A stretch of 64,000 bases of DNA, from the NCBI RefSeq assembly GCF_022012305.1, contig NZ_JAKLTM010000004.1, positions 496,001 to 560,000 of the forward strand. The letters run 5' to 3'. This document shows positions 1-64,000 of the stretch, piece after piece. The stretch is from Ramlibacter paludis (lineage in GTDB: Bacteria; Pseudomonadota; Gammaproteobacteria; Burkholderiales; Burkholderiaceae_C). The notes under the pieces are model-generated. The model searched no databases and had not been told where the DNA came from. It saw only the letters and a list, made by a program, of their open reading frames with translations. Position numbers and translations under genes: made by a program. The stretch's first letter is position 1. Every line of letters starts with the position of its first letter.

Positions 1-2
1 GC

Positions 3-899
3 TTCAAGGTGAGCCAGCTGTCGGAGAGCATGGGCTACCCGATCCAGGCGATCCACGTGCCCAAGACCGTGGACAACGACCTGCCGGTCACCGACTGCTG
101 CCCGGGCTTCGGCTCGGTGGCGAAGTACGTGGCGGTGTCGGCGCTGGAAGCCTCCTTCGACGTGCGCTCCATGGCCAAGACCTCGACCAAGGTCTTCGTG
201 CTGGAGGTGATGGGCCGGCACGCCGGCTGGATCGCCGCGGCCGGCGGGCTGATCGGGGACCACGGCATTCCGGTCGTCGTGCTGTTCCCCGAGATTCCCT
301 TCGACGAGAAGAAGTTCACCGACCGTGTCGCCGCGCTCGTCCAGGAGCACGGCTTCTGCACCGTGGTCGTCTCCGAAGGCTGCCACCATCCGGACGGCAC
401 CTTCCTCGCCGAGCAAGGCAGCAAGGACGCCTTCGGCCATGCGCAGCTCGGTGGCGCGGCGCCCGTGGTGGCCGGCATGGTGAACCGCGCGCTGAAGTAC
501 AAATTCCATTGGGCGGTGGCCGATTACCTGCAGCGCGCCGCCCGCCACATCGCGTCGAAGACCGATGCGAAGCAAGCCTACGAGGTCGGCGCCGCCGCCG
601 TGAAGCTCGCGCTCGAGGGCCACAACGCCGTGATGCCCACCATCGAGCGCACCAGCGACACGCCCTACAAGTACCGCATCGGCATGGCGAAACTGGCGGA
701 CGTCGCCAACGTCGAGAAGTTCATGCCGCGCGAGTTCATCAGCGACGACGGCTTCGGCATCACCGAAGCCTGCAAGCGCTACCTGCGCCCGCTGATCCAG
801 GGCGAGGACTACCCGAAATTCAAGGACGGCCTGCCGGTCTTCGCGACGCTGAAGAACGTGGCCGTGGCCCGCAAACTCCCCGCTTTCGAACTGCACTGA
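3..899 (+). CDS. 6-phosphofructokinase, C-terminal part (5' end outside window)
   Basis: This glycolytic enzyme phosphorylates fructose 6-phosphate in the cytoplasm. The reading frame is open at the left edge, so the start and the nucleotide-binding glycine loop are missing. Visible family motifs are PKTVDNDL near the start (catalytic Asp region), MGRHAGW (substrate-binding MGR motif) and SEGCHHPDG. PKTxDND is shared by ATP- and pyrophosphate-dependent enzymes. The deciding GGDGS or GGDDS motif lies upstream, so phosphate-donor specificity cannot be read here. A pyrophosphate-dependent enzyme is my guess from the long C-terminal half. Fructose-1,6-bisphosphatase follows 7 bases later on the same strand, so the two may be co-transcribed. 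Confidence 0.88.
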
Positions 900-906
900 C
901 CTTTCA

Positions 907-1917
907 ATGAGCTCCAAGATCTCCCTGACGCGCTACCTCGTCGAGAAACAACGCGTCCACAACCGCATCCCCTCGGACCTGCGCCTGCTGATCGAAGTAG
1001 TGGCGCGCGCCTGCAAGGGCATCAGCCACGCCGTCACCAAGGGCGCGCTCGGCGAGGTGCTGGGCTCGGCCGGCACCGACAACGTGCAGGGCGAGGTGCA
1101 GAAGAAGCTGGACATCATCGCCAACGAGGTGCTGATCGAAGCCAACGAGTGGGGCGGCCACCTGGCGGCCATGGCCAGCGAGGAAATGGAAGGCATCTAC
1201 GTGGTGCCCAACCGCTACCCGCAGGGCGAATACCTGCTGCTGTTCGACCCGCTCGACGGCTCCTCCAACATCGACGTCAACGTGAGCATCGGCACCATCT
1301 TCAGCGTGCTGAAGAAGACCGAGAACGGCCACGGCCATGGCGTGAGCGAGCAGGACTTCCTGCAGTGCGGCCACAAGCAGGTGGCGGCCGGCTACTGCAT
1401 CTACGGCCCGCAGACCACGCTGGTGCTCACGGTGGGCGACGGCGTCGCGATGTTCACGCTGGACACCGAGCAAGGCTCCTTCGTCCTGACGCAGGAAGAC
1501 GTGAGGATTCCGGAGGACACCAAGGAATTCGCGATCAACATGTCGAACATGCGCCACTGGGACGCCCCGGTGAAACGCTACATCGACGAGTGCCTGGCCG
1601 GCAAGGAAGGCCCGCGCGGCAAGGACTTCAACATGCGCTGGATCGCCTCGATGGTGGCCGACGTGCACCGCATCCTGAGCCGCGGCGGCGTCTTCCTCTA
1701 TCCCTGGGACAAGCGCGAGCCGAACAAGCCGGGCAAGCTGCGCCTGCTGTACGAAGCCAATCCCATGGGCTGGCTGGTCGAACAGGCCGGCGGCCTGGCC
1801 ACCAACGGCAGGCAGCGCATCCTGGACATCCAGCCGAAGCAGCTGCACGAGCGGGTCAGCGTGATCCTCGGGTCGAAGAACGAGGTGGAGCGGGTGACGG
1901 GCTACCACGGGCAATAG
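907..1917 (+). CDS. fbp: Fructose-1,6-bisphosphatase class 1
   Basis: It hydrolyses fructose 1,6-bisphosphate to fructose 6-phosphate in gluconeogenesis and pentose-phosphate recycling. The 336-residue length is normal for the class 1 enzyme. The metal and phosphate signature [14 protein letters not shown] lies near residues 113-126, and [15 protein letters not shown] near 280-294 is the conserved C-terminal substrate region. The ATG at 907 follows the phosphofructokinase stop by 7 bases. A tRNA gene with its own promoter begins just after the stop. Adjacent opposing enzymes of the same carbon node suggest a glycolysis/gluconeogenesis switch, but the sequence shows no regulatory site between them. 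Confidence 0.96.
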
Positions 1918-1932
1918 CCCCGCCCAGTTCGC

Positions 1933-1938
1933 TATAAT
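1933..1938 (+). promoter_or_regulatory. -10 box of the tRNA-Thr promoter
   Basis: A perfect TATAAT ends 10 bases before the mature tRNA 5' end. The G+C-rich discriminator (positions 1939-1948) is typical of stable-RNA promoters. No good -35 hexamer is seen 16-18 bases upstream, where the fbp stop codon lies. Confidence 0.7.
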
Positions 1939-1948
1939 GCGAGGCTTC

Positions 1949-2024
1949 GCCGGAGTAGCTCAGTCGGTAGAGCAGCTCATTCGTAATGAGAAGGTCGGGG
2001 GTTCGATTCCTCTCTCCGGCACCA
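1949..2024 (+). tRNA. tRNA-Thr (anticodon CGT)
   Basis: This is a 76-base tRNA including an encoded CCA. The acceptor arms GCCGGAG and CTCCGGC pair completely. The D arm, anticodon loop TTCGTAA (anticodon CGT, reading ACG) and T loop TTCGATT are all present. The anticodon arm closely resembles the E. coli tRNA-Thr(CGT) arm. It sits between fbp and a terminator as a single tRNA transcript. Confidence 0.97.
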
Positions 2025-2032
2025 GGATCACC

Positions 2033-2063
2033 AAGGGCCTGCAGGCAACTGCAGGCCCTTTTT
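2033..2063 (+). terminator. Intrinsic terminator after tRNA-Thr
   Basis: A perfect 11-bp stem (2033-2043 with 2050-2060) and six-base loop are followed by a run of T to 2063. It closes the tRNA transcript. The A-rich 5' side means it could also stop transcription from the hydrolase gene on the minus strand. Confidence 0.9.
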
Positions 2064-2074
2064 CCTGGGACCCT

Positions 2075-2788
2075 TCAGCCTTGCGCAAGCCAGGCGGCCA
2101 GGGCCGCCGTCACCGCCTGCGGCTGTTCCATGGGGCTCATGTGCCCGCTGTCCTCGATCACCACCAGCCGGGCGCCCGGGCACAGCGCCTGCATCTGCTC
2201 GTGCCGCGCGAGGGGACTCCAGGCATCCTGGCGTCCGCAGGCCAGCAGGACCGGGCACCGCAGCCCCTCGAGGACCGGACGCACATCGGGCCGGGTGAGC
2301 AGCGCCTCGATCTGCGCCTCGAAGGTCGCGGGCGTCTGGCGCTCGATCATCGCCAGGATGTCCTCGAAGAGCGGCGAGTCCAGACGGGACCGGTGGACCA
2401 TGCCGCGCGCCCATTCGGCGCCCATGCTGCGCATTCCTGACCGGCGCGCCTTCTCCAGCAGCGCAAGCCGGCCCGCGCGCTCCTGCTCGCCGGCTGCGCC
2501 CGGGGCGATGGGATCCATGCCGGTATCGAGCAGCGCCACGCGCTCCACCCGCTGCGGCGCGAGCCGCAGGATTTCGAGGGCGACCCGGCCGCCCATGGAG
2601 TGGCCCGCCAGCGCGAACCGAGGGCTAGTCGCCTGTGCGAGGACGCTCAGGGCCATCGCGTTGATGCTTCGCAGGTCCGAGTAGGAGGGAACGAAGGTGG
2701 TGACCGGCGCGAGACCCGCACGCTGGCGGGTCCACACCGCTTCGTCGCACAGCAGGCCGGGGAGCAGGACGAGGTGCTGCGCTGTCAT
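2075..2788 (-). CDS. Alpha/beta hydrolase
   Basis: This 237-residue alpha/beta-hydrolase-fold protein has no N-terminal signal and is probably cytoplasmic. The nucleophile elbow GHSMGG is at residues 62-67 (Ser64). The acid is likely Asp in GRQDAW and the base His in DSGHMSP near the C terminus, so the triad looks complete. The oxyanion region is LLPGLLCDEAVW near residues 8-19. The substrate cannot be told from sequence. The gene begins 6 bases after the antiporter stop on the same strand, so they form a two-gene operon. The tRNA terminator lies between its end and the tRNA gene. Confidence 0.85.
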   Translation of the reverse strand: MTAQHLVLLPGLLCDEAVWTRQRAGLAPVTTFVPSYSDLRSINAMALSVLAQATSPRFALAGHSMGGRVALEILRLAPQRVERVALLDTGMDPIAPGAAGEQERAGRLALLEKARRSGMRSMGAEWARGMVHRSRLDSPLFEDILAMIERQTPATFEAQIEALLTRPDVRPVLEGLRCPVLLACGRQDAWSPLARHEQMQALCPGARLVVIEDSGHMSPMEQPQAVTAALAAWLAQG

Positions 2789-2794
2789 GCGCGC

Positions 2795-4369
2795 CTACTG
2801 CGTCGCATCCGCATTCGCCGCCCGCAGCGGATCGGAGGCCTCCATCCAGTCCAGGTCGTTCTCCAGCGTGTGGAAGGCGTCGTCGCCGATGTCGCCGCTT
2901 TCGCGCATGGCCAGCAGCGCCTCGCGCGCGCCGCGCAAGGCCGCCCGGTAGGCTGCGTAGTAGTCGGCGCCGAAGGCGGCGTGCGGACCCTCCCCCTCCT
3001 CCCGATGGATCTGTCCCAGCCAGAGCTTCATCTCCTTGCGGACCAGGTCCGCCGCCGCCGATCGGCCCTCGGGCAGCTGCGCCAATGCGGCCTCCATGAG
3101 GCGGCGGCGCGCCGCGTGCTCCTCGCGCGCGACCGGGTCGCCGTCGTGCAGGTCCAGCGCGCGCAGCAGCATCTTCAGCGTGAGGCCCTGGATCAGGAGC
3201 GTTCCCAGCACCACCGAGAAGGCGGTCAGCACGATCAGGTCGCGCGCCGGAAAGCCCGCGGGCAGCGCCAGCGCCGCGGCCAGCGTGACGATCCCCCGCA
3301 TGCCGGCCCAGGAGATCACCAGCCCGCTGCCCACGCTGGCCTGCAGCATGGGCCGCGGCGGATGGAAGCCGAAGCGGCGGTCGCGCCAGCGGATGCCGGC
3401 GTTGAAGGTCATGTGCCACACGATGCGCACCAGGATCACCGTGGCCAGCACCGCGGCCGCCACCAGCAGGTACTGCGTGCGCTGTGCCGGCGCCAGCTCC
3501 ACCAGGATCGGCCGGATCTGCAGGCCGATGAAGATGAAGGCGAAGATGTTCAGCGCGAAGATCACCGTGGCCCACACCGCGTTGGTGGGCACGCGGATGC
3601 GCGCCGGCGTGCGGGCAGGCGCCGTGCGGCCCAGCGTCATCGCGAAGCACACGGTGGTGAGCACGCCCGAGAGCCCCACGTGTTCGGCCACCATCCAGAC
3701 CGAGAAGGTCGCCACGAACTGCATGATGATCGCGGTGGGGATGTGCTGCACCCGCTCCAGCAGGCGCTGCACCACGATGCCCAGCACCGGGCCGGCCACC
3801 AGGCTGCCCAGCACGCCGAGCAGGAAGGTCGGCGCCACCGTCTGCAGCGAGAAGCTGCCCGCCGCCACGGCACCGACGGCCAGCCGGTAGATCAGGAGCG
3901 CGCTGGCGTCGTTCAGCAGGCTCTCGCCTTCCAGGATGCCCAGGATGCGCTGCGGCGGCCGCAGCGGACGCAGCACCGCAGTGGCTGCCACCGCATCGGG
4001 CGGCGCGACGATCGCGCCCAGCGCGATGGCCGCGGCCCAGGGCAGGCCCGGCACCAGTGCGTGCGCGACGACGGCCACGGCCGCCGTCGTGAGCAGCACC
4101 GCAACGACCACCAGGCTGACCAGCGGCGCCCAGTTGTCACGCAGGTCGCGCAGCGAAGCGTCGTAGCCGGCATCGACCAGGATGGGTGCGACGAAGAGCG
4201 CCAGCACCAGTTCCGGCGGCAGGGAGGGACTGGGGGCGCCCGGCACCAGCGCCAGCAGCGCGCCGCCGATCGCGAGGAAGACGGGATACGGCGCGCCTGC
4301 CCGCCGCGCGGCGGCAGCGAGCAGCACGGCCGCCACGAAGAGGACCACGATGTGTTCGAGCGCGCGCAC
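2795..4369 (-). CDS. Cation:proton antiporter, CPA1 family
   Basis: This inner-membrane antiporter exchanges a monovalent cation for protons. It has about twelve hydrophobic segments and a soluble C-terminal tail of about 120 residues. CPA1 landmarks are VAPPDAVAA (Asp125) and the ESLLND motif (Asp154), both in the transport core. I chose the GTG at 4369 because it gives 524 residues with the first membrane segment at once. ATG codons further upstream in frame would overlap the binding-protein gene on the other strand. No strong ribosome site precedes the GTG, so the start is uncertain by a few codons. The alpha/beta hydrolase gene follows in the same operon. Confidence 0.85.
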   Translation of the reverse strand: MRALEHIVVLFVAAVLLAAAARRAGAPYPVFLAIGGALLALVPGAPSPSLPPELVLALFVAPILVDAGYDASLRDLRDNWAPLVSLVVVAVLLTTAAVAVVAHALVPGLPWAAAIALGAIVAPPDAVAATAVLRPLRPPQRILGILEGESLLNDASALLIYRLAVGAVAAGSFSLQTVAPTFLLGVLGSLVAGPVLGIVVQRLLERVQHIPTAIIMQFVATFSVWMVAEHVGLSGVLTTVCFAMTLGRTAPARTPARIRVPTNAVWATVIFALNIFAFIFIGLQIRPILVELAPAQRTQYLLVAAAVLATVILVRIVWHMTFNAGIRWRDRRFGFHPPRPMLQASVGSGLVISWAGMRGIVTLAAALALPAGFPARDLIVLTAFSVVLGTLLIQGLTLKMLLRALDLHDGDPVAREEHAARRRLMEAALAQLPEGRSAAADLVRKEMKLWLGQIHREEGEGPHAAFGADYYAAYRAALRGAREALLAMRESGDIGDDAFHTLENDLDWMEASDPLRAANADATQ

Positions 4370-4511
4370 CGCGCGAAGTATGCCGAAACCAGCGGCGCGA
4401 TGGCGCCGCCCGCGCTCCTCAGGGTCAACCCGATCCCCCTCGTTCCGGGGGGGCCGCGCCAAGCCTGCAAATCCTACGGTTGAGTCATCGAACCACAACC
4501 TGGAGGCATCG

Positions 4512-5630
4512 TTGGGACTCTCGAACATTCGCTCCACGCGGCGCGCCCTGCTCTTGGCCGCCACGACGCCGTGGCTGGCCGCCCGCGCCGCCACCGGCGT
4601 GCGCATCGGCCAGGTGCTGCCGCTCACCGGCCCGCTCGGCGCCGTCGTGCAACCGATCGCCGAAGGCCAGAAGGCCTTGCTGGCCGGCGTGAACGCGCGC
4701 GGCGGCGTCCATGGCGCGCCCATCGAACTCGTCACGCTCGACGACGGCGCGCAGCCGGCCAAGACGGTCGAACACACGCGCACGCTGCTCGACGATCCTT
4801 CGCTCTCGGCCTTGTTCGGCTATGCCTTCGTGCCCGGCCTGGCGCAGGCGCTGCCGCTCGCGGATGCGCGCCGCGTGCCCCTGATCGGCGTCTACAACGG
4901 CGCCGACAACCTGCGCGGCCAGCCGGGCCTGTACACCACCACGGCGAGCCTGCGCGACGAGGTGACGGCCATGGTGCAGAACCTCGCGACGATCAACACG
5001 CGCCACCTCGCCGTGGCCTACCAGGACAACGAGCTGGGGCGCTACATGCTGCCGCAGGTGCAGGCGGTGGCCGACCAGGCGAAGGTGACGATCGCCGCGG
5101 CCGTGGCGCTGAAGCCGGACGGCTCCAACGCCGACGCCGCGTGGATGCAGGTCGCGAAGGCGCAGCCGCAGGCCATCCTGCTGCTGGCGGCAGGTGCAGC
5201 GGTGCTGGGTTTCATGAAAACGCGCTCGTCCGCCGCGCGAGTTCCGGTCTACGCGCTCTCGCTGGCGGGCACCACCGCGCTGGTGGAGAGCCTGGGACCA
5301 GCGGCGCGCGGCATGGCCTTCACGCAAGTGGTGCCCTACCCCATGCGGCAGACCACGCCGCTCACGCGCAACTTCGCGGCCGCGATGGCGGCGGCCCGGC
5401 TGGAGCCGACCTATGACCGCATGTGGGGCTACCTCAATGCGAGCATCCTGGTGGAGGTCCTGCGACGCAGCGGGCCGAAGCCCACGCCGGCGGCGGTGAC
5501 GGCGGCCCTGGACCGCATGAACGACGTGGACATCGGCGGCTACCGCCTCGCCTATGGCGCGCAGCAGCGCCATGGCTCCAGCTTCGTCGAGATCACGATG
5601 GTGGACGGCAACGGGAAATACTTACGCTAA
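4512..5630 (+). CDS. ABC transporter substrate-binding protein, branched-chain amino acid type
   Basis: This periplasmic receptor of the LivJ/Leu-Ile-Val-binding class has 372 residues. The TTG at 4512 is chosen because GGAGG at 4502-4506 sits 5 bases before it. The leader carries a twin Arg (STRRALLLAAT) before a hydrophobic stretch ending at ARA, so export may be by Tat or Sec. The mature part starts GVRIGQVLPLTGPLG, typical of family members. No permease or ATPase gene is nearby, so it is an orphan receptor or shares a transporter encoded elsewhere. The ligand is unknown. The start lies about 140 bases from the divergent antiporter start, leaving room for promoters. Confidence 0.85.
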   Translation: MGLSNIRSTRRALLLAATTPWLAARAATGVRIGQVLPLTGPLGAVVQPIAEGQKALLAGVNARGGVHGAPIELVTLDDGAQPAKTVEHTRTLLDDPSLSALFGYAFVPGLAQALPLADARRVPLIGVYNGADNLRGQPGLYTTTASLRDEVTAMVQNLATINTRHLAVAYQDNELGRYMLPQVQAVADQAKVTIAAAVALKPDGSNADAAWMQVAKAQPQAILLLAAGAAVLGFMKTRSSAARVPVYALSLAGTTALVESLGPAARGMAFTQVVPYPMRQTTPLTRNFAAAMAAARLEPTYDRMWGYLNASILVEVLRRSGPKPTPAAVTAALDRMNDVDIGGYRLAYGAQQRHGSSFVEITMVDGNGKYLR

Positions 5631-5797
5631 AAGGCCACGGGTCGCCGCGTTCGTCACCGCCGGACGCCCGTTCGTCCGCCGCGCGCTACCGCATGGCACC
5701 AAGGCGGCGCGAGCGGAACGGCGGCGCTTCCCAGCGGCAGGCGGGCTCGTTACATTCGCGCACACGCGCTGGGAGCCAGCGACGCTGGAGCAGAACA

Positions 5798-6214
5798 ATG
5801 AGCAGTCCCAGGGCGAAACCCCGCCCCGGCCCGACATCGACGCCCGGTGTCGAAGTGCTGGAAAAGAACTCCGAAACCGCCTGGGGGCTGTTCCACGCCC
5901 TGCAGGAGGAGCAGTCCCGCGCGCCCCCGGGCGAAGTCACGCTGGTCGACGTGCTGGAACTGATCCGGCGCAACAACCGCATCTGCCCCAAGCCCTCGGT
6001 CTGGAAGAAGCTGTACGACTATCTTCCGAACAAGACGCCGCAGCTGGTCCCCTTCCCCGGCACCGCCCAGGAATGGACCATGACGCCGCCGCTGCAGAAG
6101 CGCGCCCGCCTGCGCCAGCACATCGAATGGGCAGCGGCGCAGGGCGTGCTGAAGCAGGTGCACAAGGCGCTGGCGGCGCTGCCCGAGGAGAAGTGGGACC
6201 ACATGGCGGGCTGA
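5798..6214 (+). CDS. Hypothetical protein, 138 residues
   Basis: A small soluble protein that I do not recognise. The ATG at 5798 follows GGAG (5787-5790) by 7 bases, which supports this start over the longer in-frame options. It has an acidic, helical middle, a basic PKPSVWKKLYDYLPNKTP segment and a C-terminal region rich in Lys, Gln and Ala. There is no signal peptide, membrane segment or Cys motif. It lies after the binding-protein gene with a 167-base gap that contains a TACATT -10-like box at 5751, so it is probably transcribed alone. It converges with the LysR gene at 6222. Confidence 0.7.
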   Translation: MSSPRAKPRPGPTSTPGVEVLEKNSETAWGLFHALQEEQSRAPPGEVTLVDVLELIRRNNRICPKPSVWKKLYDYLPNKTPQLVPFPGTAQEWTMTPPLQKRARLRQHIEWAAAQGVLKQVHKALAALPEEKWDHMAG

Positions 6215-6221
6215 AGCCCGC

Positions 6222-7178
6222 TCAGGAACGCCACATCCCCTGCTGCGCCATCTCGCCGACGATGCGCACCAGGTGACCCGCCACCGCCGTCACGGCGCGC
6301 GACGGCCCTTTTGCCTTGGAGAAGGCCATCGCCACGGTGCGCTGGAAAGGCGGTTCGACGATGCGCGCGGCCTGCAGCTTGCCCTCCTGGACCTCCTGCC
6401 ACACCGCGTGCAGCGGCAGCACCGTGTACAGGCCCTCCTGCGCGCTCAGCTGCTTCTGCAGCGGCAATGAGTCGGCCTCGATCACCGGCGCCAGCGCGAT
6501 GCGCGCTTGGCGCGCGCCCGCGTCGAGGGCCGTGCGCAGCCCATTGGGCGCCCCCGGCAGGATGAAAGGCAGGCCGTCCAGGCGGGCAAAGGGGACTTCC
6601 CCGCCACCCGTCACCGCGTCGCCCCGCGGACCGATCAGGTAGCTGTCCACGATGGCCAGGCTCTCCTCGCCTTCCGGCAGGTTCGGCGTGTAGCGGTACA
6701 GGATGGCGATGTCGACCCGGGCGTCGGTCAGCCACTCCTCCACCTGGCCGCTGGAGCCCTCCAGCACCTTCAGGTTGACCCCGGGCAGCAGCGAGCGGAC
6801 TTCGGCAAACAGGCGGCCGGCAAGGATGGTGCCGATCGAAGGCAGGCTGCCCAGCGTGACGGTGCCGACCGGCTCGCGCAGGTCCGCGCGGATCTCCCGT
6901 TCCAGCGCCTGGGCGCGTTCCAGCAAATCCTTGACCCGCGGAAACAGGCGCTGCCCCGCGTCCGACAACTCCACGCCGCGGCCGGTGCGGTTGAACAGCC
7001 GCGCCCCGCATTCGCGCTCGAGGGCATTGACCTGCCGGCTCAGGAAGGACTGGTTGGTGTTGAGGAACAGCGCCGCCCGCGTCAGGCTGCCCAGTTCCCC
7101 GATGGCGACGAACGAGCGCCACTTCTGCAGGTCGGCCGCGATCTGCAGTTCGAATTCGGTGGCCCTGGCTTTGTGCAT
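6222..7178 (-). CDS. LysR-family transcriptional regulator
   Basis: A 318-residue LysR-type regulator. The winged helix-turn-helix at residues 17-75 includes GELGSLTRAALFLNTNQSFLSRQVNALERECGARLF (written here only as a span), followed by the usual linker helix and a type 2 periplasmic-binding-like effector domain. Its ATG overlaps the hydrolase stop (TGATG), so it is the last gene of a Bug-hydrolase-lysR operon starting near 8937. Co-transcription with the putative target genes suggests it senses the Bug substrate or a derivative. It is the best local candidate to bind the shared promoter element at 8996-9014 and 16040-16058; that link is inference. Confidence 0.9.
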   Translation of the reverse strand: MHKARATEFELQIAADLQKWRSFVAIGELGSLTRAALFLNTNQSFLSRQVNALERECGARLFNRTGRGVELSDAGQRLFPRVKDLLERAQALEREIRADLREPVGTVTLGSLPSIGTILAGRLFAEVRSLLPGVNLKVLEGSSGQVEEWLTDARVDIAILYRYTPNLPEGEESLAIVDSYLIGPRGDAVTGGGEVPFARLDGLPFILPGAPNGLRTALDAGARQARIALAPVIEADSLPLQKQLSAQEGLYTVLPLHAVWQEVQEGKLQAARIVEPPFQRTVAMAFSKAKGPSRAVTAVAGHLVRIVGEMAQQGMWRS

Positions 7179-7972
7179 CAGGCCGGATTATCGAGCCGCC
7201 GCACCCAATCGGTGATGGCACGCGCGATGGCTTGCGGCTGTTCCGGCACCAGCGCATGGCCGGCGTTCGCGATCTCGCGCACCGTGACCTTGGCCCCGAG
7301 CGCGTCGGCCAGTTCGCCGCGCGTGGCGGGCGGTCGCCAAGGGTCCTGTGCGCCCTGCAGGTCGAGCAGCGGGGCGTTGCAGCGCGAGTACCAGTTCTCC
7401 CTGGGCGGCCGCTGGCTCGCTTCGCGGTAGGCCGTCCGCCACTGCGGGTACCAGCCTTGCAGCCAGCTGCGCGCATCGTTGCCCGGCGCGAACATGCAAA
7501 CGCGCAATGCAGCAAGGCGCTCTTCCTCGGACCGCTGCGGATCGGAAGCGACCGCGAGCGCCTCGGCCATCCCCGCAGGAAACTCGCGCGCGGCCGCACC
7601 CAGCACCACGACGCCGCGCACCTGCTGCGGATGGCGCAGGTCGGTGACGCGCGCCACCCAGTGTCCGTAGGCGTGCCCGACCACGACGGCGGGGCCGGGC
7701 GCGAGCCGGGCGATCACGGCGGCAACATCATCGGCCAGCGTCTCCAGCGTCATCCCGGCCGGGGGCGGACTGCTGTGGCCCATGCCGCGCGGCTGCGGAC
7801 GCAGCACCAGGAAGCCCTCGGCGGCCAGCAGTGCGGCCAACGCGTCGAAGTCCTCCGAATCGCGCAGCGACGAAGGCAGCAGCACGAGCGCGGGACCGCC
7901 GCCCTCGACGATGACGTCGATGCGGGCCTCGCCGAGCTGCACAAGCTCGCGGCGGCGCGGGGCTGCGCTCAT
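7178..7972 (-). CDS. Alpha/beta-hydrolase-fold protein lacking the nucleophile Ser
   Basis: This 264-residue protein has the alpha/beta hydrolase fold, but its nucleophile elbow reads GHAYG: the expected Ser is Ala101. The codon is GCC on the minus strand, so this is not a misread frame. The putative acid (AQDPW) and base (NAGHALVP) remain. It may be catalytically dead, bind ligand only, or use another mechanism. The ATG at 7972 overlaps the Bug stop by four bases (ATGA), and its own stop overlaps the lysR ATG, so the three genes are translationally coupled. The Bug partner suggests it acts on, or senses, the imported acid or ester. Confidence 0.82.
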   Translation of the reverse strand: MSAAPRRRELVQLGEARIDVIVEGGGPALVLLPSSLRDSEDFDALAALLAAEGFLVLRPQPRGMGHSSPPPAGMTLETLADDVAAVIARLAPGPAVVVGHAYGHWVARVTDLRHPQQVRGVVVLGAAAREFPAGMAEALAVASDPQRSEEERLAALRVCMFAPGNDARSWLQGWYPQWRTAYREASQRPPRENWYSRCNAPLLDLQGAQDPWRPPATRGELADALGAKVTVREIANAGHALVPEQPQAIARAITDWVRRLDNPA

Positions 7973-8937
7973 TCGACCTTGGCGCCGGACGCCTTGACGA
8001 TGCGCGCCCACTTGGGAATCTCGCTGCGGATGAGGGCCGCGAATTCCTCCGGCGTCGAGCTCGCGGGCTCGATGCCCAGCGCGACGAGCTGCCGCTTCAT
8101 GCCGGCGTCGGCCATCGCCCGGCCCACGGCCGCATGCAGGCCGGCGACGACTTCGCGGGGTGTGCCCGCCGGCGCCAGCACGCCGAGCCAGTTGGAGACC
8201 TCATAGCCCGCGAGTCCCGCTTCGGCCAGCGTGGGCACTTGCGGCAAGGCCGCCATCCGCGTGCGCGAGGTGACGGCCAGCGCCCGCACCCGCCCGGACT
8301 TGATGTGCTCCTCGTACACCGTGAACGAGTCGAAGGTGGCATCGATGCGGCCGGCCAGCAGGTCGGTCAGCAACGGCGCGCTGCCCTTGTACGGCACGTG
8401 CACCATGTCGACGCCGGCCAGGCTCTCGAACAGCGCACCCGACAGATGGCTGGAACTGCCGTTGCCGGCCGAGCCGTAGCTGATCTGGCCCGGCCTGGCC
8501 TTGGCCAGTGCCACCAGTTCGGCGACGCTGTTGGCCCTCACCGTGGCCGGGACCACCAGCACGCGAGGCGTGATGTGCGTGAGCGCGATGGGCGCGAAGT
8601 CCTTCAACGGGTCGTAGCGCAGCTTCGGATAGAGGGCCGGATTGATCGCCTGCGTTCCCATCGTCGCGAACAGCAGGGTGTAGCCGTCGGGCGGCGCGCG
8701 CGCCACGATCTCCGCCGCCAGCGTGCCGCCGGCGCCGCCGCGGTTGTCGATGACGACCTGCTGTCCCAGCTGCTCGCCCAGGTGCTGGGCCAGCCCGCGC
8801 GCCATCAGGTCGGCCGCGCCGCCCGCCGGAAAGGGCACCACCAGGCGCAAGGGCCGGTCGGGAAAGGCGGCCCAGGCAGCGAACGGGACCGTGGCGGCCA
8901 GCGCCAGCAGGGCGCGGCGGCGCATCCGAATAGGCAT
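7969..8937 (-). CDS. Bug-family (TctC) periplasmic solute receptor
   Basis: A 322-residue extracytoplasmic receptor of the tripartite tricarboxylate transporter class. The leader MPIRMRRRALLALAAT ends near AWA, and the mature start FPDRPLRLVVPFPAGG carries the family's ligand-loop signature. IDNRGGAGG and HVPYKGSAP are further family motifs. The start at 8937 is preceded by AGGAGA; an upstream ATG at 8961 lacks such a site. It is first in the Bug-hydrolase-lysR operon. Ligands of the family are small carboxylates; the specific one is unknown. A second Bug gene runs divergently from 9087, and the shared gap holds the 8986-9014 operator. Confidence 0.92.
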   Translation of the reverse strand: MPIRMRRRALLALAATVPFAAWAAFPDRPLRLVVPFPAGGAADLMARGLAQHLGEQLGQQVVIDNRGGAGGTLAAEIVARAPPDGYTLLFATMGTQAINPALYPKLRYDPLKDFAPIALTHITPRVLVVPATVRANSVAELVALAKARPGQISYGSAGNGSSSHLSGALFESLAGVDMVHVPYKGSAPLLTDLLAGRIDATFDSFTVYEEHIKSGRVRALAVTSRTRMAALPQVPTLAEAGLAGYEVSNWLGVLAPAGTPREVVAGLHAAVGRAMADAGMKRQLVALGIEPASSTPEEFAALIRSEIPKWARIVKASGAKVE

Positions 8938-8985
8938 GGCTGTCTCCTGGTTTGGTGCCACTCTAGCCCTCCGCGTGTGGCGCGC

Positions 8986-9014
8986 CTATGCATGGCGCCT
9001 GCATAGCAGCCTTG
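8986..9014. promoter_or_regulatory. Operator/promoter element shared with 16040-16058
   Basis: Read on the minus strand, 9014-8996 is CAAGGCTGCTATGCAGGCG, identical over 19 bases to 16040-16058. In both cases 58 bases separate it from the start codon, with a TAGAGT- or GAGAAT-type -10 box 22 bases before that codon. An overlapping perfect inverted repeat, CTATGCA-N7-TGCATAG, covers 8986-9006. The layout suits an activator such as a LysR protein. Confidence 0.7.
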
Positions 9015-9050
9015 CACGAACGGCACATAGCCGGCGCGCAGCGCGGCTCC

Positions 9051-9056
9051 TAGACT
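9051..9056 (+). promoter_or_regulatory. Probable -10 box (TAGACT) for the 9087 operon
   Basis: TAGACT lies 30 bases before the ATG at 9087, with AGGAGA (9071-9076) between. The -35 position (about 9028-9033) is poor, which fits an activator-dependent promoter next to the 8986-9014 element. Confidence 0.45.
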
Positions 9057-9086
9057 GCAGGCCAGAACCCAGGAGACAAACCCACC

Positions 9087-10064
9087 ATGCTGCGCACCCG
9101 CCGCCTTCTTTCCGCCGCCCTCGCCCTCTGCGCCAGCGGCTCCCTGCTCGCCCCCGCTGCCCATGCCCAGGCTTGGCCCGCCCATCCGATCAAGCTGATC
9201 GTTCCGTACGCGGCCGGAGGCCCCACCGACGCCATCGCCCGCCTGCTCGCGACGAAGATGGCCGCGACGCTGGGCCAGCCGGTGGTGGTGGACAACCGCG
9301 CCGGCGCCGGCGGCACCATCGGCGTCGATGCCACCGTCAAGGCGGCCGGCGACGGCTACACCTTCGCGCTGGTCGCGCCCGGCCCGCTGGCCGGCATGCC
9401 CAACCTGATGAAGGCGCCTTACGGGCTGGACGACATCCAGTACCTGACCCTCGTCGCCAAGATCCCCAGCGTGCTGGTGGTGAACAGCAAGTCGGGCATC
9501 GACTCGCTGGAAGCGCTGGTGAAGAAGGCCAAGGCCGAACCCGGCAAGCTGAGCTACAGCTCGGCCGGCCCGGGCACCACGCCGCACATCGGCATGGAAA
9601 TCTTCAAGGACCAGGCCGGGGTGCACCTGCTGCACGTGCCGTACAAGGGCGCGGCGCCGGCCGTGACCGCGCTGCTGGCCGGCGAAGTGAACGTGACGAT
9701 GGTCGACCTGCTGCCGGTGCTGCCGCACGTCAACGCCGGCACGCTCAAGGTCCTGGCCGTCGCCGCCACCACCCGCGCCCCGCAGCTGCCGAACACACCG
9801 ACCACCGCGGAAAAGGGACTGCCCGGCGTGATCATGGAAACGACCTACGGCCTGATCGCCCCCAAGAGCCTGCCGCCTGCGATTGCCGCCAGGCTGCGCG
9901 ACGCCGCGGTCGCCGCCGTCAATGCGCCCGAGATGAAGCAGCAGTTCCTGGCCCAGGGCGCGCTGCCGGTCACGTCCACCCCGGCCGACTACCAGAAGCT
10001 GATGCTGGCCGAATCGGACAAGTGGAAGAACATCATCGGCAAGGCGAAGATCACGCTCGAATGA
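9087..10064 (+). CDS. Bug-family (TctC) periplasmic solute receptor
   Basis: A 325-residue receptor with a clear Sec leader (hydrophobic stretch to PAAHAQA) and mature start WPAHPIKLIVPYAAGGPTD. DNRAGAGGTIG and HVPYKGAAP are family motifs. AGGAGA precedes the ATG by 10 bases. Its stop overlaps the start of the enolase-superfamily gene (ATGA at 10061-10064), so receptor and enzyme are coupled. It diverges from the Bug operon at 8937. No TctA or TctB membrane gene is seen, so it must dock to membrane proteins encoded elsewhere. Confidence 0.93.
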   Translation: MLRTRRLLSAALALCASGSLLAPAAHAQAWPAHPIKLIVPYAAGGPTDAIARLLATKMAATLGQPVVVDNRAGAGGTIGVDATVKAAGDGYTFALVAPGPLAGMPNLMKAPYGLDDIQYLTLVAKIPSVLVVNSKSGIDSLEALVKKAKAEPGKLSYSSAGPGTTPHIGMEIFKDQAGVHLLHVPYKGAAPAVTALLAGEVNVTMVDLLPVLPHVNAGTLKVLAVAATTRAPQLPNTPTTAEKGLPGVIMETTYGLIAPKSLPPAIAARLRDAAVAAVNAPEMKQQFLAQGALPVTSTPADYQKLMLAESDKWKNIIGKAKITLE

Positions 10065-11140
10065 AGATCGCCGCCGCCACGCTGGCGTCCTGTACGCAGG
10101 CGCTGGCCGACCCCCAATGGAAGTTCGCGCGCGCTCAGGTGCCGCGGCTGGAGGGCTGGGCGCTGCGCCTGCGGGACGAGGACGGCCACGAGGGCCTCGG
10201 CTACTGCCACGCCATCCCGGCCATCTCCACCCACGGCGCCGGCGCCGAAGCGGGGCTGGCGTTCCTGGCGCCGCGGCTGGTGGGCCGCCCGGTCGACGAC
10301 GTGGCCGCGGCCATGGAGGAGATCGACGCCACCCTGGCCTACCAGCCGACGGTGAAGGCTGCCATCGACATGGCGCTGCACGACCTGCTGGCGCGCCGCC
10401 TCGGCGTGGGCGTGCACGTGCTGCTCGGGGGCAAGCTGCGCGATGCGGTGCCGCTGTCGCGCATCCTGCCGATCAAGGCGCCCGACGAGATGGCGGCCAT
10501 CGCGGCCCGGCTCGCCGGCGAGGGCTACCGGCAGCTGAAGCTCAAGCTGTCGGGCGACACGGACACCGACGTGCAGCGGGTTGCCGCCGTGCGCGCCGCC
10601 GCGGGCGACGCCGTGGCCCTGACGCTGGACCCCAACCAGTCGTACAACGCCAAGCAGATGATGGTCGCCTTCGGCCGCATGGAGCGTTACGGCATCGCCC
10701 TGATCGAGCAGCCGGTGCCGGCCGCCGACTTCGCCGGCCTCGCGCTGCTCACGCGGACGCTGCCGGTGGCGATCGAGGCCGACGAGAGCGCGCAGAGCGT
10801 GCGCGACGTGTTCCGCCTGGTGACGGAGCGCGCTGCAGATGTGATCAACCTCAAGGTCACCAACCTGGGCGGCATCCGCCGCTTCCTGCAGGCCGTGCGC
10901 CTCTGCGAGGCAGGCGAAGTGGCCTGCCGCATGGGTGCGGCTTTCGGGCCGTCCCTGCTGCAGGCAATGAGCCTGCAATGCGCCAGCGTGATCCGCCGCC
11001 TGCCGCATGCCTGCGAGCTGTCGGAACACCTGCATCTGCTCGACGACCCTTTCACGCCGCTGCCGGTGCAAGATGGACAACTGCGGCTGCCCGAAGGGCC
11101 GGGCTGCGGCGTCACCTACAGGAACCTGGAACCCGCTTGA
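10061..11140 (+). CDS. Enolase-superfamily enzyme, muconate-lactonizing/mandelate racemase type
   Basis: A 359-residue TIM-barrel enzyme that should abstract a proton alpha to a carboxylate. The capping domain spans roughly residues 1-120. The catalytic KxK is LKLKL (Lys160, Lys162). Metal ligands are expected at Asp in TLDPNQ, Glu in LIEQPV and the acid in EADES. A second barrel Lys is Lys265 in INLKVTN. A Lys on both barrel faces places it nearer the muconate lactonizing/dipeptide epimerase subgroup than to mandelate racemase (which uses His). It is flanked by Bug receptors with overlapping codons at both ends, so its substrate is probably the imported carboxylate. Confidence 0.87.
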
Positions 11141-12102
11141 ACAAGAAACTCCGCCACACCGCCGCCCTGCTGCTGGCCGCCTGCGCACTGGGCGCGGCGG
11201 CGCAGGACTATCCGAACCGGCCGCTGCGGCTGGTCGTGCCCTTCGCCCCCGGCGGCGGCGCCGACATCGTCGCGCGCGCCGTGGCCGCGCCGCTGGCCAA
11301 GCGCCTGGGCCAGCCGGTGGTGGTCGACAACAAACCGGGCGGCGGCGCCACGCTGGGCGCCGACCTCGTCGCCAAGGCGCCGGCCGACGGCTACACGCTG
11401 CTGTACACGACGCCGGGACCGCAGATGGCCAATCCCTACCTGATGGCCAAGCTGCCCTACGACCCCGCGCACGACCTGGTGCCCGTCTCCGAGGTGGCGA
11501 TCGTGCCCAACGTGCTGGTCGTGAACAAGGACCTGCCGGTGCGCAACCTGAAGGAGTTCATCGCCTACGCCAAGGCGCATCCGGGCAAGGTCAATTTCGC
11601 CAGCGCCGGCCAGGGCGCGAGCAGCCACCTGGCCGGCGAGCTGTTCAAGCAATCGGCCGGCGTCTTCATCGTCCACATCCCCTACCGCGGCACCGGCCCG
11701 GCGCTGACCGACCTGCTGTCGGGGCAGGTGCAGATGGCCATCGACAGCATTGCCGTGTACAAGTCGCACATCGACAGCGGCGCGCTGCGCGCGCTCGGGG
11801 TCGCCACCGCGAAACGCTCGCCGCTGCTGCCCAGCGTGCCCGCCATCGCGGAGGCGCTCCCGGGATTCGAGGCGGCGCCGGTCAACTACATCTCGGTGCC
11901 GGCGAAGACGCCGCAGGCCGTGATCGACCGCCTGAACCGCGAGATCAATGCGGTGCTGCAGTCGCCCGAGCTGAAGGAGCAGCTGGCCGCCGGCGGCGTG
12001 CTGCCCCAGGGCAGCAGCCAGGCCGAGATGGCCGCCCTGATTCGCAGCGAGGCGGCCAAGTGGAAGAAAGTGATCGAAGTCTCCGGCGCGAAGCTGGACT
12101 GA
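11137..12102 (+). CDS. Bug-family (TctC) periplasmic solute receptor
   Basis: A 321-residue receptor. The TTG at 11137 overlaps the previous stop (TTGA) and gives a proper leader: basic NKKLRHT, hydrophobic ALLLAACALG, cleavage near AAAQD. The mature start YPNRPLRLVVPFAPGGGAD is typical. No ATG or GTG gives an intact leader here, so a TTG start is likely. It is the third Bug gene within 4 kb and lies in the same operon as the 9087 receptor and the enolase-superfamily enzyme. The two receptors may serve related ligands. Confidence 0.9.
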   Translation: MNKKLRHTAALLLAACALGAAAQDYPNRPLRLVVPFAPGGGADIVARAVAAPLAKRLGQPVVVDNKPGGGATLGADLVAKAPADGYTLLYTTPGPQMANPYLMAKLPYDPAHDLVPVSEVAIVPNVLVVNKDLPVRNLKEFIAYAKAHPGKVNFASAGQGASSHLAGELFKQSAGVFIVHIPYRGTGPALTDLLSGQVQMAIDSIAVYKSHIDSGALRALGVATAKRSPLLPSVPAIAEALPGFEAAPVNYISVPAKTPQAVIDRLNREINAVLQSPELKEQLAAGGVLPQGSSQAEMAALIRSEAAKWKKVIEVSGAKLD

Positions 12103-12124
12103 AGACCAGGAAGAGGACCCTGCC

Positions 12125-12901
12125 ATGAACGACCTGACCCAGCTCGAAGTGAGCATCGCAGACTTCGTCGCCACGCTGACGATGAACGCGCCGCCCGTCA
12201 ATGCGCTGACCCGCACCCTCAACGACGAATTGACGCTGGCGCTGGACCGCATCAGCGAAATGGACGACGTGCGCGCGGTAGTGCTCACCGGCGCCGGCAA
12301 GGTGTTCTGCGCCGGCGCCGACCTGAAGGGCCGCGCCGAGGTCATCAAGGGCCCGGGCGACCTGCCGGCCCATTCGCGCCGCACCCGCGAGTGCTTCCAC
12401 GCCATCCGCGAATGCGCGAAGCCGGTGGTGGTGGCGATCAACGGTGCCGCGCTCGGTTCCGGCCTGGCGATGGTGGCGTCCAGCGACATCCTTGTCGCCT
12501 CCGAGAAGGCATCGCTCGGCATGCCGGAGGTGGACGTCGGCTTGCTGGGCGGCGGCCGCCATGCGATGCGCCTGTTCAGCCACTCGCGGCTGCGGCGCAT
12601 GGCCCTGACCGGCATGCGCGTCCCCGGTGCCGAGCTGTACCGCCTGGGCGTGGTGGAAGCCTGCGTCGCGCCGGAGGAACTGATGCCCACCGCCCTGGAG
12701 ATCGCGCGCACCATCGCCGCCAAGAGCCCCATTGCCACGCGCATGTTCAAGCACACGCTCAACACCATCGAGGACATGAGCCTGCGCGACGGCTACCGCT
12801 ACGAGCAGGACATGACGGCGCAGATCGGCAAGACCGAGGACGCCCGCGAAGCGCAGCGCGCCTTCGCCGAGAAGCGGGCCCCGGTCTTCACCGGGCGCTG
12901 A
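12125..12901 (+). CDS. Enoyl-CoA hydratase/isomerase (crotonase) family protein
   Basis: A 258-residue crotonase-fold enzyme acting on acyl-CoA thioesters. GKVFCAGADLKGR (59-71) and NGAALGSGLAM (107-117) form the CoA and oxyanion sites. By alignment in my head to mammalian hydratase, the second glutamate is kept (Glu135 in MPEVDVG), but the first position is Ala115. A single acid suggests an isomerase, a lyase or a retro-aldol type rather than a classical hydratase. GAGGACC precedes the ATG. It lies 22 bases after the Bug gene and before an acyl-CoA dehydrogenase, so it is likely part of the same pathway. Confidence 0.88.
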   Translation: MNDLTQLEVSIADFVATLTMNAPPVNALTRTLNDELTLALDRISEMDDVRAVVLTGAGKVFCAGADLKGRAEVIKGPGDLPAHSRRTRECFHAIRECAKPVVVAINGAALGSGLAMVASSDILVASEKASLGMPEVDVGLLGGGRHAMRLFSHSRLRRMALTGMRVPGAELYRLGVVEACVAPEELMPTALEIARTIAAKSPIATRMFKHTLNTIEDMSLRDGYRYEQDMTAQIGKTEDAREAQRAFAEKRAPVFTGR

Positions 12902-12971
12902 GCTGTCGCTCGGGTGATCGACAAGGCCCGCGGGAGCGGGTCCAATGGCTTCGTCGTCCCCAGGAGAGCCC

Positions 12972-14201
12972 ATGTTCGCCGAACCGTCCCCCAAGTCCGC
13001 GGAGCTGCTGCAGCGCCTGCGCGCCTTCTACGACCAGCACATCTACCCGAACGAGGAGCGCTACCACCGCGAGACGGACGAATTCCGGCGCCAGGGCAAC
13101 CCCTGGCAGGTGGTTCCCGTCATCGAGGAACTGAAGCCGAAAGCACGCGCGGCCGGCCTGTGGAACATGTTCCTGCCGCACCCGTACCAGGGTAACGGCG
13201 GCGTCTCCAACCTCGACTACGCGCCGCTGTGCGAAGTGATGGGCCGCGTGTCCTGGTCGGGCGAGGTCTTCAACTGCTCGGCGCCCGACACCGGCAACAT
13301 GGAAACGCTGGAGCGCTACGGAACCGAGGCGCACAAGGAGCAGTGGCTCAAGCCCCTGCTGGCCGGCGAGATCCGTTCGGCCTTCCTGATGACGGAGCCC
13401 GCGGTGGCGTCGTCCGACGCCACCAACATCCAGTGCTCGATCCGCCGCGACGGCGACCACTACGTGATCAACGGCCGCAAGTGGTTCTCCTCGGGCGCCG
13501 GCAGCCCGCGCTGCAAGATCTTCATCGTGATGGGCAAGACCGACCCCGATGCGCCGCGCCACGCGCAGCAGTCGATGGTGCTGGTCCCGCGCGACACGCC
13601 GGGCGTCACGGTACTGCGGCACCTGTCGGTGTTCGGCTACGACGACGCGCCGCACGGCCACATGGAAGTCGCGCTGGAGAACGTGCGCGTGCCGGTGGAA
13701 AACATCCTGCTGGGCGAAGGCCGCGGCTTCGAGATCGCGCAGGGCCGCCTCGGCCCCGGGCGCATCCACCACTGCATGCGTTCCATCGGCGCCGCCGAGC
13801 GCGCGCTGGAGCTGATGTGCGACCGCCTGCAGAAGCGCATCGCCTTCGGCAAGCCGCTGGCCGAACAGTCGGTCTGGCACGAGCGCATCGCCGAGTCGCG
13901 CTGCATGATCGACCAGGCCCGCCTGCTGACGATGAACGCGGCGTGGAAGATGGACACCGTGGGCAACAAGGTCGCGCGCGCCGAGATCGCGATGATCAAG
14001 GTGGTCGCGCCCAACATGTCGTGCAAGGTCGTGGACTGGGCCATCCAGGCCCACGGCGGCGGCGGGGTCAGCCAGGACTTCTGGCTGGCCGAGGCCTATG
14101 CCCACCAGCGCACCGTGCGGCTGGTGGACGGCCCCGACGAAGTGCACCGCAACGCCATCGCCAAGCTGGAGCTGGCAAAGGCCAAGGCCAAGGCGCTGTG
14201 A
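12972..14201 (+). CDS. Acyl-CoA dehydrogenase, ACAD10/11-like
   Basis: A 409-residue FAD-dependent acyl-CoA dehydrogenase passing electrons to ETF. The start at 12972 follows AGGAGA closely; a longer start at 12945 lacks that site. [14 protein letters not shown] is the flavin-binding loop region and [11 protein letters not shown] the C-terminal FAD contact. The end reads [19 protein letters not shown], the form found in ACAD10/11 relatives, which handle long or 4-hydroxylated chains in animals. It follows the crotonase by 70 bases and converges with the tannase-family gene across a hairpin. Confidence 0.92.
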
Positions 14202-14206
14202 GAGGA

Positions 14207-14225
14207 GCCGGCCCGCAAGGCCGGC
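14207..14225. terminator. GC-rich hairpin between convergent genes
   Basis: GCCGGCC and GGCCGGC arms (7 bp) surround a five-base loop between the acyl-CoA dehydrogenase stop and the end of the tannase-family gene. No T run follows, so it may stop transcription only weakly, from either side. Confidence 0.5.
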
Positions 14226-14235
14226 CCCGCATCCC

Positions 14236-15972
14236 TCAGTCGACCGTGCAGCGGTAGCTCGCCGCCAGCTTCGCGTCGCCCGCGACGTAGCGCGGATAGG
14301 CCGGGTAGCGGCACATCGGGCGCGTCGCGCTCACGGTGTACGGCGGCAGCGCCTGCTTGGCACTCACCTCCGGCGCGTCCGGGGGCACGGCGTTCTTCTC
14401 CACCCAGTCGGTCGACAGCCGGATCAGGTCCACGTACTGCGGTTCCGGCGTGCGGGCCGGCAGGCTCTGGACGCCGCCGTTGTGGTCGCCGTTGGGCAGC
14501 ATGTAGAAGCGCACGTGGCTGTCGACGTCCTTCTGGCCGAAGCGGCCGACCAGCGTGTCGTACCAGCGCATGACCGTGTGCGGGTTCGACGAATAGTCGG
14601 AACCCTGCGCCTTGATGATGAGGCGGCCGCCGCGCGCGAAGAAGCGGCTGAGGTCGGTGTTGGTCGAATCGATGAGCGCCGACGCGTCGACGATGCGGTC
14701 CTTGAACGCGGCCACCGAGAAGTTCACCAGGTTGAAGGCCGGGTCCTTGAGGATGCCGTAGCTCACGGTCGCGCCCGGCTGCCCCAGCGCCGGCTGCGCG
14801 GCCTGCGAAGGTTGCGGCGAGATGTTCAGCCAGCCGCCCTCGGATTCGCGGCCCGCTTCGTAGCCCGGGAATTCGGTCCAGCCGTTGGCCAGCGCGAAGC
14901 CGAAGCGGGTGGGCGCGTGCATCTGGTTCAGCGTGGCGATCTGGCTGTCCGACACGCAACTGTTGCCGGTGTCGGAGCCGCCGGCGCAACGGATGGCCGC
15001 GAAGGGCTGCGCCACCTTCTGCGGGTCGAAGCGCGCGGCGCAAGCCAGGTAGTTGCCGATGACGCCGTCGGTGAGGCCGTCCAGGCTGTCGCACTGGCGC
15101 AGCACTTCGGCGCCGATGGCGGCCTGCTTGGCCGGTGGGATCCAGCCCGCGCCGGACTGCACCGTGGCCAGCAGCGTCTTGTGCACCACGTGCGCCGTGT
15201 AGCCGATCAAGGGCGAGGTCGCGACCACGCCGTCGTAGTCCTCCGGATAGCGCTGCGCCACTTCCATGGCTTCGCGGCCGCCTTGCGACTGGCCCATGAA
15301 GTAGCTGACGCGCGGCCGCGATGCGTAGAGCGCCTGGATGATCGCGAAGGCGGCGTCGTGCGTCTTCTTCAGGCCCGCGTGCGCGAAGTTGACCCAGGCT
15401 TCCTGGTTGAGGGCCCACGTCGCGGTGTTGCCCGGATCCTGGTGGCCGGAATCGCCCCCGAACATCGCATAGCCGCTGGAAAGGGGATAAGGCGCGTCCG
15501 GCGGAAAGGCGCCGGAGATCGGCGAGCCCGACGTGCCCACCGCCGCCAGGTTGGCCGGGATGGACCCGTCGAGGCCGCCGCCGCCGACCTGGATGGTCTT
15601 CTGGTTCCACTGGGTGGGCACATTGAGCTGGAACTTGATCGGCGGCGCGGCCGGATCCACCGGCCGGATCGAGCCGAGGATGCGGCAGTATTCCGGCAGC
15701 GCGCGCGTGACGCTGGTGGCACCCACCTGTTCCGGCGCGGCGGCCACGACGCTGGCCGCGTCGATCGAAACGCCGCTGGTCGGCAGCGCGATCGCCGAAG
15801 CCGGCAGCGCGGTCCCGGCCAACGACGTGCAGGAAGTGGTCGGTGTCTTCATCGCGAGCGCGCTGGTGTCGACGAACGCGGGCTGGTCGATGCCCGCGCT
15901 CGCGCCGCCGCAGCCGCTGGCGGCCAGTGCAAGAAGGGCCGCCGCGGCCAGCGCCATCTGCTTCATCGTCAT
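14236..15972 (-). CDS. Tannase/feruloyl esterase family protein, lipoprotein
   Basis: A 578-residue exported esterase of the PF07519 type. The leader MTMKQMALAAAALLALAASGC has a lipobox-like end with Cys21, so it is probably a lipoprotein. The nucleophile elbow is FMGQSQGG (Ser229), followed by AQRYPEDYDGVVATSP, a strong family signature. The acid is likely in QGSDYSSNP and the base His in NGDHNGG. In most family members the Ser and His are each next to a Cys that forms a disulfide; here both positions are changed (Gln228 and Asn). AGGAGA precedes the ATG, and a TAGATT -10 box lies at 15999-16004 (minus strand). It would release acids from esters outside the cytoplasm. Confidence 0.88.
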   Translation of the reverse strand: MTMKQMALAAAALLALAASGCGGASAGIDQPAFVDTSALAMKTPTTSCTSLAGTALPASAIALPTSGVSIDAASVVAAAPEQVGATSVTRALPEYCRILGSIRPVDPAAPPIKFQLNVPTQWNQKTIQVGGGGLDGSIPANLAAVGTSGSPISGAFPPDAPYPLSSGYAMFGGDSGHQDPGNTATWALNQEAWVNFAHAGLKKTHDAAFAIIQALYASRPRVSYFMGQSQGGREAMEVAQRYPEDYDGVVATSPLIGYTAHVVHKTLLATVQSGAGWIPPAKQAAIGAEVLRQCDSLDGLTDGVIGNYLACAARFDPQKVAQPFAAIRCAGGSDTGNSCVSDSQIATLNQMHAPTRFGFALANGWTEFPGYEAGRESEGGWLNISPQPSQAAQPALGQPGATVSYGILKDPAFNLVNFSVAAFKDRIVDASALIDSTNTDLSRFFARGGRLIIKAQGSDYSSNPHTVMRWYDTLVGRFGQKDVDSHVRFYMLPNGDHNGGVQSLPARTPEPQYVDLIRLSTDWVEKNAVPPDAPEVSAKQALPPYTVSATRPMCRYPAYPRYVAGDAKLAASYRCTVD

Positions 15973-16022
15973 GCTGTCTCCTGGGTAGTGGAGCTGCGAA
16001 TCTAGGAGCGCGGCGTCGTCCG

Positions 16023-16072
16023 GCCTAGGCGGGTTCCGTCAAGGCTGCTATGCAGGCGGCCCGCCTAGGCGG
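16023..16072. promoter_or_regulatory. Twin GCCTAGGC palindromes flanking the shared 19-bp element
   Basis: GCCTAGGC occurs at 16023-16030 and inside the 12-bp palindrome CCGCCTAGGCGG at 16061-16072. The centres are exactly 40 bp apart, about four helical turns. Between them lies CAAGGCTGCTATGCAGGCG (16040-16058), identical to the element upstream of the 8937 operon. This control region serves the CoA-transferase gene (ATG 16117) and possibly the divergent esterase gene. Confidence 0.7.
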
Positions 16073-16116
16073 ACGCGGCCGCGAGTCCGAGAATGCAGGG
16101 CATCCAGGAGATTCCC

Positions 16117-17346
16117 ATGAGCACCGCCGCCGGCCCGCTGTCCCACGTCAAGGTCCTCGACCTGAGCCGCATCCTCGCGGCGCCCTGGGCCGGCCAGATC
16201 CTGGCCGACCTGGGCGCCGAGGTCATCAAGGTCGAGAGGCCGGGCGCCGGCGACGACACGCGCACCTGGGGCCCGCCCTTCCTGAAAGACGCCGAGGGCC
16301 GCGACACCAAGGAAGCCGGCTACTACCTCGCGGTGAACCGCGGCAAGCGTTCCATCACGGTGAGCCTGGAAAAGCCCGAGGGCCAGAAGATCGTGCGCGA
16401 GCTGGCCGCGCGCGCCGACATCGTGCTGGAGAACTACAAGGCCGGCACGCTGGCGCGCTACGGCCTGGACGAGGCCGCGCTGCGCAAGGTGAATCCGCGC
16501 CTCATCTACTGCTCGGTCACCGGCTTCGGCCAGACCGGACCACGCCGCGACCAGCCGGCCTACGACTTCCTGATCCAGGCCATGGGCGGCCTGATGAGCG
16601 TGACCGGCGAGAAGGACGGCAAGCCGGGCGGCGGTCCGCAGAAAGTGGGCGTGCCCATCGTCGACCTGATGACGGGCATGTACACGGCCGTCTCGGTGCT
16701 GGCCGCGCTGGCGCGCCGCAACGAGACCGGCGTCGGCGGCAACATCGACATCGCCATGCTCGACGTGCAGGTGGCCACGCTGGCCAACCAGGCGATGAAC
16801 TACCTGGTCTCGGGCAAGGTGCCGCGACGCAACGGCAACGCGCATCCCAACATCCAGCCGCAGGACGTGTATTCCTGCGCCGATGGCGACGTGATCCTCG
16901 TCGTGGGCAACGACGGCCAGTTCGCGCGCCTGTGCCAGGTGTTCGCCAAGCAGGAGTGGGCCACCGACCCACGCTTCGCCACCAACGCCCAGCGCGTGCG
17001 CAACATCGGCGAGCTGTCGGCGCTGCTGCGCGACGAGTTCGCCGAATGGGAGCGCGAGAAGCTGATCGCCGCGCTCGACACGGCGGGAGTGCCCTGCGGC
17101 CCGATCAACACCGTGGCGGACGTGTTCAAGGAGCCGCAGGTGAAGGCGCGCGAGATGCTGCGCCACGTGCCCCATCCCGCCGGCGTGGACGTGCCGCTGG
17201 TGGCAAGCCCGATCCGCTTCGAGGGCGAAGCCTTGCCGATCCGCTCGGCCCCGCCGCTGCTGGGCGAGCACAGCGCCGCCATCCTGGCGGAACTCGGCTA
17301 CGCCGGCGCCGACATCGAGGCCCTGCGCCAGGCGGAGGTGATCTGA
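16117..17346 (+). CDS. CoA transferase family III (CaiB/BaiF)
   Basis: A 409-residue class III CoA transferase, which moves CoA between carboxylic acids through an aspartyl-CoA intermediate. LDLSRILAAPWAGQILADLGAEVIKVE is the conserved N terminus (residues 12-37, given as a span). The catalytic Asp is likely in VPIVDLMTG near residue 185. AGGAGA precedes the ATG at 16117. The GST-like gene follows with a one-base overlap (TGATG). The promoter has the shared 19-bp element, so it is probably expressed together with the 8937 operon. Its role would be to activate the imported acid for the acyl-CoA enzymes at 12-14 kb. Confidence 0.93.
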   Translation: MSTAAGPLSHVKVLDLSRILAAPWAGQILADLGAEVIKVERPGAGDDTRTWGPPFLKDAEGRDTKEAGYYLAVNRGKRSITVSLEKPEGQKIVRELAARADIVLENYKAGTLARYGLDEAALRKVNPRLIYCSVTGFGQTGPRRDQPAYDFLIQAMGGLMSVTGEKDGKPGGGPQKVGVPIVDLMTGMYTAVSVLAALARRNETGVGGNIDIAMLDVQVATLANQAMNYLVSGKVPRRNGNAHPNIQPQDVYSCADGDVILVVGNDGQFARLCQVFAKQEWATDPRFATNAQRVRNIGELSALLRDEFAEWEREKLIAALDTAGVPCGPINTVADVFKEPQVKAREMLRHVPHPAGVDVPLVASPIRFEGEALPIRSAPPLLGEHSAAILAELGYAGADIEALRQAEVI

Positions 17347-17963
17347 TGGCCGGCCCGCTGATCCTGCACTGGTCGCCCAAGTCGCCTTACGTGCGCAAGG
17401 TGATGATCTGCGCCCACGAGCTCGGCCTGATTCCGCGCCTGGAGCTGGTCCGCTCGGTCGCGGCGATGCTCAAGCCGAACCCGGCCATCATGGCCGTCAA
17501 CCCGCTGTCGAAGATCCCGACGCTGGTGCGCGAGGACGGCAGCACGCTGTTCGACTCGGTGGTGATCTGCGAGTACCTCAACGACCTGGCCGGCGGGCCG
17601 CTGTTCCCGGCGCAGGGCGAAGCGCGCTGGCAGGCGCTGCGCTGGCACGCCTTCGGCGACGGCCTGCTGGATGCGCTGATCCTGTGGCGCAACGAGCGCG
17701 AGCGGGTCACGCCGCTGCAGCCGCTGCTGGACGCGTTCGAGCTGAAGGCGCGGGCGTCCTTGAAGGAGCTGGATGCGGAAGCGCAAGCGCTGGCGCAAGC
17801 GCCGTTCACCATTGGGTCGCTCACCGTCGCCTGCGCACTCGGCTACCTGGACTACCGCTTCGATGCCTTCGGCTGGCGCGCACAGGCCCCGCGGCTGGCG
17901 GCCTGGTTCGCGGGCGTGAGCACCCGGCCCTCGCTGCAGGCCACGGCCCCCGTCGACGGCTAG
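17346..17963 (+). CDS. Glutathione S-transferase family protein
   Basis: A 205-residue protein with an N-terminal thioredoxin-like GST domain (HWSPKSPYVRKVMICAHELGL) and the NPLSKIPTLVREDG segment with the cis-Pro of the glutathione site, then DSVVICEYL and an all-helical C-terminal domain. Ser in SPKSPY may be the catalytic residue; Tyr and Cys options are not evident. It overlaps the CoA-transferase stop by one base. In such clusters GST-like proteins act as isomerases, lyases or ether-cleaving enzymes, but the sequence does not say which. It converges with the amidohydrolase gene 12 bases away. Confidence 0.85.
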   Translation: MAGPLILHWSPKSPYVRKVMICAHELGLIPRLELVRSVAAMLKPNPAIMAVNPLSKIPTLVREDGSTLFDSVVICEYLNDLAGGPLFPAQGEARWQALRWHAFGDGLLDALILWRNERERVTPLQPLLDAFELKARASLKELDAEAQALAQAPFTIGSLTVACALGYLDYRFDAFGWRAQAPRLAAWFAGVSTRPSLQATAPVDG

Positions 17964-17975
17964 CGCTGCCGCGGG

Positions 17976-18797
17976 TCAGCGGTACAGCTGTTCCGCATTG
18001 GTACCCAGCACCTGCCGCACGACGGCATCGCTGCCGGACCAGTCCATGAACATGTCCAGCAGTTGCACCGTGTCCGGCGCCGGGGCCACGCGCAGGTGCG
18101 GCCAGTCGCTGCCCCACACCAGGCGCTCGGGGTTCGCGGCCACCAGTGCCTGCTGGAACGGGCGACCCGCTTCCCAGTCGCTTTCCTGCAGCAGGTTGCG
18201 GTAGGCGCACAGCTTCACCCACACCCGGCCAGACTCGAGCAGCGCCAGCAAGGTGCGAAAGCCCGGGTCGTCCACGCCCGCCTGCACGTCGAAGCCGCCC
18301 ATGTGGTCGATGACGACCGGGACCGGCAGCGAGCGAATCTGCTGCGCGATCGCCGGCAGCGCGCGGCAATCGGTCCAGAGCTCGGCATGCAGTCCCGCAT
18401 CGGCGAGCTGCGGGGCGAGCGCGCGCAGGTCCTCGAAGGACGCGCTGCCGGCGAAATTGGCGCCGGCGCCGCTGCGATGGCTGAAGCGCGCACCGCGCAC
18501 GCCTTGCGCGCGCAAGCCCGCCAGGGGCAACGCGCTGCCGGGCCGCACCACCACCACGCCGCGCAGCGTGTCCTGCGCAGCCAGCGCGTGCAGCAGCAGC
18601 GAATGATCGTCGCCGTAGGCGCTCGGGTGGACCAGCACGCCGTGGGTGAGGCCCAGGCGCCGCAGCAGCGCCATGTACTGCGGCTCCATCGCCTCCGGCG
18701 GCGTGTAGCTGCGCTCGGCCGCCAGCGGGAAGCGTTCGTAGGGACCGAACAGGTGGGCGTGGCAGTCCCAGCCGCCCGACACGTTGGCTTCGCTCAT
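17976..18797 (-). CDS. Metal-dependent hydrolase, amidohydrolase superfamily (LigI-like)
   Basis: A 273-residue TIM-barrel hydrolase. DCHAHLFGP at residues 11-19 gives the first metal/substrate His pair, VIDHMGGFD the barrel His, and VWGSDWPH the C-terminal Asp. These match 2-pyrone-4,6-dicarboxylate lactonase and related lactonases. Its ATG overlaps the AhpD-like stop (ATGA at 18794-18797), so the pair is translationally coupled. Lactone opening fits a cluster that also holds a muconate-lactonizing relative and a carboxymuconolactone-decarboxylase-like protein. The exact substrate is unknown. Confidence 0.87.
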   Translation of the reverse strand: MSEANVSGGWDCHAHLFGPYERFPLAAERSYTPPEAMEPQYMALLRRLGLTHGVLVHPSAYGDDHSLLLHALAAQDTLRGVVVVRPGSALPLAGLRAQGVRGARFSHRSGAGANFAGSASFEDLRALAPQLADAGLHAELWTDCRALPAIAQQIRSLPVPVVIDHMGGFDVQAGVDDPGFRTLLALLESGRVWVKLCAYRNLLQESDWEAGRPFQQALVAANPERLVWGSDWPHLRVAPAPDTVQLLDMFMDWSGSDAVVRQVLGTNAEQLYR

Positions 18798-19366
18798 GCC
18801 AGCTCGCCCTGCTGCGGCAGTGCGAAGGCCGGCCGAACGCCCTCGGGCAGCGGGATCTCGTGGCAGTTCAAGGTCATGGCGACCATCGTGTAGTAGCCGA
18901 TGAGGGCGGTCAGTTCCACCACGGTGCGTTCGCCGAAGCGCGCGAGCGCCGCGGCATAGGTGGCGTCGGAAACGGACTTGTGGCGATTGAGTTCGACGGC
19001 ATAGCGCCAGACCAGCGCGTCGTCCGCCGTGAGGCCGGGCGGCTCGACCTGCGCCAGCAGCGCATCGAGGATCGCGGGCTCTATGCCTGCCTTCTCGCCC
19101 TCGATGCGGTGCGCATACCACTCGAAGGGCGAGTTGCAGGCGCGGCCGGTCACGAGGATGGCGATCTCCGACAGGCGCGGCGGCAGCGAGGTGCCATAGC
19201 GCAGCAAGGCGCCCAGCGCCTGCCACTTGTCGGCCAGCTCGGCGTTGTGCAGCACCGCGCGCAGCGGCCCCTGGATCTTGCCGCGCGGGCCGGAGACGAT
19301 CTTGTCGTAGACCGCCTTCTGGGCGGCGTCCATCTGGCCGGGGGATGGCAAGGTGATGCGGGGCAT
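18794..19366 (-). CDS. Carboxymuconolactone decarboxylase (AhpD-like) family protein
   Basis: A 190-residue all-helical protein of the CMD/AhpD family. The core segment GRACNSPFEWYAHRIEGEKAGI lies near residues 94-115 (span only) and carries Glu, His and one Cys, but not the CxxC of peroxidase-type AhpD. It may therefore be a decarboxylase or lactone-handling protein rather than a peroxidase. It is first in a two-gene operon with the LigI-like hydrolase. The upstream gap has a weaker copy of the shared promoter element (19412-19429). Confidence 0.85.
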   Translation of the reverse strand: MPRITLPSPGQMDAAQKAVYDKIVSGPRGKIQGPLRAVLHNAELADKWQALGALLRYGTSLPPRLSEIAILVTGRACNSPFEWYAHRIEGEKAGIEPAILDALLAQVEPPGLTADDALVWRYAVELNRHKSVSDATYAAALARFGERTVVELTALIGYYTMVAMTLNCHEIPLPEGVRPAFALPQQGELA

Positions 19367-19411
19367 GGATCCATCATAGGCAGCGCCCCACGCCCCCGTG
19401 GCCGCCGTCCG

Positions 19412-19429
19412 GCAACCCTGCTATGCGGG
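19412..19429. promoter_or_regulatory. Degenerate copy of the shared promoter element
   Basis: GCAACCCTGCTATGCGGG resembles the exact element at 9014-8996 and 16040-16058, with the CTGCTATGC core kept and the flanks changed. It lies about 50 bases upstream of the AhpD-like start, in the opposite orientation to the other two relative to the gene. Its core is nearly palindromic, so orientation may not matter. Function is inferred only. Confidence 0.4.
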
Positions 19430-19443
19430 AAGCTGCAAGGCGG

Positions 19444-20082
19444 CTAGCGCGCCTTCGCCGGCGCCCGCCCCGCGATCGCCGCATCCAGCAGCGCCGTCGC
19501 CATCGCCTTCGCCGCCCCCGCCGAGGCGACGTTCCCGTCCATCTGCGCCGACACCAGCGCGCCGTCGTAGAGCATCACCAGCTGCTGCACCAGCGTCGGC
19601 ACGTTGCGCGCGCCCGCTTCCTTCGCCAGTTGCGTGAAGAGCGACCGGATGTAGCCACGGTAGTCGTCGCAGACCTGGCGCGTGCGCTCGCCGCCCGGCA
19701 ACTCCGAATTCGCCATCAGGAAGGCACAGCCGCGAAAACCCGGCGTGGCGAAGGTGTCCGCCATGGCGTCGAAGACGGCCAGCAGCTGCTCGCGCGGTGC
19801 CTCGTGCTGCGCGATCTTGGCTTCGATGCGCCGGCGCCGGGCCTCGCCCTTGCCCTCCAGGTAGGCGCGCACCAGTTCTTCCTTGCTGCCGAAGGTGGCG
19901 TACAGCGAAGCCTTGGCGACGCCGGCATGGGCCAGCACGCGGTCGATGCCGACGCTGTTGATGCCCTCCCGGTAGAAAAGCTCGTCGGCGGCGGCAAGCA
20001 GGCGCTCGCGCACGGGCAGCCGCTCGGCCGTGGAGGCGTTGGGGGCCGGGTTCTCGGTTCGGGTCGCGGATCTCGTGGACAT
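19444..20082 (-). CDS. TetR-family transcriptional repressor
   Basis: A 212-residue repressor. The N-terminal helix-turn-helix (residues about 20-65) contains INSVGIDRVLAHAGVAKASLY and the FGSKEELVRAYL helix, followed by a ligand-binding domain with AFLMANSELPGG. I start it at 20082 (MSTRSA); a longer ATG at 20118 would place coding sequence across both operators. Perfect palindromes at 20096-20109 and 20123-20136 lie in the gap to the divergent MFS gene, so it should repress both itself and the exporter, with a drug-like compound as inducer. Confidence 0.92.
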   Translation of the reverse strand: MSTRSATRTENPAPNASTAERLPVRERLLAAADELFYREGINSVGIDRVLAHAGVAKASLYATFGSKEELVRAYLEGKGEARRRRIEAKIAQHEAPREQLLAVFDAMADTFATPGFRGCAFLMANSELPGGERTRQVCDDYRGYIRSLFTQLAKEAGARNVPTLVQQLVMLYDGALVSAQMDGNVASAGAAKAMATALLDAAIAGRAPAKAR

Positions 20083-20086
20083 GGGC

Positions 20087-20136
20087 TTGACATTAACAGA
20101 CAGGTCTGTATAGTGCAAATAGACAGACCTGTCTGT
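20087..20136 (+). promoter_or_regulatory. Exporter promoter with two TetR operators
   Basis: TTGACA (20087-20092), a 16-base spacer and TATAGT (20109-20114) form a strong promoter toward the MFS gene. ACAGACAGGTCTGT (20096-20109) fills the spacer. Its exact reverse complement, ACAGACCTGTCTGT, lies at 20123-20136, with centres 27 bp apart. A repressor dimer on the first site would block RNA polymerase directly. Confidence 0.85.
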
Positions 20137-20152
20137 TCAAGGAAAGTTCCCG

Positions 20153-21436
20153 ATGACCACGACCTGCCCCGCCGCCTCGCTGCCGCCCACAGTCACCACC
20201 TCCCTGGCCGCGCCGCCGCTCGCCGTGCCGCGTGCCAAGCCCGTCGCCAAACCCGCCGCCAAACCCGCCGGCTTTTACCTGCTGGCCTCGATCACCATCT
20301 CCTTCCTCGCCGGCTCCAGCGCGCCCACGCCGCTGTACCCGGTCTACCAGGCGCTGTGGGGCTTCTCGCCCGCCACCGTCACCGCCGTCTTCTCTTCCTA
20401 TGTGCTGGTGCTGCTGGCCGCGCTGCTGGTGTTCGGGCGCCTGAGCGACCACATCGGCCGCAAGCCCGTGATCCTCGCTTCGGTCGCGCTGCAGCTCGTG
20501 GCGATGGCGGTGTTTGCCGGCGCGCAAGGCGTGGCCGCGCTGTACGCGGGCCGCATCCTGCAAGGCCTGGCCACCGGCGCCGCGATTGCCGCCGTAGGCG
20601 CCGGCATGCTGGACCTCGATCGCACCAAGGGCACGATCGCCAATGCGGTGGCGCCCGCCATGGGAACCGCGCTCGGCGGCTTCGTCTCCGGCCTGCTGGT
20701 GCACTACCTGCCCGCGCCCACGCACCTGGTGTACGCCGTGCTGGCGGCGCTCTACCTGCTGCAAGGCCTGGGCATCGCCCTGCTGCCCGAGCCCGGCCAG
20801 CGCCGCGCCGGCGCCTGGGCCTCGCTCAAGCCGCAGCTCGCGACGCCGGAAGCCGCGCGTGCGCCGCTGCGCATGGCCGTCCCTATCCTGGTGGCCGGCT
20901 GGGCGCTCGCCGGCTTCTACGCCTCGCTCGGCCCGGCCCTGATCCACCGCGTCTTCGGCTTCGACGCGTCGCTCGGCGGCGGCTTCGCCCTCTTCCTGCT
21001 GGCCGGCAGCGCAGGCATCGCCGTGCTCGTGCTGAAGGACCTGCAACCGCTGCGGCTGATGCAGATCGGCGCCGCCGCGCTCGCGACCGGCATGGCCGGC
21101 GTGCTGTGGGCGTTGTCCTCGCACCAGCCCGGCGGCTTCCTGGCGGCCGCCATCCTGGCCGGCATCGGCTTCGGCACCGGCTTCCAGGGCGGCGTGCGCA
21201 GCGTCGTCGCCACCGCCAGTCCGGCGCAACGGGCGGGCGTGCTGTCGGTCGTGTTCGTCGTCTCGTACATCGCGATGGGACTGCCCGCGGTGATCGCGGG
21301 AATCGTCGCCGCGCGCAGCGGCAACCTGGTCGCCACCGGCCTCGGCTTCGGCGGCTTCGTGCTCGCCCTCGCGCTGCTCGCGCTGCGCGCCACCACTGCT
21401 TCCCCGCCCGGCGCCGGCTCGCGCGTCCTCGAATGA
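20153..21436 (+). CDS. MFS transporter, probable efflux pump
   Basis: A 427-residue inner-membrane protein with about twelve hydrophobic segments. An unusual Pro/Ala/Lys-rich N terminus of about 40 residues precedes the first helix. GRLSDHIGRKPV near residues 98-109 is the conserved MFS loop between helices 2 and 3, which identifies a drug:proton antiporter-like subfamily. AAGGAAAG precedes the ATG. It diverges from the TetR repressor and is followed by an SDR gene whose reading begins at or just after its stop, so exporter and oxidoreductase are co-expressed. The substrate is unknown. Confidence 0.9.
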   Translation: MTTTCPAASLPPTVTTSLAAPPLAVPRAKPVAKPAAKPAGFYLLASITISFLAGSSAPTPLYPVYQALWGFSPATVTAVFSSYVLVLLAALLVFGRLSDHIGRKPVILASVALQLVAMAVFAGAQGVAALYAGRILQGLATGAAIAAVGAGMLDLDRTKGTIANAVAPAMGTALGGFVSGLLVHYLPAPTHLVYAVLAALYLLQGLGIALLPEPGQRRAGAWASLKPQLATPEAARAPLRMAVPILVAGWALAGFYASLGPALIHRVFGFDASLGGGFALFLLAGSAGIAVLVLKDLQPLRLMQIGAAALATGMAGVLWALSSHQPGGFLAAAILAGIGFGTGFQGGVRSVVATASPAQRAGVLSVVFVVSYIAMGLPAVIAGIVAARSGNLVATGLGFGGFVLALALLALRATTASPPGAGSRVLE

Positions 21437-21450
21437 AAGAGTCTTCCACC

Positions 21451-22152
21451 ATGCAACTCGCCAACTCCACCGTCTTCATCACCGGCGCCAACCGCGGCAT
21501 CGGTCTCGCCTTTGCCCGCGCGGCGCTGCAGCGCGGCGCCCGCAAGGTCTACGCCGGCGCGCGCGACCCGGACAGCGTCACGCTGGCCGGCGTCATCCCG
21601 GTGCGGCTGGACGTGAACAATCCCGATTCCGTCGCGGCCGCGGCACGCAAGGCCGGCGATGCGCAGATCGTGATCAACAACGCGGGCATCGCCCAGTTCG
21701 GCGGTTTTCTCGCGCCCAACGGCCTGCAGTCCGCGCACGCCCAGATGGAAACCAACTTCTTCGGCCCGCTGCGCATCGCACAAGCCTTCGCGCCCATCCT
21801 GCAGGCCAACGGCGGCGGCGCGCTGCTGAACGTGCTGTCGGTCGCGAGCTGGATCAGCCGGCCGCAACTCGCCGTCTATGCGGCCAGCAAGACGGCGGCC
21901 TGGAGCCTCACCAACGGCCTGCGCAACGAACTGCGGCCGCACGGCACGCAGGTGCTGGGACTGCACATGGGTTTCGTCGATACCGACCTCACCACCGGCA
22001 TCGACGCGCCGAAGTCGAACGCCGACGACATCGTGCGGGCGGCGCTGGATGCGCTGGAGGCCGGGGCCGAGGAAGTGCTGGCCGACGAGATCACGCGGCA
22101 GGTGAAACGCGGCTTGTCCGGCGAGCCGGGGGTGTACCTGGCCGCGCCGTGA
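21451..22152 (+). CDS. Short-chain dehydrogenase/reductase (SDR)
   Basis: A 233-residue NAD(P)-dependent oxidoreductase. TGANRGIG (residues 11-18) is the cofactor-binding glycine motif, NNAG the structural motif, and YAASK the catalytic Tyr-Lys pair with Ser in LSVAS upstream. I chose the ATG at 21451, which has GAAAGAG ahead of it. An in-frame ATG at 21433 overlaps the MFS stop (ATGA) and is a reasonable alternative. Co-transcription with the TetR-controlled exporter suggests it modifies the same toxic compound or a related carbonyl. Confidence 0.9.
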   Translation: MQLANSTVFITGANRGIGLAFARAALQRGARKVYAGARDPDSVTLAGVIPVRLDVNNPDSVAAAARKAGDAQIVINNAGIAQFGGFLAPNGLQSAHAQMETNFFGPLRIAQAFAPILQANGGGALLNVLSVASWISRPQLAVYAASKTAAWSLTNGLRNELRPHGTQVLGLHMGFVDTDLTTGIDAPKSNADDIVRAALDALEAGAEEVLADEITRQVKRGLSGEPGVYLAAP

Positions 22153-22154
22153 GA

Positions 22155-22181
22155 GCCGGGGTGCGCGGAGCGCAACCCGGC
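22155..22181. terminator. Hairpin between convergent SDR and GGT genes
   Basis: Two 12-base arms (22155-22166 and 22170-22181) pair with one mismatch around a three-base loop, just after the SDR stop and before the GGT stop. There is no T run. It probably acts for both strands. Confidence 0.6.
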
Positions 22182-22189
22182 CTGCCTGG

Positions 22190-23929
22190 CTAGTAACCGC
22201 GCGCCAGGCCGGAATTGCGGCGCGGGTCGTTGGCGCCGTAATAGCGGTTGGCGCCGACCGGCTTGCCCTTGAGCGAAGGCGCGCCGACCAGGATGGCGGC
22301 GATGTGGTTGGCCGGCTGCGGATTGCCGAACTTGTGGCCCATGCCTTCCAGCAGCTTGCGCGTGTCGGGGCTCACCGCGAAGCGTTCCAGGTTGGTCGTT
22401 TCGGGCAGCCATTGCTGGTGGAAGCGCGGCGCGTCCACCGCCTCCTGCAGGTCCATGTCGTAGTCGATCACGTTCAGGATGGTGTGCAGCACCGCGGTGA
22501 TGATCCGGCTGCCGCCCGGCGTGCCGACCACCATCACCGGCTTGCCGTTTTGCGTCACGATCGTCGGCGACATCGAACTCAAGGGCGTCTTGCCGGGCGC
22601 AATGGAGTTCGCCTGGCCCTGCACCAGCCCGTACAGGTTGGGCACGCCGACCTTGGCGGTGAAGTCGTCCATCTCGTCGTTCAGCAGCACGCCGGTGCCG
22701 GCGGCCGTGATCTTCGCGCCGAACCAGTCGTTGAGCGTGTAGGTCACCGAAACCGCGTTGCCGTCCTTGTCGACGATCGAATAGTGCGTGGTGTTGCTGC
22801 CCTCGTGCGGCGGCACGCCCGGCTTGATCTCGGCAGAGATGCCGGCCTTGTCGGGCGCGATCACCTGGCGCAGCGACGCGGCGTACGTCTTGGAAAGCAG
22901 GCGGTCCAGCGGGTTCTTCACGAAGTCCGGGTCGCCCAGGTAGCTATTGCGGTCCATGTAGGCATGCCGCATCGCTTCGATCTGGTAGTGCACCGCCTGC
23001 GCCGAGCGGTAGCCCAGGTCGCGCAGGGGATAGCCTTCCAGGATGTTGAGGATCTCGCAGATCACCACCCCGCCCGAGCTGGGCGGCGGCGCCGAGACGA
23101 TGTGGAAGCCGCGGTAGTCGCACTCCACCGGCGCCAGCTCGCGCACCTTGTATTGATCGAAATCCGCCTGCGCCAGGATGCCGCCGCCCGCGCGGCTGGA
23201 TGCCACGATCGCCGCCGCCACCGGCCCCTGGTAGAAGCCCGCCGCGCCCTGCTGCGCGATGCGGCGCAAGGTCCTGGCCAGGTCCTTCTGCACCAGGCGG
23301 TCGCCCACCGCATAGGGCTCGCCCTTCTTCAGGAAGATGGCCGCCGACGGCGCGTCCTTGCGGAAGCCCTCGGTGGCGGTGCCGAAGATGTCGATGTCGC
23401 CCTGGTCCAGCTGGAAGCCGCGTTCGGCCAGGCCGATGGCGGGCGCGAGGATGTCGCCGCGCTTCATCGTGCCGTACTTGGACAGCGCGTATTCCATGCC
23501 GGCCACCGAACCGGGCACGGCGACGGCGAGATAGCCCGAGGTCGATGCACCCTTGATGACGTTGCCGTCCTTGTCCAGGTACATGTCGGGCTTGGCCGCC
23601 AGCGGCGCCTTCTCGCGGAAGTCGATGAAGCTCTTGCGCCCGTCGGCCAGCTGGATGGTCATGAAGCCACCGCCGCCCAGGTTGCCCGCGGCCGGATAGA
23701 CGACGGCCAATGCGTAGCCGACGGCCACAGCGGCATCGATCGCATTGCCGCCCTTCTTCAGCACGTTCACGCCGACGTCGCTCGCCAGGTGCTGGGCGGT
23801 GACGACCATGCCGTGCTCGGCGGCCACCGGCGCCTGCGACGCGGCGAAGCTGGAGAGGCAGAGCACCGCGGCGGCGATGCCCGCCAGCGGCTTCTTCAGG
23901 AACAGGAACGGGAGGTCCGGTGCGCGCAT
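22190..23929 (-). CDS. ggt: Gamma-glutamyltransferase
   Basis: A 579-residue periplasmic enzyme that cleaves glutathione and other gamma-glutamyl compounds. A leader with hydrophobic GIAAAVLCLSSFAA precedes cleavage near residue 37. The autoprocessing site is GSNTTHYS: Thr380 becomes the N-terminal nucleophile of the small subunit. PLSSMSPTIV and GTPGGSRI are the gamma-glutamyl-binding segments downstream. Length and motifs match the E. coli enzyme. AAGGA precedes the ATG at 23929. It lies 38 bases after the hydrolase gene on the same strand, so the two may share a transcript. Confidence 0.95.
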   Translation of the reverse strand: MRAPDLPFLFLKKPLAGIAAAVLCLSSFAASQAPVAAEHGMVVTAQHLASDVGVNVLKKGGNAIDAAVAVGYALAVVYPAAGNLGGGGFMTIQLADGRKSFIDFREKAPLAAKPDMYLDKDGNVIKGASTSGYLAVAVPGSVAGMEYALSKYGTMKRGDILAPAIGLAERGFQLDQGDIDIFGTATEGFRKDAPSAAIFLKKGEPYAVGDRLVQKDLARTLRRIAQQGAAGFYQGPVAAAIVASSRAGGGILAQADFDQYKVRELAPVECDYRGFHIVSAPPPSSGGVVICEILNILEGYPLRDLGYRSAQAVHYQIEAMRHAYMDRNSYLGDPDFVKNPLDRLLSKTYAASLRQVIAPDKAGISAEIKPGVPPHEGSNTTHYSIVDKDGNAVSVTYTLNDWFGAKITAAGTGVLLNDEMDDFTAKVGVPNLYGLVQGQANSIAPGKTPLSSMSPTIVTQNGKPVMVVGTPGGSRIITAVLHTILNVIDYDMDLQEAVDAPRFHQQWLPETTNLERFAVSPDTRKLLEGMGHKFGNPQPANHIAAILVGAPSLKGKPVGANRYYGANDPRRNSGLARGY

Positions 23930-23967
23930 GGGAAGTCCTTTCGCGGAGGACCCATCATAGCCAGCGC

Positions 23968-25140
23968 CTAGAGAAGGTGGCGCGCGGCGAGCCAGTCGCG
24001 CACCAGCTGCGTCGCCTGCGCCAGCAGCTCGGGCTGGCCGGCGTAGTAGTGGTTGGCGCCCTGCACGGCGTGGAAGGTCTTGTCGGGCGAGACGGCGGCG
24101 GCGAACAGCATCTTGGGATGCGCGGGCGGCGCGCCGTCGTCGGCGCTGTTCTCGATCACCAGCAGCGGCGCGCGCACCCGCGCAGCGGCCGCGAGGCCGT
24201 CGCCGTTGGAGTCGTCCAGCGACCACTGCGACAGCCAGGAGCGCAAGGTCGTGAAGCGCGCCAGGCCTACCGGCCCCGAGTTCACGGTCTCGGGATTGCC
24301 GAGGTAGCACCACTGCGGCTTGCGATCATTGGGGTCGAGCGTGGGGTCGAGGAAGCGCGGGTCCGCCAGCGTGCGATGGACGATGAAGCCGCGCTCCACT
24401 TCGCCGGTGTTGCGCGCCATCAATTCGGCCAGCTGCGCCTTCGCCCAGGCGGTGATGCGCCGCATGCGCGCCAGCTGCGCGGCCCGGTAGCGGCCGATGT
24501 ACGCGGCGCTGTAAGGCGCCTGGTTGGGGTTGCGCGGGTCGTAGAGATCGAGCTCGACCTCGCGCCGGTCGGGATCGGCCTCGTCGATCACCGAAGGATC
24601 GATGACCTCGGCCAGCAGGTGCGCGCGCGACAGGTGCGCGGCCTGGTAGACGATGGCGTCGGCCGGAATGAGGCCCGCGCCTTTCAGGTTGACCGGATCG
24701 CCCGCAGGCGTGTGCGTGATGCGCGGATCCTCGGCCTCCGCCTGGTAGCACATCGCGAGCGAGCCGCCGCCGCTCCAGCCGACCAGCACCACGTGCCGGT
24801 AAGCCCAGACCTCCTTCGCGTGGCGGATGTAGGCGCCCAGGTCGAGCAGGACCTTCTCGAGGATCAGCGCGGTGTCGTTGCGCTGGTAGCGGCTGCCAGC
24901 GCACAGCACGTGCGCGCCGGTGGCGGCCATGGCGCGCGGCACCGGCAGCAGTTGCAGCGTCGACGAGGGATGCATGAAGACCATCAGCGTGTCGCTGGCC
25001 TGGCCTTCCGGCCGGAAGCGTATGCCTTCCAGGTTCACCGCGCCCTGGCTGCCGGAGAACCCATAGGTTTCGGTGAAGGCGGCGGGCTCCTGGTACTGCA
25101 GGTGCACCCATTCGGCCTGGATGGGGAAGGTCGCGGTCAT
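23968..25140 (-). CDS. Alpha/beta hydrolase, 390 residues
   Basis: A large alpha/beta-hydrolase-fold protein without a signal peptide. The nucleophile elbow is GWSGGG (Ser123). A cap insertion of about 130 residues follows, and the acid and base are probably in IENSADDGAPP and QGANHYYAG near the C terminus. The ATG at 25140 is chosen because the longer frame adds an unlikely Cys- and Arg-rich start. The substrate is unknown; the size and cap suggest an esterase or C-C hydrolase on a larger molecule. It precedes the gamma-glutamyltransferase gene on the same strand. Confidence 0.83.
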   Translation of the reverse strand: MTATFPIQAEWVHLQYQEPAAFTETYGFSGSQGAVNLEGIRFRPEGQASDTLMVFMHPSSTLQLLPVPRAMAATGAHVLCAGSRYQRNDTALILEKVLLDLGAYIRHAKEVWAYRHVVLVGWSGGGSLAMCYQAEAEDPRITHTPAGDPVNLKGAGLIPADAIVYQAAHLSRAHLLAEVIDPSVIDEADPDRREVELDLYDPRNPNQAPYSAAYIGRYRAAQLARMRRITAWAKAQLAELMARNTGEVERGFIVHRTLADPRFLDPTLDPNDRKPQWCYLGNPETVNSGPVGLARFTTLRSWLSQWSLDDSNGDGLAAAARVRAPLLVIENSADDGAPPAHPKMLFAAAVSPDKTFHAVQGANHYYAGQPELLAQATQLVRDWLAARHLL

Positions 25141-25247
25141 GCGGGAACTGTAATGGAGCCCTCCCTGCGGGTTGGAGCGGCAGCGGGAATTCGTGCAAGA
25201 TGGCATGCAAGCGCGGCAAGGTTCGCGTCGTCTTGAAGGAGGTTCCG

Positions 25248-25490
25248 ATGCCCGGTGAATCGAGCCATTGGTTTCGCGCGAAGCGTTACGGTTGGGGCTG
25301 GACGCCTTGCACCTGGCAGGGATGGGCCGTCGTGGCGGTCTTCCTGGCTCTGGTGGCCGGTGGCGTGGTGTTCCTCCTGCCGTCGCGCGGGCACTGGTTC
25401 TTCGCCGGCTATGTGGCGGCTCTCACTGCGCTCCTCACCGCGGTATGCCTCGCGAAGGGGGAGTCGCCGCGGTGGCGGTGGGGCAAGTGA
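25248..25490 (+). CDS. Small membrane protein, 80 residues
   Basis: The ATG at 25248 follows AAGGAGG, the best ribosome site in this region, which makes this the real start. The N terminus is WFRAKRYGWGWTPCTWQGW, an aromatic, basic stretch. Two hydrophobic segments follow (about residues 28-45 and 50-66), so it is a two-helix inner-membrane protein with short cytoplasmic ends. I do not recognise a named family, though similar GxGWxPxxWQGW proteins occur in proteobacteria. The cupin gene starts 4 bases after its stop, so the two are co-translated. Confidence 0.75.
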   Translation: MPGESSHWFRAKRYGWGWTPCTWQGWAVVAVFLALVAGGVVFLLPSRGHWFFAGYVAALTALLTAVCLAKGESPRWRWGK

Positions 25491-25493
25491 GCG

Positions 25494-25826
25494 ATGAAGA
25501 CCGAGACCATCACCGTGCGTCCACCTGTCGATACCCGTGAGTTGCCGCGCACCCATCCCGAACCCTGGTTCGCGCAAACGCTCGCATCGCACGGAGGCGC
25601 GAACCTCAAGTTCCGCGTCATGCGAGGCACGGTTGCGGACTTCCACGTCCACACTTCCGGTCCCGAGTGCTTCTTCGTCCTGACCGGCACCGTCACGATC
25701 GACCTGGATTCGGAATCGGTCACCCTGAATCCAGGCCAATTTTTCGAAGTGCCCGCGGGCGTGCGGCATCGATCCCGCGTGGAGGGGGAAGCCACGTTGC
25801 TGGTGTTTGATGGGCTCGCGCCTTGA
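25494..25826 (+). CDS. Cupin-domain protein
   Basis: A 110-residue single-domain cupin. The two cupin motifs are visible: DFHVHTSGPECFFVLTGTVTID near residues 44-65 (span only), with His, His and Glu as probable metal ligands, and FFEVPAGVRHRSRVEG with the second-motif His. Small cupins of this type bind a metal and may act as isomerases or sensors; the substrate is not evident. It lies 4 bases after the small membrane gene and 37 bases before a glyoxalase-like gene. Confidence 0.85.
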   Translation: MKTETITVRPPVDTRELPRTHPEPWFAQTLASHGGANLKFRVMRGTVADFHVHTSGPECFFVLTGTVTIDLDSESVTLNPGQFFEVPAGVRHRSRVEGEATLLVFDGLAP

Positions 25827-25862
25827 GGAGCAGGCCATGATGGATTTGCCTCCATCCCAATC

Positions 25863-26240
25863 ATGATCCACCACCTCTCCGTAGGCGTCGCGGACCTCGC
25901 CAGATCCGCAAGCTTCTACGACGCGGCGCTCGGCGCTCTCGGCTATCGGCGGGTGTTCCAGGACGAGACCGCCATCGGCTACGGGCTCGAGGACGGCAAG
26001 GACAAGTTCTGCCTGAAGGCGAGACCGGGCGCCCGGCCGCCGGGTGCTGGCTTCCACCTGGCGTTTGCCGCCTCGTCGCGGGGCGAGGTCGACCGATTCC
26101 ATGCAGCCGCAATCGCTGCCGGCGGCTCGGACAACGGCCCTCCGGGACCGCGCCCCGGCTACGGCAAACACTATTACGCGGCATTCGTCGTGGACCCGGA
26201 CGGCCACCGCATTGAAGCCGTGATCAACACGCCGGTGTAA
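25863..26240 (+). CDS. VOC-family (glyoxalase-like) protein
   Basis: A 125-residue vicinal-oxygen-chelate fold protein. IHHLSVGVADLARSASFYDAALG is the first beta-alpha module with a metal His, and VVDPDGHRIEAVI the closing module with the acidic ligand. It could be a dioxygenase, lyase or resistance protein; nothing nearby decides. The GKDKFCLKARPGARPPG loop and GYGKHYYAAF are family-typical. It forms a loose operon with the cupin and small membrane protein and converges with putA 22 bases away. Confidence 0.88.
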   Translation: MIHHLSVGVADLARSASFYDAALGALGYRRVFQDETAIGYGLEDGKDKFCLKARPGARPPGAGFHLAFAASSRGEVDRFHAAAIAAGGSDNGPPGPRPGYGKHYYAAFVVDPDGHRIEAVINTPV

Positions 26241-26261
26241 AGCCGCGCCGCGGGCGACCCC

Positions 26262-29200
26262 CTAGCCGATCGTCATGAGCGAAGCGTTGCCGCCGGCCGC
26301 CGCCGTATTCACGCTCAGCGAACGCTCCACCACCAGCCGCTCCAGCGGGATCGCCGTATCGCCCGGGTCCAGCCGCTCGGCGCCCACGATGGGGCCGACG
26401 CGCCGCGCCAGCTTCTGGCGCACCGCCGCCAGCTCCGCGACACCGCCATGCAGCAGCACCGCATCGAAGGCCACGTTAGGCGCGCTCCAGTCGCTGGCCA
26501 GCGCGACGCGCGACTGCACCTCCGAGGGCAGCCGGTGCAGCAGCAGCTGCGCGCTGGCCGGCCACACGGCGCGGCTGTCGACGGCCAGGACGGCCGCGAG
26601 CTGCAGCAGGCGGTCGGCATCGCTCTCGGCCAGGCACAGCACCGCCTGCCGCGGCACCAGGCTGTAGACGTTGCGCTCGCCGGTCGGGCCGGGCAAGGTC
26701 TCGGCGACACCGCTGCGCGACTGCGCCGCGAACCGGCGGCTCGCCACCAGCAGCGGCATGTCGCTCTTCTCGGCCCAGCGCTGCAAGGCCCGCAGCGCGG
26801 AAGGCGGCGTCTCGTCGGCGGGCGCATCCAGCACGCGCGCGAGCACGTCGTCCGGGGCCTGCGCCAGCAGGCGGTACAGGTACAAGGGTCCGCCGGCCTT
26901 GGGGCCCGTGCCCGACAGGCCTTCGCCGCCGAACGGCTGCACGCCGACCACCGCGCCGACCATGTTGCGGTTGACGTAGACGTTGCCGGCATGCGCCGCC
27001 GCCAGCACGCGTGCGATGGTCTCGTCGATGCGCGTGTGCAGGCCCAGCGTGAGGCCGTAGCCGGTGCCGTTGATGGCGCCCAGCAGGCCGTCGATCTCCT
27101 CGCGCTGGTAGCGCACGAAGTGCAGCACCGGCCCGAAGACCTCGCGTTCCAGTTCGGCGATGCTTTCGAGTTCGACCAGCGTCGGCGGCACGAAGGTGCC
27201 TTGCGCGGCCGCTTGCGCAACATGCGCGGCCACTTGGTGCACCTTGCGGCCCTTGGCCCGCATCTTCTCCAGGTGCGCCAGGATGTTGTCGCGCGCCTCG
27301 GCATCGATCACCGGACCGACGTCGACCGCGAGCCGGTCCGGGTTGCCGACCTGCAATTCGGCCATCGCGCCCAGCAGCATCTCCAGCACGCGGTCGGCCG
27401 CATCCTCCTGCACGCACAGCACGCGCAGCGCGGAGCAGCGCTGGCCCGCGCTGTCGAAGGCGGAATTCAGCACGTCGGCCACCGCCTGTTCGGCCAACGC
27501 GGAGGAGTCGACGATCATCGCGTTCTGGCCGCCGGTCTCGGCCACCAGCGGCACCGGCTTGCCGTTGGCGCCCACGCGTCCGGCCAGCGTGCGCTGCAGG
27601 ATGCGGGCGACTTCGGTAGAGCCGGTGAACAGCACGCCTTGCACCCGCGCGTCCCCGACCAGCCGGGCGCCGACGATCTCGCCGCGGCCCGGCAACAGTT
27701 GCAGGGCGGCTCGCGGCACGCCCGCGTCCCAGAGGACACGCACCGCTTCGGCGGCGATCAGTGGCGTCTGCTCGGCGGGCTTGGCCAGCACGGCGTTGCC
27801 GGCGGCGAGCGCCGCGGCCACCTGGCCGATGAAGATCGCCAGCGGGAAGTTCCAGGGACTGATGCAGACCACGGGCCCCAGCGGCAGGTGTGTCGCGTTG
27901 TCGAAATGCTTGCGCACGCGGCCGGCGTAGTAACGCAGGAAGTCGACGGCTTCGCGCACTTCCGCGATCGCATTGGGCGCACTCTTGCCGGCTTCGCGGA
28001 TCAGCACGCCCATCAGGCGCGGCATGCCGGCCTCGAGGCTGTCGGCGGCGGACTCCAGGATTCGCGCGCGTTCGGCCGGCGCGACCGCCGCCCAATGCGG
28101 CGCGGCTTCCTCGGCCGCGGCGAGCGCGCGGTCCACCTCGTCGACCGTCGCTTCGCGGACGTGGCCGACGATGTCGGCATGGTCGGCAGGATTGCGCACG
28201 GGAATCGCGCCATCCATGGAAGCGCCGGGAGGTGCAGTCCACGTTGCGTCCACGGAAGATCGCAGCTCGCCCGCGAGTTGCGCCAGCGCCGCTTCGTCGG
28301 CGAGGTCCAGGCCCCGCGAATTCATCCGCGTGCTTCCATACAACGCGCGCGGCAGCGGGATCAGCTTGTGCGGCAGCCCCACCTGCCCTTCCTGCCTGGC
28401 CATGCGCTCGACCTCTTCGACCGGATCGCGCACCAGCTCCGCCAATGGAATCGTCTGGTCGGCGATGCGATTGACGAAGGAGGTGTTGGCGCCGTTCTCC
28501 AGCAAGCGCCGCACCAGGTAGGCCAGCAGCGTCTCGTGCGTGCCCACCGGCGCGTAGATGCGGCAAGGCCGCCCCAGCTTGCCGGCCGCGGCCGCGCCCA
28601 CCACCTGCTCGTACAGCGGCTCGCCCATGCCGTGCAGGCACTGGAACTCGTACTGCTGCGGCGTGTAGTTCTCCGGCACGGCGATTTCGTAGATGGCGGC
28701 CACGGTCTGCGCGTTGTGCGTCGCGAACTGCGGATACACCGCGTCCGGCGCCGCCAGCAGCTTGCGCGCGCAGGCGATGTAGGCGATGTCGGTGTACGGC
28801 TTGCGCGTGTAGACGGGGTAGCCGGATTGCCCATCGAGCTGCGCGCGCTTGATCTCGGAATCCCAGTAGGCGCCCTTGACCAGGCGCACCATCAGCCGCC
28901 GGCCGCTGCGCCGCGCGAGATCGATGAGGTAGTCGACGACTTGCGGGCAGCGCTTCTGGTAGGCCTGGATCACGAAGCCCAGGCCCATCCAGCCTTGCAG
29001 CTGCGGCTCGGCGGCCAGGCGCTCCAGCAGGTCGAGCGACAGCTCGAGCCGGTCGGCCTCTTCCGCGTCGATGTTCAGGCCGATGTCGTACTGCTTCGCC
29101 AGCGCGCACAGGCGCACCAGCACCGGATACAACTCGCCCATCACGCGTTCGTATTGCGAGCGGCTGTAGCGCGGATGCAGCGCCGACAGCTTGATGGAAA

Positions 29201-29951
29201 TGCCGGGCCCTTCGAAGATCCCCCGCCCGGCGGACGCCTGGCCGATCGCATGGATCGCCTCCTCATAGGACTGCAGGTAGCGCTCGGCATCGCGCGCCGT
29301 CAGCGCCGCCTCGCCCAGCATGTCGAAGGAATAGCGGAAGCCCTCGGCTTCGCGCGGCGCCGCGTGGGCCAGCGCCTCGGCGATGGTTTCGCCGGTGACG
29401 AACTGCTCGCCCATCATCCGCATCGCCATGTCCACGCCCTTGCGGATCAGCGGCTCGCCGCCCATGCTCACCAGCCGGCCGATGGCCGCGGAGAGGCCGC
29501 TTTCGCTGTGGGTGGACACCAGCTTGCCGGTGATCAAGAGGCCCCAGGTGGCCGCATTGACGAACAGCGAAGGGCTCTTGCCCAGGTGGGTCTGCCACTG
29601 GCCTTGCGCGATCTTGTCGCGGATCAGCGCGTCACGCGTGGCGGCGTCGGGGATGCGCAGCAGCGCCTCGGCCAGGCACATGAGCGCGATGCCTTCCTGC
29701 GAGGACAGCGCGTATTCCTGCAACAGGTTCTGCACCAGCCCGGCCCGGCCCGCCGACGCCTTGCGTTCGCGCAGGGTGCGCGCGAGCTTCAGCGCGATCG
29801 CCTGGCTCATTTGCGCCAGCGCCGGCGAGAGGCGGGCCTGCTCCAGCAGGCCGGGGACGATTTCGGGTTCGGGCGGGCGGGTGGCCGCCGTGATGGCCTG
29901 CCGCAGCGGCGTGGGGAACGGGCTGGGGCGGTGGAAGTCGGCAAAAGGCAT
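26262..29951 (-). CDS. putA: Bifunctional proline dehydrogenase / P5C dehydrogenase
   Basis: A 1229-residue peripheral membrane flavoenzyme that oxidises proline to glutamate. The PRODH barrel spans roughly residues 190-490 with LVKGAYWDSEIK near 354. The aldehyde dehydrogenase domain spans about 570-1000, with ETGGQNAM near 803 (base Glu) and GQRCSAL near 838 (catalytic Cys), followed by a C-terminal extension. The E. coli-type N-terminal ribbon-helix-helix is absent: the protein begins directly with PFADFHRPSPFPTPLR. It therefore cannot repress its own gene. The divergent Lrp-type regulator 75 bases away is the likely controller. Confidence 0.97.
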   Translation of the reverse strand: MPFADFHRPSPFPTPLRQAITAATRPPEPEIVPGLLEQARLSPALAQMSQAIALKLARTLRERKASAGRAGLVQNLLQEYALSSQEGIALMCLAEALLRIPDAATRDALIRDKIAQGQWQTHLGKSPSLFVNAATWGLLITGKLVSTHSESGLSAAIGRLVSMGGEPLIRKGVDMAMRMMGEQFVTGETIAEALAHAAPREAEGFRYSFDMLGEAALTARDAERYLQSYEEAIHAIGQASAGRGIFEGPGISIKLSALHPRYSRSQYERVMGELYPVLVRLCALAKQYDIGLNIDAEEADRLELSLDLLERLAAEPQLQGWMGLGFVIQAYQKRCPQVVDYLIDLARRSGRRLMVRLVKGAYWDSEIKRAQLDGQSGYPVYTRKPYTDIAYIACARKLLAAPDAVYPQFATHNAQTVAAIYEIAVPENYTPQQYEFQCLHGMGEPLYEQVVGAAAAGKLGRPCRIYAPVGTHETLLAYLVRRLLENGANTSFVNRIADQTIPLAELVRDPVEEVERMARQEGQVGLPHKLIPLPRALYGSTRMNSRGLDLADEAALAQLAGELRSSVDATWTAPPGASMDGAIPVRNPADHADIVGHVREATVDEVDRALAAAEEAAPHWAAVAPAERARILESAADSLEAGMPRLMGVLIREAGKSAPNAIAEVREAVDFLRYYAGRVRKHFDNATHLPLGPVVCISPWNFPLAIFIGQVAAALAAGNAVLAKPAEQTPLIAAEAVRVLWDAGVPRAALQLLPGRGEIVGARLVGDARVQGVLFTGSTEVARILQRTLAGRVGANGKPVPLVAETGGQNAMIVDSSALAEQAVADVLNSAFDSAGQRCSALRVLCVQEDAADRVLEMLLGAMAELQVGNPDRLAVDVGPVIDAEARDNILAHLEKMRAKGRKVHQVAAHVAQAAAQGTFVPPTLVELESIAELEREVFGPVLHFVRYQREEIDGLLGAINGTGYGLTLGLHTRIDETIARVLAAAHAGNVYVNRNMVGAVVGVQPFGGEGLSGTGPKAGGPLYLYRLLAQAPDDVLARVLDAPADETPPSALRALQRWAEKSDMPLLVASRRFAAQSRSGVAETLPGPTGERNVYSLVPRQAVLCLAESDADRLLQLAAVLAVDSRAVWPASAQLLLHRLPSEVQSRVALASDWSAPNVAFDAVLLHGGVAELAAVRQKLARRVGPIVGAERLDPGDTAIPLERLVVERSLSVNTAAAGGNASLMTIG

Positions 29952-30000
29952 TTCGCCATCATTGCCGGTTGCCGCTAGGATATTGCTTTGTTTTTCCCGT

Positions 30001-30013
30001 CATTCGCCGAATG
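30001..30013. promoter_or_regulatory. Putative Lrp-type operator between putA and lrp-like gene
   Basis: CATTCGCCGAATG is a perfect palindrome with 6-bp arms and a single central base, 12 bases before the regulator's ATG. A partial repeat (ATTCGC) follows at 30014. It is placed to control the divergent putA and regulator promoters. Confidence 0.5.
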
Positions 30014-30025
30014 ATTCGCTAGCCG

Positions 30026-30499
30026 ATGGCCACCGACGACGCCCTGGACCGCATCGACCGCCGCATCCTGCAGGTGCTGCAGGAGGATGGCCGCATCTCC
30101 AACCTGAAGCTGGCCGAGGCCGTCACCCTGTCGCCCACCGCGGTGCTGGCGCGCGTGCAGCGGCTCACGCGCGAGGGCTACATCCTGGGCTACGAGGCCA
30201 AGCTCAATCCGGCGCTGCTCGGCGCGGGGCTGCTGGTGTTCGTCGAGGTGATGCTGGACCGCACCACCCCCAACGTGTTCGACCAGTTCAAGGCCGCGGT
30301 GCTGGTGCACCCGGAGATCCTGGAATGCCACATGGTGGCGGGCGGCTTCGACTACCTGTTGAAGACGCGCGTCGCCGACATGGAGGCCTACCGCAACTTC
30401 GCCGGCACCGTGCTGTGGCAGTTGCCGGGCGTGCGCGAGACGCGCACCTATGCGGTGATGGAGGAAGTGAAGGACTCGACGCGGCTGCACCTCGGGTGA
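30026..30499 (+). CDS. Lrp/AsnC-family regulator, probable putA activator
   Basis: A 157-residue regulator with the Lrp layout: an N-terminal helix-turn-helix (DRRILQVLQEDGRISN, then LKLAEAVTLSPTAVLARVQRL) and a C-terminal RAM domain with effector-binding glycines in VAGGFDYLLKTRV. It diverges from putA, the position of the proline-responsive PutR-type regulators in alpha- and beta-proteobacteria. Proline is therefore the likely effector, by family knowledge and context. The gamma carbonic anhydrase gene begins 10 bases later and may be read through. Confidence 0.9.
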   Translation: MATDDALDRIDRRILQVLQEDGRISNLKLAEAVTLSPTAVLARVQRLTREGYILGYEAKLNPALLGAGLLVFVEVMLDRTTPNVFDQFKAAVLVHPEILECHMVAGGFDYLLKTRVADMEAYRNFAGTVLWQLPGVRETRTYAVMEEVKDSTRLHLG

Positions 30500-30509
30500 C
30501 AATCGCCGC

Positions 30510-31043
30510 ATGACCCAGTACCGCATCGGCAGCAAGCAACCCCAGGTCCACGCCAGCGCCTTCGTGGCCAGGGAAGCCACGCTCGTGGGCGAAGTGATCG
30601 TCGGCGAGCAATCCAGCGTGTGGTTCGGCGCCGTCGCCCGCGGCGACAACGAGCCGATCCGGCTCGGCGCGCGCTGCAACGTCCAGGAGGGCGCCGTGCT
30701 GCATGCGGATCCGGGGTTTCCGCTGACGCTGGCCGACGACGTGTCGGTCGGGCATCAGGCGATGCTGCACGGCTGCACCGTGGGCCAGGGTTCGCTGGTG
30801 GGCATCCAGGCGGTCGTGATGAACGGCGCGGTGATCGGCAAGGAGAGCCTGGTCGGCGCGGGCGCGCTGGTCACCGAGGGGAAGGTGTTTCCGGACCGCT
30901 CGCTGATCCTCGGGTCGCCGGCGAAGCTGGTGCGGCAGCTGAGCGAGGAAGACGTGGCGCGCCTGTACAAGACCGCCGCCGGGTATGCACGGCGGGCGAA
31001 GCAGTACGGCGAGGAGATGGTGGAAGTGTCATCCCGGGCTTGA
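30510..31043 (+). CDS. Gamma carbonic anhydrase-like hexapeptide-repeat protein
   Basis: A 177-residue left-handed beta-helix protein of the YrdA/gamma-CA class. Repeated hexapeptides run from about residue 15 to 130, and the zinc-type His residues are seen in LHADPG, VGHQAMLHGC. A C-terminal helix follows. Some members are real carbonic anhydrases, others bind zinc without activity. The reading frame ends inside a palindromic repeat: the TGA at 31041-31043 lies in the loop of a hairpin, so the last residues (VSSRA) are encoded by the repeat. Confidence 0.92.
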   Translation: MTQYRIGSKQPQVHASAFVAREATLVGEVIVGEQSSVWFGAVARGDNEPIRLGARCNVQEGAVLHADPGFPLTLADDVSVGHQAMLHGCTVGQGSLVGIQAVVMNGAVIGKESLVGAGALVTEGKVFPDRSLILGSPAKLVRQLSEEDVARLYKTAAGYARRAKQYGEEMVEVSSRA

Positions 31044-31108
31044 CCCGGGATCCAGCAACGCCGCTCGACCGTTCGCGGGCCTGGATTGCGGGCCAAGCCC
31101 GCAATGGC
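31029..31108. repeat. Paired REP-like palindromes
   Basis: Two inverted units face each other. The first is a perfect 8-bp hairpin (31031-31038 with 31044-31051), the second a 9-bp hairpin with three-base loop (31085-31093 with 31097-31105). Both carry the CATCCC/CCAG-type edges seen at 35330-35389 and 42605-42636, with changed stem bases. It sits between the convergent ends of the gamma-CA gene and the 31122 gene and may stop transcription or protect mRNA ends. Confidence 0.75.
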
Positions 31109-31121
31109 ATGCGCGGGGCGC

Positions 31122-31664
31122 TCAATCCGACCGCAGCGTCTCCATCAACGCCTTCGCCTTGTCCTGGTCGTACGACCCTTGCGCCTTGGCGAGCACCTGC
31201 CCATCACGGCCCAGCACGACCACCTGCGCGTGGTCGGTGTTGAACAGGCCCATGGCCTGCACCAGGCGGCCGGTGTCGGTGGAGACGGAGAGCAGGCGAT
31301 CGGCGCGCAGCCCCGCCGGCAGCGGGCGCGCCGACGATTCCATGGTCAGGCCCACCGGCCCGGCCTCGGCCGGCACCACGCGCATCTTCAGCCAGGGAAT
31401 GCTCGGGTCCTTGCGCAGGCCCATGCCTTCGATCCAGCTGCGGGCTTCTTCCTTCTGGTCCTGCTTGAACACCAGCAGCGCGAGCGTGCGCTCGGCCGGC
31501 AGTTCCTGCGGCAGGACCAGCGAACGCTGGTCGCGCGCCTTGGCGGCCAGCGGGGGCAGCTGGCCCATGAGGCCGCTCTCGCTGGGCGCCACCATGCCCA
31601 TGGCCACGGCGGCCGAGGCCGCACCGATCCACAGCGCGAACGAACCCTGGGACGTGTATTTCAT
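31122..31664 (-). CDS. Exported protein, thioredoxin-fold-like (YtfJ-like?), no CxxC
   Basis: A 180-residue secreted protein. The ATG at 31664 follows GGGAG. The leader (MKYTSQGSFALWIGAASAAVAMG) is hydrophobic to about residue 24. The mature part has a beta strand RTLALLVFKQ, a central region and a C-terminal HAQVVVLGRDGQVLAKAQG strand-turn-strand that resembles the end of thioredoxin-fold YtfJ proteins. There is no active-site Cys pair. The similarity is weak and by eye. It may be a periplasmic structural or redox-scaffold protein. It diverges from the ABC exporter operon. Confidence 0.6.
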   Translation of the reverse strand: MKYTSQGSFALWIGAASAAVAMGMVAPSESGLMGQLPPLAAKARDQRSLVLPQELPAERTLALLVFKQDQKEEARSWIEGMGLRKDPSIPWLKMRVVPAEAGPVGLTMESSARPLPAGLRADRLLSVSTDTGRLVQAMGLFNTDHAQVVVLGRDGQVLAKAQGSYDQDKAKALMETLRSD

Positions 31665-31812
31665 GATGGCTGCTCCCTGAAAGGCCATTGTGCACTTGCA
31701 GCAAAAACCCCGCTAGGCGCGCGGCGCAAATCGGAGGGAGCCGAGTCCCTAGAATCGCTGCTTCCGTGTTTCCAGCCGTCACGAGCGGCGAGCGAACGCG
31801 GCTCCAACGCCC

Positions 31813-33547
<1,735 letters not shown>

Positions 33548-33561
<14 letters not shown>

Positions 33562-35344
33562 AGTGAACACGGCGGACGCCCGCAAGCTGTTGCTGCGCGC
33601 CGGCGCCCCCGAGCGCCGGCACGTGCTGCACGGCATCGGCTGGCTGGTGGTGGCCGCGGCGCTGGAGGCGCTGGGCCCGCTGGCGGGCAAGTTCCTGATC
33701 GACACCTACCTGCTGCCGCGCAACGCCGACCTCCCGGCCATCGCGGGGCTGCTGGTCGGCGCGCTGGTGGCCGGCGTGGCCGCCAGCTGGATCCGCTACC
33801 TGCAGCTGGCGCGCCTGGCCGGCGTGGCGATGCGCTCGGTGCAGCGCATCCGCGAGCGCGTGTATGCGCACGTGCTGCGCCTGCCCATGTCCTTCTTCGA
33901 CCACGCCATCACGGGCCAGCTGGTGAGCCGCGTGACCAACGACACCGAAGCGGTGAAGACGCTCTACGTGCAGGTCCTGTTCGTCATCCTGGACAGCCTG
34001 ATCGTGCTGACGGGCGCCATGCTGGCGATGCTGTGGCTCGATTGGCGGCTGATGCTGATCGTCGCCGCGCTGGTGCCGGCGGTGATCATCATCGTGCGGC
34101 TGTACCAGCGGTTGTCGGCGCCGGCGGTCACGCGCACGCGCGCGCTGCGCAGCGACCTCAATGCGCACGTCGCCGAGTCGATCTCCGGCATGCCGGTGCT
34201 GCAGGCCGCCAATGCCGCGTCGCGCTTCCGCGCCCGCTTCGACAAATTGAACGAGGAGCACTTCCACTCGCGCACGCGCGAGCTGCGCGCCAACGCCTGG
34301 CTGTTGCGGCCGGTGCTGGACTTCCTGCACGTGGGCCTGCTGGCGGTGGTGCTGTGGGTGTTCGGCACGCGAGCCGGCAGCGGCGCGATGGGCGCGCTGG
34401 AGCTCGGCATCCTGTACGCCTTCATCAGTTACATCACGCGGGTCGTCGAGCCGCTGGTGCAGATCACCATGCAGTTCTCGCAGCTGCAGCAGGCGATGGT
34501 GGGGGCGGCACGGGTGCACGCGCTGCTGGAGGAAGCCGAGGCGCCGCTGGCGCAGGAACACGGGCGCGTCACGCGCGGCGCGATCTCGATCTCCGATTTG
34601 GACTTCGGCTACCAGGAAGGCCAGCGCGTGCTGCACGGTTTGAACCTGGAGATCGCGCCCGGCAGCTTCCTCGGCATCGTCGGGCCCACCGGCAGCGGCA
34701 AGAGCACCTTGCTGTCGCTGCTGCTGCGCTTCTACGTGGCGCCGCCGGGCAGCATCCGCATCGACAACGCGCCGCTGGAAGCCATCGGCGAGGATCACCT
34801 GCGCGCCAGCGTCGGGCTGGTGCCGCAGGAGCCCTTCCTGCTGGCGGGCACGGCGCGCGACAACATCGCGATGGGCCGCAACCTCACGCAGGCGCAGATC
34901 GAAACCGCGGCCAAGGCGGCGCACGCGCACGACCTGATCCTGCGGCTGGAACAGGGCTACGACACGCCGCTGGGCGAAGGCGGCGCGCGGCTGTCGGTGG
35001 GGCAGAAGCAGTTGCTCGCGATCGCGCGGGCGCTCGCCGGCCAGCCGCGCATCCTCTTCCTCGACGAGGCCACTTCGCACATCGATTCGGAAACGGAGCA
35101 GCGGGTGCAGCAGGCGCTGGACGCACTGCACGGCAAGGTGACGGTGGTGGCGATCGCGCATCGGCTGTCGACGGTGCGCGACGCGGACAACATCCTGGTG
35201 CTGCACCATGGACGGGCGGCGGAGATGGGCAGGCACGAGGAGCTGATGGGGATCGAGGACGGGCTGTACCAGCGGCTGTATCTGTTGCAGCAGCTGGAGG
35301 CGGAGGATGAAGAGGACGCGCCGCCCGCCGTCATCCCCGCGTAG
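33548..35344 (+). CDS. ABC exporter half-transporter, subunit 2 (degenerate signature)
   Basis: A 598-residue membrane-plus-ATPase half-transporter. Its ATG overlaps the end of subunit 1 by 14 bases. Walker A is GPTGSGKST near 379-387 and Walker B LFLDEATS near 503 is canonical, but the signature reads LSVGQKQ near 482 instead of LSGGQ. Together with the Asp in subunit 1 this gives one consensus and one degenerate ATP site, as in heterodimeric exporters. The last five codons (AVIPA) and stop come from a REP-like repeat that starts at 35330. Confidence 0.93.
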
Positions 35345-35389
35345 GCGGGGACCCAGAGCGCCCTGGATTCCCGCCTTCGCGGGAATGAC
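35330..35389. repeat. Inverted pair of GTCAT-type REP units
   Basis: Two units meet tail to tail: GTCATCCCCGCGTAGGCGGG on the left, and CCTGGATTCCCGCCTTCGCG followed by GGAATGAC on the right. Bases 35358-35389 are identical to 42605-42636 (32 of 32). The left unit supplies the stop codon of the ABC gene. It lies between convergent ABC and LacI genes. Confidence 0.9.
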
Positions 35390-35395
35390 AAGCGT

Positions 35396-36433
35396 CTACG
35401 GCAAATTCTCGCGAAAGATCACCTGGCTGCGCACCTGCTCCGTCCCGCTGTGCGGCTCGCGCCCATCGCGCAGGTTGGCAAAGATGCGCACGCAATTCAT
35501 CACCGCCCCCTGCGGGTTCTGCGTGATCACCGCATCCAGGGTTCCATCGATCAACAGCGCGCGTGTGTCCGGCGTCAGGCCATGCCCGATGAAGACCGGC
35601 TTGCGCGCCAGCTTCGCCTCGTGGATCGCCCGGCCTATGCCCTCCGCCCCACCGCCGATGTTGTAGATGCCGGCCAGGTCGCCATGCTGTTCGAACAGCG
35701 CCCGCGCCTGCCGGTAATTCTTCTCCGCATCGTCCTGCCCCTCGCGCGCGCCGACCACGTGCACGCCGGGATAGTCCTCCTGGAACAGGTGCAGGAAGCC
35801 CGCCTCGCGCTCCTCGTGCGCGCGGTAGCTCAGTGAGCCCGCGATCATCGCCACCTTTGCCGTCGTCCCCAGCGCCAGCGGCCCCATGAAGCGCGCGATC
35901 AGGTAGGCCGCGGTTCGCCCGGCCGCGCGGTTGTCGAGCCCGACGTACGCAGCCCGCTTGGAGTTCGACAGGTCCGAGATCAGCGTCACCGTCGGCACGC
36001 CTTGCGCCTCCAGCTCCGACACGGCTTCGCGCACCAGCGGATGCTCCAGCGCCATGAAGGCGATGCCGTCGCATTTCTTCCCATAGCGCAACAGCGCGCG
36101 CGCCAGCGCCTCGGGGTTGAAGCTCTCGATGTATTCGGCCTGGCAGCGCACGTTGAAGGGCGCCCAGTGGTCCTGCGAATAGCCGATCAGGTCGCCCAGC
36201 ATGCGCAGGAAGCGGTTGCTGCCTTCGGGGATCAGGAAAGCCAGCTTCAGCGGCTTGGGCGCGAGCGCGTTGTACGCTTCGGGCTGCGTCACGTAGCCCA
36301 GGTCGGCGGCCGCGCGCATCACGCGCTGCACCGTCGCCGCGCGCACGCCGCTGCGCCCGTGTAGCACGCGGTCCACCGTCGCGAGCGAAACCTCGGCGCG
36401 TTCGGCGACTTCTTCCATGCGTGGCAGCGGCAC
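35396..36433 (-). CDS. LacI-family transcriptional regulator
   Basis: A 345-residue repressor with the LacI helix-turn-helix (MEEVAERAEVSLATVDRVLHGRSG) and hinge, then a periplasmic-binding-like effector domain. VDRVLHGR replaces the usual VSRVLN, a form seen in sugar-acid regulators of the group. I chose the GTG at 36433, preceded by GAGGGG; a TTG at 36448 and an ATG at 36418 are alternatives. It diverges from the TRAP operon and probably controls it through the 36469-36508 inverted repeat, with the imported sugar acid or a phosphorylated intermediate as effector. Confidence 0.9.
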   Translation of the reverse strand: MPLPRMEEVAERAEVSLATVDRVLHGRSGVRAATVQRVMRAAADLGYVTQPEAYNALAPKPLKLAFLIPEGSNRFLRMLGDLIGYSQDHWAPFNVRCQAEYIESFNPEALARALLRYGKKCDGIAFMALEHPLVREAVSELEAQGVPTVTLISDLSNSKRAAYVGLDNRAAGRTAAYLIARFMGPLALGTTAKVAMIAGSLSYRAHEEREAGFLHLFQEDYPGVHVVGAREGQDDAEKNYRQARALFEQHGDLAGIYNIGGGAEGIGRAIHEAKLARKPVFIGHGLTPDTRALLIDGTLDAVITQNPQGAVMNCVRIFANLRDGREPHSGTEQVRSQVIFRENLP

Positions 36434-36457
36434 CTCAAAACCCCTCAATTCACCGGT

Positions 36458-36508
36458 TTGACGCGCCGGCCCTTGGCACCTACTCTAGCGCCACTCGAGG
36501 CCAAGGGC
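36458..36508. promoter_or_regulatory. TRAP-operon promoter and LacI-type operator
   Basis: TTGACG (36458-36463), a 17-base spacer and TACTCT (36481-36486) make a promoter toward the TRAP genes. A perfect 9-bp inverted repeat, GCCCTTGGC (36469-36477) and GCCAAGGGC (36500-36508), brackets the -10 box. On the minus strand TAGAGT (36487-36482) could be the -10 of the lacI gene. Confidence 0.6.
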
Positions 36509-36563
36509 AACGCACCCGCCTCAGAACACCTCAGAACCCGTCAAGCAACAGGAGACAAACCCG

Positions 36564-37586
36564 ATGACCGCTTCCTTCACGCGCCGCTCCGTCCTGCGCA
36601 GCCTGGGCGCCCTGCCCGCCGCCGGCATCGCCACCGCGCTGCCCACCTTCGCGCACGCCGCCGAGTACTCGCTGAAGTACGGCAACAACCTGCCGGTGAC
36701 GCACCCGCTGAACGTGCGCGCGCAGGAAGCGGCCGACCGCATCGCCAAGGAAAGCAAGGGCCGCGTCGAGGTCAAGATCTTCCCGAACAACCAGCTGGGG
36801 GGCGACACCGACATGCTGGCGCAGGTGCGCTCGGGCGGCATCGACTTCTTCACGCCTTCCGCGCTGGTGATCGCCACGCTGGTGCCGGTGGCCGCCATCA
36901 ACGCCACGGGCTTCGCCTTCGGTGACTACGGCCAGGTCTGGAACGCCATGGACGGCAAGGTCGGCGCCCACGTGCGCGCCGCCATCGGCAAGATGAAGCT
37001 GCACGCCTTCGAGAAGATGTGGGACAACGGTTTCCGCCAGATGACGTCCAGCAAGGGCCCGATCACGAGCGCCAAGGACATGGACGGCCTGAAGATCCGC
37101 GTGCCGGTGAGCCCGCTGTCGGTGAGCATGTTCAAGGGCCTGGGCGCATCGCCGGCCAGCCTGCAGTTCAGCGAGGTCTATTCCGCGCTGCAGACCAAGA
37201 TCGTCGACGCGCAGGAGAACCCGCTGCCCATCATCCAGGTGGCCAAGCTGTTCGAGGTGCAGAAGAACTGCTCGCTGTCCAACCACATCTGGGACGGCTT
37301 CTGGTTCATCGCCAACGGCCGCATGTGGGACAGCCTGCCGGCCGACCTGAAGCCCATCGTGTCGAATGCCATCAACGACGCCGGCATGAAGCAGCGCGAG
37401 GACATCAAGAAGCTCAACGAAACCCTCCAGGCCGACCTGGCCGCCAAGGGCCTGGTGTTCAACAAGGCCAATCCGGACAGCTTCCGCGCCAAGCTGCGCG
37501 AAGCCGGCTTCTACGCCGAGTGGAAGGGCCGCTTCGGCGACGAGGCCTGGGGCCTGCTGGAACAGTCGGTCGGCAAGCTGGCCTGA
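36564..37586 (+). CDS. TRAP transporter solute receptor, DctP family
   Basis: A 340-residue periplasmic receptor for a carboxylate. The leader has a twin Arg (SFTRRSVLRSLGALP) and ends near FAHA. LKYGNNLPVTHPLNVRAQE starts the mature domain. GLKIRVPVSP carries the conserved Arg that usually binds the ligand carboxylate. The next gene encodes the fused membrane subunits, so this is a complete TRAP system. Given the RuBisCO-like protein and kinase downstream, the likely ligand is a branched or four- to five-carbon sugar acid such as apionate; that is inference. Confidence 0.93.
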   Translation: MTASFTRRSVLRSLGALPAAGIATALPTFAHAAEYSLKYGNNLPVTHPLNVRAQEAADRIAKESKGRVEVKIFPNNQLGGDTDMLAQVRSGGIDFFTPSALVIATLVPVAAINATGFAFGDYGQVWNAMDGKVGAHVRAAIGKMKLHAFEKMWDNGFRQMTSSKGPITSAKDMDGLKIRVPVSPLSVSMFKGLGASPASLQFSEVYSALQTKIVDAQENPLPIIQVAKLFEVQKNCSLSNHIWDGFWFIANGRMWDSLPADLKPIVSNAINDAGMKQREDIKKLNETLQADLAAKGLVFNKANPDSFRAKLREAGFYAEWKGRFGDEAWGLLEQSVGKLA

Positions 37587-37593
37587 GCGCGCG

Positions 37594-39480
37594 ATGTCGC
37601 CCTCGCTGACCCACGACCTGGCGCAGCCGCTCCCGGCCAGCCGGCACCCGCTGGGCGTGCTGGCCGCGCGGCTGGAGTCCGGCCTGGGCGCCGCCGTCGA
37701 AGCCGCCGCCGGCAGCCTGGTGCTGGTGGAGATCTTCGTGCTGCTGGCGGGCGTGATCGCCCGCTACGTCTTCCACAAGCCGCTGGTGTGGTCGGACGAG
37801 CTCGCGTCGGTGCTGTTCCTCTGGATGTCGATGCTGGGCGCCGTCGTCGCGCTGCGGCGCGGCGAGCACATGCGCATGACGGGCCTGGTGAACCGCGTCG
37901 GCCCGCACGCGCAGGCGCTGCTGGAAACGCTGGCGCTGACCGTGCCGCTCGCCTTCCTGGCGCTGGTGATGTGGCCCGCCTTCGAATACGCGCAGGAAGA
38001 GATGCCGGTCGTGAGCCCGGCGATGGAGATCAGCAACGCCTGGCGCGCGAGTGCCATTCCGGTCGGCATCGCGCTGATGGCGGTGATGGCGCTGCTGCGC
38101 CTCTTTCGCCAGCAGCCGCCCAAGCGCATCGCGCTGGCCGTCGCCGCGACCGCCGCCGTCACGCTGCTGTTCTGGCTGGCCGGTCCCCTGCTGGCGCCGC
38201 TGGGCAAGCTGAACCTGGTGCTGTTCTTCGTGATCGTGGTGGCGGCCTGTGTGTTCGGCGGCGTGCCCATCGCTTTCTCCTTCGCGCTGGCCACCTTCGG
38301 CTACCTCGCGCTCACCACGCGCACGCCGATGCTGGTGCTGGTGGGGCGCCTGGACGAAGGCATGTCGCACCTGATCCTGCTGGCGGTGCCGCTCTTCATC
38401 TTCCTGGGCGCGCTGATCGAGATGACCGGTATGGCCAAGGCGATGATCCAGTTCCTGGCCAGCCTGCTGGGCCACGTGCGCGGCGGCCTGTCGTACGTGC
38501 TGATCGGCGCGATGTACCTGGTGTCCGGCATCTCGGGCTCCAAGATCGCCGACATGGCCGCAATCGCGCCGGTGCTGTTCCCCGAGATGAAGCAGCGCGG
38601 CGCCAAGCCCGGTGACCTGGTGTCGCTGCTGGCAGCGACCGGCGCGCAGACCGAGACGATTCCGCCTTCCATCGTGCTGATCACCATCGGCTCGGTCACG
38701 GGCGTGTCGATCGCGGCGCTGTTCACCGGCGGGCTGCTGCCGGCGGTAGTGGTCGGCGTCTTTCTCTGCGCGGTGGTCTGGTGGCGCTATCGCCGCGAAG
38801 ACCTGTCGCAGGTGCGCCGCTATGCCAAGGCCGAGATCGGCAAGTTCCTGCTGGTCGCGCTGCCGGCCATCGCCCTGCCCTTCGTGATCCGCGCCGCGGT
38901 GGTCGAAGGCGTGGCGACGGCCACCGAGGTGTCGACCATCGGCATCGCCTACGCGGTGCTGGTGGGCCTGTTCATCCATCGCCAGTTCGACCTCAAGCGC
39001 ATCCCGACCATGCTGGTGGAGACCGCGTCCCTCACGGGCGCCATCATCTTCATCGTGGGCTGCGCCACCGCCATGGCCTGGGGCCTGACGCAGTCGGGCT
39101 TCTCGCAAGACCTGGCCAAGGCGATGCAGTCCGTGCCGGGCGGCGCGATCGGGTTCATGGGGATCTCCATCGTCGCCTTCGTAGTGCTGGGCTCGGTGCT
39201 GGAAGGCATTCCCGCCATCGTGCTGTTCGGCCCGCTGCTGTTCCCCATCGCCAAGGCGGTGGGCATCCACGAGGTGCATTACGCGATGGTCGTCATCTTC
39301 GCCATGGGCATCGGCCTGTTCAGCCCGCCGTTCGGCGTCGGCTACTACGGCGCCTGCGCCATCAGCAAGATCCACCCGGACGAGGGCCTCAAGCACATCG
39401 GCGGCTACATCGTCGCCCTGCTGCTGGGCCTGGCGGTCGTCGCCGCGGTTCCGTGGATCTCCATCGGTTTCCTCAAGTAA
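37594..39480 (+). CDS. TRAP transporter fused membrane subunit (DctQM)
   Basis: A 628-residue inner-membrane protein joining the small four-helix DctQ part (about residues 40-190, with RYVFHKPLVWSDELASVLF, the DctQ signature) to the large DctM permease (about 200-628). GSKIADMAAIAPVLFPEM and IPPSIVLITIG are DctM motifs. It drives sodium-coupled uptake with the DctP receptor encoded 7 bases upstream. A VOC gene follows 11 bases later. Natural QM fusions are common, so the fusion is not by itself unusual. Confidence 0.93.
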   Translation: MSPSLTHDLAQPLPASRHPLGVLAARLESGLGAAVEAAAGSLVLVEIFVLLAGVIARYVFHKPLVWSDELASVLFLWMSMLGAVVALRRGEHMRMTGLVNRVGPHAQALLETLALTVPLAFLALVMWPAFEYAQEEMPVVSPAMEISNAWRASAIPVGIALMAVMALLRLFRQQPPKRIALAVAATAAVTLLFWLAGPLLAPLGKLNLVLFFVIVVAACVFGGVPIAFSFALATFGYLALTTRTPMLVLVGRLDEGMSHLILLAVPLFIFLGALIEMTGMAKAMIQFLASLLGHVRGGLSYVLIGAMYLVSGISGSKIADMAAIAPVLFPEMKQRGAKPGDLVSLLAATGAQTETIPPSIVLITIGSVTGVSIAALFTGGLLPAVVVGVFLCAVVWWRYRREDLSQVRRYAKAEIGKFLLVALPAIALPFVIRAAVVEGVATATEVSTIGIAYAVLVGLFIHRQFDLKRIPTMLVETASLTGAIIFIVGCATAMAWGLTQSGFSQDLAKAMQSVPGGAIGFMGISIVAFVVLGSVLEGIPAIVLFGPLLFPIAKAVGIHEVHYAMVVIFAMGIGLFSPPFGVGYYGACAISKIHPDEGLKHIGGYIVALLLGLAVVAAVPWISIGFLK

Positions 39481-39491
39481 GGCTTTTTCCA

Positions 39492-40043
39492 ATGAGCAGA
39501 TTCTTCGGCGAGATCCGCCAGGTGGCCTACCTCGTGCCCGACATCGAGGCCGCGATGGACTACTGGGCCAACGTGCTGGGGGTCGGCCCCTGGTTCTACA
39601 ACCCGCGGGTTCCCATCAAGAACTACACCTACCGCGGCGAGCGCTACGAGCCGCACAACTCGGTGGCGCTGGCCAATGCCGGTGGCTTGCAGGTGGAACT
39701 GCTGCAGACGCGCAACGACGTGCCCTCCATGTACCGCGACTTCATCCGCGCCGGCCACCAGGGCGCGCAGCACTTCGCCTACTGGACGGAGAACTTCGAC
39801 GCCGACCTCAAGCGCGCCGAAGAGGCCGGCTTCGAGGTCTGCATGGGCGGCGAGGTCGGCGAGAACGGCCGCTTCGTCTACTTCGAGGACAAGAAGCATC
39901 CGGGCCTGCACCCGGGCACCGTGGTGGAGCTCTCCGAAGTGGCCGGCCCCAAGGGCAAGCTGTTCACGATGATCCGCGAGGCGGCCCGCAACTGGGACGG
40001 CAAGGACCCGGTGCGGCCCTTCCCCGACCTCTCCAGGCTCTGA
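39492..40043 (+). CDS. VOC-family (glyoxalase/epimerase-like) protein in the RuBisCO-like operon
   Basis: A 183-residue vicinal-oxygen-chelate protein. The first module is RQVAYLVPDIEAAMDYWANVLG, with Gln in place of the usual first metal His. HFAYWTE and VELSEV supply the other expected ligands. It resembles the methylmalonyl-CoA epimerase/glyoxalase group (PF13669-like), which moves protons next to carbonyls. Its place between the transporter and the RuBisCO-like gene suggests an isomerase or epimerase of an oxo-sugar acid. I know of no assigned role for a VOC protein in such operons. Confidence 0.85.
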   Translation: MSRFFGEIRQVAYLVPDIEAAMDYWANVLGVGPWFYNPRVPIKNYTYRGERYEPHNSVALANAGGLQVELLQTRNDVPSMYRDFIRAGHQGAQHFAYWTENFDADLKRAEEAGFEVCMGGEVGENGRFVYFEDKKHPGLHPGTVVELSEVAGPKGKLFTMIREAARNWDGKDPVRPFPDLSRL

Positions 40044-40047
40044 CGCG

Positions 40048-41331
40048 ATGGCCGGCGAACGCTTTTCCGCGACCTACCTGATCGAAACACCGCTGGACGT
40101 CGCGCAGGTGGCCGAAGTGCTGGCGGGCGAGCAGTCCTGCGGCACCTTCGCGCGGGTCGAGGGCGAGACCGAAGCCTTGCGCGAGCGTGCGCGGGCCATC
40201 GTCGAGTCGATCGAACTCCTCGACGTCGCGCCGCAACCCAGCCTGCCGAACGGCTGGATGCAGCGTCGCGGCATGTTCGCCAAGCCGCAGACCTGGCAGC
40301 GCGCGCGCCTGAAGGTGAGCTTTCCGGTGGCCAACGTCGGTGCGAACCTGCCTACGCTGGCGGCCACCGTGTCGGGCAACCTGTTCGACCTGGGTGAAGT
40401 CACCGGCCTGCGGCTGGAGTCCGTCGACCTGCCGGCGAACTACCGCCGCCAGTTCGACTTCCCCACGCAAGGCATTGCCGGCACGCGCAAGTCCACCGGC
40501 GTGCAAGGCCGCCCGCTGATCGGCACCATCATCAAGCCCAACGTCGGCCTGTCGGCGGAAGAGACCGGCGAGCTGGTCGGCAAGCTGTGCGCGGCCGGCG
40601 TGGACTTCGTCAAGGACGACGAGTGCAGCGGCAACCCGGACCACGCGCCGCTCGTGCAGCGCGTGAAGGCGGTGATGAAGCGGGTGCGCGCCCACCAGGA
40701 CCGCACCGGCAAGCACGTGATGGTGGCCTTCAACATCAGCGACGACCTCGATGCCATGCGCCGCCATGCGGACCTGGTGCAGGCCGAGGGCGGCAGCTGC
40801 GTGATGGCGAGCCTCAACTGGTGCGGCTACTCGGCGATCCAGTCGCTGCGCCGCCATACCCCGCTGGCCATCCACGGCCACCGCAACGGCTTCGGCGCGC
40901 TCTCGCGCCATCCCTTGCTGGGCTTCTCCTATCCGGCCTGGCAGACGCTGTGGCGGCTTGCCGGCGTCGACCACATGCACGTGCACGGCCTGCAGGGCAA
41001 GTTCGCGCAGGACGACGACGAGGTCGTCGAGGCCGCGCAGGTGTCGCTGCAGCCGCTGGCCGAGGGCCTGGACGACCGCGTGCTGCCCGCCTTCTCCAAC
41101 GGCCAATGGGCCGGCACCGTGCGCGCCACCTGGGACAGCGTGCGCAGCAACGACCTGCTCTTCATGTCCGGCGGCGGCATCCTGGCGCATCCGGACGGCG
41201 CGGCCGCCGGCGTCTCCAGCCTGCAGCAAGCCTGGGACGCGGTGCAGAAGGGCGAGACCCTCACCGACCGTGCCGCCCGTTCGCCCGAGCTGCGCCACGC
41301 CATCGATTTCTTCGGCAAGAAGGCGGCATGA
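40048..41331 (+). CDS. RuBisCO-like protein (form IV), probable 3-oxo-isoapionate-4-phosphate enzyme
   Basis: A 427-residue RuBisCO-fold protein. The carbamate-Lys and metal motif is kept (FVKDDE: Lys189, Asp191, Glu192). Also kept are a catalytic Lys (TIIKPN, Lys163; the next RuBisCO Lys is Asn165), HGHRNGF (His276, His278, Arg279), the loop 6 Lys (LQGKFA, Lys318) and the phosphate-binding SGGG (374-377). It therefore looks catalytically competent on a phosphorylated, enolisable substrate, not a CO2-fixing enzyme. A DUF1537 kinase gene overlaps its stop. In known apionate pathways such pairs act on 3-oxo-isoapionate (OiaK kinase with OiaX or OiaT). Which reaction occurs here is open. Confidence 0.88.
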   Translation: MAGERFSATYLIETPLDVAQVAEVLAGEQSCGTFARVEGETEALRERARAIVESIELLDVAPQPSLPNGWMQRRGMFAKPQTWQRARLKVSFPVANVGANLPTLAATVSGNLFDLGEVTGLRLESVDLPANYRRQFDFPTQGIAGTRKSTGVQGRPLIGTIIKPNVGLSAEETGELVGKLCAAGVDFVKDDECSGNPDHAPLVQRVKAVMKRVRAHQDRTGKHVMVAFNISDDLDAMRRHADLVQAEGGSCVMASLNWCGYSAIQSLRRHTPLAIHGHRNGFGALSRHPLLGFSYPAWQTLWRLAGVDHMHVHGLQGKFAQDDDEVVEAAQVSLQPLAEGLDDRVLPAFSNGQWAGTVRATWDSVRSNDLLFMSGGGILAHPDGAAAGVSSLQQAWDAVQKGETLTDRAARSPELRHAIDFFGKKAA

Positions 41332-42596
41332 ACGCGGGCCCGCGGATCGGCTGGTACGGCGACGACTTCACCGGCGCCACCGATACGCTGGCGGTGCTGA
41401 CGCAGGCGGGCCTGCGCGCGATGCTGTTCCTGGGCGTGCCCTCCACCGGGCGGCAGGCCGCCGCCGAACACGCGCTCGGTGGCGCGCTGGCGGCCGTCGG
41501 CATCGCCGGCGCCGCGCGCTCCATGGACCCGGCCGCGATGGAACGCGAACTGGAGCCGGTGGGCGCGTACTTCGCGTCGCTGCGCGTCCCGGTGCTGCAT
41601 TACAAGGTCTGCTCCACCTTCGACAGCGCGCCGGGGGTGGGCAACATCGCCGTTGCGGCGCGCGTGCTGCGCAAGCACGTGGCGAATGACTTCCTGCCCA
41701 TCGTCGGCGGCCAGCCCAGCCTGGGACGTTACTGCGTCTTCAGCAACCTCTTTGCTGCCGCGGGACGCGGAGGCACCGTGGAGCGCATCGACCGGCACCC
41801 GACCATGCGCAACCATCCGAGCACGCCGATGGCCGAGGCGGACCTGCGCCAGCACCTGGCCTTGCAGGGCCTGGAGCCGGTGGCGGCGGTGCATTACCCC
41901 TCGTATGCGGTAGGCGTCAAGGCGGCGGCGGGCGCCGTGCTGCTGGACGTGGCCAGCGACGACGATCTTCCCGAAATCGGCCGCTTGCTCTGGGACGAGG
42001 CGCAACGCGAGCGCTTGCTCGCGATCGGCGCGAGCTCCGTTGCGCAGGCTTTGATCGCGCACTGGCGCTTGCCGGTGCAGGCGCAGCCGGCGTTGCCGCC
42101 CGCCCAAGGGCCCGTACTGGTTCTGGCCGGCAGCCTGTCGCCGGTGACGGCGCGCCAGGTGCAGGCGGCCACATCCTTCCAGCGCTTCCAGGTCAGTCCC
42201 GCCCAATTGCTCGACGAGGCCAGTTCCAGTGCGGCCGCGAGTTCGCTGGCGCGCGCGCTGCGGGAAGGCCGCAACGTGCTGGCCGTCACCGCGCCGCCGG
42301 AGGGAAGCGCCAAGGATTCAGCCGGCGGCGCCGAGATCGCACAGGCGAGTGCCCGCTTCCTGCGGCAGGTGCTGCGCCAGCATCCGCTGCGGCGCATCGG
42401 CATTGCGGGTGGGGATACCTCGAGCCTGGCGGTGCAGGGTTTGGGGGCGTGGGGCTTGTCGTATGCGGGGGCTCTGGGGCCGGGCGTGGCGCTGAGCCGG
42501 GTGCATCACGACGAGCCGGCGCTCGATGGGCTGGTGGTGATGCTCAAGGGCGGGCAGATGGGAAGCGAGGACGTGTTCGAGCAGCTGGCGCGGTGA
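41328..42596 (+). CDS. DUF1537-family acid-sugar kinase (OiaK/OtnK-like)
   Basis: A 422-residue ATP-dependent kinase of the four-carbon acid-sugar kinase family. WYGDDFTGATD (9-19) is the N-terminal substrate signature. Further signs are HYKVCSTFDSAP, and GIAGGDTSSLAV near 360-371 in the nucleotide-binding C-terminal domain. Its ATG overlaps the RuBisCO-like stop (ATGA), so the two are made together. The expected reaction is phosphorylation of a 3-oxo-sugar acid to give the RuBisCO-like protein's substrate. The operon ends at a REP unit. No dehydrogenase or oxido-isomerase gene is in the operon, so the first oxidation is encoded elsewhere. Confidence 0.9.
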   Translation: MNAGPRIGWYGDDFTGATDTLAVLTQAGLRAMLFLGVPSTGRQAAAEHALGGALAAVGIAGAARSMDPAAMERELEPVGAYFASLRVPVLHYKVCSTFDSAPGVGNIAVAARVLRKHVANDFLPIVGGQPSLGRYCVFSNLFAAAGRGGTVERIDRHPTMRNHPSTPMAEADLRQHLALQGLEPVAAVHYPSYAVGVKAAAGAVLLDVASDDDLPEIGRLLWDEAQRERLLAIGASSVAQALIAHWRLPVQAQPALPPAQGPVLVLAGSLSPVTARQVQAATSFQRFQVSPAQLLDEASSSAAASSLARALREGRNVLAVTAPPEGSAKDSAGGAEIAQASARFLRQVLRQHPLRRIGIAGGDTSSLAVQGLGAWGLSYAGALGPGVALSRVHHDEPALDGLVVMLKGGQMGSEDVFEQLAR

Positions 42597-42604
42597 CCCC
42601 CCGG

Positions 42605-42636
42605 GCGCCCTGGATTCCCGCCTTCGCGGGAATGAC
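42605..42636. repeat. Single GTCAT-type REP unit
   Basis: The 32 bases are identical to 35358-35389. The hairpin TTCCCGC-CTTC-GCGGGAA forms the core. It lies 8 bases after the kinase stop and 2 bases before the end of the convergent dioxygenase gene. Confidence 0.9.
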
Positions 42637-42638
42637 GA

Positions 42639-43505
42639 TTACGCGGCCACTTCCTCCGTCGTCGCCCGCCGCAGCTCCCGCCGCTCCGCGAAATCGAACC
42701 ACCTTCCGCGGTGCACCGTCGCCGTGTTGTCCCACATCACCAGGTCGCCCACCTGCCAGTGATGCTGGTACACGAACTCGCGCTGCGTCGCGTGCTCGAG
42801 CAAGTCAGCGATCAGCATGCGCCCCTCGGCCACCGTCATGCCTTCGATCTCGCAGGCATGGATGCCGACGAACAGGATCTTGCGCCCCGTGCGCGGGTCC
42901 ACCTGCACCAGCGGCCAGGTGGCCGGCGGGATGCTGGTGCGCTGTTCCTCGGTGTACTGCGTGTCGCCCAGCAGGAAGCGCGAGTGCAGCGCGTAGTGCA
43001 CCGCCTGCAGGCCGGCGATCTGCTTCTTGCGCCACTCGGGCAGCGCGTCGTAGGCCATGCGCAGATCGGCGAACTCGGTCTCGCCGCCGAAGCCCGGCAC
43101 CGTCACCGCCGACAGCATCGAGTACTTGGCGCGCGGCTTCTGGAACGAGCTGTCGCTGTGCCACAGCTGGTTGGCCACGTTGCCGACGATCTTGGCGTGC
43201 TCGCGGTCGGCCACTTCGCCGTCGGCCTTCACGTTGGAGATGTCGGCCAGCTCCGCGTACTTGAAGCGGTGCGGCCCGCCCTTCAGCTTGCGCAGGCCCA
43301 GGTCCAGCGGCCCCAGCGACTTGGCAAAGGCGATCTGCTGGTCCTGCGTGAGCGGCTGGCCGCGGAACACCAGCACGGCGTGCTGGTCCATCGCGTCTTC
43401 CACCGCCTTCACCTGCGCGGGTGACAGCGGCTGCGTGAGATCGATGCCGCTCGCTTCGGCGGCAAAGGGATGCAGGGGTTTCAGTTGCAGCATGCTCGAG
43501 CTCAT
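42639..43505 (-). CDS. TauD/TfdA-family 2-oxoglutarate-dependent dioxygenase
   Basis: A 288-residue Fe(II)/2-oxoglutarate oxygenase. The iron facial triad is WHSDSSF (His and Asp) and TVHRGRWFD (His). The 2-oxoglutarate Arg is in LRRATT near the end. The fold and length match TauD and TfdA, which cleave C-S or ether bonds after hydroxylation; the substrate here is unknown. A Bug gene ends 7 bases upstream on the same strand, so receptor and dioxygenase form an operon divergent from the IclR operon. It may open or hydroxylate the acid that feeds the aconitase X pathway. Confidence 0.92.
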   Translation of the reverse strand: MSSSMLQLKPLHPFAAEASGIDLTQPLSPAQVKAVEDAMDQHAVLVFRGQPLTQDQQIAFAKSLGPLDLGLRKLKGGPHRFKYAELADISNVKADGEVADREHAKIVGNVANQLWHSDSSFQKPRAKYSMLSAVTVPGFGGETEFADLRMAYDALPEWRKKQIAGLQAVHYALHSRFLLGDTQYTEEQRTSIPPATWPLVQVDPRTGRKILFVGIHACEIEGMTVAEGRMLIADLLEHATQREFVYQHHWQVGDLVMWDNTATVHRGRWFDFAERRELRRATTEEVAA

Positions 43506-43512
43506 GCCGTGC

Positions 43513-44502
43513 TCACTGCTTCTCGAAGCCGATCTGCTTCACCATCTGGCCCCAGCGGTCGTAGGCCACGTGCATCTCCTTCATCAGGTCTTCCGGCGAC
43601 GTCGGCGAGGCTTCGTAGGCGCCCTTGGCGATGAAGTCCTTCACATCGGGCGAGTTCAGCGCCTGCACCAGCATCGCGTTGGCCTTCATCTGGATGTCGC
43701 GCGGCATGTTGGCCGGGCCGACGATGGCGATCCAGCTGGTGAGGTCCATGCCGGGCACGCCCTGCTCGGTGAAGGTCGGCACTTCGGGCGCGGCCAGCAT
43801 GCGCTTGGGCGCGGCCACGGCGATCATGCGGATGCGGCCACCGGCGGCGTTCTGGATCGCGGTAGGCGCGGCGTCGAAGTAGGCCTGCACGCGGCCTTCC
43901 AGCAGGTCGCGCGCGGCGTCGGCGGTGCCCTTGTACGGAACGTGCGTGATCTCGATGCCCACTGCCTTCGCGAAGGCCATCGCATAGATATGCGAGGAGG
44001 TGCCGGTGCCGAAGGACGCAAAGTTGAGCTTGCCCGGATTCGCCTTGGCCCACGCCACCAGGTCCTTGACGGTGTGCACCGGCAGCGACTGGTGCACGGT
44101 CAGCACCAGCGGCCCGCGCGCGGCGAGCGTGATGGGCGTGAAGTCCTTGAACGGGTCGTAAGGCACGCTGGACAGCGTGTGAGGGTTCTGCGCGAACACC
44201 GACGACGGTGCGTACAGCAGCGTGTAGCCGTCGGCCGGCGCGCGCATCACTTCGCTGGCCGACAGCATCATGCTGGCGCCCGGCTTGTTGTCGACGATCA
44301 CCTGCACGCCCGCGATTTCGGTGAGGCGGCGCGCGACCGATCGCGCCTGGCCATCGAGCGAACCACCCGCTGCAAGGCCGACCACGAGCCGGATCGGCCG
44401 GTTCGGATAGGTGCCTTGGGCCAGCGTCGCAAGCGGCGATGCGAGCGCGGCGCCGGCGGCCAAGGCGCCGAACTGGCGCCGGGAAATGCGTGAATCAGCC
44501 AT
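43513..44502 (-). CDS. Bug-family (TctC) periplasmic solute receptor
   Basis: A 329-residue receptor. The leader has a twin-Arg look (RISRRQFGALAAGAAL) and ends near LAQG; the mature start YPNRPIRLVVGLAAGGSLD is typical. VDNKPGASM and HVPYKGTAD are family motifs. It precedes the TauD-like gene. The gap to the divergent iclR-like gene is only 83 bases and holds a clear inverted repeat, so the IclR protein probably controls this receptor as well as its own operon. Confidence 0.93.
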   Translation of the reverse strand: MADSRISRRQFGALAAGAALASPLATLAQGTYPNRPIRLVVGLAAGGSLDGQARSVARRLTEIAGVQVIVDNKPGASMMLSASEVMRAPADGYTLLYAPSSVFAQNPHTLSSVPYDPFKDFTPITLAARGPLVLTVHQSLPVHTVKDLVAWAKANPGKLNFASFGTGTSSHIYAMAFAKAVGIEITHVPYKGTADAARDLLEGRVQAYFDAAPTAIQNAAGGRIRMIAVAAPKRMLAAPEVPTFTEQGVPGMDLTSWIAIVGPANMPRDIQMKANAMLVQALNSPDVKDFIAKGAYEASPTSPEDLMKEMHVAYDRWGQMVKQIGFEKQ

Positions 44503-44555
44503 TTTGTCTGTCTCCTGCGCGGGTAAACGCTTAGTTCGAGGTGAAAGTATTGCTT

Positions 44556-44578
44556 ATTTTGAGCGCGACGTTCAAAAT
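44556..44578. promoter_or_regulatory. Putative IclR operator
   Basis: ATTTTGA (44556-44562) and TCAAAAT (44572-44578) form a perfect 7-bp inverted repeat with a nine-base spacer. It stands out as A+T-rich in GC-rich DNA and ends 7 bases before the IclR ATG. IclR-family proteins often bind such sites. Confidence 0.65.
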
Positions 44579-44585
44579 ATGCAAT

Positions 44586-45395
44586 ATGCAGGCACCCGAA
44601 GACAACGGCAATTCCGCCCAACGGCCCGATACCGTCAGTGCGCTGGAGCGCGGCGTCGCGGTGCTGCGCTGCTTCACAGAAACGCGTCGCGTCCTGACTT
44701 CCACCGAGCTGTCGAAGCTGACCGGCGTGCCGCGGCCGACCGTCACCCGCCTGGCTTCCACGCTGGTCACGCTCGGCCTGCTGCAGCAGGAACCGGACGG
44801 CGACCGCTACATGCTGGGCCCCGGCGTCGTGTCGCTCGCCCGCGTCTTCCTTGCCGGACTCGACGTCCGTGCCGTCGCGCGTCCCCACATGCAGGCCCTG
44901 GCCGAAGCGGTGGGCGGCTCCGTCTACCTGGGCGTGCCCGACGGCCTGGACATCGTGCTCATCGAGGCCTGCCGCCCGCGCAGCACCATGCTGGCGCCGC
45001 GCCTGGACGTCGGCTCGCGCGTGCCCATGGCCAATTCCGCGCTCGGCCGCGCCTACCTCTGGGCCCTCCCGCGCGAGGAACGCCAGGCCATGATCGAATC
45101 GCTGCGGCTTTCGCGCGGCAGCGACTGGGCCGCGCTCGAAGGCGGCCTGCAGCGCTCGCTGGGCGAGGCCGACCGCCTGGGCTACTGCATCTCCGCCGGC
45201 GACTTCCACCGCGAGATCAACTCGGTCTCGGTGCCGCTGGTGGGCCCCAACGGCGAAATCATGTCGCTCAACTGCGGCACCGCCGCCTTCATCTACACCG
45301 AGGACCACCTGCGCCAGGTGATCGCGCCCCAGCTGGCGCAGATGGCGCAGGCGCTGGCCAAGGACCTGGGCGGCCACGTGCCCCAGCCGTCCTGA
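44586..45395 (+). CDS. IclR-family transcriptional regulator
   Basis: A 269-residue regulator. The N-terminal winged helix has LTSTELSKLTGVPRPTVTRL, and the C-terminal IclR effector domain holds AVGGSVYLGVPDG and the PMANSALGRAYL segment. I chose the ATG at 44586, since a GTG at 44541 would put the operator inside the gene. It lies 20 bases before the dehydratase gene and probably responds to a pathway acid. Whether it activates or represses cannot be told. Confidence 0.92.
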   Translation: MQAPEDNGNSAQRPDTVSALERGVAVLRCFTETRRVLTSTELSKLTGVPRPTVTRLASTLVTLGLLQQEPDGDRYMLGPGVVSLARVFLAGLDVRAVARPHMQALAEAVGGSVYLGVPDGLDIVLIEACRPRSTMLAPRLDVGSRVPMANSALGRAYLWALPREERQAMIESLRLSRGSDWAALEGGLQRSLGEADRLGYCISAGDFHREINSVSVPLVGPNGEIMSLNCGTAAFIYTEDHLRQVIAPQLAQMAQALAKDLGGHVPQPS

Positions 45396-45415
45396 CACTG
45401 AGAGAGACACACGCC

Positions 45416-47116
45416 ATGAACGCCCCCGCGCGCAAGCTGCGCAGCAATTTCCCCCGCGGCTCCTACCTCTGGGCCGTGCGCAACGCCCAGTGGCAGGCCA
45501 TGGGCATCCCGGAAGAGGACTGCGAGAAGCCCAAGATCGCGGTCGTCAACAGCAGCTCGGAGCTCGCCGCCTGCTACAGCCACCTCGACCAGGTGGCCAA
45601 GGTGGTCAAGGAAGCGATCCGCGCCGCCGGCGGCGTGCCCTTCGAGATCCGCACCGCCGCGCCCAGCGACTTCGTCACCGGCGCCGGCGCCCGCGGCGCC
45701 TACATGCTGGCATCGCGCGACCTGGTCACCAACGACATCGAGGTCGCGGTCGAAGGCGCGCAGCTCGATGGCATGGTCTGCCTCACCTCCTGCGACAAGA
45801 CCGTTCCCGGCCAGCTGATGGCCGCGGCGCGCCTCAATGTCCCGACCATCCTGGTCCCCTGCGGCTACCAGGCCAGCGGCGAATACAAAGGCCAGCACGT
45901 CGACATCGAGGAAGTGTTCATCCACTCGATGCACGCGCAGATCGGCGGCGGCACTTCCACCGAGGACGTGGTCGGCATGAGCCGCTGCGCGATCCGCTCG
46001 CCCGGCGTCTGCTCGGGCCTGGGCACCGCGAACACCATGCACGTGGTCTGCGAAGCGCTGGGCATGGCGCTTCCGGGCAGCGCGCCGGTGGCCGCGCTGT
46101 CGCCGAAGATGTTCGACGATGCGAAGGCCGCGGGCGCCCGCATCGTGCAGATGGTGTGGGACGACCTCAAGCCGCGCGACATCCTGACGCCGGGCGCTTT
46201 CTCCAATGCGGTGAAGGCCGTGCTGTCCATCGGCGGCTCGCTCAACGCGGTGAAGCACCTGCAGGCCGTCGCCACCGAAGCGGAGAACGGCGTCGACGTC
46301 TACGGCCTGTTCGAGAAGCTCGGCCCGCAGACGCCGGTGCTGGCCGGCCTGCGCCCCATCGGCGAGCACCTGATCGAGGAATTCGAAGCCGCCGGCGGCT
46401 GCCGCGCGCTGATGAAGCAATTGCTGCCGCTGCTGTGCACGCAGGCCCTCACCGTCACCGGCCGCGACGTCGCCGCCAATGTGCACGACTTCGTCGTCGC
46501 CAACGACGAAGTGATCCGCCCCATCGAGCGACCCGTCGCGCCGCGCCCCGCCATCATCCTGCTGCGCGGCAACCTCGCGCCCGAAGGCAGCCTGATCAAG
46601 GTCGGCATCACCGAGCGCAAGGTGCGCAAGTTCACCGGCCCGGCGGTCTGCTTCGACACGTCGGACGCCGCCGTCGCCGCGCTCAAGGCCAGGTCCATCG
46701 CGCCCGGCTCGGTGATCGTGATGCGCGGCGCCGGCGCCTGCGGCGGCCCCGCCATGGGCGGCGGCGCCTCGCGCGTCGTGTTCGCCATCGACGGCGCCGG
46801 CATGGGCGACCAGGTCGCGATGCTCACCGACGGCCACCTCTCCGGCCTGGTCTGCAAGGGCCTCGTCGTCGCCGAAGTCGCGCCCGAAGCGGCGCTCGGC
46901 GGCCCGCTCGCGCTGGTGCACGACGGCGACACCGTCACCGTCGACCTGGACACGCGCCGGGTCGACCTCGAGATTCCCGACAGCGAACTGGCCGCGCGCC
47001 GTTCGCAGTGGCAGCAGCCCCAGCCACTCTTCGACCGCGGCTGGCTGCAGATCTACCGCCGCAACGTCGGCCCGCTGGCGCAAGGCGCCGTCCTCACCCG
47101 CCAAACCGTCAAGTGA
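45416..47116 (+). CDS. IlvD/Edd-family dehydratase
   Basis: A 566-residue iron-sulfur dehydratase of the dihydroxy-acid/sugar-acid class. Cluster ligands are in LTSCDKTVPGQLM and SPGVCSGLGTANTM. KVRKFTGPAVCFD and GGPAMGG are further conserved segments. It should dehydrate a 2,3-dihydroxy acid or aldonic acid to a 2-oxo acid. The operon lacks isoleucine-valine genes, so a sugar-acid or other hydroxy-acid substrate is more likely than the branched-chain one. The start at 45416 follows GAGAGA loosely. The FAD oxidoreductase gene begins 7 bases after its stop. Confidence 0.92.
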   Translation: MNAPARKLRSNFPRGSYLWAVRNAQWQAMGIPEEDCEKPKIAVVNSSSELAACYSHLDQVAKVVKEAIRAAGGVPFEIRTAAPSDFVTGAGARGAYMLASRDLVTNDIEVAVEGAQLDGMVCLTSCDKTVPGQLMAAARLNVPTILVPCGYQASGEYKGQHVDIEEVFIHSMHAQIGGGTSTEDVVGMSRCAIRSPGVCSGLGTANTMHVVCEALGMALPGSAPVAALSPKMFDDAKAAGARIVQMVWDDLKPRDILTPGAFSNAVKAVLSIGGSLNAVKHLQAVATEAENGVDVYGLFEKLGPQTPVLAGLRPIGEHLIEEFEAAGGCRALMKQLLPLLCTQALTVTGRDVAANVHDFVVANDEVIRPIERPVAPRPAIILLRGNLAPEGSLIKVGITERKVRKFTGPAVCFDTSDAAVAALKARSIAPGSVIVMRGAGACGGPAMGGGASRVVFAIDGAGMGDQVAMLTDGHLSGLVCKGLVVAEVAPEAALGGPLALVHDGDTVTVDLDTRRVDLEIPDSELAARRSQWQQPQPLFDRGWLQIYRRNVGPLAQGAVLTRQTVK

Positions 47117-47123
47117 ACGCGAA

Positions 47124-48596
47124 ATGACCGACAAGCAACTTCCCGCGATGCAGCGCCTCACGCGCACCGACGAACGCATCCTGCAATCCGACATCTTCGA
47201 GCGCGACGCCAAGGAGCCGCGCCAGGACCTGGGCACCGTGCACGAGCCCGGTCGCGACGTCACCGTGTACCGAGACTGCGACGTGCTGGTGGTGGGCGGC
47301 GGCCCCTCGGGCTGCGCCGCCGCTGCGGCCGCCGCGCGCGAAGGCGCCGACGTCGTGCTGCTGGAGCGCTACAACCACCTGGGCGGCCTGTCGACCGGCG
47401 GCCTGGTGATCTGGATCGACCGCATGACCGACTGGGAAGGCAAGCTGGTGATCCGCGGCTTCGCCGAGGAACTGTTCGACCGCCTGCCGGCCGACGCCGT
47501 CGCCGGCCCGGCGCCGGAAGACTGGGGCTCGCAGGACAAGGACAAGGCGCACCACTGGTCCTTCCGCACCGCGGCCTACCACGGCATCGTCACCTGGTCG
47601 CCCACCATCGATCCCGAGCGCCTGAAGCTGCTGTCGCAGGAGCTGCTGATCGAGCGCGGCGTCAAGCTGGTCTACCACTCGTGGGCCGCGATGCCCCTCA
47701 TGGAGAACGGCAAGGTCGCCGGCGCCACCTTCGAGAGCAAGGAAGGCCGCATGGCGATCCGCGCCAAGGTGGTGATCGACGCCACCGGCGACGGCGACCT
47801 GTTCGCACGCGCCGGCGCCGCCTACGTCAACGACATCGAGGAAGCCGACGTGCACCACTGCATGAACACCGCCTGGCTGTTCGGCGGCGTCGACATGGCC
47901 AGGTGGATCGCCTTCCGCTCCGGCCAGCCGGAGGAGTTCACCGCCTTCATGGCCGGCGGGCGCGAGACCTGCGGCCTGTTCGAGCGGCCCTTCGTGTCCT
48001 GGCGCGACGACATCGCCCTCTTCATGGGCCCGCGCCAATCCGGCTACTCGGCGCTCGACGTCGACGACCTCACCGCGGTCGAAGTGCGCTCGCACCGCGC
48101 CATGGCCGCCCACCTCGAGTACTACCGCGCGCACGCGCCCGGCTTCGAGAATGCCTACATGATGCTGTCGGCGCCGCAGATCGGCGTGCGCCACGCGCGC
48201 CGCCTGAAGGGCGTGGACGCCGTGCTGCGCAGCCGCTGGAGCGAAGGCACGGCGCTGCCGGACGAAGTCGCGGTCACGCCGGCCGTCTCGCCCAAGTTCC
48301 CCAACATCTCGATTCCCTACGGCGCGCTGGTGCCGGAGAAGCTCGACGGCCTGCTGGCCGTGGGCCGCCACATCAGCTGCGACCGCAACTCGCACGGCTT
48401 CATGCGCGAGATCCCGCAGTGCTGGCTGACCGGCCAGGCGGCGGGCGTCGCCGCGGCCATCGCCGTCAAGCACGGCATCGAGGCGCGCAACGTCGACATC
48501 GACGAACTGCAGCAGGCGCTGCTGGCGCAAGGCGCCTACCTGCGTCCGCGCAAGGAGGCCGTAGCCGCCGCGGCCAAGGAGCAGGCATGCGCCTGA
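47124..48596 (+). CDS. FAD-dependent oxidoreductase (PF12831-like)
   Basis: A 490-residue flavoprotein. The dinucleotide-binding motif VVGGGPSGCAAAAAAAREG lies near residues 55-73, with LLERYNHLGGLSTGG closing the FAD site and VVIDATGDGDLFARAGA the second FAD contact. No signal peptide or iron-sulfur Cys set is seen. Family members oxidise hydroxy-acids or reduce double bonds. It sits between an IlvD/Edd dehydratase and aconitase X, overlapping the latter by 10 bases, so it may reduce or oxidise the dehydrated product. The substrate is unknown. Confidence 0.88.
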   Translation: MTDKQLPAMQRLTRTDERILQSDIFERDAKEPRQDLGTVHEPGRDVTVYRDCDVLVVGGGPSGCAAAAAAAREGADVVLLERYNHLGGLSTGGLVIWIDRMTDWEGKLVIRGFAEELFDRLPADAVAGPAPEDWGSQDKDKAHHWSFRTAAYHGIVTWSPTIDPERLKLLSQELLIERGVKLVYHSWAAMPLMENGKVAGATFESKEGRMAIRAKVVIDATGDGDLFARAGAAYVNDIEEADVHHCMNTAWLFGGVDMARWIAFRSGQPEEFTAFMAGGRETCGLFERPFVSWRDDIALFMGPRQSGYSALDVDDLTAVEVRSHRAMAAHLEYYRAHAPGFENAYMMLSAPQIGVRHARRLKGVDAVLRSRWSEGTALPDEVAVTPAVSPKFPNISIPYGALVPEKLDGLLAVGRHISCDRNSHGFMREIPQCWLTGQAAGVAAAIAVKHGIEARNVDIDELQQALLAQGAYLRPRKEAVAAAAKEQACA

Positions 48597-49864
48597 CCGA
48601 CGCCGAGAAAGCCATGCGCGACGGCGCCGAGGGCGCTGCCGTCGCCAAGGCGATGGACCTGTTGATCCGCTACGGCGAGGCGCTCGGCGCCGAGGCACTG
48701 GTGGAGACCCGCAACGTCTGCGGCACCGTCACCGCGACCACGCCCTTCCTGCGCGACTTCGCGATCCAGAAGGGCGGCCTCGACGCGGTGTTCAGCGAAT
48801 TCAACCTCGACAGCCAGGACGTGGTCGTCACGCCCAAGGTCAAGGCCTTCAGCTCGCACCTGCAACTGGGCTTCGATCCGCACCATCCGGTGGAGATGGG
48901 CGTGAGCGAGGAGATCGTGCAGTTCTACAAGAAGAGCGAAGCCGCCGCCGCCAAGATGGGCGTGCAGATCCTGAACACCTGCACGCCTTACCAGGTCGGC
49001 AACGTGCCCACGCGCGGCGAGCACCTGGCGTGGATGGAATCGTCGGCCGTGGTGTTCGCCAACTCCGCGCTGGGCGCGCGCACCAACACCGAAGGCCGCG
49101 AAAGCACCAGCTGCGCGATGCTCACGCAGCGCATCCCCGACTGGGGCTTCCACCGCGACGAGGGCCGGCGCGGCACCCTGGGCGTGCACCTGGACATCCC
49201 GGTGGAGTCGGTCGAGGACTGGGGCCTGTTCGGCTACTGGATGGGCGACTGGGTGCAGGAGCGCGTGCCCGTGGTCACCGGCGTGCGGCAGGTGCCCAAC
49301 CTGCCGAAGCTGAAGCACTTCGGCGCCGCGGCCTCGTCGTCGGGCGGCGTCGAGATGTACCACCTGGTGGGCGTCACGCCGGAAGCCAACACGCTGGAAC
49401 AGGCCTTCGGCGGCAACAAGGCCAGCGAGGTGCGGCACTACGGCGCGCGCGAACGCGCGGCCACGCTGGAGCGCATCAACGCCAACGGCACGGACCGCAA
49501 GGTCGACTACGTGATGCTCGGCTGCCCGCACTACACGATCGAGCAGATCTGGGAAGCGGCGCAACTGCTGGAAGGCCGCAAGGTGCACGCGAACTCCGCG
49601 CTGTGGATCTTCACGCCGCGCGCGATCAAGGAGATCGCCACCCGCAACGGCTACACGGCGATCATCGAGGCGGCCGGCGGCAAGATCATGACCGACAGCT
49701 GCTCCGCGATGAGCCGCGCCGTGCCGCCGGGCACCCAGGTCGTCGCGCTCGATTCGGCCAAGCAGGCGCACTACCTGCCCGCCATCCTGGGCCTGCAGGC
49801 CTGGTTCGGCACCACCGCCCAATGCATAGACGCCGCCTGCACCGGCCAATGGAACGCAGCATGA
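48587..49864 (+). CDS. Aconitase X catalytic (large) subunit
   Basis: A 425-residue AcnX (DUF521) protein, a hydro-lyase of the aconitase superfamily. Cluster Cys candidates are in LNTCTPYQ, VMLGCPHYT and MTDSCSAMS; SSAVVFANSALGARTNTEG is a strong family segment. Characterised bacterial members dehydrate cis-3-hydroxy-L-proline; archaeal ones act on mevalonate 5-phosphate. The small swivelling subunit overlaps the stop codon. No proline-ring enzymes lie nearby, and the operon instead has a sugar-acid dehydratase and flavoprotein, so the substrate may be new. Confidence 0.92.
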   Translation: MRLTDAEKAMRDGAEGAAVAKAMDLLIRYGEALGAEALVETRNVCGTVTATTPFLRDFAIQKGGLDAVFSEFNLDSQDVVVTPKVKAFSSHLQLGFDPHHPVEMGVSEEIVQFYKKSEAAAAKMGVQILNTCTPYQVGNVPTRGEHLAWMESSAVVFANSALGARTNTEGRESTSCAMLTQRIPDWGFHRDEGRRGTLGVHLDIPVESVEDWGLFGYWMGDWVQERVPVVTGVRQVPNLPKLKHFGAAASSSGGVEMYHLVGVTPEANTLEQAFGGNKASEVRHYGARERAATLERINANGTDRKVDYVMLGCPHYTIEQIWEAAQLLEGRKVHANSALWIFTPRAIKEIATRNGYTAIIEAAGGKIMTDSCSAMSRAVPPGTQVVALDSAKQAHYLPAILGLQAWFGTTAQCIDAACTGQWNAA

Positions 49865-50289
49865 ACACCGCCACCGAAACCACCATCGTCATCCGCGGCC
49901 GCTGCGTCGTGCCCGGCGTCGCCGAGGGCGAGGCGCTGGTCACCACGCAGCCGATCTCCGGCTGGGGCGGCGTCGATCCGCGCAACGGCACCGTCATCGA
50001 GACGCGGCACGAACTGCGCGGCCAGAGCTTCGCCGGCAAGGTGCTGGTGTTCCCGGGCGCCAAGGGCTCGTCGGGCTGGTCGGCGCAGTTCCACGTGGCG
50101 CGCCTGATGGGCACCGCACCGGCGGCCTGGCTGTTCAACCAGATGACCACCAAGGTGGCGCTTGGCACCGTGGTGAGCCATGCACCGGCGATGACCGACT
50201 TCGACCGGGACCCGCTGGAGGTGATCCGCACCGGCGACTGGGTCAAGGTGGATGCCGACAACGGCATCGTGACGATCACCCGCAAATAA
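49861..50289 (+). CDS. Aconitase X small (swivel, DUF126) subunit
   Basis: A 142-residue small subunit with PISGWGGVDPRNGTVIETRHELRGQSFAGKVLVFPGAKGSS as its swivel-domain core near residues 31-71 (span only). GKVLVFPGAKGSSG includes the Ser region that completes the active site with the large subunit. The ATG overlaps the large-subunit stop (ATGA), as expected for a heterodimer. It is of normal length for the separate bacterial subunit. A Bug gene follows 13 bases later. Confidence 0.92.
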   Translation: MNTATETTIVIRGRCVVPGVAEGEALVTTQPISGWGGVDPRNGTVIETRHELRGQSFAGKVLVFPGAKGSSGWSAQFHVARLMGTAPAAWLFNQMTTKVALGTVVSHAPAMTDFDRDPLEVIRTGDWVKVDADNGIVTITRK

Positions 50290-50302
50290 ACGGAGACAAG
50301 CG

Positions 50303-51259
50303 ATGAAGTCCTTCCTGGCAGCGCTCGCCGCCACCCTGGCCCTGTGCACCGCAAACGCCCAGCCCTATCCCAGCAAGCCGATCCGGCTCGTCGTCGGCTT
50401 CACCGCCGGCGGCGCCGCCGACGTGCTGGCGCGCACCATCGCCAAGGGCCTGTCCGCCGAACTCGGGCAGCAGGTGATCGTCGACAACAAGCCCGGCGCC
50501 GACGGCATCATCTCCGCGCAGGAAGTGATCAAGGCGCCGGCCGACGGCTACACCTTCCTGCTGGGAACCAACACCGCCATGGTGGCCGTGCCGGCGCTGC
50601 GCCCGAACGCGCCGTACGACCCGTTCAAGCAGTTCACGCCCTTGTCCTCCGCGGGCGAGTTCTCGATGTTCCTCGCGGTGTCGCCCACCGTGCCCGCGAA
50701 GACCCTCAACGAGTTCCTCGACACCGTGGCCGCCAACCCCGCCAAGTACAGCTCGGGTTCCAGCAACAGCGCCTCCGAGCTCGCCATGCTGCAACTGCTG
50801 GCCACGAAGAACGCCAAGGTGGTGAACGCGCGCTACAAGGGCGACACGCAGGCGCTGACCGACCTGGTGAGCGGCAACATCCAGATGATGTTCTCCACCG
50901 GCACGCTGATGCCCGGCATGGTGAAGGACGGCAAGGTCAAGGCGCTGGTGACCCTGCTGCCCAAGCGCAGCCCGCTGCTGCCCGACGTGCCCACCGCCGC
51001 CGAACTGGGCATCGCGAAGAACCTCACCATCACGCCCTGGGCCGGCTTCTTCGGCCCGCCCGGCCTGCCCGCCGACGTCACCGAGAAGCTCAGCGCCGGC
51101 CTGCGCGCCGCGCTGGCGCGGCCCGACGTGCGCGACCAGCTGGTCGGCCAGGGCTTCTCCGCCTACGGCATGACGCCGGCGGAGTTCACCGTGTTCTTCA
51201 AGCGCCAGTACGACGGCTTCGTCACCACCGTGCGCGAGAACAACGTCAAGTTCGAATGA
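50303..51259 (+). CDS. Bug-family (TctC) periplasmic solute receptor
   Basis: A 318-residue receptor with a short leader ending near ANAQ, mature start YPSKPIRLVVGFTAGGAAD, and VDNKPGADG. It is co-transcribed with the aconitase X genes and followed 37 bases later by a porin gene. Receptor plus porin suggests the operon encodes uptake of its own substrate across outer membrane and periplasm. The inner-membrane TctAB pair is not in the window. Confidence 0.93.
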   Translation: MKSFLAALAATLALCTANAQPYPSKPIRLVVGFTAGGAADVLARTIAKGLSAELGQQVIVDNKPGADGIISAQEVIKAPADGYTFLLGTNTAMVAVPALRPNAPYDPFKQFTPLSSAGEFSMFLAVSPTVPAKTLNEFLDTVAANPAKYSSGSSNSASELAMLQLLATKNAKVVNARYKGDTQALTDLVSGNIQMMFSTGTLMPGMVKDGKVKALVTLLPKRSPLLPDVPTAAELGIAKNLTITPWAGFFGPPGLPADVTEKLSAGLRAALARPDVRDQLVGQGFSAYGMTPAEFTVFFKRQYDGFVTTVRENNVKFE

Positions 51260-51296
51260 TTCCTTGCAGACGATAACGAAAGAGGAGACCCCAGAA

Positions 51297-52439
51297 GTGA
51301 AGTTGAAGAGAAACCTGACCCTGTCCGCGCTCGCGCTCGCCTGCGCCGCCGGCGCCCATGCCCAATCCAGCGTCACGATGTTCGGCATCGTCGACGTGAA
51401 CCTGCAGTGGTTCAAGGCCGACAAGGACCGCCACGGCTTCGCCGTCGGCAACGGCGGCCTGTCGACCAGCCGCATCGGCTTCCGCGGCACCGAGGACCTG
51501 GGCGGCGGCCTGTATGCCGGCTTCTGGCTGGAAGCCAGCCTGAACCCCGACAACGGCACCGGCCGCACCACCAACACCAACAACCAGGTGAGCGGCGCGG
51601 GCATCGCCAACGCCGGCAGCGCCGGCATCGTGTTCGACCGCAACTCCTACGTCGCCCTCGGCGGCAACTGGGGCGAGGTGCGCCTGGGCCACGACTTCGT
51701 GCCCACGCACTACAACAGCATCTACTTCGACCCGTTCAACGCCAACGGCGTGGCGCGCGCGGGCAACTTCACCTTCTCGGCCGCCGGCACCGGCTCGCTG
51801 CCCACCAGCATTACCGCCAGCAACAGCGTCAGCTACTGGCTGCCCAAGGGCCTCGGCGGCTTCTACGGCATGGCGATGTACGCCACGGGCGAGAACCCGA
51901 GCGGCGCCGCCAATTCGGACGACGGCAAGGTCCTCGGCGCGCGCGTGGGCTGGACCAACGGCAAGTTCGACGTGGCCGGCGCCTTCACCAAGTCGGACTT
52001 CGTGCCCGGCCCGGCCATCGGCGAACTGCGCCACGCCAACGTCGGCGCGTCGTACAACTTCGGCTTCGCCCGCTTCTTCGCGCTGTACAACCGCGTGCGG
52101 GTCGGCATCACCGGCGGCGAGGTGAACAAGGATGCGTGGGAAGTCGGCGCGCACGTGCCGGTCGGCCCGGTGGGCCGCGTCCGCCTGACCTACGCGCACC
52201 TGAACGACCGCAGCGACGCCAGCCTGCTGAACGCCAACGGCAGCCAGCGCGCGACCAACGACGCCAGCCTGTGGGGCATCGGCTACGTGCACGACCTGTC
52301 GAAGCGCACCGCGCTCTACACCACCTACGCGCACATCAGCAACAAGGGCCAGGCGAGCTACACGGTCAGCGGCGGCCTGGCGGCCATCCCCGGCGGCGCT
52401 TCGAGCGGGCTGGAACTGGGCGTCAGGCACTCGTTCTGA
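51297..52439 (+). CDS. Gram-negative porin (Omp32-type)
   Basis: A 380-residue outer-membrane beta-barrel. I chose the GTG at 51297: GAGGAG sits 9 bases ahead and the leader KLKRNLTLSALALACAAGAHA is then complete, with cleavage before QSSVTMFG, the usual porin mature start. The last residue is Phe (VRHSF), the barrel-assembly signal. IVDVNLQWF, TEDLGGGLYAGFWLE and VRLGHDFVP are typical of beta-proteobacterial porins. It ends the IclR-controlled operon and converges with a LysR gene. Confidence 0.93.
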   Translation: MKLKRNLTLSALALACAAGAHAQSSVTMFGIVDVNLQWFKADKDRHGFAVGNGGLSTSRIGFRGTEDLGGGLYAGFWLEASLNPDNGTGRTTNTNNQVSGAGIANAGSAGIVFDRNSYVALGGNWGEVRLGHDFVPTHYNSIYFDPFNANGVARAGNFTFSAAGTGSLPTSITASNSVSYWLPKGLGGFYGMAMYATGENPSGAANSDDGKVLGARVGWTNGKFDVAGAFTKSDFVPGPAIGELRHANVGASYNFGFARFFALYNRVRVGITGGEVNKDAWEVGAHVPVGPVGRVRLTYAHLNDRSDASLLNANGSQRATNDASLWGIGYVHDLSKRTALYTTYAHISNKGQASYTVSGGLAAIPGGASSGLELGVRHSF

Positions 52440-52455
52440 TGCGTGGACGGTGGGG

Positions 52456-53349
52456 TCAGGAAGACCCCATCGTCTTCCACACCGCGTCGAAGGCATCCAC
52501 GAATGCCTTCTCCGCCACGCCCATCGGCCGGTAGCGGTTGCGCAGGATGCTCACCGTCATCTTCTCCGAGGACTGGAAGGGCCGCACCTCCAGGCCGGCC
52601 AGCAGGCCGCCGGCGATGGTGACCTGGTCCACCACCGCGATGCCGACCCCGGCCTGCGCGAACCAGCAGGCCGAGTTGGAGCTGGTGGTTTCGCAGTCCC
52701 GGTGCATCTTGTCGGCGGCGGCCCCGAAGGCCCGGCGCAGCGTCTGGCCGAAAGGCGTGCTCTCGGGCGAGGAGATCACGCGCTCGCCCGCCAGGTCGGC
52801 CGGGCGGATCAGCTTGCGGCGCGCCAGCGGATGCTCGGCGCGCATCACGCAGGCCAGCCCGCAGGGATAGGACTTCACCTTGGCCAGGTTCGGGTGCTCG
52901 TGCGGCAGCAGCGCGACGCCCAGCTGCGCGCTGCGATCGAGCAAGGCTTCGTTCAAACGATCCGGCGGGTAGACCGTCACGCTGCATTGCAGGCGTGGGA
53001 TCGCGTCGTAGAGCTTCGCCACCGTGCGCGACATCAGGTAGGGCGCCAGGCTGGCCGAGCAGGCCAGGCGCAGCGAGGTTCGGGCCGGTTGCGACAGCGC
53101 GCGCGAGACATCGCGCACCTTCTCCACGCCGCGCCACAGCTGGTCGACCTCCGCGTAGAGCTGGTGCGCTTCCGGCGTCGGGATGAGGCGGCCCTTGACC
53201 CGCTCGAACAGCACCAGGCCGCTGGCCTTGGCGGCTTGCGCCAGCACCTTGCTGATGGCGGGCGGCGACACGTGCAGCAGCTCCGCCGCGGTGTTCACGC
53301 CGCCGGACATCATCACCGCCCGAAACACTTCCATCTGCCGCAGGTTCAT
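52456..53349 (-). CDS. LysR-family regulator of the UGSC operon
   Basis: A 297-residue LysR protein. The helix-turn-helix region (about residues 1-62) runs through MNLRQMEVFRAVMMSGGVN and LLHVSPPAISKVLAQ, followed by the effector domain. The layout resembles regulators of arginine or opine catabolism (NocR/OccR group) in which the recognition helix reads SPPAISK. It diverges from the UGSC gene, and the inverted repeat GTTAA-N7-TTAAC lies 14 bases before its ATG, so it likely autoregulates and controls the divergent operon. Confidence 0.92.
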   Translation of the reverse strand: MNLRQMEVFRAVMMSGGVNTAAELLHVSPPAISKVLAQAAKASGLVLFERVKGRLIPTPEAHQLYAEVDQLWRGVEKVRDVSRALSQPARTSLRLACSASLAPYLMSRTVAKLYDAIPRLQCSVTVYPPDRLNEALLDRSAQLGVALLPHEHPNLAKVKSYPCGLACVMRAEHPLARRKLIRPADLAGERVISSPESTPFGQTLRRAFGAAADKMHRDCETTSSNSACWFAQAGVGIAVVDQVTIAGGLLAGLEVRPFQSSEKMTVSILRNRYRPMGVAEKAFVDAFDAVWKTMGSS

Positions 53350-53363
53350 TGGGGAATCCAGGT

Positions 53364-53380
53364 GTTAACCGCAGTTTAAC
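53364..53380. promoter_or_regulatory. LysR-type operator (T-N11-A)
   Basis: GTTAA (53364-53368) and TTAAC (53376-53380) form a perfect inverted repeat with a seven-base spacer and contain T-N11-A, the LysR consensus. It lies between the divergent LysR and UGSC genes. Confidence 0.75.
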
Positions 53381-53436
53381 TGTGGGGAAATTCTTTTCAA
53401 TTGATGGGGAGGCGATGCGCTGCGAACATTCGCCGC

Positions 53437-55071
53437 ATGACCCTGTCGACCGTCCACAACCCGGTGGGCTACCCGCCCAAGATCAACCGCAAGCAGCCCG
53501 CCCCGCGGCTCGACACGCTGGATGGCAAGACCGTCTACCTGGTCGACACCCGCTTCGACGACGGCGTCGAGCTGCTGAAGCAGGTGCAGGCCTGGTTCCA
53601 GCGCAGGATGCCCGGCGTGAAGACAAAGCTGGTGCAGATGGCCAGCTACTACGGCAAGGACGACCCCCAGCTGTGGACCGAGATCCGCGAGCAAGGCCAC
53701 GCCGCCATCATCGGCGTGGGCCACTGCAGCACCTGCGCGCCGGCGACCTCGACCCACGCGATCACCCTGGAGACGCAGTACGGCGTACCCACGGTCGCCA
53801 TCCACACCGACAAGTTCGTGAAGGTGGTGCAGTCGGTCACGCGCATGGGCGGGCTGCCGCAGGCGCCGCTGGTGTTCGTGCCGCAGCCGGTGATGGGCAA
53901 GAGCGAGGCCGAGCTGCGCGCCTACGTCGAGGGCGACGACCCGTACACCGGCAAGCCGGTGATGCAGGAGATCGTCGCCGGCCTCACGCAAGGCCTGGCC
54001 GCCGCCCGCGACGAGCCCTACGAGCGCAACACGCCGCGCCTGTGCACGCCCGACACCGAAGACAACCTGCGCGCCCTCTTCGAGCAAAACCGCTGGACCG
54101 ACTTCCTGCCCATCGTGTTGCCGACCGAGGAGCGCGTGCAGGCCATGCTGCGCGGCACCCGCCGCAAGCCCGACGAGGTGGTCGGCCGCATGCAGCCCAC
54201 CGAGAACCGCGGCCTGTGGGAATACACCGTGGAGAAGGTCGCCGTCAACGCGGTGATGGCCGGGGCGAAGCCGGAATACTTCCCCGTGATCCTGGCGCTG
54301 GCCGCCACCGGCATCTCGGCGCGCGGCAGCACCTCGAGTTCCGCCGCCGTGATGAGCGTGGTGAACGGCCCGATCCGCAACGAGATCGGCATGAACTGCG
54401 GCATCGGCGCCATGGGCCCGTACAACCACGCCAACGCCGCCATCGGCCGCGCCTACAGCCTGCTGTCGCAGAACCTGCAGGGCGGCTCGGTGCCGGGCGA
54501 GACCTTCATGGGCTCGATCGGCAACAACTACGTCTACAACGGCATCACCTTCGCCGAGAACGAAGAGCGTTCGCCGTGGGAGCCGCTGCATGTGCAGAAG
54601 GGCTTCCAGCCGGCCGACAGCACGGTCACGGTGTTCCACGGCTGCCGCTCCACCACCTTCGGCCTGGGGCTGCGCAAGGAATACTGGCGCGAGCACGTCA
54701 AGGACATGCTGCTGGGCACGGACGCGCTGACGCCGCCGGTGCTCGTGCTGGACCCGCTGACGGCGCGCCAGTTCATCGACCGCGGCGGCTTCGACACGAA
54801 GGCCAAGCTGATCCGCTGGCTGCACGAAACCGCGGAGATGCCGGCGGCGCGCTACTGGGACCTGCAGTTGATCCAGAACTACGTCTACACGCGCGCCACC
54901 TTCGGCGAATCACCCAAGGCGAAGTACCTGAACGTGGCGCACGACGCGCCGGTGCGCATCTTCGAGGAAGAGGACATCAACGTCGTCGTCACCGGCGGCG
55001 AGGCCAACGGGTACTGGCAGATGTACGGCGCGCGCCACAAGGCGACGGTGTCGGTCGACGCATGGCGCTGA
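53437..55071 (+). CDS. UGSC-family protein with CSTC motif
   Basis: A 544-residue protein whose N-terminal 170 residues match the UGSC (seleno)protein family. The family's U/C-G-S-C motif appears as GHCSTCAPATSTH (Cys97, Cys100), with no selenocysteine codon. The long C-terminal part has RGSTSSSAAVMSVVNGPIRNEIGMN, and a Cys in HGCRSTT; I recognise no enzyme there. No signal peptide is present. The ATG at 53437 lacks a clear ribosome site; an ATG at 53404 is an alternative. The next gene, overlapping by 10 bases, encodes a thioredoxin-reductase-like flavoprotein, so the Cys pair is probably a redox or thioester site reduced by it. Function is otherwise unknown. Confidence 0.75.
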   Translation: MTLSTVHNPVGYPPKINRKQPAPRLDTLDGKTVYLVDTRFDDGVELLKQVQAWFQRRMPGVKTKLVQMASYYGKDDPQLWTEIREQGHAAIIGVGHCSTCAPATSTHAITLETQYGVPTVAIHTDKFVKVVQSVTRMGGLPQAPLVFVPQPVMGKSEAELRAYVEGDDPYTGKPVMQEIVAGLTQGLAAARDEPYERNTPRLCTPDTEDNLRALFEQNRWTDFLPIVLPTEERVQAMLRGTRRKPDEVVGRMQPTENRGLWEYTVEKVAVNAVMAGAKPEYFPVILALAATGISARGSTSSSAAVMSVVNGPIRNEIGMNCGIGAMGPYNHANAAIGRAYSLLSQNLQGGSVPGETFMGSIGNNYVYNGITFAENEERSPWEPLHVQKGFQPADSTVTVFHGCRSTTFGLGLRKEYWREHVKDMLLGTDALTPPVLVLDPLTARQFIDRGGFDTKAKLIRWLHETAEMPAARYWDLQLIQNYVYTRATFGESPKAKYLNVAHDAPVRIFEEEDINVVVTGGEANGYWQMYGARHKATVSVDAWR

Positions 55072-55991
55072 ACACGGACATCGCCATCATCGGCGCCGGC
55101 GCCGCGGGCCTCTCGGCCGCAGCGGCCGCCGCCGCGCAAGGCCTGCAGGTGCTGGTGATCGAGCGCATGGGCGCCGGCGGCCAGGTGATGAACGTCGAGA
55201 ACATCGCCAACTGGCCGGGCCAGCCCGATGGGATCTCCGGCTTCGAGCTCGGGCCGCTGCTGCAGGAGCAGGCCGAGGAGGCCGGCGCGCAGTTCCTGCT
55301 GGACACGGTGCTGTCGGTCACGGCGGCGGACGGCGGCGTGCGGCTGCAGTGCGAGGGCGAGACGGTGCAGGCGCGCGCGCTGATCGTCGCGGCCGGCTCG
55401 GCGCGGCGCAAGCTGGAGGTACCGGGCGAAGAGCAGCTGGAAGGGCGCGGCGTCTCGCATTGCGCTTCCTGCGACGGGCCGCTGTTCCGCGGCCAGGCGG
55501 TGTGCGTGGTGGGCGGCGGCGATTCCGCCTTCGGCGAGGCCGCGGTGCTGGCCACGCATGCAGCGCACGTCACCCTCGTCTTTCGCGAGGCGCAGCCGCA
55601 TGCACAGGCCTACCTGCAAGCGGCCTTGCAAGGCCTGCCCCATGTCACCCTGCTGCCCGGCGCCGAAGTGCTCGCCATCGAAGGCACGCCCAACGTCAGC
55701 GCGCTGCGCGTGCGCGTGAACGGCGAGGAGCGCGGCATTCCTTGCGAAGGCGTGTTCGTCTACGCCGGCCTGCGCGCCGACAGCGGCTTCCTCGCCGGCA
55801 CGGTGGCGCGCGACGAGGAAGGGCGCATCCGCACCGACGACCAGTTCCGCACTTCCCTGCCCGGCGTGTTTGCCGCCGGCGACATCCGCAGCGGCGCGGG
55901 CCGGCTGCTGGCCGACGCCGCGCGCGACGGCATCGCGGCGGCGCAGCGCGCCGCGCGCCATCTGAACGAGAGACAGGAGACAAGAGCATGA
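55062..55991 (+). CDS. Thioredoxin-reductase-like flavoprotein
   Basis: A 309-residue FAD/NAD(P)H pyridine-nucleotide disulfide oxidoreductase of the TrxB fold. FAD motif IIGAGAAGLSAA is near residues 9-20, the redox pair SHCASCDG gives Cys134 and Cys137, the NAD(P)H motif VVGGGDSAFGEAAVL follows, and FAAGDIRS closes the FAD site. It is full length for TrxB but differs in sequence (GQVMNVENIANWPG). It overlaps the UGSC gene by 10 bases and the Bug gene by 4, so it is dedicated to this operon. The Cys pair of the UGSC protein is the obvious partner, replacing thioredoxin. Confidence 0.9.
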   Translation: MALNTDIAIIGAGAAGLSAAAAAAAQGLQVLVIERMGAGGQVMNVENIANWPGQPDGISGFELGPLLQEQAEEAGAQFLLDTVLSVTAADGGVRLQCEGETVQARALIVAAGSARRKLEVPGEEQLEGRGVSHCASCDGPLFRGQAVCVVGGGDSAFGEAAVLATHAAHVTLVFREAQPHAQAYLQAALQGLPHVTLLPGAEVLAIEGTPNVSALRVRVNGEERGIPCEGVFVYAGLRADSGFLAGTVARDEEGRIRTDDQFRTSLPGVFAAGDIRSGAGRLLADAARDGIAAAQRAARHLNERQETRA

Positions 55992-56968
55992 ACCACCGCC
56001 AGAAACTCAAGGCCCTGCTGGCCTTCGCGGCGCTGCCGCTGGCCGGCCGCGTGGCCGCGCAGGACTTCCCCATCGCGGGCAAGCCGATCCGCATCGTCGT
56101 GGGCTTCCCGGCCGGCGGCGGCACCGACACGCAGGCGCGCCAGGTCGGCCAGCAGCTCGGGCAGCTGCTGAACGTGCCGGTCGTCATCGACAACAAGCCG
56201 GGCGCCGGCACCATGCTGGCCGCGATGGAAGTGATGCGGGCCGCGCCCGACGGCCACACGCTGCTGTACACGCCGTCGTCCACGCTGGCGCAGCTGCCGC
56301 ACACGCTGGGCGCCGTGAAGTACGACACCTTCAAGGACTTCACGCCGATCTCGCTGGGCGCACTCGGGCCGCTGGTGCTGGTCGTGCACAAGTCGGTCCC
56401 CGTGACGAGCGTGCGCGAGCTGGTGGCCTATGCCAAGGCGCATCCCGGCAAGCTGAACTACGTGTCGCAGGGCCTGGGCACCTCGTCGCACATGTACGGC
56501 GAGATCTTCTGCAAGCAGGCCGGCATCGACATGGTGCACGTGCCGTACAAGGGCGCCAACGACGTCGCCAAGGACTTCATCGCCGGCCGCGTGCACCTGC
56601 AGTTCGCCTCTTCCTCCGCCGCGGTGGCGCTGGCCAAGAGCGGCGAGATCCGCATGCTGGCGGTGGTGGGGCAGAAGCGCAGCAGCCTGTTCCCCGAGCT
56701 GCCCACGATGGGCGAGCAGGGCGTGAGCGGCGTCGACATCGACAGCTGGGTCGGCTACTTCGGCCCCGCCGGCATGGCGCCGCAGACGGTGGCGCGCCTG
56801 AACGAGGCGATCGGGCAGGTGCTGAAGACGGCGAAGCTGAAGGAGGAGTACCGGCAAGGCGGCGCCGAGGCGCAGCCCTCGAGCCCGGAGCAGTTCGCGG
56901 CCATCGTCAAGGACACCTACGGGCAGTGGGGCAGCATGTTGCAGAAGATCGGGTTCACCAAGTTGTAG
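55988..56968 (+). CDS. Bug-family (TctC) periplasmic solute receptor
   Basis: A 326-residue receptor. The leader (basic NHRQKLK, hydrophobic ALLAFAALPLAG) ends near RVAAQ; the mature part reads FPIAGKPIRIVVGFPAGGGTD, with IDNKPGAGT and HVPYKGAND. Its ATG overlaps the flavoprotein stop (ATGA). As the third gene of the LysR-controlled operon it should bind the substrate of the UGSC system. The operon ends at the nested palindrome at 56979-57143. Confidence 0.93.
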   Translation: MNHRQKLKALLAFAALPLAGRVAAQDFPIAGKPIRIVVGFPAGGGTDTQARQVGQQLGQLLNVPVVIDNKPGAGTMLAAMEVMRAAPDGHTLLYTPSSTLAQLPHTLGAVKYDTFKDFTPISLGALGPLVLVVHKSVPVTSVRELVAYAKAHPGKLNYVSQGLGTSSHMYGEIFCKQAGIDMVHVPYKGANDVAKDFIAGRVHLQFASSSAAVALAKSGEIRMLAVVGQKRSSLFPELPTMGEQGVSGVDIDSWVGYFGPAGMAPQTVARLNEAIGQVLKTAKLKEEYRQGGAEAQPSSPEQFAAIVKDTYGQWGSMLQKIGFTKL

Positions 56969-56978
56969 GGGTGCGGCC

Positions 56979-57143
56979 AGCCGCGGTTCGGGCTTCGCCG
57001 CTCACCACGGCCTACGGCCTACGGGGGAGCCGGGGTTGCCACCCCGGCCTACGAAAGCCGTGCCCGTAGGCCGGGGTGGAAACCCCGGCTTGCCACGCGC
57101 TCCACGTAGGCCGTGGTGAGCGGCGCCAGCCCGAACCGCGGCT
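56979..57143. repeat. Nested REP array with GTAG heads
   Basis: The outer arms pair perfectly over 16 bp (56979-56994 with 57128-57143) and then 19 bp (56998-57016 with 57105-57123). Inside are two 8-bp hairpins, GCCGGGGT-TGCC-ACCCCGGC (57029-57048) and GCCGGGGT-GGAA-ACCCCGGC (57070-57089). These can also pair with each other over 13 bp (57041-57053 with 57065-57077). GTAG heads the REP units on both strands. It lies between convergent genes. Confidence 0.88.
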
Positions 57144-57149
57144 TCCCGA

Positions 57150-59507
57150 TTACGCCAACCCCTTCCCCTCCAGCTCCCTGCGCGTCGCCGCAATGCACGC
57201 GCGCAGCTCCTCGAGCTCGCGCCGCACATCGGTGCTTTCATCCAACCCTGCCTCGATGCCGGCCGCCATGCGCATCACCGCACCCAGCCCCAGCGTGCCC
57301 GCCGAGCCCTTCACCTTGTGCATCTGCGCATGGATCTCGGTGGCCGATGGCGTACCGGCCAGCGCATCGCAACTCGCCAGGTAGGTCGCCAGCCCGCTGC
57401 GCACCAGCGCCCGCAGCTGCTCGTCGCCCATCATCGCGCGCAAGCCTTCCAGCGTCTCCGCATCGAGCAGCGTGACCTCCGCCGGCGCAGCCGTGGGCGC
57501 GGCCATGGCCGCCAGCGGGGCAGTCGCGGCCCCACGCTGCCCATACCGCACGATCGCCGCATCCAGCTGGTCCCACTCGATCGGCTTCATCAGGCAATCG
57601 TTCATGCCGGCGCCCAGGTAGCGGTCGCGCTCGCGCGCCATCACGTTCGCCGTGAGCGCCACGATCGGGATGTCCTTCTCCGGCCCCGGCAGGCGCCGGA
57701 TGCGCCGCGTGGCCTCCACGCCATCCATCACCGGCATCTGGACGTCCATGAACACCAGGTCGAAGGGCTGCTGCTGCACCCGCGCCAGCGCCTGCGCGCC
57801 ATCCTCGGCGAACACCAGTTCGTGGCCCTGGCTGCCCAGGCGCGCGGCCAGGATCTGCCGGTTGATGTCGACGTCTTCGGCAATGAGGATGCGGCGCGGC
57901 TCCACGACGCGCGCCTCGGCGCGGCGCGGCTGCTCAAGCGCCTCCACGTCGCCCGGCACCAGCGGCAGCTCGAACCAGAAGCAGCTGCCCACGCCCACGC
58001 GGCTCTCCACGCCGATGCGCCCTTCCATGGCCTCCACCAGCCGCTTGCAGATCGCGAGGCCCAGGCCGCTGCCGCCGTAGCGCCGCGAGATCGAACGGTC
58101 CTCCTGCGTGAAGGCTTCGAACAGGTGGTCGAGCTGGGCGCCGGCAATGCCCACGCCCGTGTCGCGCACCTCGTAGCGCAGGCGCTGCGCCGCGTCTTCC
58201 TCGTCCTCCACCTGGCGCACGGCGATGGTCACGCCGCCGTGGTGGGTGAACTTCACGGCATTGCTCACCAGGTTCATCAGCACCTGCGTCACGCGCGTGG
58301 GGTCGCCCTTCAACACCGGCGGCGAGTGCGGCTGCAGCTCCACGTCCAGCGCCAAGCCGCGCTCCACCGCCAGCGGGTGCACCAGCGAGCGCACCTGCTC
58401 CAGCAGGTCGGGCAGGGAGTAGTCGATGGCCTCCAGCTCCAGGCGGCCGCTCTCGATGCGCGAGAAATCGAGGATGTCGTTGATCACGCTGAGCAGGTGG
58501 CGCCCCGATGCGCGCATCGCCTCCACCCAGCGCCGGTGCGTGGGCGGCAGCTGCTCCGCCGCCAGCAGGTCGATCATGCCCAGCACGCCGGTCATGGGCG
58601 TGCGGATCTCGTGGCTCATCGCCGCCAGGAAGTCGCTGCGCGCCTCGCCCGCGCTGCGCAGGTCGGCGGCCAGCTGGCGCTGCTGCCCCAGCAGCATCGC
58701 GATCGGCAGGCTGGAGAACAGCACGGTCACCAGGTACAGCTGCACCAGCGCCACGCGCTGCTCCATGCTGTTGCCGCTGCCGACGATGGCCACCAGCGCG
58801 CCGCTGCCGGAAAGCACCGAGCCCAGGGCGGCGAGCGACACTGCCACCACGCCCGCCGTCACGCCCACCAGCCCGAAGCTGGAAGCCGTCACCATCACGA
58901 TGGGAAAGCTGAGGAACACCAGGGCCGGATGCGCGTCCTGCAGCACCACGAACATCGCACCGGCCATGGCGGCGATGACCGCGATCGCGCGCGCCGGCGT
59001 CAGCATGTCGAGCGCGCGCCGGCGCGTGGTGGCCGTGGACCAGCCGAGGAGGACCGGGGTGGCCACGAGCAGGCCGAGGACGGACGCGCAGTACCAGATG
59101 CGCCACGCGTCGAGGAAGCCGGCTCCCTCGGTCCAGTGCAGCAGCGCGGCGCCGGCGCCGGAGCTGAGGGCCGGCACGGCCAGGAAGGCCAGCAGCATGA
59201 TGCCGGCCTGCCGGCCGTTGAGGAAGCTCGGATTGGGGCCGCACAAGCGCCGCGTCAGCGCCGCCAGCACCAGCATCTCGAACGTGTCGCACAAGGCCAG
59301 CAGCAGCGACGGACCGTCGCCGAACAGGCGCAGCGCCAGCGCGTCCCCCAGCCAGAAGACGATCAGGAACACCGCCCAGCTCCGGCCGGGATGGCGCAGC
59401 AGCACCGTGACCCCGAAGGCGTTGGCGAACCACACCGGGGCATTGGTGCCGAAGAGCGACGTGGCCACCGACGCCAGCGCCAGGTAGGCGAAGCCCGCCC
59501 AGCACAA
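57150..59507 (-). CDS. Hybrid sensor histidine kinase (MASE1-HisKA-HATPase-REC-HPt)
   Basis: A membrane sensor kinase of at least 785 residues. An N-terminal MASE1-like eight-helix region (about 1-270) is followed by HisKA (SHEIRTP, His near 298), HATPase ([25 protein letters not shown]), a receiver ([11 protein letters not shown], Asp near 587) and an HPt domain ([13 protein letters not shown], His near 729). It is a full phosphorelay in one chain with no response regulator next to it. The 59507 start is a TTG inside the first helix. The frame stays open upstream, and AGGGAG stands 6 bases before an in-frame ATC at 59540, so the true start may be non-ATG and 11 codons earlier. Confidence 0.92.
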
Positions 59508-59582
59508 GGTGGCGAGGGGAGCGAGTGCCAGGCCGCGGATCGTGTTCTCCCTGTGGCCGGCGGAAGGGCCGGCCCAGCGGCT

Positions 59583-59588
59583 AATCTA
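59583..59588 (-). promoter_or_regulatory. Probable -10 box (TAGATT) for the sensor kinase gene
   Basis: TAGATT on the minus strand lies about 30 bases before the AGGGAG ribosome-like site and matches the TAGANT boxes seen ahead of several genes here. Confidence 0.4.
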
Positions 59589-59610
59589 GTGCAAAAGCCG
59601 CCGGGTGGGG

Positions 59611-61008
59611 TCAGATGTGCAGCGCACGCCCCAGCGCGCGCAGCGCCGACTCCTGCACGGCCTCGCCCAGCGTCGGGTGCGCGTGGATGATGCCGCCCAC
59701 GTCTTCCAGCCGCGCGCCCATCTCGATCGCGTAGCTGAAGGCCGCGGCCAGTTCCGACACGCCGGTGCCCACCGCCTGCCAGCCCAGGATCAGGTGGTTG
59801 TCCTTGCGGGCCACCACGCGCACGAAGCCCTCGGTGCCTTCCAGGCTCATCGCGCGGCCGTTCGCCGCGAACGGGAACAGCGCGCTCTGGCAGGCGATGC
59901 CGGCCTTGCTGGCCTGCTCCCCGGTCTGGCCGACGGCCACCACTTCGGGATCGGTGAAGCACACCGCGGGAATCGCCAGCGGCGCGAAATGCTTGCGGTG
60001 GCCCGCGATGCATTCGGCGGCCACTTCGCCCTGCGCCATTGCGCGGTGCGCCAGCATCGGCTCGCCGGTGAGGTCGCCGATGGCCCAGACGTTGCGCATC
60101 GAAGTGCGGCACTGGTCGTCGACCTTCACGGCGTTGCCCGCCATGTCCAGTTGCAGCGACTCGAGGTTGAAGCCGCGCGTCTTCGGCCGCCGCCCCACGG
60201 CCACCAGCACCTGGTCGGCCGGCAGCACGAATTCGTCCGCTTGGCGGCTGCGCACGCGCAGGCCCTTGCCGCCCTCGGCCAGGCCTTCGGCGGTGCAGCC
60301 CAGGTGCAAGGTCACGCCCAGGCGCTTGAGCGCCGCCAGCACGGGCCGGCTCAGTTCCTCGTCATAGGTGGGCAGCACGCGGTCGGTCGCTTCGACGATG
60401 GCGACTTCGGCGCCCAGCTTGCGCCAGGCGAAGCCGAGTTCCAGCCCGATGTAGCCCGCGCCCACCACCACCAGGCGCTTGGGCACTTCGCTGAAGGCCA
60501 GCGCGCCGGTGGACGAGACGACGTTGCCGCCGAAAGGCACGGCCTTCAGTTCGACCGGCTCGGAACCCGTGGCCAGCAGCAGGTGCTCGCACTGGATGCG
60601 CAGGTCCTCGCCGCTCGCGGCCTTCACGTCCACGGTCTTGCCGTCGACGATGGTGGCCCAGCCGCGCACGACCTGCGCACCGTTCTTCTTCAGCAGCGCG
60701 CCCACGCCGCCGGTGAGGCGGTCGACGATGCCGTTCTTCCAGCCCATCGCCTGCCCGAGCTCGATGCGCGGCTTGTCGACGTGGATGCCCAGCGGCGAAT
60801 TGCCGGCATAACGGCGCGTGGCGTCGAACTGCTCGGCGACGTGGATCAGCGCCTTCGACGGAATGCAGCCGACGTTGAGGCAGGTGCCGCCCAGGGCCTC
60901 GCCTTCGACCAGCATCGTCGGCACGCCCAGTTGCGCCGCTCGGATCGCGGCCACGTAGCCACCGGGGCCGCCGCCGACCACCAGCAAGGTGGTTTGTTTC
61001 GTCTGCAT
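59611..61008 (-). CDS. lpdA: Dihydrolipoyl dehydrogenase (E3) of the 2-oxoacid dehydrogenase complex
   Basis: A 465-residue FAD enzyme that reoxidises the lipoyl group of E2 with [18 protein letters not shown] is the FAD motif (12-26). The redox disulfide is [13 protein letters not shown] near residues 39-51. [13 protein letters not shown] is the NAD motif, and [15 protein letters not shown] near the end has the catalytic His-Glu pair. It starts 4 bases after the E2 stop and is last in the operon, so it is the dedicated E3 (LpdV-like). Confidence 0.95.
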
Positions 61009-61012
61009 GCGG

Positions 61013-62329
61013 CTACTCCACGAACAACAGGGCCGGCGTTTCCAGCAGCGCCTTGACGGCCTGGATGAAACGCGCCGCGTCCATGCCGTCGACCACGCGG
61101 TGGTCGAAGGACGAGGACAGGTTCATGAGCTTGCGCGCCGCCACGTTGCCGTTGACGAACATGGGACGCTCGACGATGCGGTTGACGCCGACGATGGCGA
61201 CTTCCGGATGGTTGATCACCGGCGTGGTGACCAGGCCGCCGAGCGCGCCCAGGCTGCTGATCGTGATGGTGGAACCGGCCAGCTCCTCGCGCGTCGCCTT
61301 GCCGGTGCGCGCGGCCTCGGCCAGGCGCGCGATCTCGCGACTCGCCGCCCATGGGTCCATCGCTTCGGCATGCCGCAGTACCGGCACCATCAGGCCGCCA
61401 TCGGTCTGCGCGGCGATGCCCAGGTGCACCGGCGCGTGCCGCGTGACCACGCCGGCATCGTCGTCGAAGCGGGCGTTCATCATCGGAAAGTCCGCCACCG
61501 CCAGCACGACGGCGCGCGCCAGCAGCGGCAGCAGCGTGAGCTTGCCGCGCGTGGCGCCGTAGCGGTCGTTCAAGGTCTTGCGCAGTGCCTCGATCTCGGT
61601 GACGTCGATCTCCTCGACGTAGCTGAAGTGCGGGATGCGGCGCTTGGCCTCCTGCATCTTCTGCGCGATCTTGCGGCGCAGGCCGATCACCGGCAGCGCT
61701 TCCTCGCCCTGGCGCTGCACGTAGGTGGAGCTGCTCGCGGCCGTGCGCGGCTGGCCGCGCGAAGCGAGGTAGACGTCGAGGTCGGCGTGCGTGATGCGGC
61801 CCGCGGCGCCGCTGCCGTGCACGAACTGCAGTTCGATGCCGAGCTCCCAGGCGCGCTGTCGCACGGCCGGCGATGCCAGCGGCTTCTCGCCCGGCGCGCG
61901 CATGGGCGCCGGCGTCGCCACCGGCGGTTGTGCGCGCGGCGCGGCGACGACCACGGGCTCGGGCTTCGGCTCGGGCTTCGGCTCGGGCTTCGGCTCCGGT
62001 TTCGGCTCGGGTTTCGATTCAGTCTTCGCAGGGTGTGCAGCTTCGCTGCGCACCGGCGCCACCGGCGCTTCCTTGACGTTGCCCGCGCCTTCGACTTCCA
62101 GCCGGATCAGCTCCGCGCCGACCGGCATCAACTCGCCTGGCTTGCCGCCCAGGCTCACCACGGTGCCCGCCCGCGGCGACGGAATCTCCACCGTCGCCTT
62201 GTCCGTCATCACGTCGGCCAGCACCTGGTCCTCGGTCACCGTGTCGCCGGGCTTCACGCGCCATTCGACGAGTTCGACTTCCGCGATGCCCTCGCCGATG
62301 TCCGGCATCTTGATCGTGTAGTGCCCCAT
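61013..62329 (-). CDS. bkdB: 2-oxoacid dehydrogenase E2 (dihydrolipoamide acyltransferase), branched-chain type
   Basis: A 438-residue E2. The lipoyl domain at 1-80 has the lipoylated Lys in [11 protein letters not shown] (Lys44). A flexible KPEP-repeat linker follows, encoded by the 12-base repeats at 61956-62015. The peripheral subunit-binding domain is near 140-175, and the acyltransferase core ends with [13 protein letters not shown] (catalytic His and Asp). AAGGA precedes the ATG. A single lipoyl domain, four-gene operon and E1-alpha/E1-beta split point to the branched-chain (BCKDH) rather than the pyruvate complex; acetoin is the alternative. Confidence 0.92.
61956..62015. repeat. Tandem 12-bp repeat encoding the E2 linker
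   Basis: Five 12-base units (GGCTCGGGCTTC on the plus strand) run in frame; the first three are identical and the last two differ by one or two bases. On the coding strand they read Lys-Pro-Glu-Pro, giving a stiff flexible arm for the lipoyl domain. Such a repeat can change copy number by slippage. Confidence 0.95.
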
Positions 62330-62338
62330 ATGTGTTCC

Positions 62339-63397
62339 TTAGGCCGCCATCGCGCGCTTGAACGCGGCGCCAACCCGGTCCGGACCGGGGAAGTAGGCCC
62401 ATTCCTGGGCGTGCGGATACGGCGTGTCCCAGCCGGTGACGCGCTCGATCGGCGCTTCGAGGTGGTAGAAGCAGTGCTCCTGCACCAGCGAAGTGAGCTC
62501 GCCGCCGAAGCCGCCGGTGCGCGTGGCCTCGTGCACGATCACGCAGCGGCCGGTCTTCTTCACCGACTCGAGGATGGTGTCCAGGTCCAGCGGCCAGAGC
62601 GAGCGCAGGTCGATGATCTCGGCGTCGATGCCGGTCTCCTCCGCCGCCTGCTGCGCCACCCAGGTCATCGTTCCGTAGGCGATCACGGTCAGCTGCGAGC
62701 CGGGACGGAACACCGCCGCCGACTCCAGCGGCACCGTGTAGTAGCCCTCGGGCACGTTGCCCATGGGATGCTTCGACCAGGGCACCACCGGCCGGTCGTG
62801 GCGGCCGTCGAAGGGGCCGTTGTACAGGCGCTTGGGCTCCAGGAAGATCACCGGGTCGTTGCACTCGATCGCCGAGATCAGCAGGCCCTTGGCGTCGTAG
62901 GGGTTGCTGGGCATCACGGTGCGCAGGCCGCAGACGTGCGTGAACAGCGCCTCCGGGCTCTGGCTGTGGGTCTGGCCGCCGTAGATGCCGCCGCCGCAGG
63001 GCATGCGCAGCGTCAGCGGGCAGGTGAAGTCGGCGGCCGAGCGGTAGCGCAGGCGCGCCGCCTCCGACACGATCTGGTCGGAGGCCGGATAGAAGTAGTC
63101 GGCGAACTGGATTTCCGCTACCGGCCGCAGGCCGTAGGCCGCCATGCCGACGGCCACGCCGACGATGCCGCCTTCGCTGATCGGCGTGTCGAAGCAGCGC
63201 GGCTTGCCGTACTTGGCCTGCAGGCCTTCGGTCACGCGGAACACGCCGCCGAAGTAGCCCACGTCCTGGCCGAAGACGACCACGTTGGGGTCGCGTTCCA
63301 TCATCACGTCCATGGCGCTGCGCAGCGCCTGGATCATGGTCATGGGCTTGGTCGCCTGGTCGGCGGCGAGATGCTTGTCCTGGGTTTTCGTCAGCAT
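62339..63397 (-). CDS. bkdA2: 2-oxoacid dehydrogenase E1 beta subunit
   Basis: A 352-residue transketolase-like E1 beta subunit. FGQDVGYFGGVFRVTEGL, FDTPISEGGIVGVAVGMA and RMPCGGGIYGGQTHSQSPE are the classic branched-chain E1 beta segments with the thiamine-contacting Glu and His. GGGAG precedes the ATG by about 9 bases. It begins 5 bases after the E1-alpha stop. The TAA stop overlaps the sequence that forms the E2 ribosome site (TAAGGA), so translation of E1-beta and E2 is linked. Confidence 0.94.
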   Translation of the reverse strand: MLTKTQDKHLAADQATKPMTMIQALRSAMDVMMERDPNVVVFGQDVGYFGGVFRVTEGLQAKYGKPRCFDTPISEGGIVGVAVGMAAYGLRPVAEIQFADYFYPASDQIVSEAARLRYRSAADFTCPLTLRMPCGGGIYGGQTHSQSPEALFTHVCGLRTVMPSNPYDAKGLLISAIECNDPVIFLEPKRLYNGPFDGRHDRPVVPWSKHPMGNVPEGYYTVPLESAAVFRPGSQLTVIAYGTMTWVAQQAAEETGIDAEIIDLRSLWPLDLDTILESVKKTGRCVIVHEATRTGGFGGELTSLVQEHCFYHLEAPIERVTGWDTPYPHAQEWAYFPGPDRVGAAFKRAMAA

Positions 63398-63402
63398 GTT
63401 CT

Positions 63403-64000
<598 letters not shown>

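Follow-up and report, generated by a model that had tools for sequence, protein, structure and literature searches.

Putative LysR-type operators with a fixed distance to the -10 box ahead of five operons in Ramlibacter paludis

Three sites in a 64,000-nucleotide stretch of Ramlibacter paludis DNA (the window, meaning the whole stretch analysed) are very probably operators of a LysR-type regulator whose gene lies at 6222-7178 on the minus strand, and these sites, A, B and C, would control five operons: Bug1-hydrolase-LysR, Bug2-MLE-Bug3-ECH-ACAD, a tannase-family gene, CaiB-GST and CMD-amidohydrolase. The regulator, which carries Pfam HTH_1 and LysR_substrate domains and is the last gene of the Bug1 operon, is the proposed binder of all three sites. 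Judged by its sequence, the set forms a LysR regulon that is new but of a known kind, and its operator, promoter geometry and membership in several Burkholderiales genera are defined from sequence alone. No LysR regulon with this operator, GCAW-N7-WTGC, was found described in the literature searched.

The Bug1 operon (minus strand) comprises Bug1 (7969-8937), an alpha/beta hydrolase (7178-7972, Pfam) and the LysR gene. The opposite operon (plus strand) encodes Bug2 (9087-10064), the muconate-cycloisomerase-like enolase-superfamily enzyme MLE (10061-11140, Pfam; best PDB relative 3i4k, E 1.3e-42), Bug3 (11137-12102), the enoyl-CoA hydratase family protein ECH (12125-12901; NCBIfam PRK06495, above the cut-off) and the acyl-CoA dehydrogenase ACAD (12972-14201, Pfam). 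MLE is CatB-like with a score under the NCBIfam cut-off. The three Bug proteins are TctC-type solute-binding proteins (Pfam TctC), a group that presumably corresponds to COG3181. Next to ACAD, the tannase/feruloyl-esterase family protein (14236-15972, minus; Pfam Tannase; 8ekg, E 3.2e-40) has MHET hydrolases as its closest solved relatives. It is followed by the class III CoA transferase CaiB (16117-17346, plus; Pfam CoA_transf_3) and a glutathione S-transferase (GST; 17346-17963, plus; Pfam). The last operon (minus strand) comprises the carboxymuconolactone-decarboxylase/AhpD-like protein CMD (18794-19366; Pfam CMD on 18794-19333, just below the cut-off at 22.6 of 23 bits), whose start at 19366 is probable from comparison with relatives, and a LigI-like amidohydrolase (17976-18797; Pfam Amidohydro_2; 4d8l, E 2.5e-31). 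Bug-type uptake, a tannase/MHET-hydrolase-family enzyme, a CoA transferase and ring- or lactone-opening enzymes are thereby brought into one probable pathway. The substrate of this pathway is probably a dicarboxylic or aromatic-derived acid in ester or lactone linkage, which would be taken up and then broken down through CoA-dependent steps. The initial annotation had proposed a regulon joining uptake, hydrolysis, CoA activation and ring or lactone opening, and sites at the cluster genes of relatives favour that proposal. A literature search on the gene combination returned no paper with three of the five terms. Behind the ACAD stop codon, an alignment places the heptamer GCATCCC (14229-14235), possibly the remnant of an old CaiB operator; at seven bases, this origin is not claimed.

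The element was recognized as a 19-mer, CAAGGCTGCTATGCAGGCG, which occurs in the window at 8996-9014 (minus) and 16040-16058 (plus) with no further match at up to three mismatches. Matches averaged 0.03 in 100 shuffled sequences, none of which reached two. In both copies the string from the 19-mer through the ATG comprises 80 letters (19 + 58 + 3). TAGAGT and GAGAAT each end 22 bases ahead of their ATG, and AGGAGA precedes both start codons (8937 and 16117). The exact duplication, the 58-base distance and the -10-like box 22 bases from the codon, as initially annotated, were thus all borne out. The genome of the strain (4,993,032 bases) contains the 19-mer exactly at two places, at no place with one or two mismatches and at four places with three. 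A dispersed repeat, the observation that had been named as refuting, is therefore ruled out by the genome scan. A search of 61 genomes at up to two mismatches found 16 places, two of which are the window's own, and five bases of the 19-mer are not conserved.

Motif discovery in 88 upstream regions from 22 relative loci, with the window excluded, recovered the core of the 19-mer, GCAAGGCTGCTATGC, at a log-likelihood ratio of 483.6, compared with 55.1 for one letter-shuffled control set. With a matrix trained on relatives only, the top score in the window was operator A, the 15-bp dyad GCAAGGCTGCTATGC in the core of the first 19-mer (9001-9015, minus; 25.2 bits). Operator B, the 15-bp dyad TCAAGGCTGCTATGC in the core of the second 19-mer (16039-16053, plus; 23.6 bits), ranked second, and operator C, GCAACCCTGCTATGC, ahead of the CMD-amidohydrolase operon (19412-19426, plus; 22.8 bits), ranked third. 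The next independent position scored 11.2 bits, and Markov sequence yielded 0.13 matches per 64 kb at 18 bits or more. The third copy had been annotated at 19412-19429 as degenerate; its place was correct, but by these scores its core is not degenerate. Target promoters thus carry the imperfect dyad of about 15 bp typical of LysR operators, in the form GCAW-N7-WTGC with GCA and TGC arms. Motif positions 2 and 14 are occupied by C (0.96) and G (0.97), forming a C-N11-G dyad, and T-N11-A is absent from the 15-mer, in which no positions 12 apart hold a T/A pair. In the 22 training loci, 63 of 75 matches lie ahead of cluster genes, a share that is partly built in, since these loci supplied the upstream regions for the matrix. 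Elsewhere in the strain's own genome, 12 one-mismatch places were found, with no cluster homologue within their 3-kb loci.

Each operator lies at a nearly constant distance from a -10 box. At site A, the box of the Bug1 operon (TAGAGT, 8960-8965, minus; -35-like TAGGCG, 8983-8988) and that of the Bug2 operon (TAGACT, 9051-9056, plus; -35-like TAGCCG, 9028-9033) are both 43 bp from the centre. At site B, the distance is 43 bp for CaiB-GST (GAGAAT, 16089-16094, plus; -35-like TAGGCG, 16066-16071) and 42 bp for the tannase-family gene (TAGATT, 15999-16004, minus; -35-like TAGGCC, 16022-16027). The CMD-amidohydrolase box (TATGAT, 19373-19378, minus) is 41 bp from the centre of C, with no TWG at the -35 place. 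Among 92 site-gene pairs (87 from relatives and five from the window), 67 have a -10-like hexamer at 41-43 bp, compared with 0-16 in each of twelve other three-base slots; counted as distinct promoters, the fraction is 67 of 74. This slot was picked after inspection of the first promoters, and held-out loci repeat it (21 of 27 pairs). TWG occupies the -35 place in 29 of 67 promoters, and none of 21 other offsets has it in more than two of the 67; it may represent the -35 itself or a secondary contact. The conserved spacing proposed earlier therefore holds for the distance from site to -10 box but not for the 58 bp to the ATG, since the site centre is 53 to 178 bp from the start codon in relatives (pairs were admitted at 40-190 bp). 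From the -10 positions, the dyad centre is upstream of the -35 and transcription is predicted to start about 54 bp from the site centres, compared with about 65 bp for a usual primary LysR site.

These features suggest a mechanism in which the LysR protein, bound to the 15-bp dyad some 54 bp before the predicted transcription start, would assist RNA polymerase at each target promoter together with an inducer. Such a promoter would pair a poor, TAGGCG-like -35 with a good -10 box across a 17-bp spacer, the box lying 42 +/- 1 bp from the site centre. The LysR gene sits in the first operon, so induction is expected to feed back positively.

Each 19-mer also faces a second, opposite gene, 9087 (plus) at A and 15972 (minus) at B. 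The initial annotation had left these two uncounted, and its two or three operons under the element thus become five. At both A and B, -10 boxes 42-43 bp away mirror each other across one dyad, with TAG at the -35 place and a 17-bp spacer on either side. The same mirror design was observed in Pigmentiphaga (ECH/CMD). We tentatively suggest that two structural promoters, arranged as mirror images, are both activated from a single LysR dyad, and at site A in Ramlibacter paludis the shared dyad seems to have replaced a design with one site per promoter. By analogy with the usual mode of the family, a LysR tetramer should reach the -35 on only one side at a time, such that activation of the paired operons would either alternate between them or depend on a symmetric complex; to our knowledge, no complex of this kind has been described for the family. 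Whether two promoters can be activated by a single LysR tetramer could be tested compactly on such a shared, mirror-image site.

The motif co-occurs with the regulator. Orthologues of the 6222 LysR in relatives share 59-89% identity, and those of at least 60% are linked to the targets in the 22 relative loci; many loci are related, so the locus counts are not independent. Among 11 LysR loci held out from motif training, 10 contain a site, and 21 of 23 matches lie upstream of cluster genes. In the remaining held-out locus (LysR at 62%), no site reaches 14 bits. Across 16 LysR-bearing genomes, 25 of 36 distinct exact-pattern places are in or at the cluster, and of the 11 outside it, the five covered as loci have no cluster gene at the site; one LysR-bearing genome (G191) has no exact-pattern match. 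In another, a CaiB/Bug1 pair was found on a contig reached through the motif alone, a case in which the fixed site-to--10 rule, which can locate further members on broken assemblies, worked. In Advenella, with a LysR of 51-53%, GCAATTCWGAATTGC is accompanied by TATCAT at +42 in three of three loci. LysR is the sole regulator seen among the ORF families common to at least four of the 22 loci (window included), in a survey that was blurred by antisense shadows and in which the genes among the families were sorted afterwards. Pfam searches on 10 of the 21 family members that match no known cluster gene identified three flavin reductases and two porins, and five were matchless. Together with the fixed -10 distance, the co-occurrence and the lack of a second regulator among those seen in the shared families argue for the earlier choice of the 6222 LysR as the likeliest common activator. 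Five genomes (L068, L071, L075, L078 and L090) have the LysR at 62-69%; in the region around their MLE gene, L071 is the only one where a cluster gene is preceded by a match reaching 14 bits (17.2), and MLE is therefore not always in the regulon.

It is very improbable that the sites are bound by another protein, whether one from outside the cluster or, for example, the TetR-type protein encoded at 19444-20013. The TetR gene has site C just behind it, but TetR belongs to no ORF family common to at least four of the 22 loci. Moreover, all matches near MLE score below 15 bits in 10 genomes that lack the LysR at E 1e-50, although only two of their loci hold a wider cluster. Nothing was found in favour of a functionless chance or dispersed repeat, which is negligibly likely given two places in the genome, a motif recovered from relatives, the fixed -10 distance and a position conserved in other genera. 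If the 6222 LysR is the binder, it might instead act mainly as a repressor or activate only some of the five promoters, with the partner repressed or indifferent. In classical LysR divergent pairs, as the source describes them in part, one side is activated and the LysR gene is repressed (PMC4834489). The better arm of the dyad is promoter-distal in 63 of the 92 pairs, 57 of which have the -10 box, compared with 10 of the 29 'same'-orientation pairs, a class that includes Bug1 and CaiB of the window. Conversely, A and B have their boxes and TAG on both sides. A centre near -54 that precedes a weak -35, as predicted for these sites, is an activator's position in the LysR family; a repressive or partial role is accordingly improbable.

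The exact identity over 19 bases could mainly reflect a recent promoter copy rather than strict selection, which would be compatible with operators of the 6222 LysR; a Bug2-type promoter would have travelled with the tannase gene when it moved beside CaiB. Two sequences drawn independently from the matrix would be identical over core positions 2-15 with a probability of 0.006, and five further bases agree. The top scores of the tannase promoter are with Bug2 promoters (50.0 for locus L064 and 49.5 for the window; row median 29.0), and in one genome (G490) the Bug1 operon includes a tannase relative after LysR, and this gene has no such site of its own. However, the CaiB promoter, opposite the tannase promoter at B, reaches nearly the same score with it (48.5) and retains an L064-like -10 region, and conservation of the core extends to other genera. 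The shuffle control, in which Bug2/tannase and Bug1/CaiB each beat 2000 of 2000 shuffles, is not discriminating because all promoters share constrained elements. A recent copy is thus a rather unlikely main cause.

Compared with the BenM/CatM sites at benA and catB of Acinetobacter baylyi, as far as the source sets them out, the putative operators are similar in several respects: a LysR-type regulator of a catabolic cluster, a 15-bp dyad with 4-bp arms and a 7-bp spacer (ATAC-N7-GTAT there, GCAW-N7-WTGC here), a poor -35, as at catB, and possibly a second contact region over the -35 (PMC6628147). They differ in having C-N11-G instead of T-N11-A, in showing only TWG at the -35 place instead of recognisable Sites 2 and 3, and in their targets (PMC6628147). 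ThnR (thnB/thnC) is likewise one LysR-type activator of several operons with two close divergent structural promoters; in the part of the source that covers them, each promoter has its own primary site centred at -64 or -76, whereas the window has a single dyad for the two promoters, predicted to lie at -54 (PMC4834489). The CatR* regulon predicted in Comamonadaceae by Suvorova and Gelfand (2019) is also of LysR type and belongs to related bacteria; its targets include CatB-like and COG3181 genes (PMC6449761). Its palindrome as described there is T-N11-A, which the window motif lacks, its targets include CatA and CatC, and its own gene is usually divergent (PMC6449761). The 20 predicted proteins of 2075-22152 contain no CatA- or CatC-like Pfam match. 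The LysR gene of the window is last in the Bug1 operon and does not show the arrangement common in the family, divergent from a target with which it shares the site; in two relative loci (L058 and L066) it is divergent from Bug2 with the site in between. The 6222 regulon is thus set apart from CatR* by motif, targets and arrangement, within the published description of CatR*, and by sequence the two may be the same regulator. The less usual features of the regulon are its C-N11-G dyad in place of T-N11-A and the single sites common to mirrored promoters.

The genes around the LysR-type regulator were assigned by Pfam and NCBIfam. The LysR gene (6222-7178, minus strand) and an alpha/beta hydrolase gene (7178-7972) lie behind the TctC-type solute-binding protein gene Bug1 (7969-8937, minus). 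Divergent to Bug1 are a second solute-binding protein gene, Bug2 (9087-10064, plus), a muconate-cycloisomerase-like gene (MLE, 10061-11140; nearest solved relatives muconate cycloisomerases), Bug3 (11137-12102), an enoyl-CoA hydratase family gene (ECH, 12125-12901) and an acyl-CoA dehydrogenase gene (12972-14201). A tannase/feruloyl-esterase family gene (14236-15972, minus; nearest solved relatives MHET hydrolases) is divergent to the class III CoA transferase gene CaiB (16117-17346, plus), which precedes a gene for a glutathione S-transferase (GST, 17346-17963). Beyond it, on the minus strand, lie genes for a LigI-like amidohydrolase (17976-18797; nearest solved relative LigI) and a carboxymuconolactone-decarboxylase/AhpD-like protein (CMD, 18794-19366; match just below the cut-off). 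The exact 19-mer CAAGGCTGCTATGCAGGCG reported in the initial annotation was confirmed at 8996-9014 (minus) and 16040-16058 (plus), within the divergent intergenic regions Bug1/Bug2 (starts 8937 and 9087) and tannase/CaiB (starts 15972 and 16117). Both copies lie 58 bases from the ATG, and 22 bases separate the ATG from the end of the -10-like box (TAGAGT for the first copy, GAGAAT for the second), as had been noted. No third copy with up to three mismatches occurs in the window, and none with one or two mismatches in the whole genome (4,993,032 bases).

Expectation-maximisation on 88 upstream regions of 22 LysR loci, from which the window was excluded, found the motif GCAAGGCTGCTATGC, with the skeleton GCAW-NN-CWG-NN-WTGC and a site estimated in 79% of the regions. 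The log-likelihood ratio was 483.6, compared with 55.1 for a single letter-shuffled control set run from fewer starts. When the window was scored with this relatives-trained matrix, the top three positions were A (9001-9015, minus; 25.2 bits), B (16039-16053, plus; 23.6 bits) and C (19412-19426, plus; 22.8 bits); per 64 kb, Markov sequences give 0.13 matches reaching 18 bits. Because C ranks third and the next independent position reaches only 11.2 bits, C is predicted to be a full site. The earlier proposal of a third copy at 19412 thus stands, and its description as degenerate does not apply to the 15-bp dyad. C has the orientation of most CMD promoters in relatives.

The motif also recurred upstream of cluster genes in 11 loci unused for its derivation (LysR identity 59–84%), five of them from the survey of named loci described below and six fetched separately; some are near one another, such as two from Pigmentiphaga. 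Ten of the 11 contain a site. Of 23 matches scoring 14 bits or more, 21 precede cluster genes, and a -10 box lies at 41-43 in 21 of 27 site-gene pairs; the remaining locus, L233, has no site of at least 14 bits. The matrix found no site in three Advenella loci (51–53% LysR). A palindrome of the same skeleton, GCAATTCWGAATTGC, noticed by eye and then compared, precedes MLE in all three (L072:9848-9862, L076:9852-9866 and L088:9853-9867), with TATCAT at +42. The helix-turn-helix of the Advenella LysR is nearly unchanged.

The spacing between site and -10 box is largely fixed. Site-gene pairs numbered 92, of which five belong to the window and 87 to relatives. A -10-like hexamer begins at 42 bp, measured from the centre of the site, in 39% of them, at 43 bp in 20% and at 41 bp in 7%; no other distance from 20 to 94 exceeds 5%. 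With a looser threshold, 67 of the 92 have a -10 at 41-43 (67/74 by distinct promoter), whereas twelve alternative slots of three bases have 0–16, with the higher counts at 51 bp or beyond. Alignment on the -10 reveals TWG at -23, the -35 place given a 17-bp spacer, in 29/67 promoters versus at most 2/67 at each of 21 other offsets; all four promoters of A and B carry TAG there, and CMD does not. A -10 accompanies 57/63 pairs with the better arm promoter-distal and 10/29 in the other orientation. Two copies of GCCTAGGCGG at a distance of 40 bp (16023-16032 and 16063-16072) flank operator B, and each overlaps the -35 place belonging to one of its two divergent promoters.

The motif tends to occur together with LysR. 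In the 22 LysR loci (427,137 bases), 63 of 75 matches of at least 14 bits fall no more than 320 bp ahead of a cluster gene, a count partly by construction since the matrix derives from those same regions, and three fall inside one. The other 20 loci (388,656 bases) contain 15 matches, and six of these precede a cluster gene; eight of the 15 belong to L059 (contig C319 of genome G128) and L073, whose genomes have LysR elsewhere. A LysR match at E 1e-50 is present in the genomes of 14 of 24 named loci; five of these 14 (L068, L071, L075, L078 and L090) have a 62–69% LysR that lies away from MLE. Ten loci of LysR-less genomes (L077, L079-L086, L089) yield two matches, at 14.4 bits each, a thin control given that only L079 and L086 hold a wider cluster. 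L086, a Massilia MAG, carries a near-complete cluster (10001-16114; MLE, hydrolase, ECH, amidohydrolase, CMD, CaiB, GST) without this LysR and has no site that reaches 14 bits. The exact pattern GCAWNNCWGSTATGC occurs in 15 of 16 LysR-bearing genomes (absent from G191) at 36 distinct places, 25 of them in or at the cluster, including a CaiB/Bug1 pair on a G128 contig found via the motif alone (L210). In 16 LysR-less genomes (E 1e-100), it occurs at 16 places in six genomes; none of the ten places given as loci adjoins a cluster gene.

LysR, earlier proposed as the common activator, is thus most likely the regulator that would bind and activate through the dyad. The protein most likely would bind the dyad as its primary site, touch the -35 side and, with inducer, activate a sigma-70-type promoter with a poor -35. 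The predicted site position, derived from the -10, is -54, closer than the usual primary site near -65 given for the family in the excerpted text of PMC4834489. The arms follow the plan described for BenM/CatM in PMC6628147 (GCAW-N7-WTGC here, ATAC-N7-GTAT there), whereas C-N11-G replaces T-N11-A. The nearest case found, the CatR* prediction of PMC6449761, is set apart by its described motif and targets. No earlier description was found in open-licence literature on the gene combination, LysR regulons, divergent promoters, GCATAGC or single shared sites, which is weak evidence. We regard the regulon as a new one of a familiar type that has two rarer features, the C-N11-G dyad and single sites shared by mirrored promoters.

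A cluster gene lies on either side of 25 sites, which together represent 18 divergent gene pairs. Five pairs, those of A and B included, have one site with a -10 at 41-43 in both directions, seven have two sites, one per promoter, and six have one site with a -10 on a single side; Pigmentiphaga L228 and L229 also show the shared-site design. L064, L065 and the genus-mate G490 have separate Bug1 and Bug2 sites 32–34 bp apart, and their alignment with the window leaves a single 31–33-base gap in the window sequence there, as though two sites had merged into a single one at A. Eleven paired sites (L062:7872-7908, L063:11397-11433, and in L061, L064, L065, L060, L161, L163, L164, L167 and L168) are spaced 22, 32, 34, 35, 42 or 52–53 bp, most near whole helical turns.

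The exact 19-base identity might derive partly from promoter copying, a doubtful but possible contribution that is compatible with the operator reading. The best similarity scores of the tannase promoter are with Bug2 promoters (50.0 and 49.5); however, the CaiB promoter across site B scores hardly lower (48.5), and the shuffle control lacks discriminating power. The tannase gene differs in place between genomes: it lies between the acyl-CoA dehydrogenase gene and CaiB in the window, a 79% relative stands behind LysR in the Bug1 operon of G490 (L241 13800-15386), and in L161 a 72% relative and LysR are transcribed divergently across an intervening site.

The cluster is patchily distributed, since MLE occurs in 7/200 family genomes, the window's own included (E 1e-60), and LysR in 17/399 genomes (E 1e-100) and 8/59 genus genomes (E 1e-80). 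Scanning named genomes with an MLE alignment kept 80 loci, of which the first 27 (L064-L090) were used; the other 53, at 28–36% identity and nearly all non-Proteobacteria, were left out. Forty-four loci were mapped; L069 and L070, which duplicate L059 and L062, were dropped. In 22 of the resulting 42, varying sets of cluster genes accompany a LysR with an identity of 60% or more. LysR was the sole regulator found in ORF families common to at least four of 22 loci, comprising the window and 21 relatives, at 55% identity across 100 residues. Of 21 family members that had no counterpart among the known cluster genes, 10 were scanned with Pfam, giving flavin reductases, porins or nothing. Flavin reductase (L163:2223-2942, L165:17009-17866, L169:17340-18140) and porin genes (L063:11063-12598, L169:11969-13549) lie in some relatives' clusters, and neither is among the cluster genes of the window.

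The CMD -10 box TATGAT ends six bases ahead of the ATG (19364-19378, minus), which puts the predicted transcription start roughly on the A of this ATG; the same spacing occurs in Ramlibacter terrae L064 (about 19192-19206, minus), and CMD mRNA is predicted to be leaderless in both. The other CMD promoters compared in relatives have longer leaders. In L064, LysR, Bug2, Bug3, ECH, GST and CMD are each split into two matches, suggesting frameshifts in that sequence. The Pantoea label of L087 looks doubtful; its cluster arrangement and its Bug2/CaiB and CMD site sequences are those of the Acidovorax locus L067.
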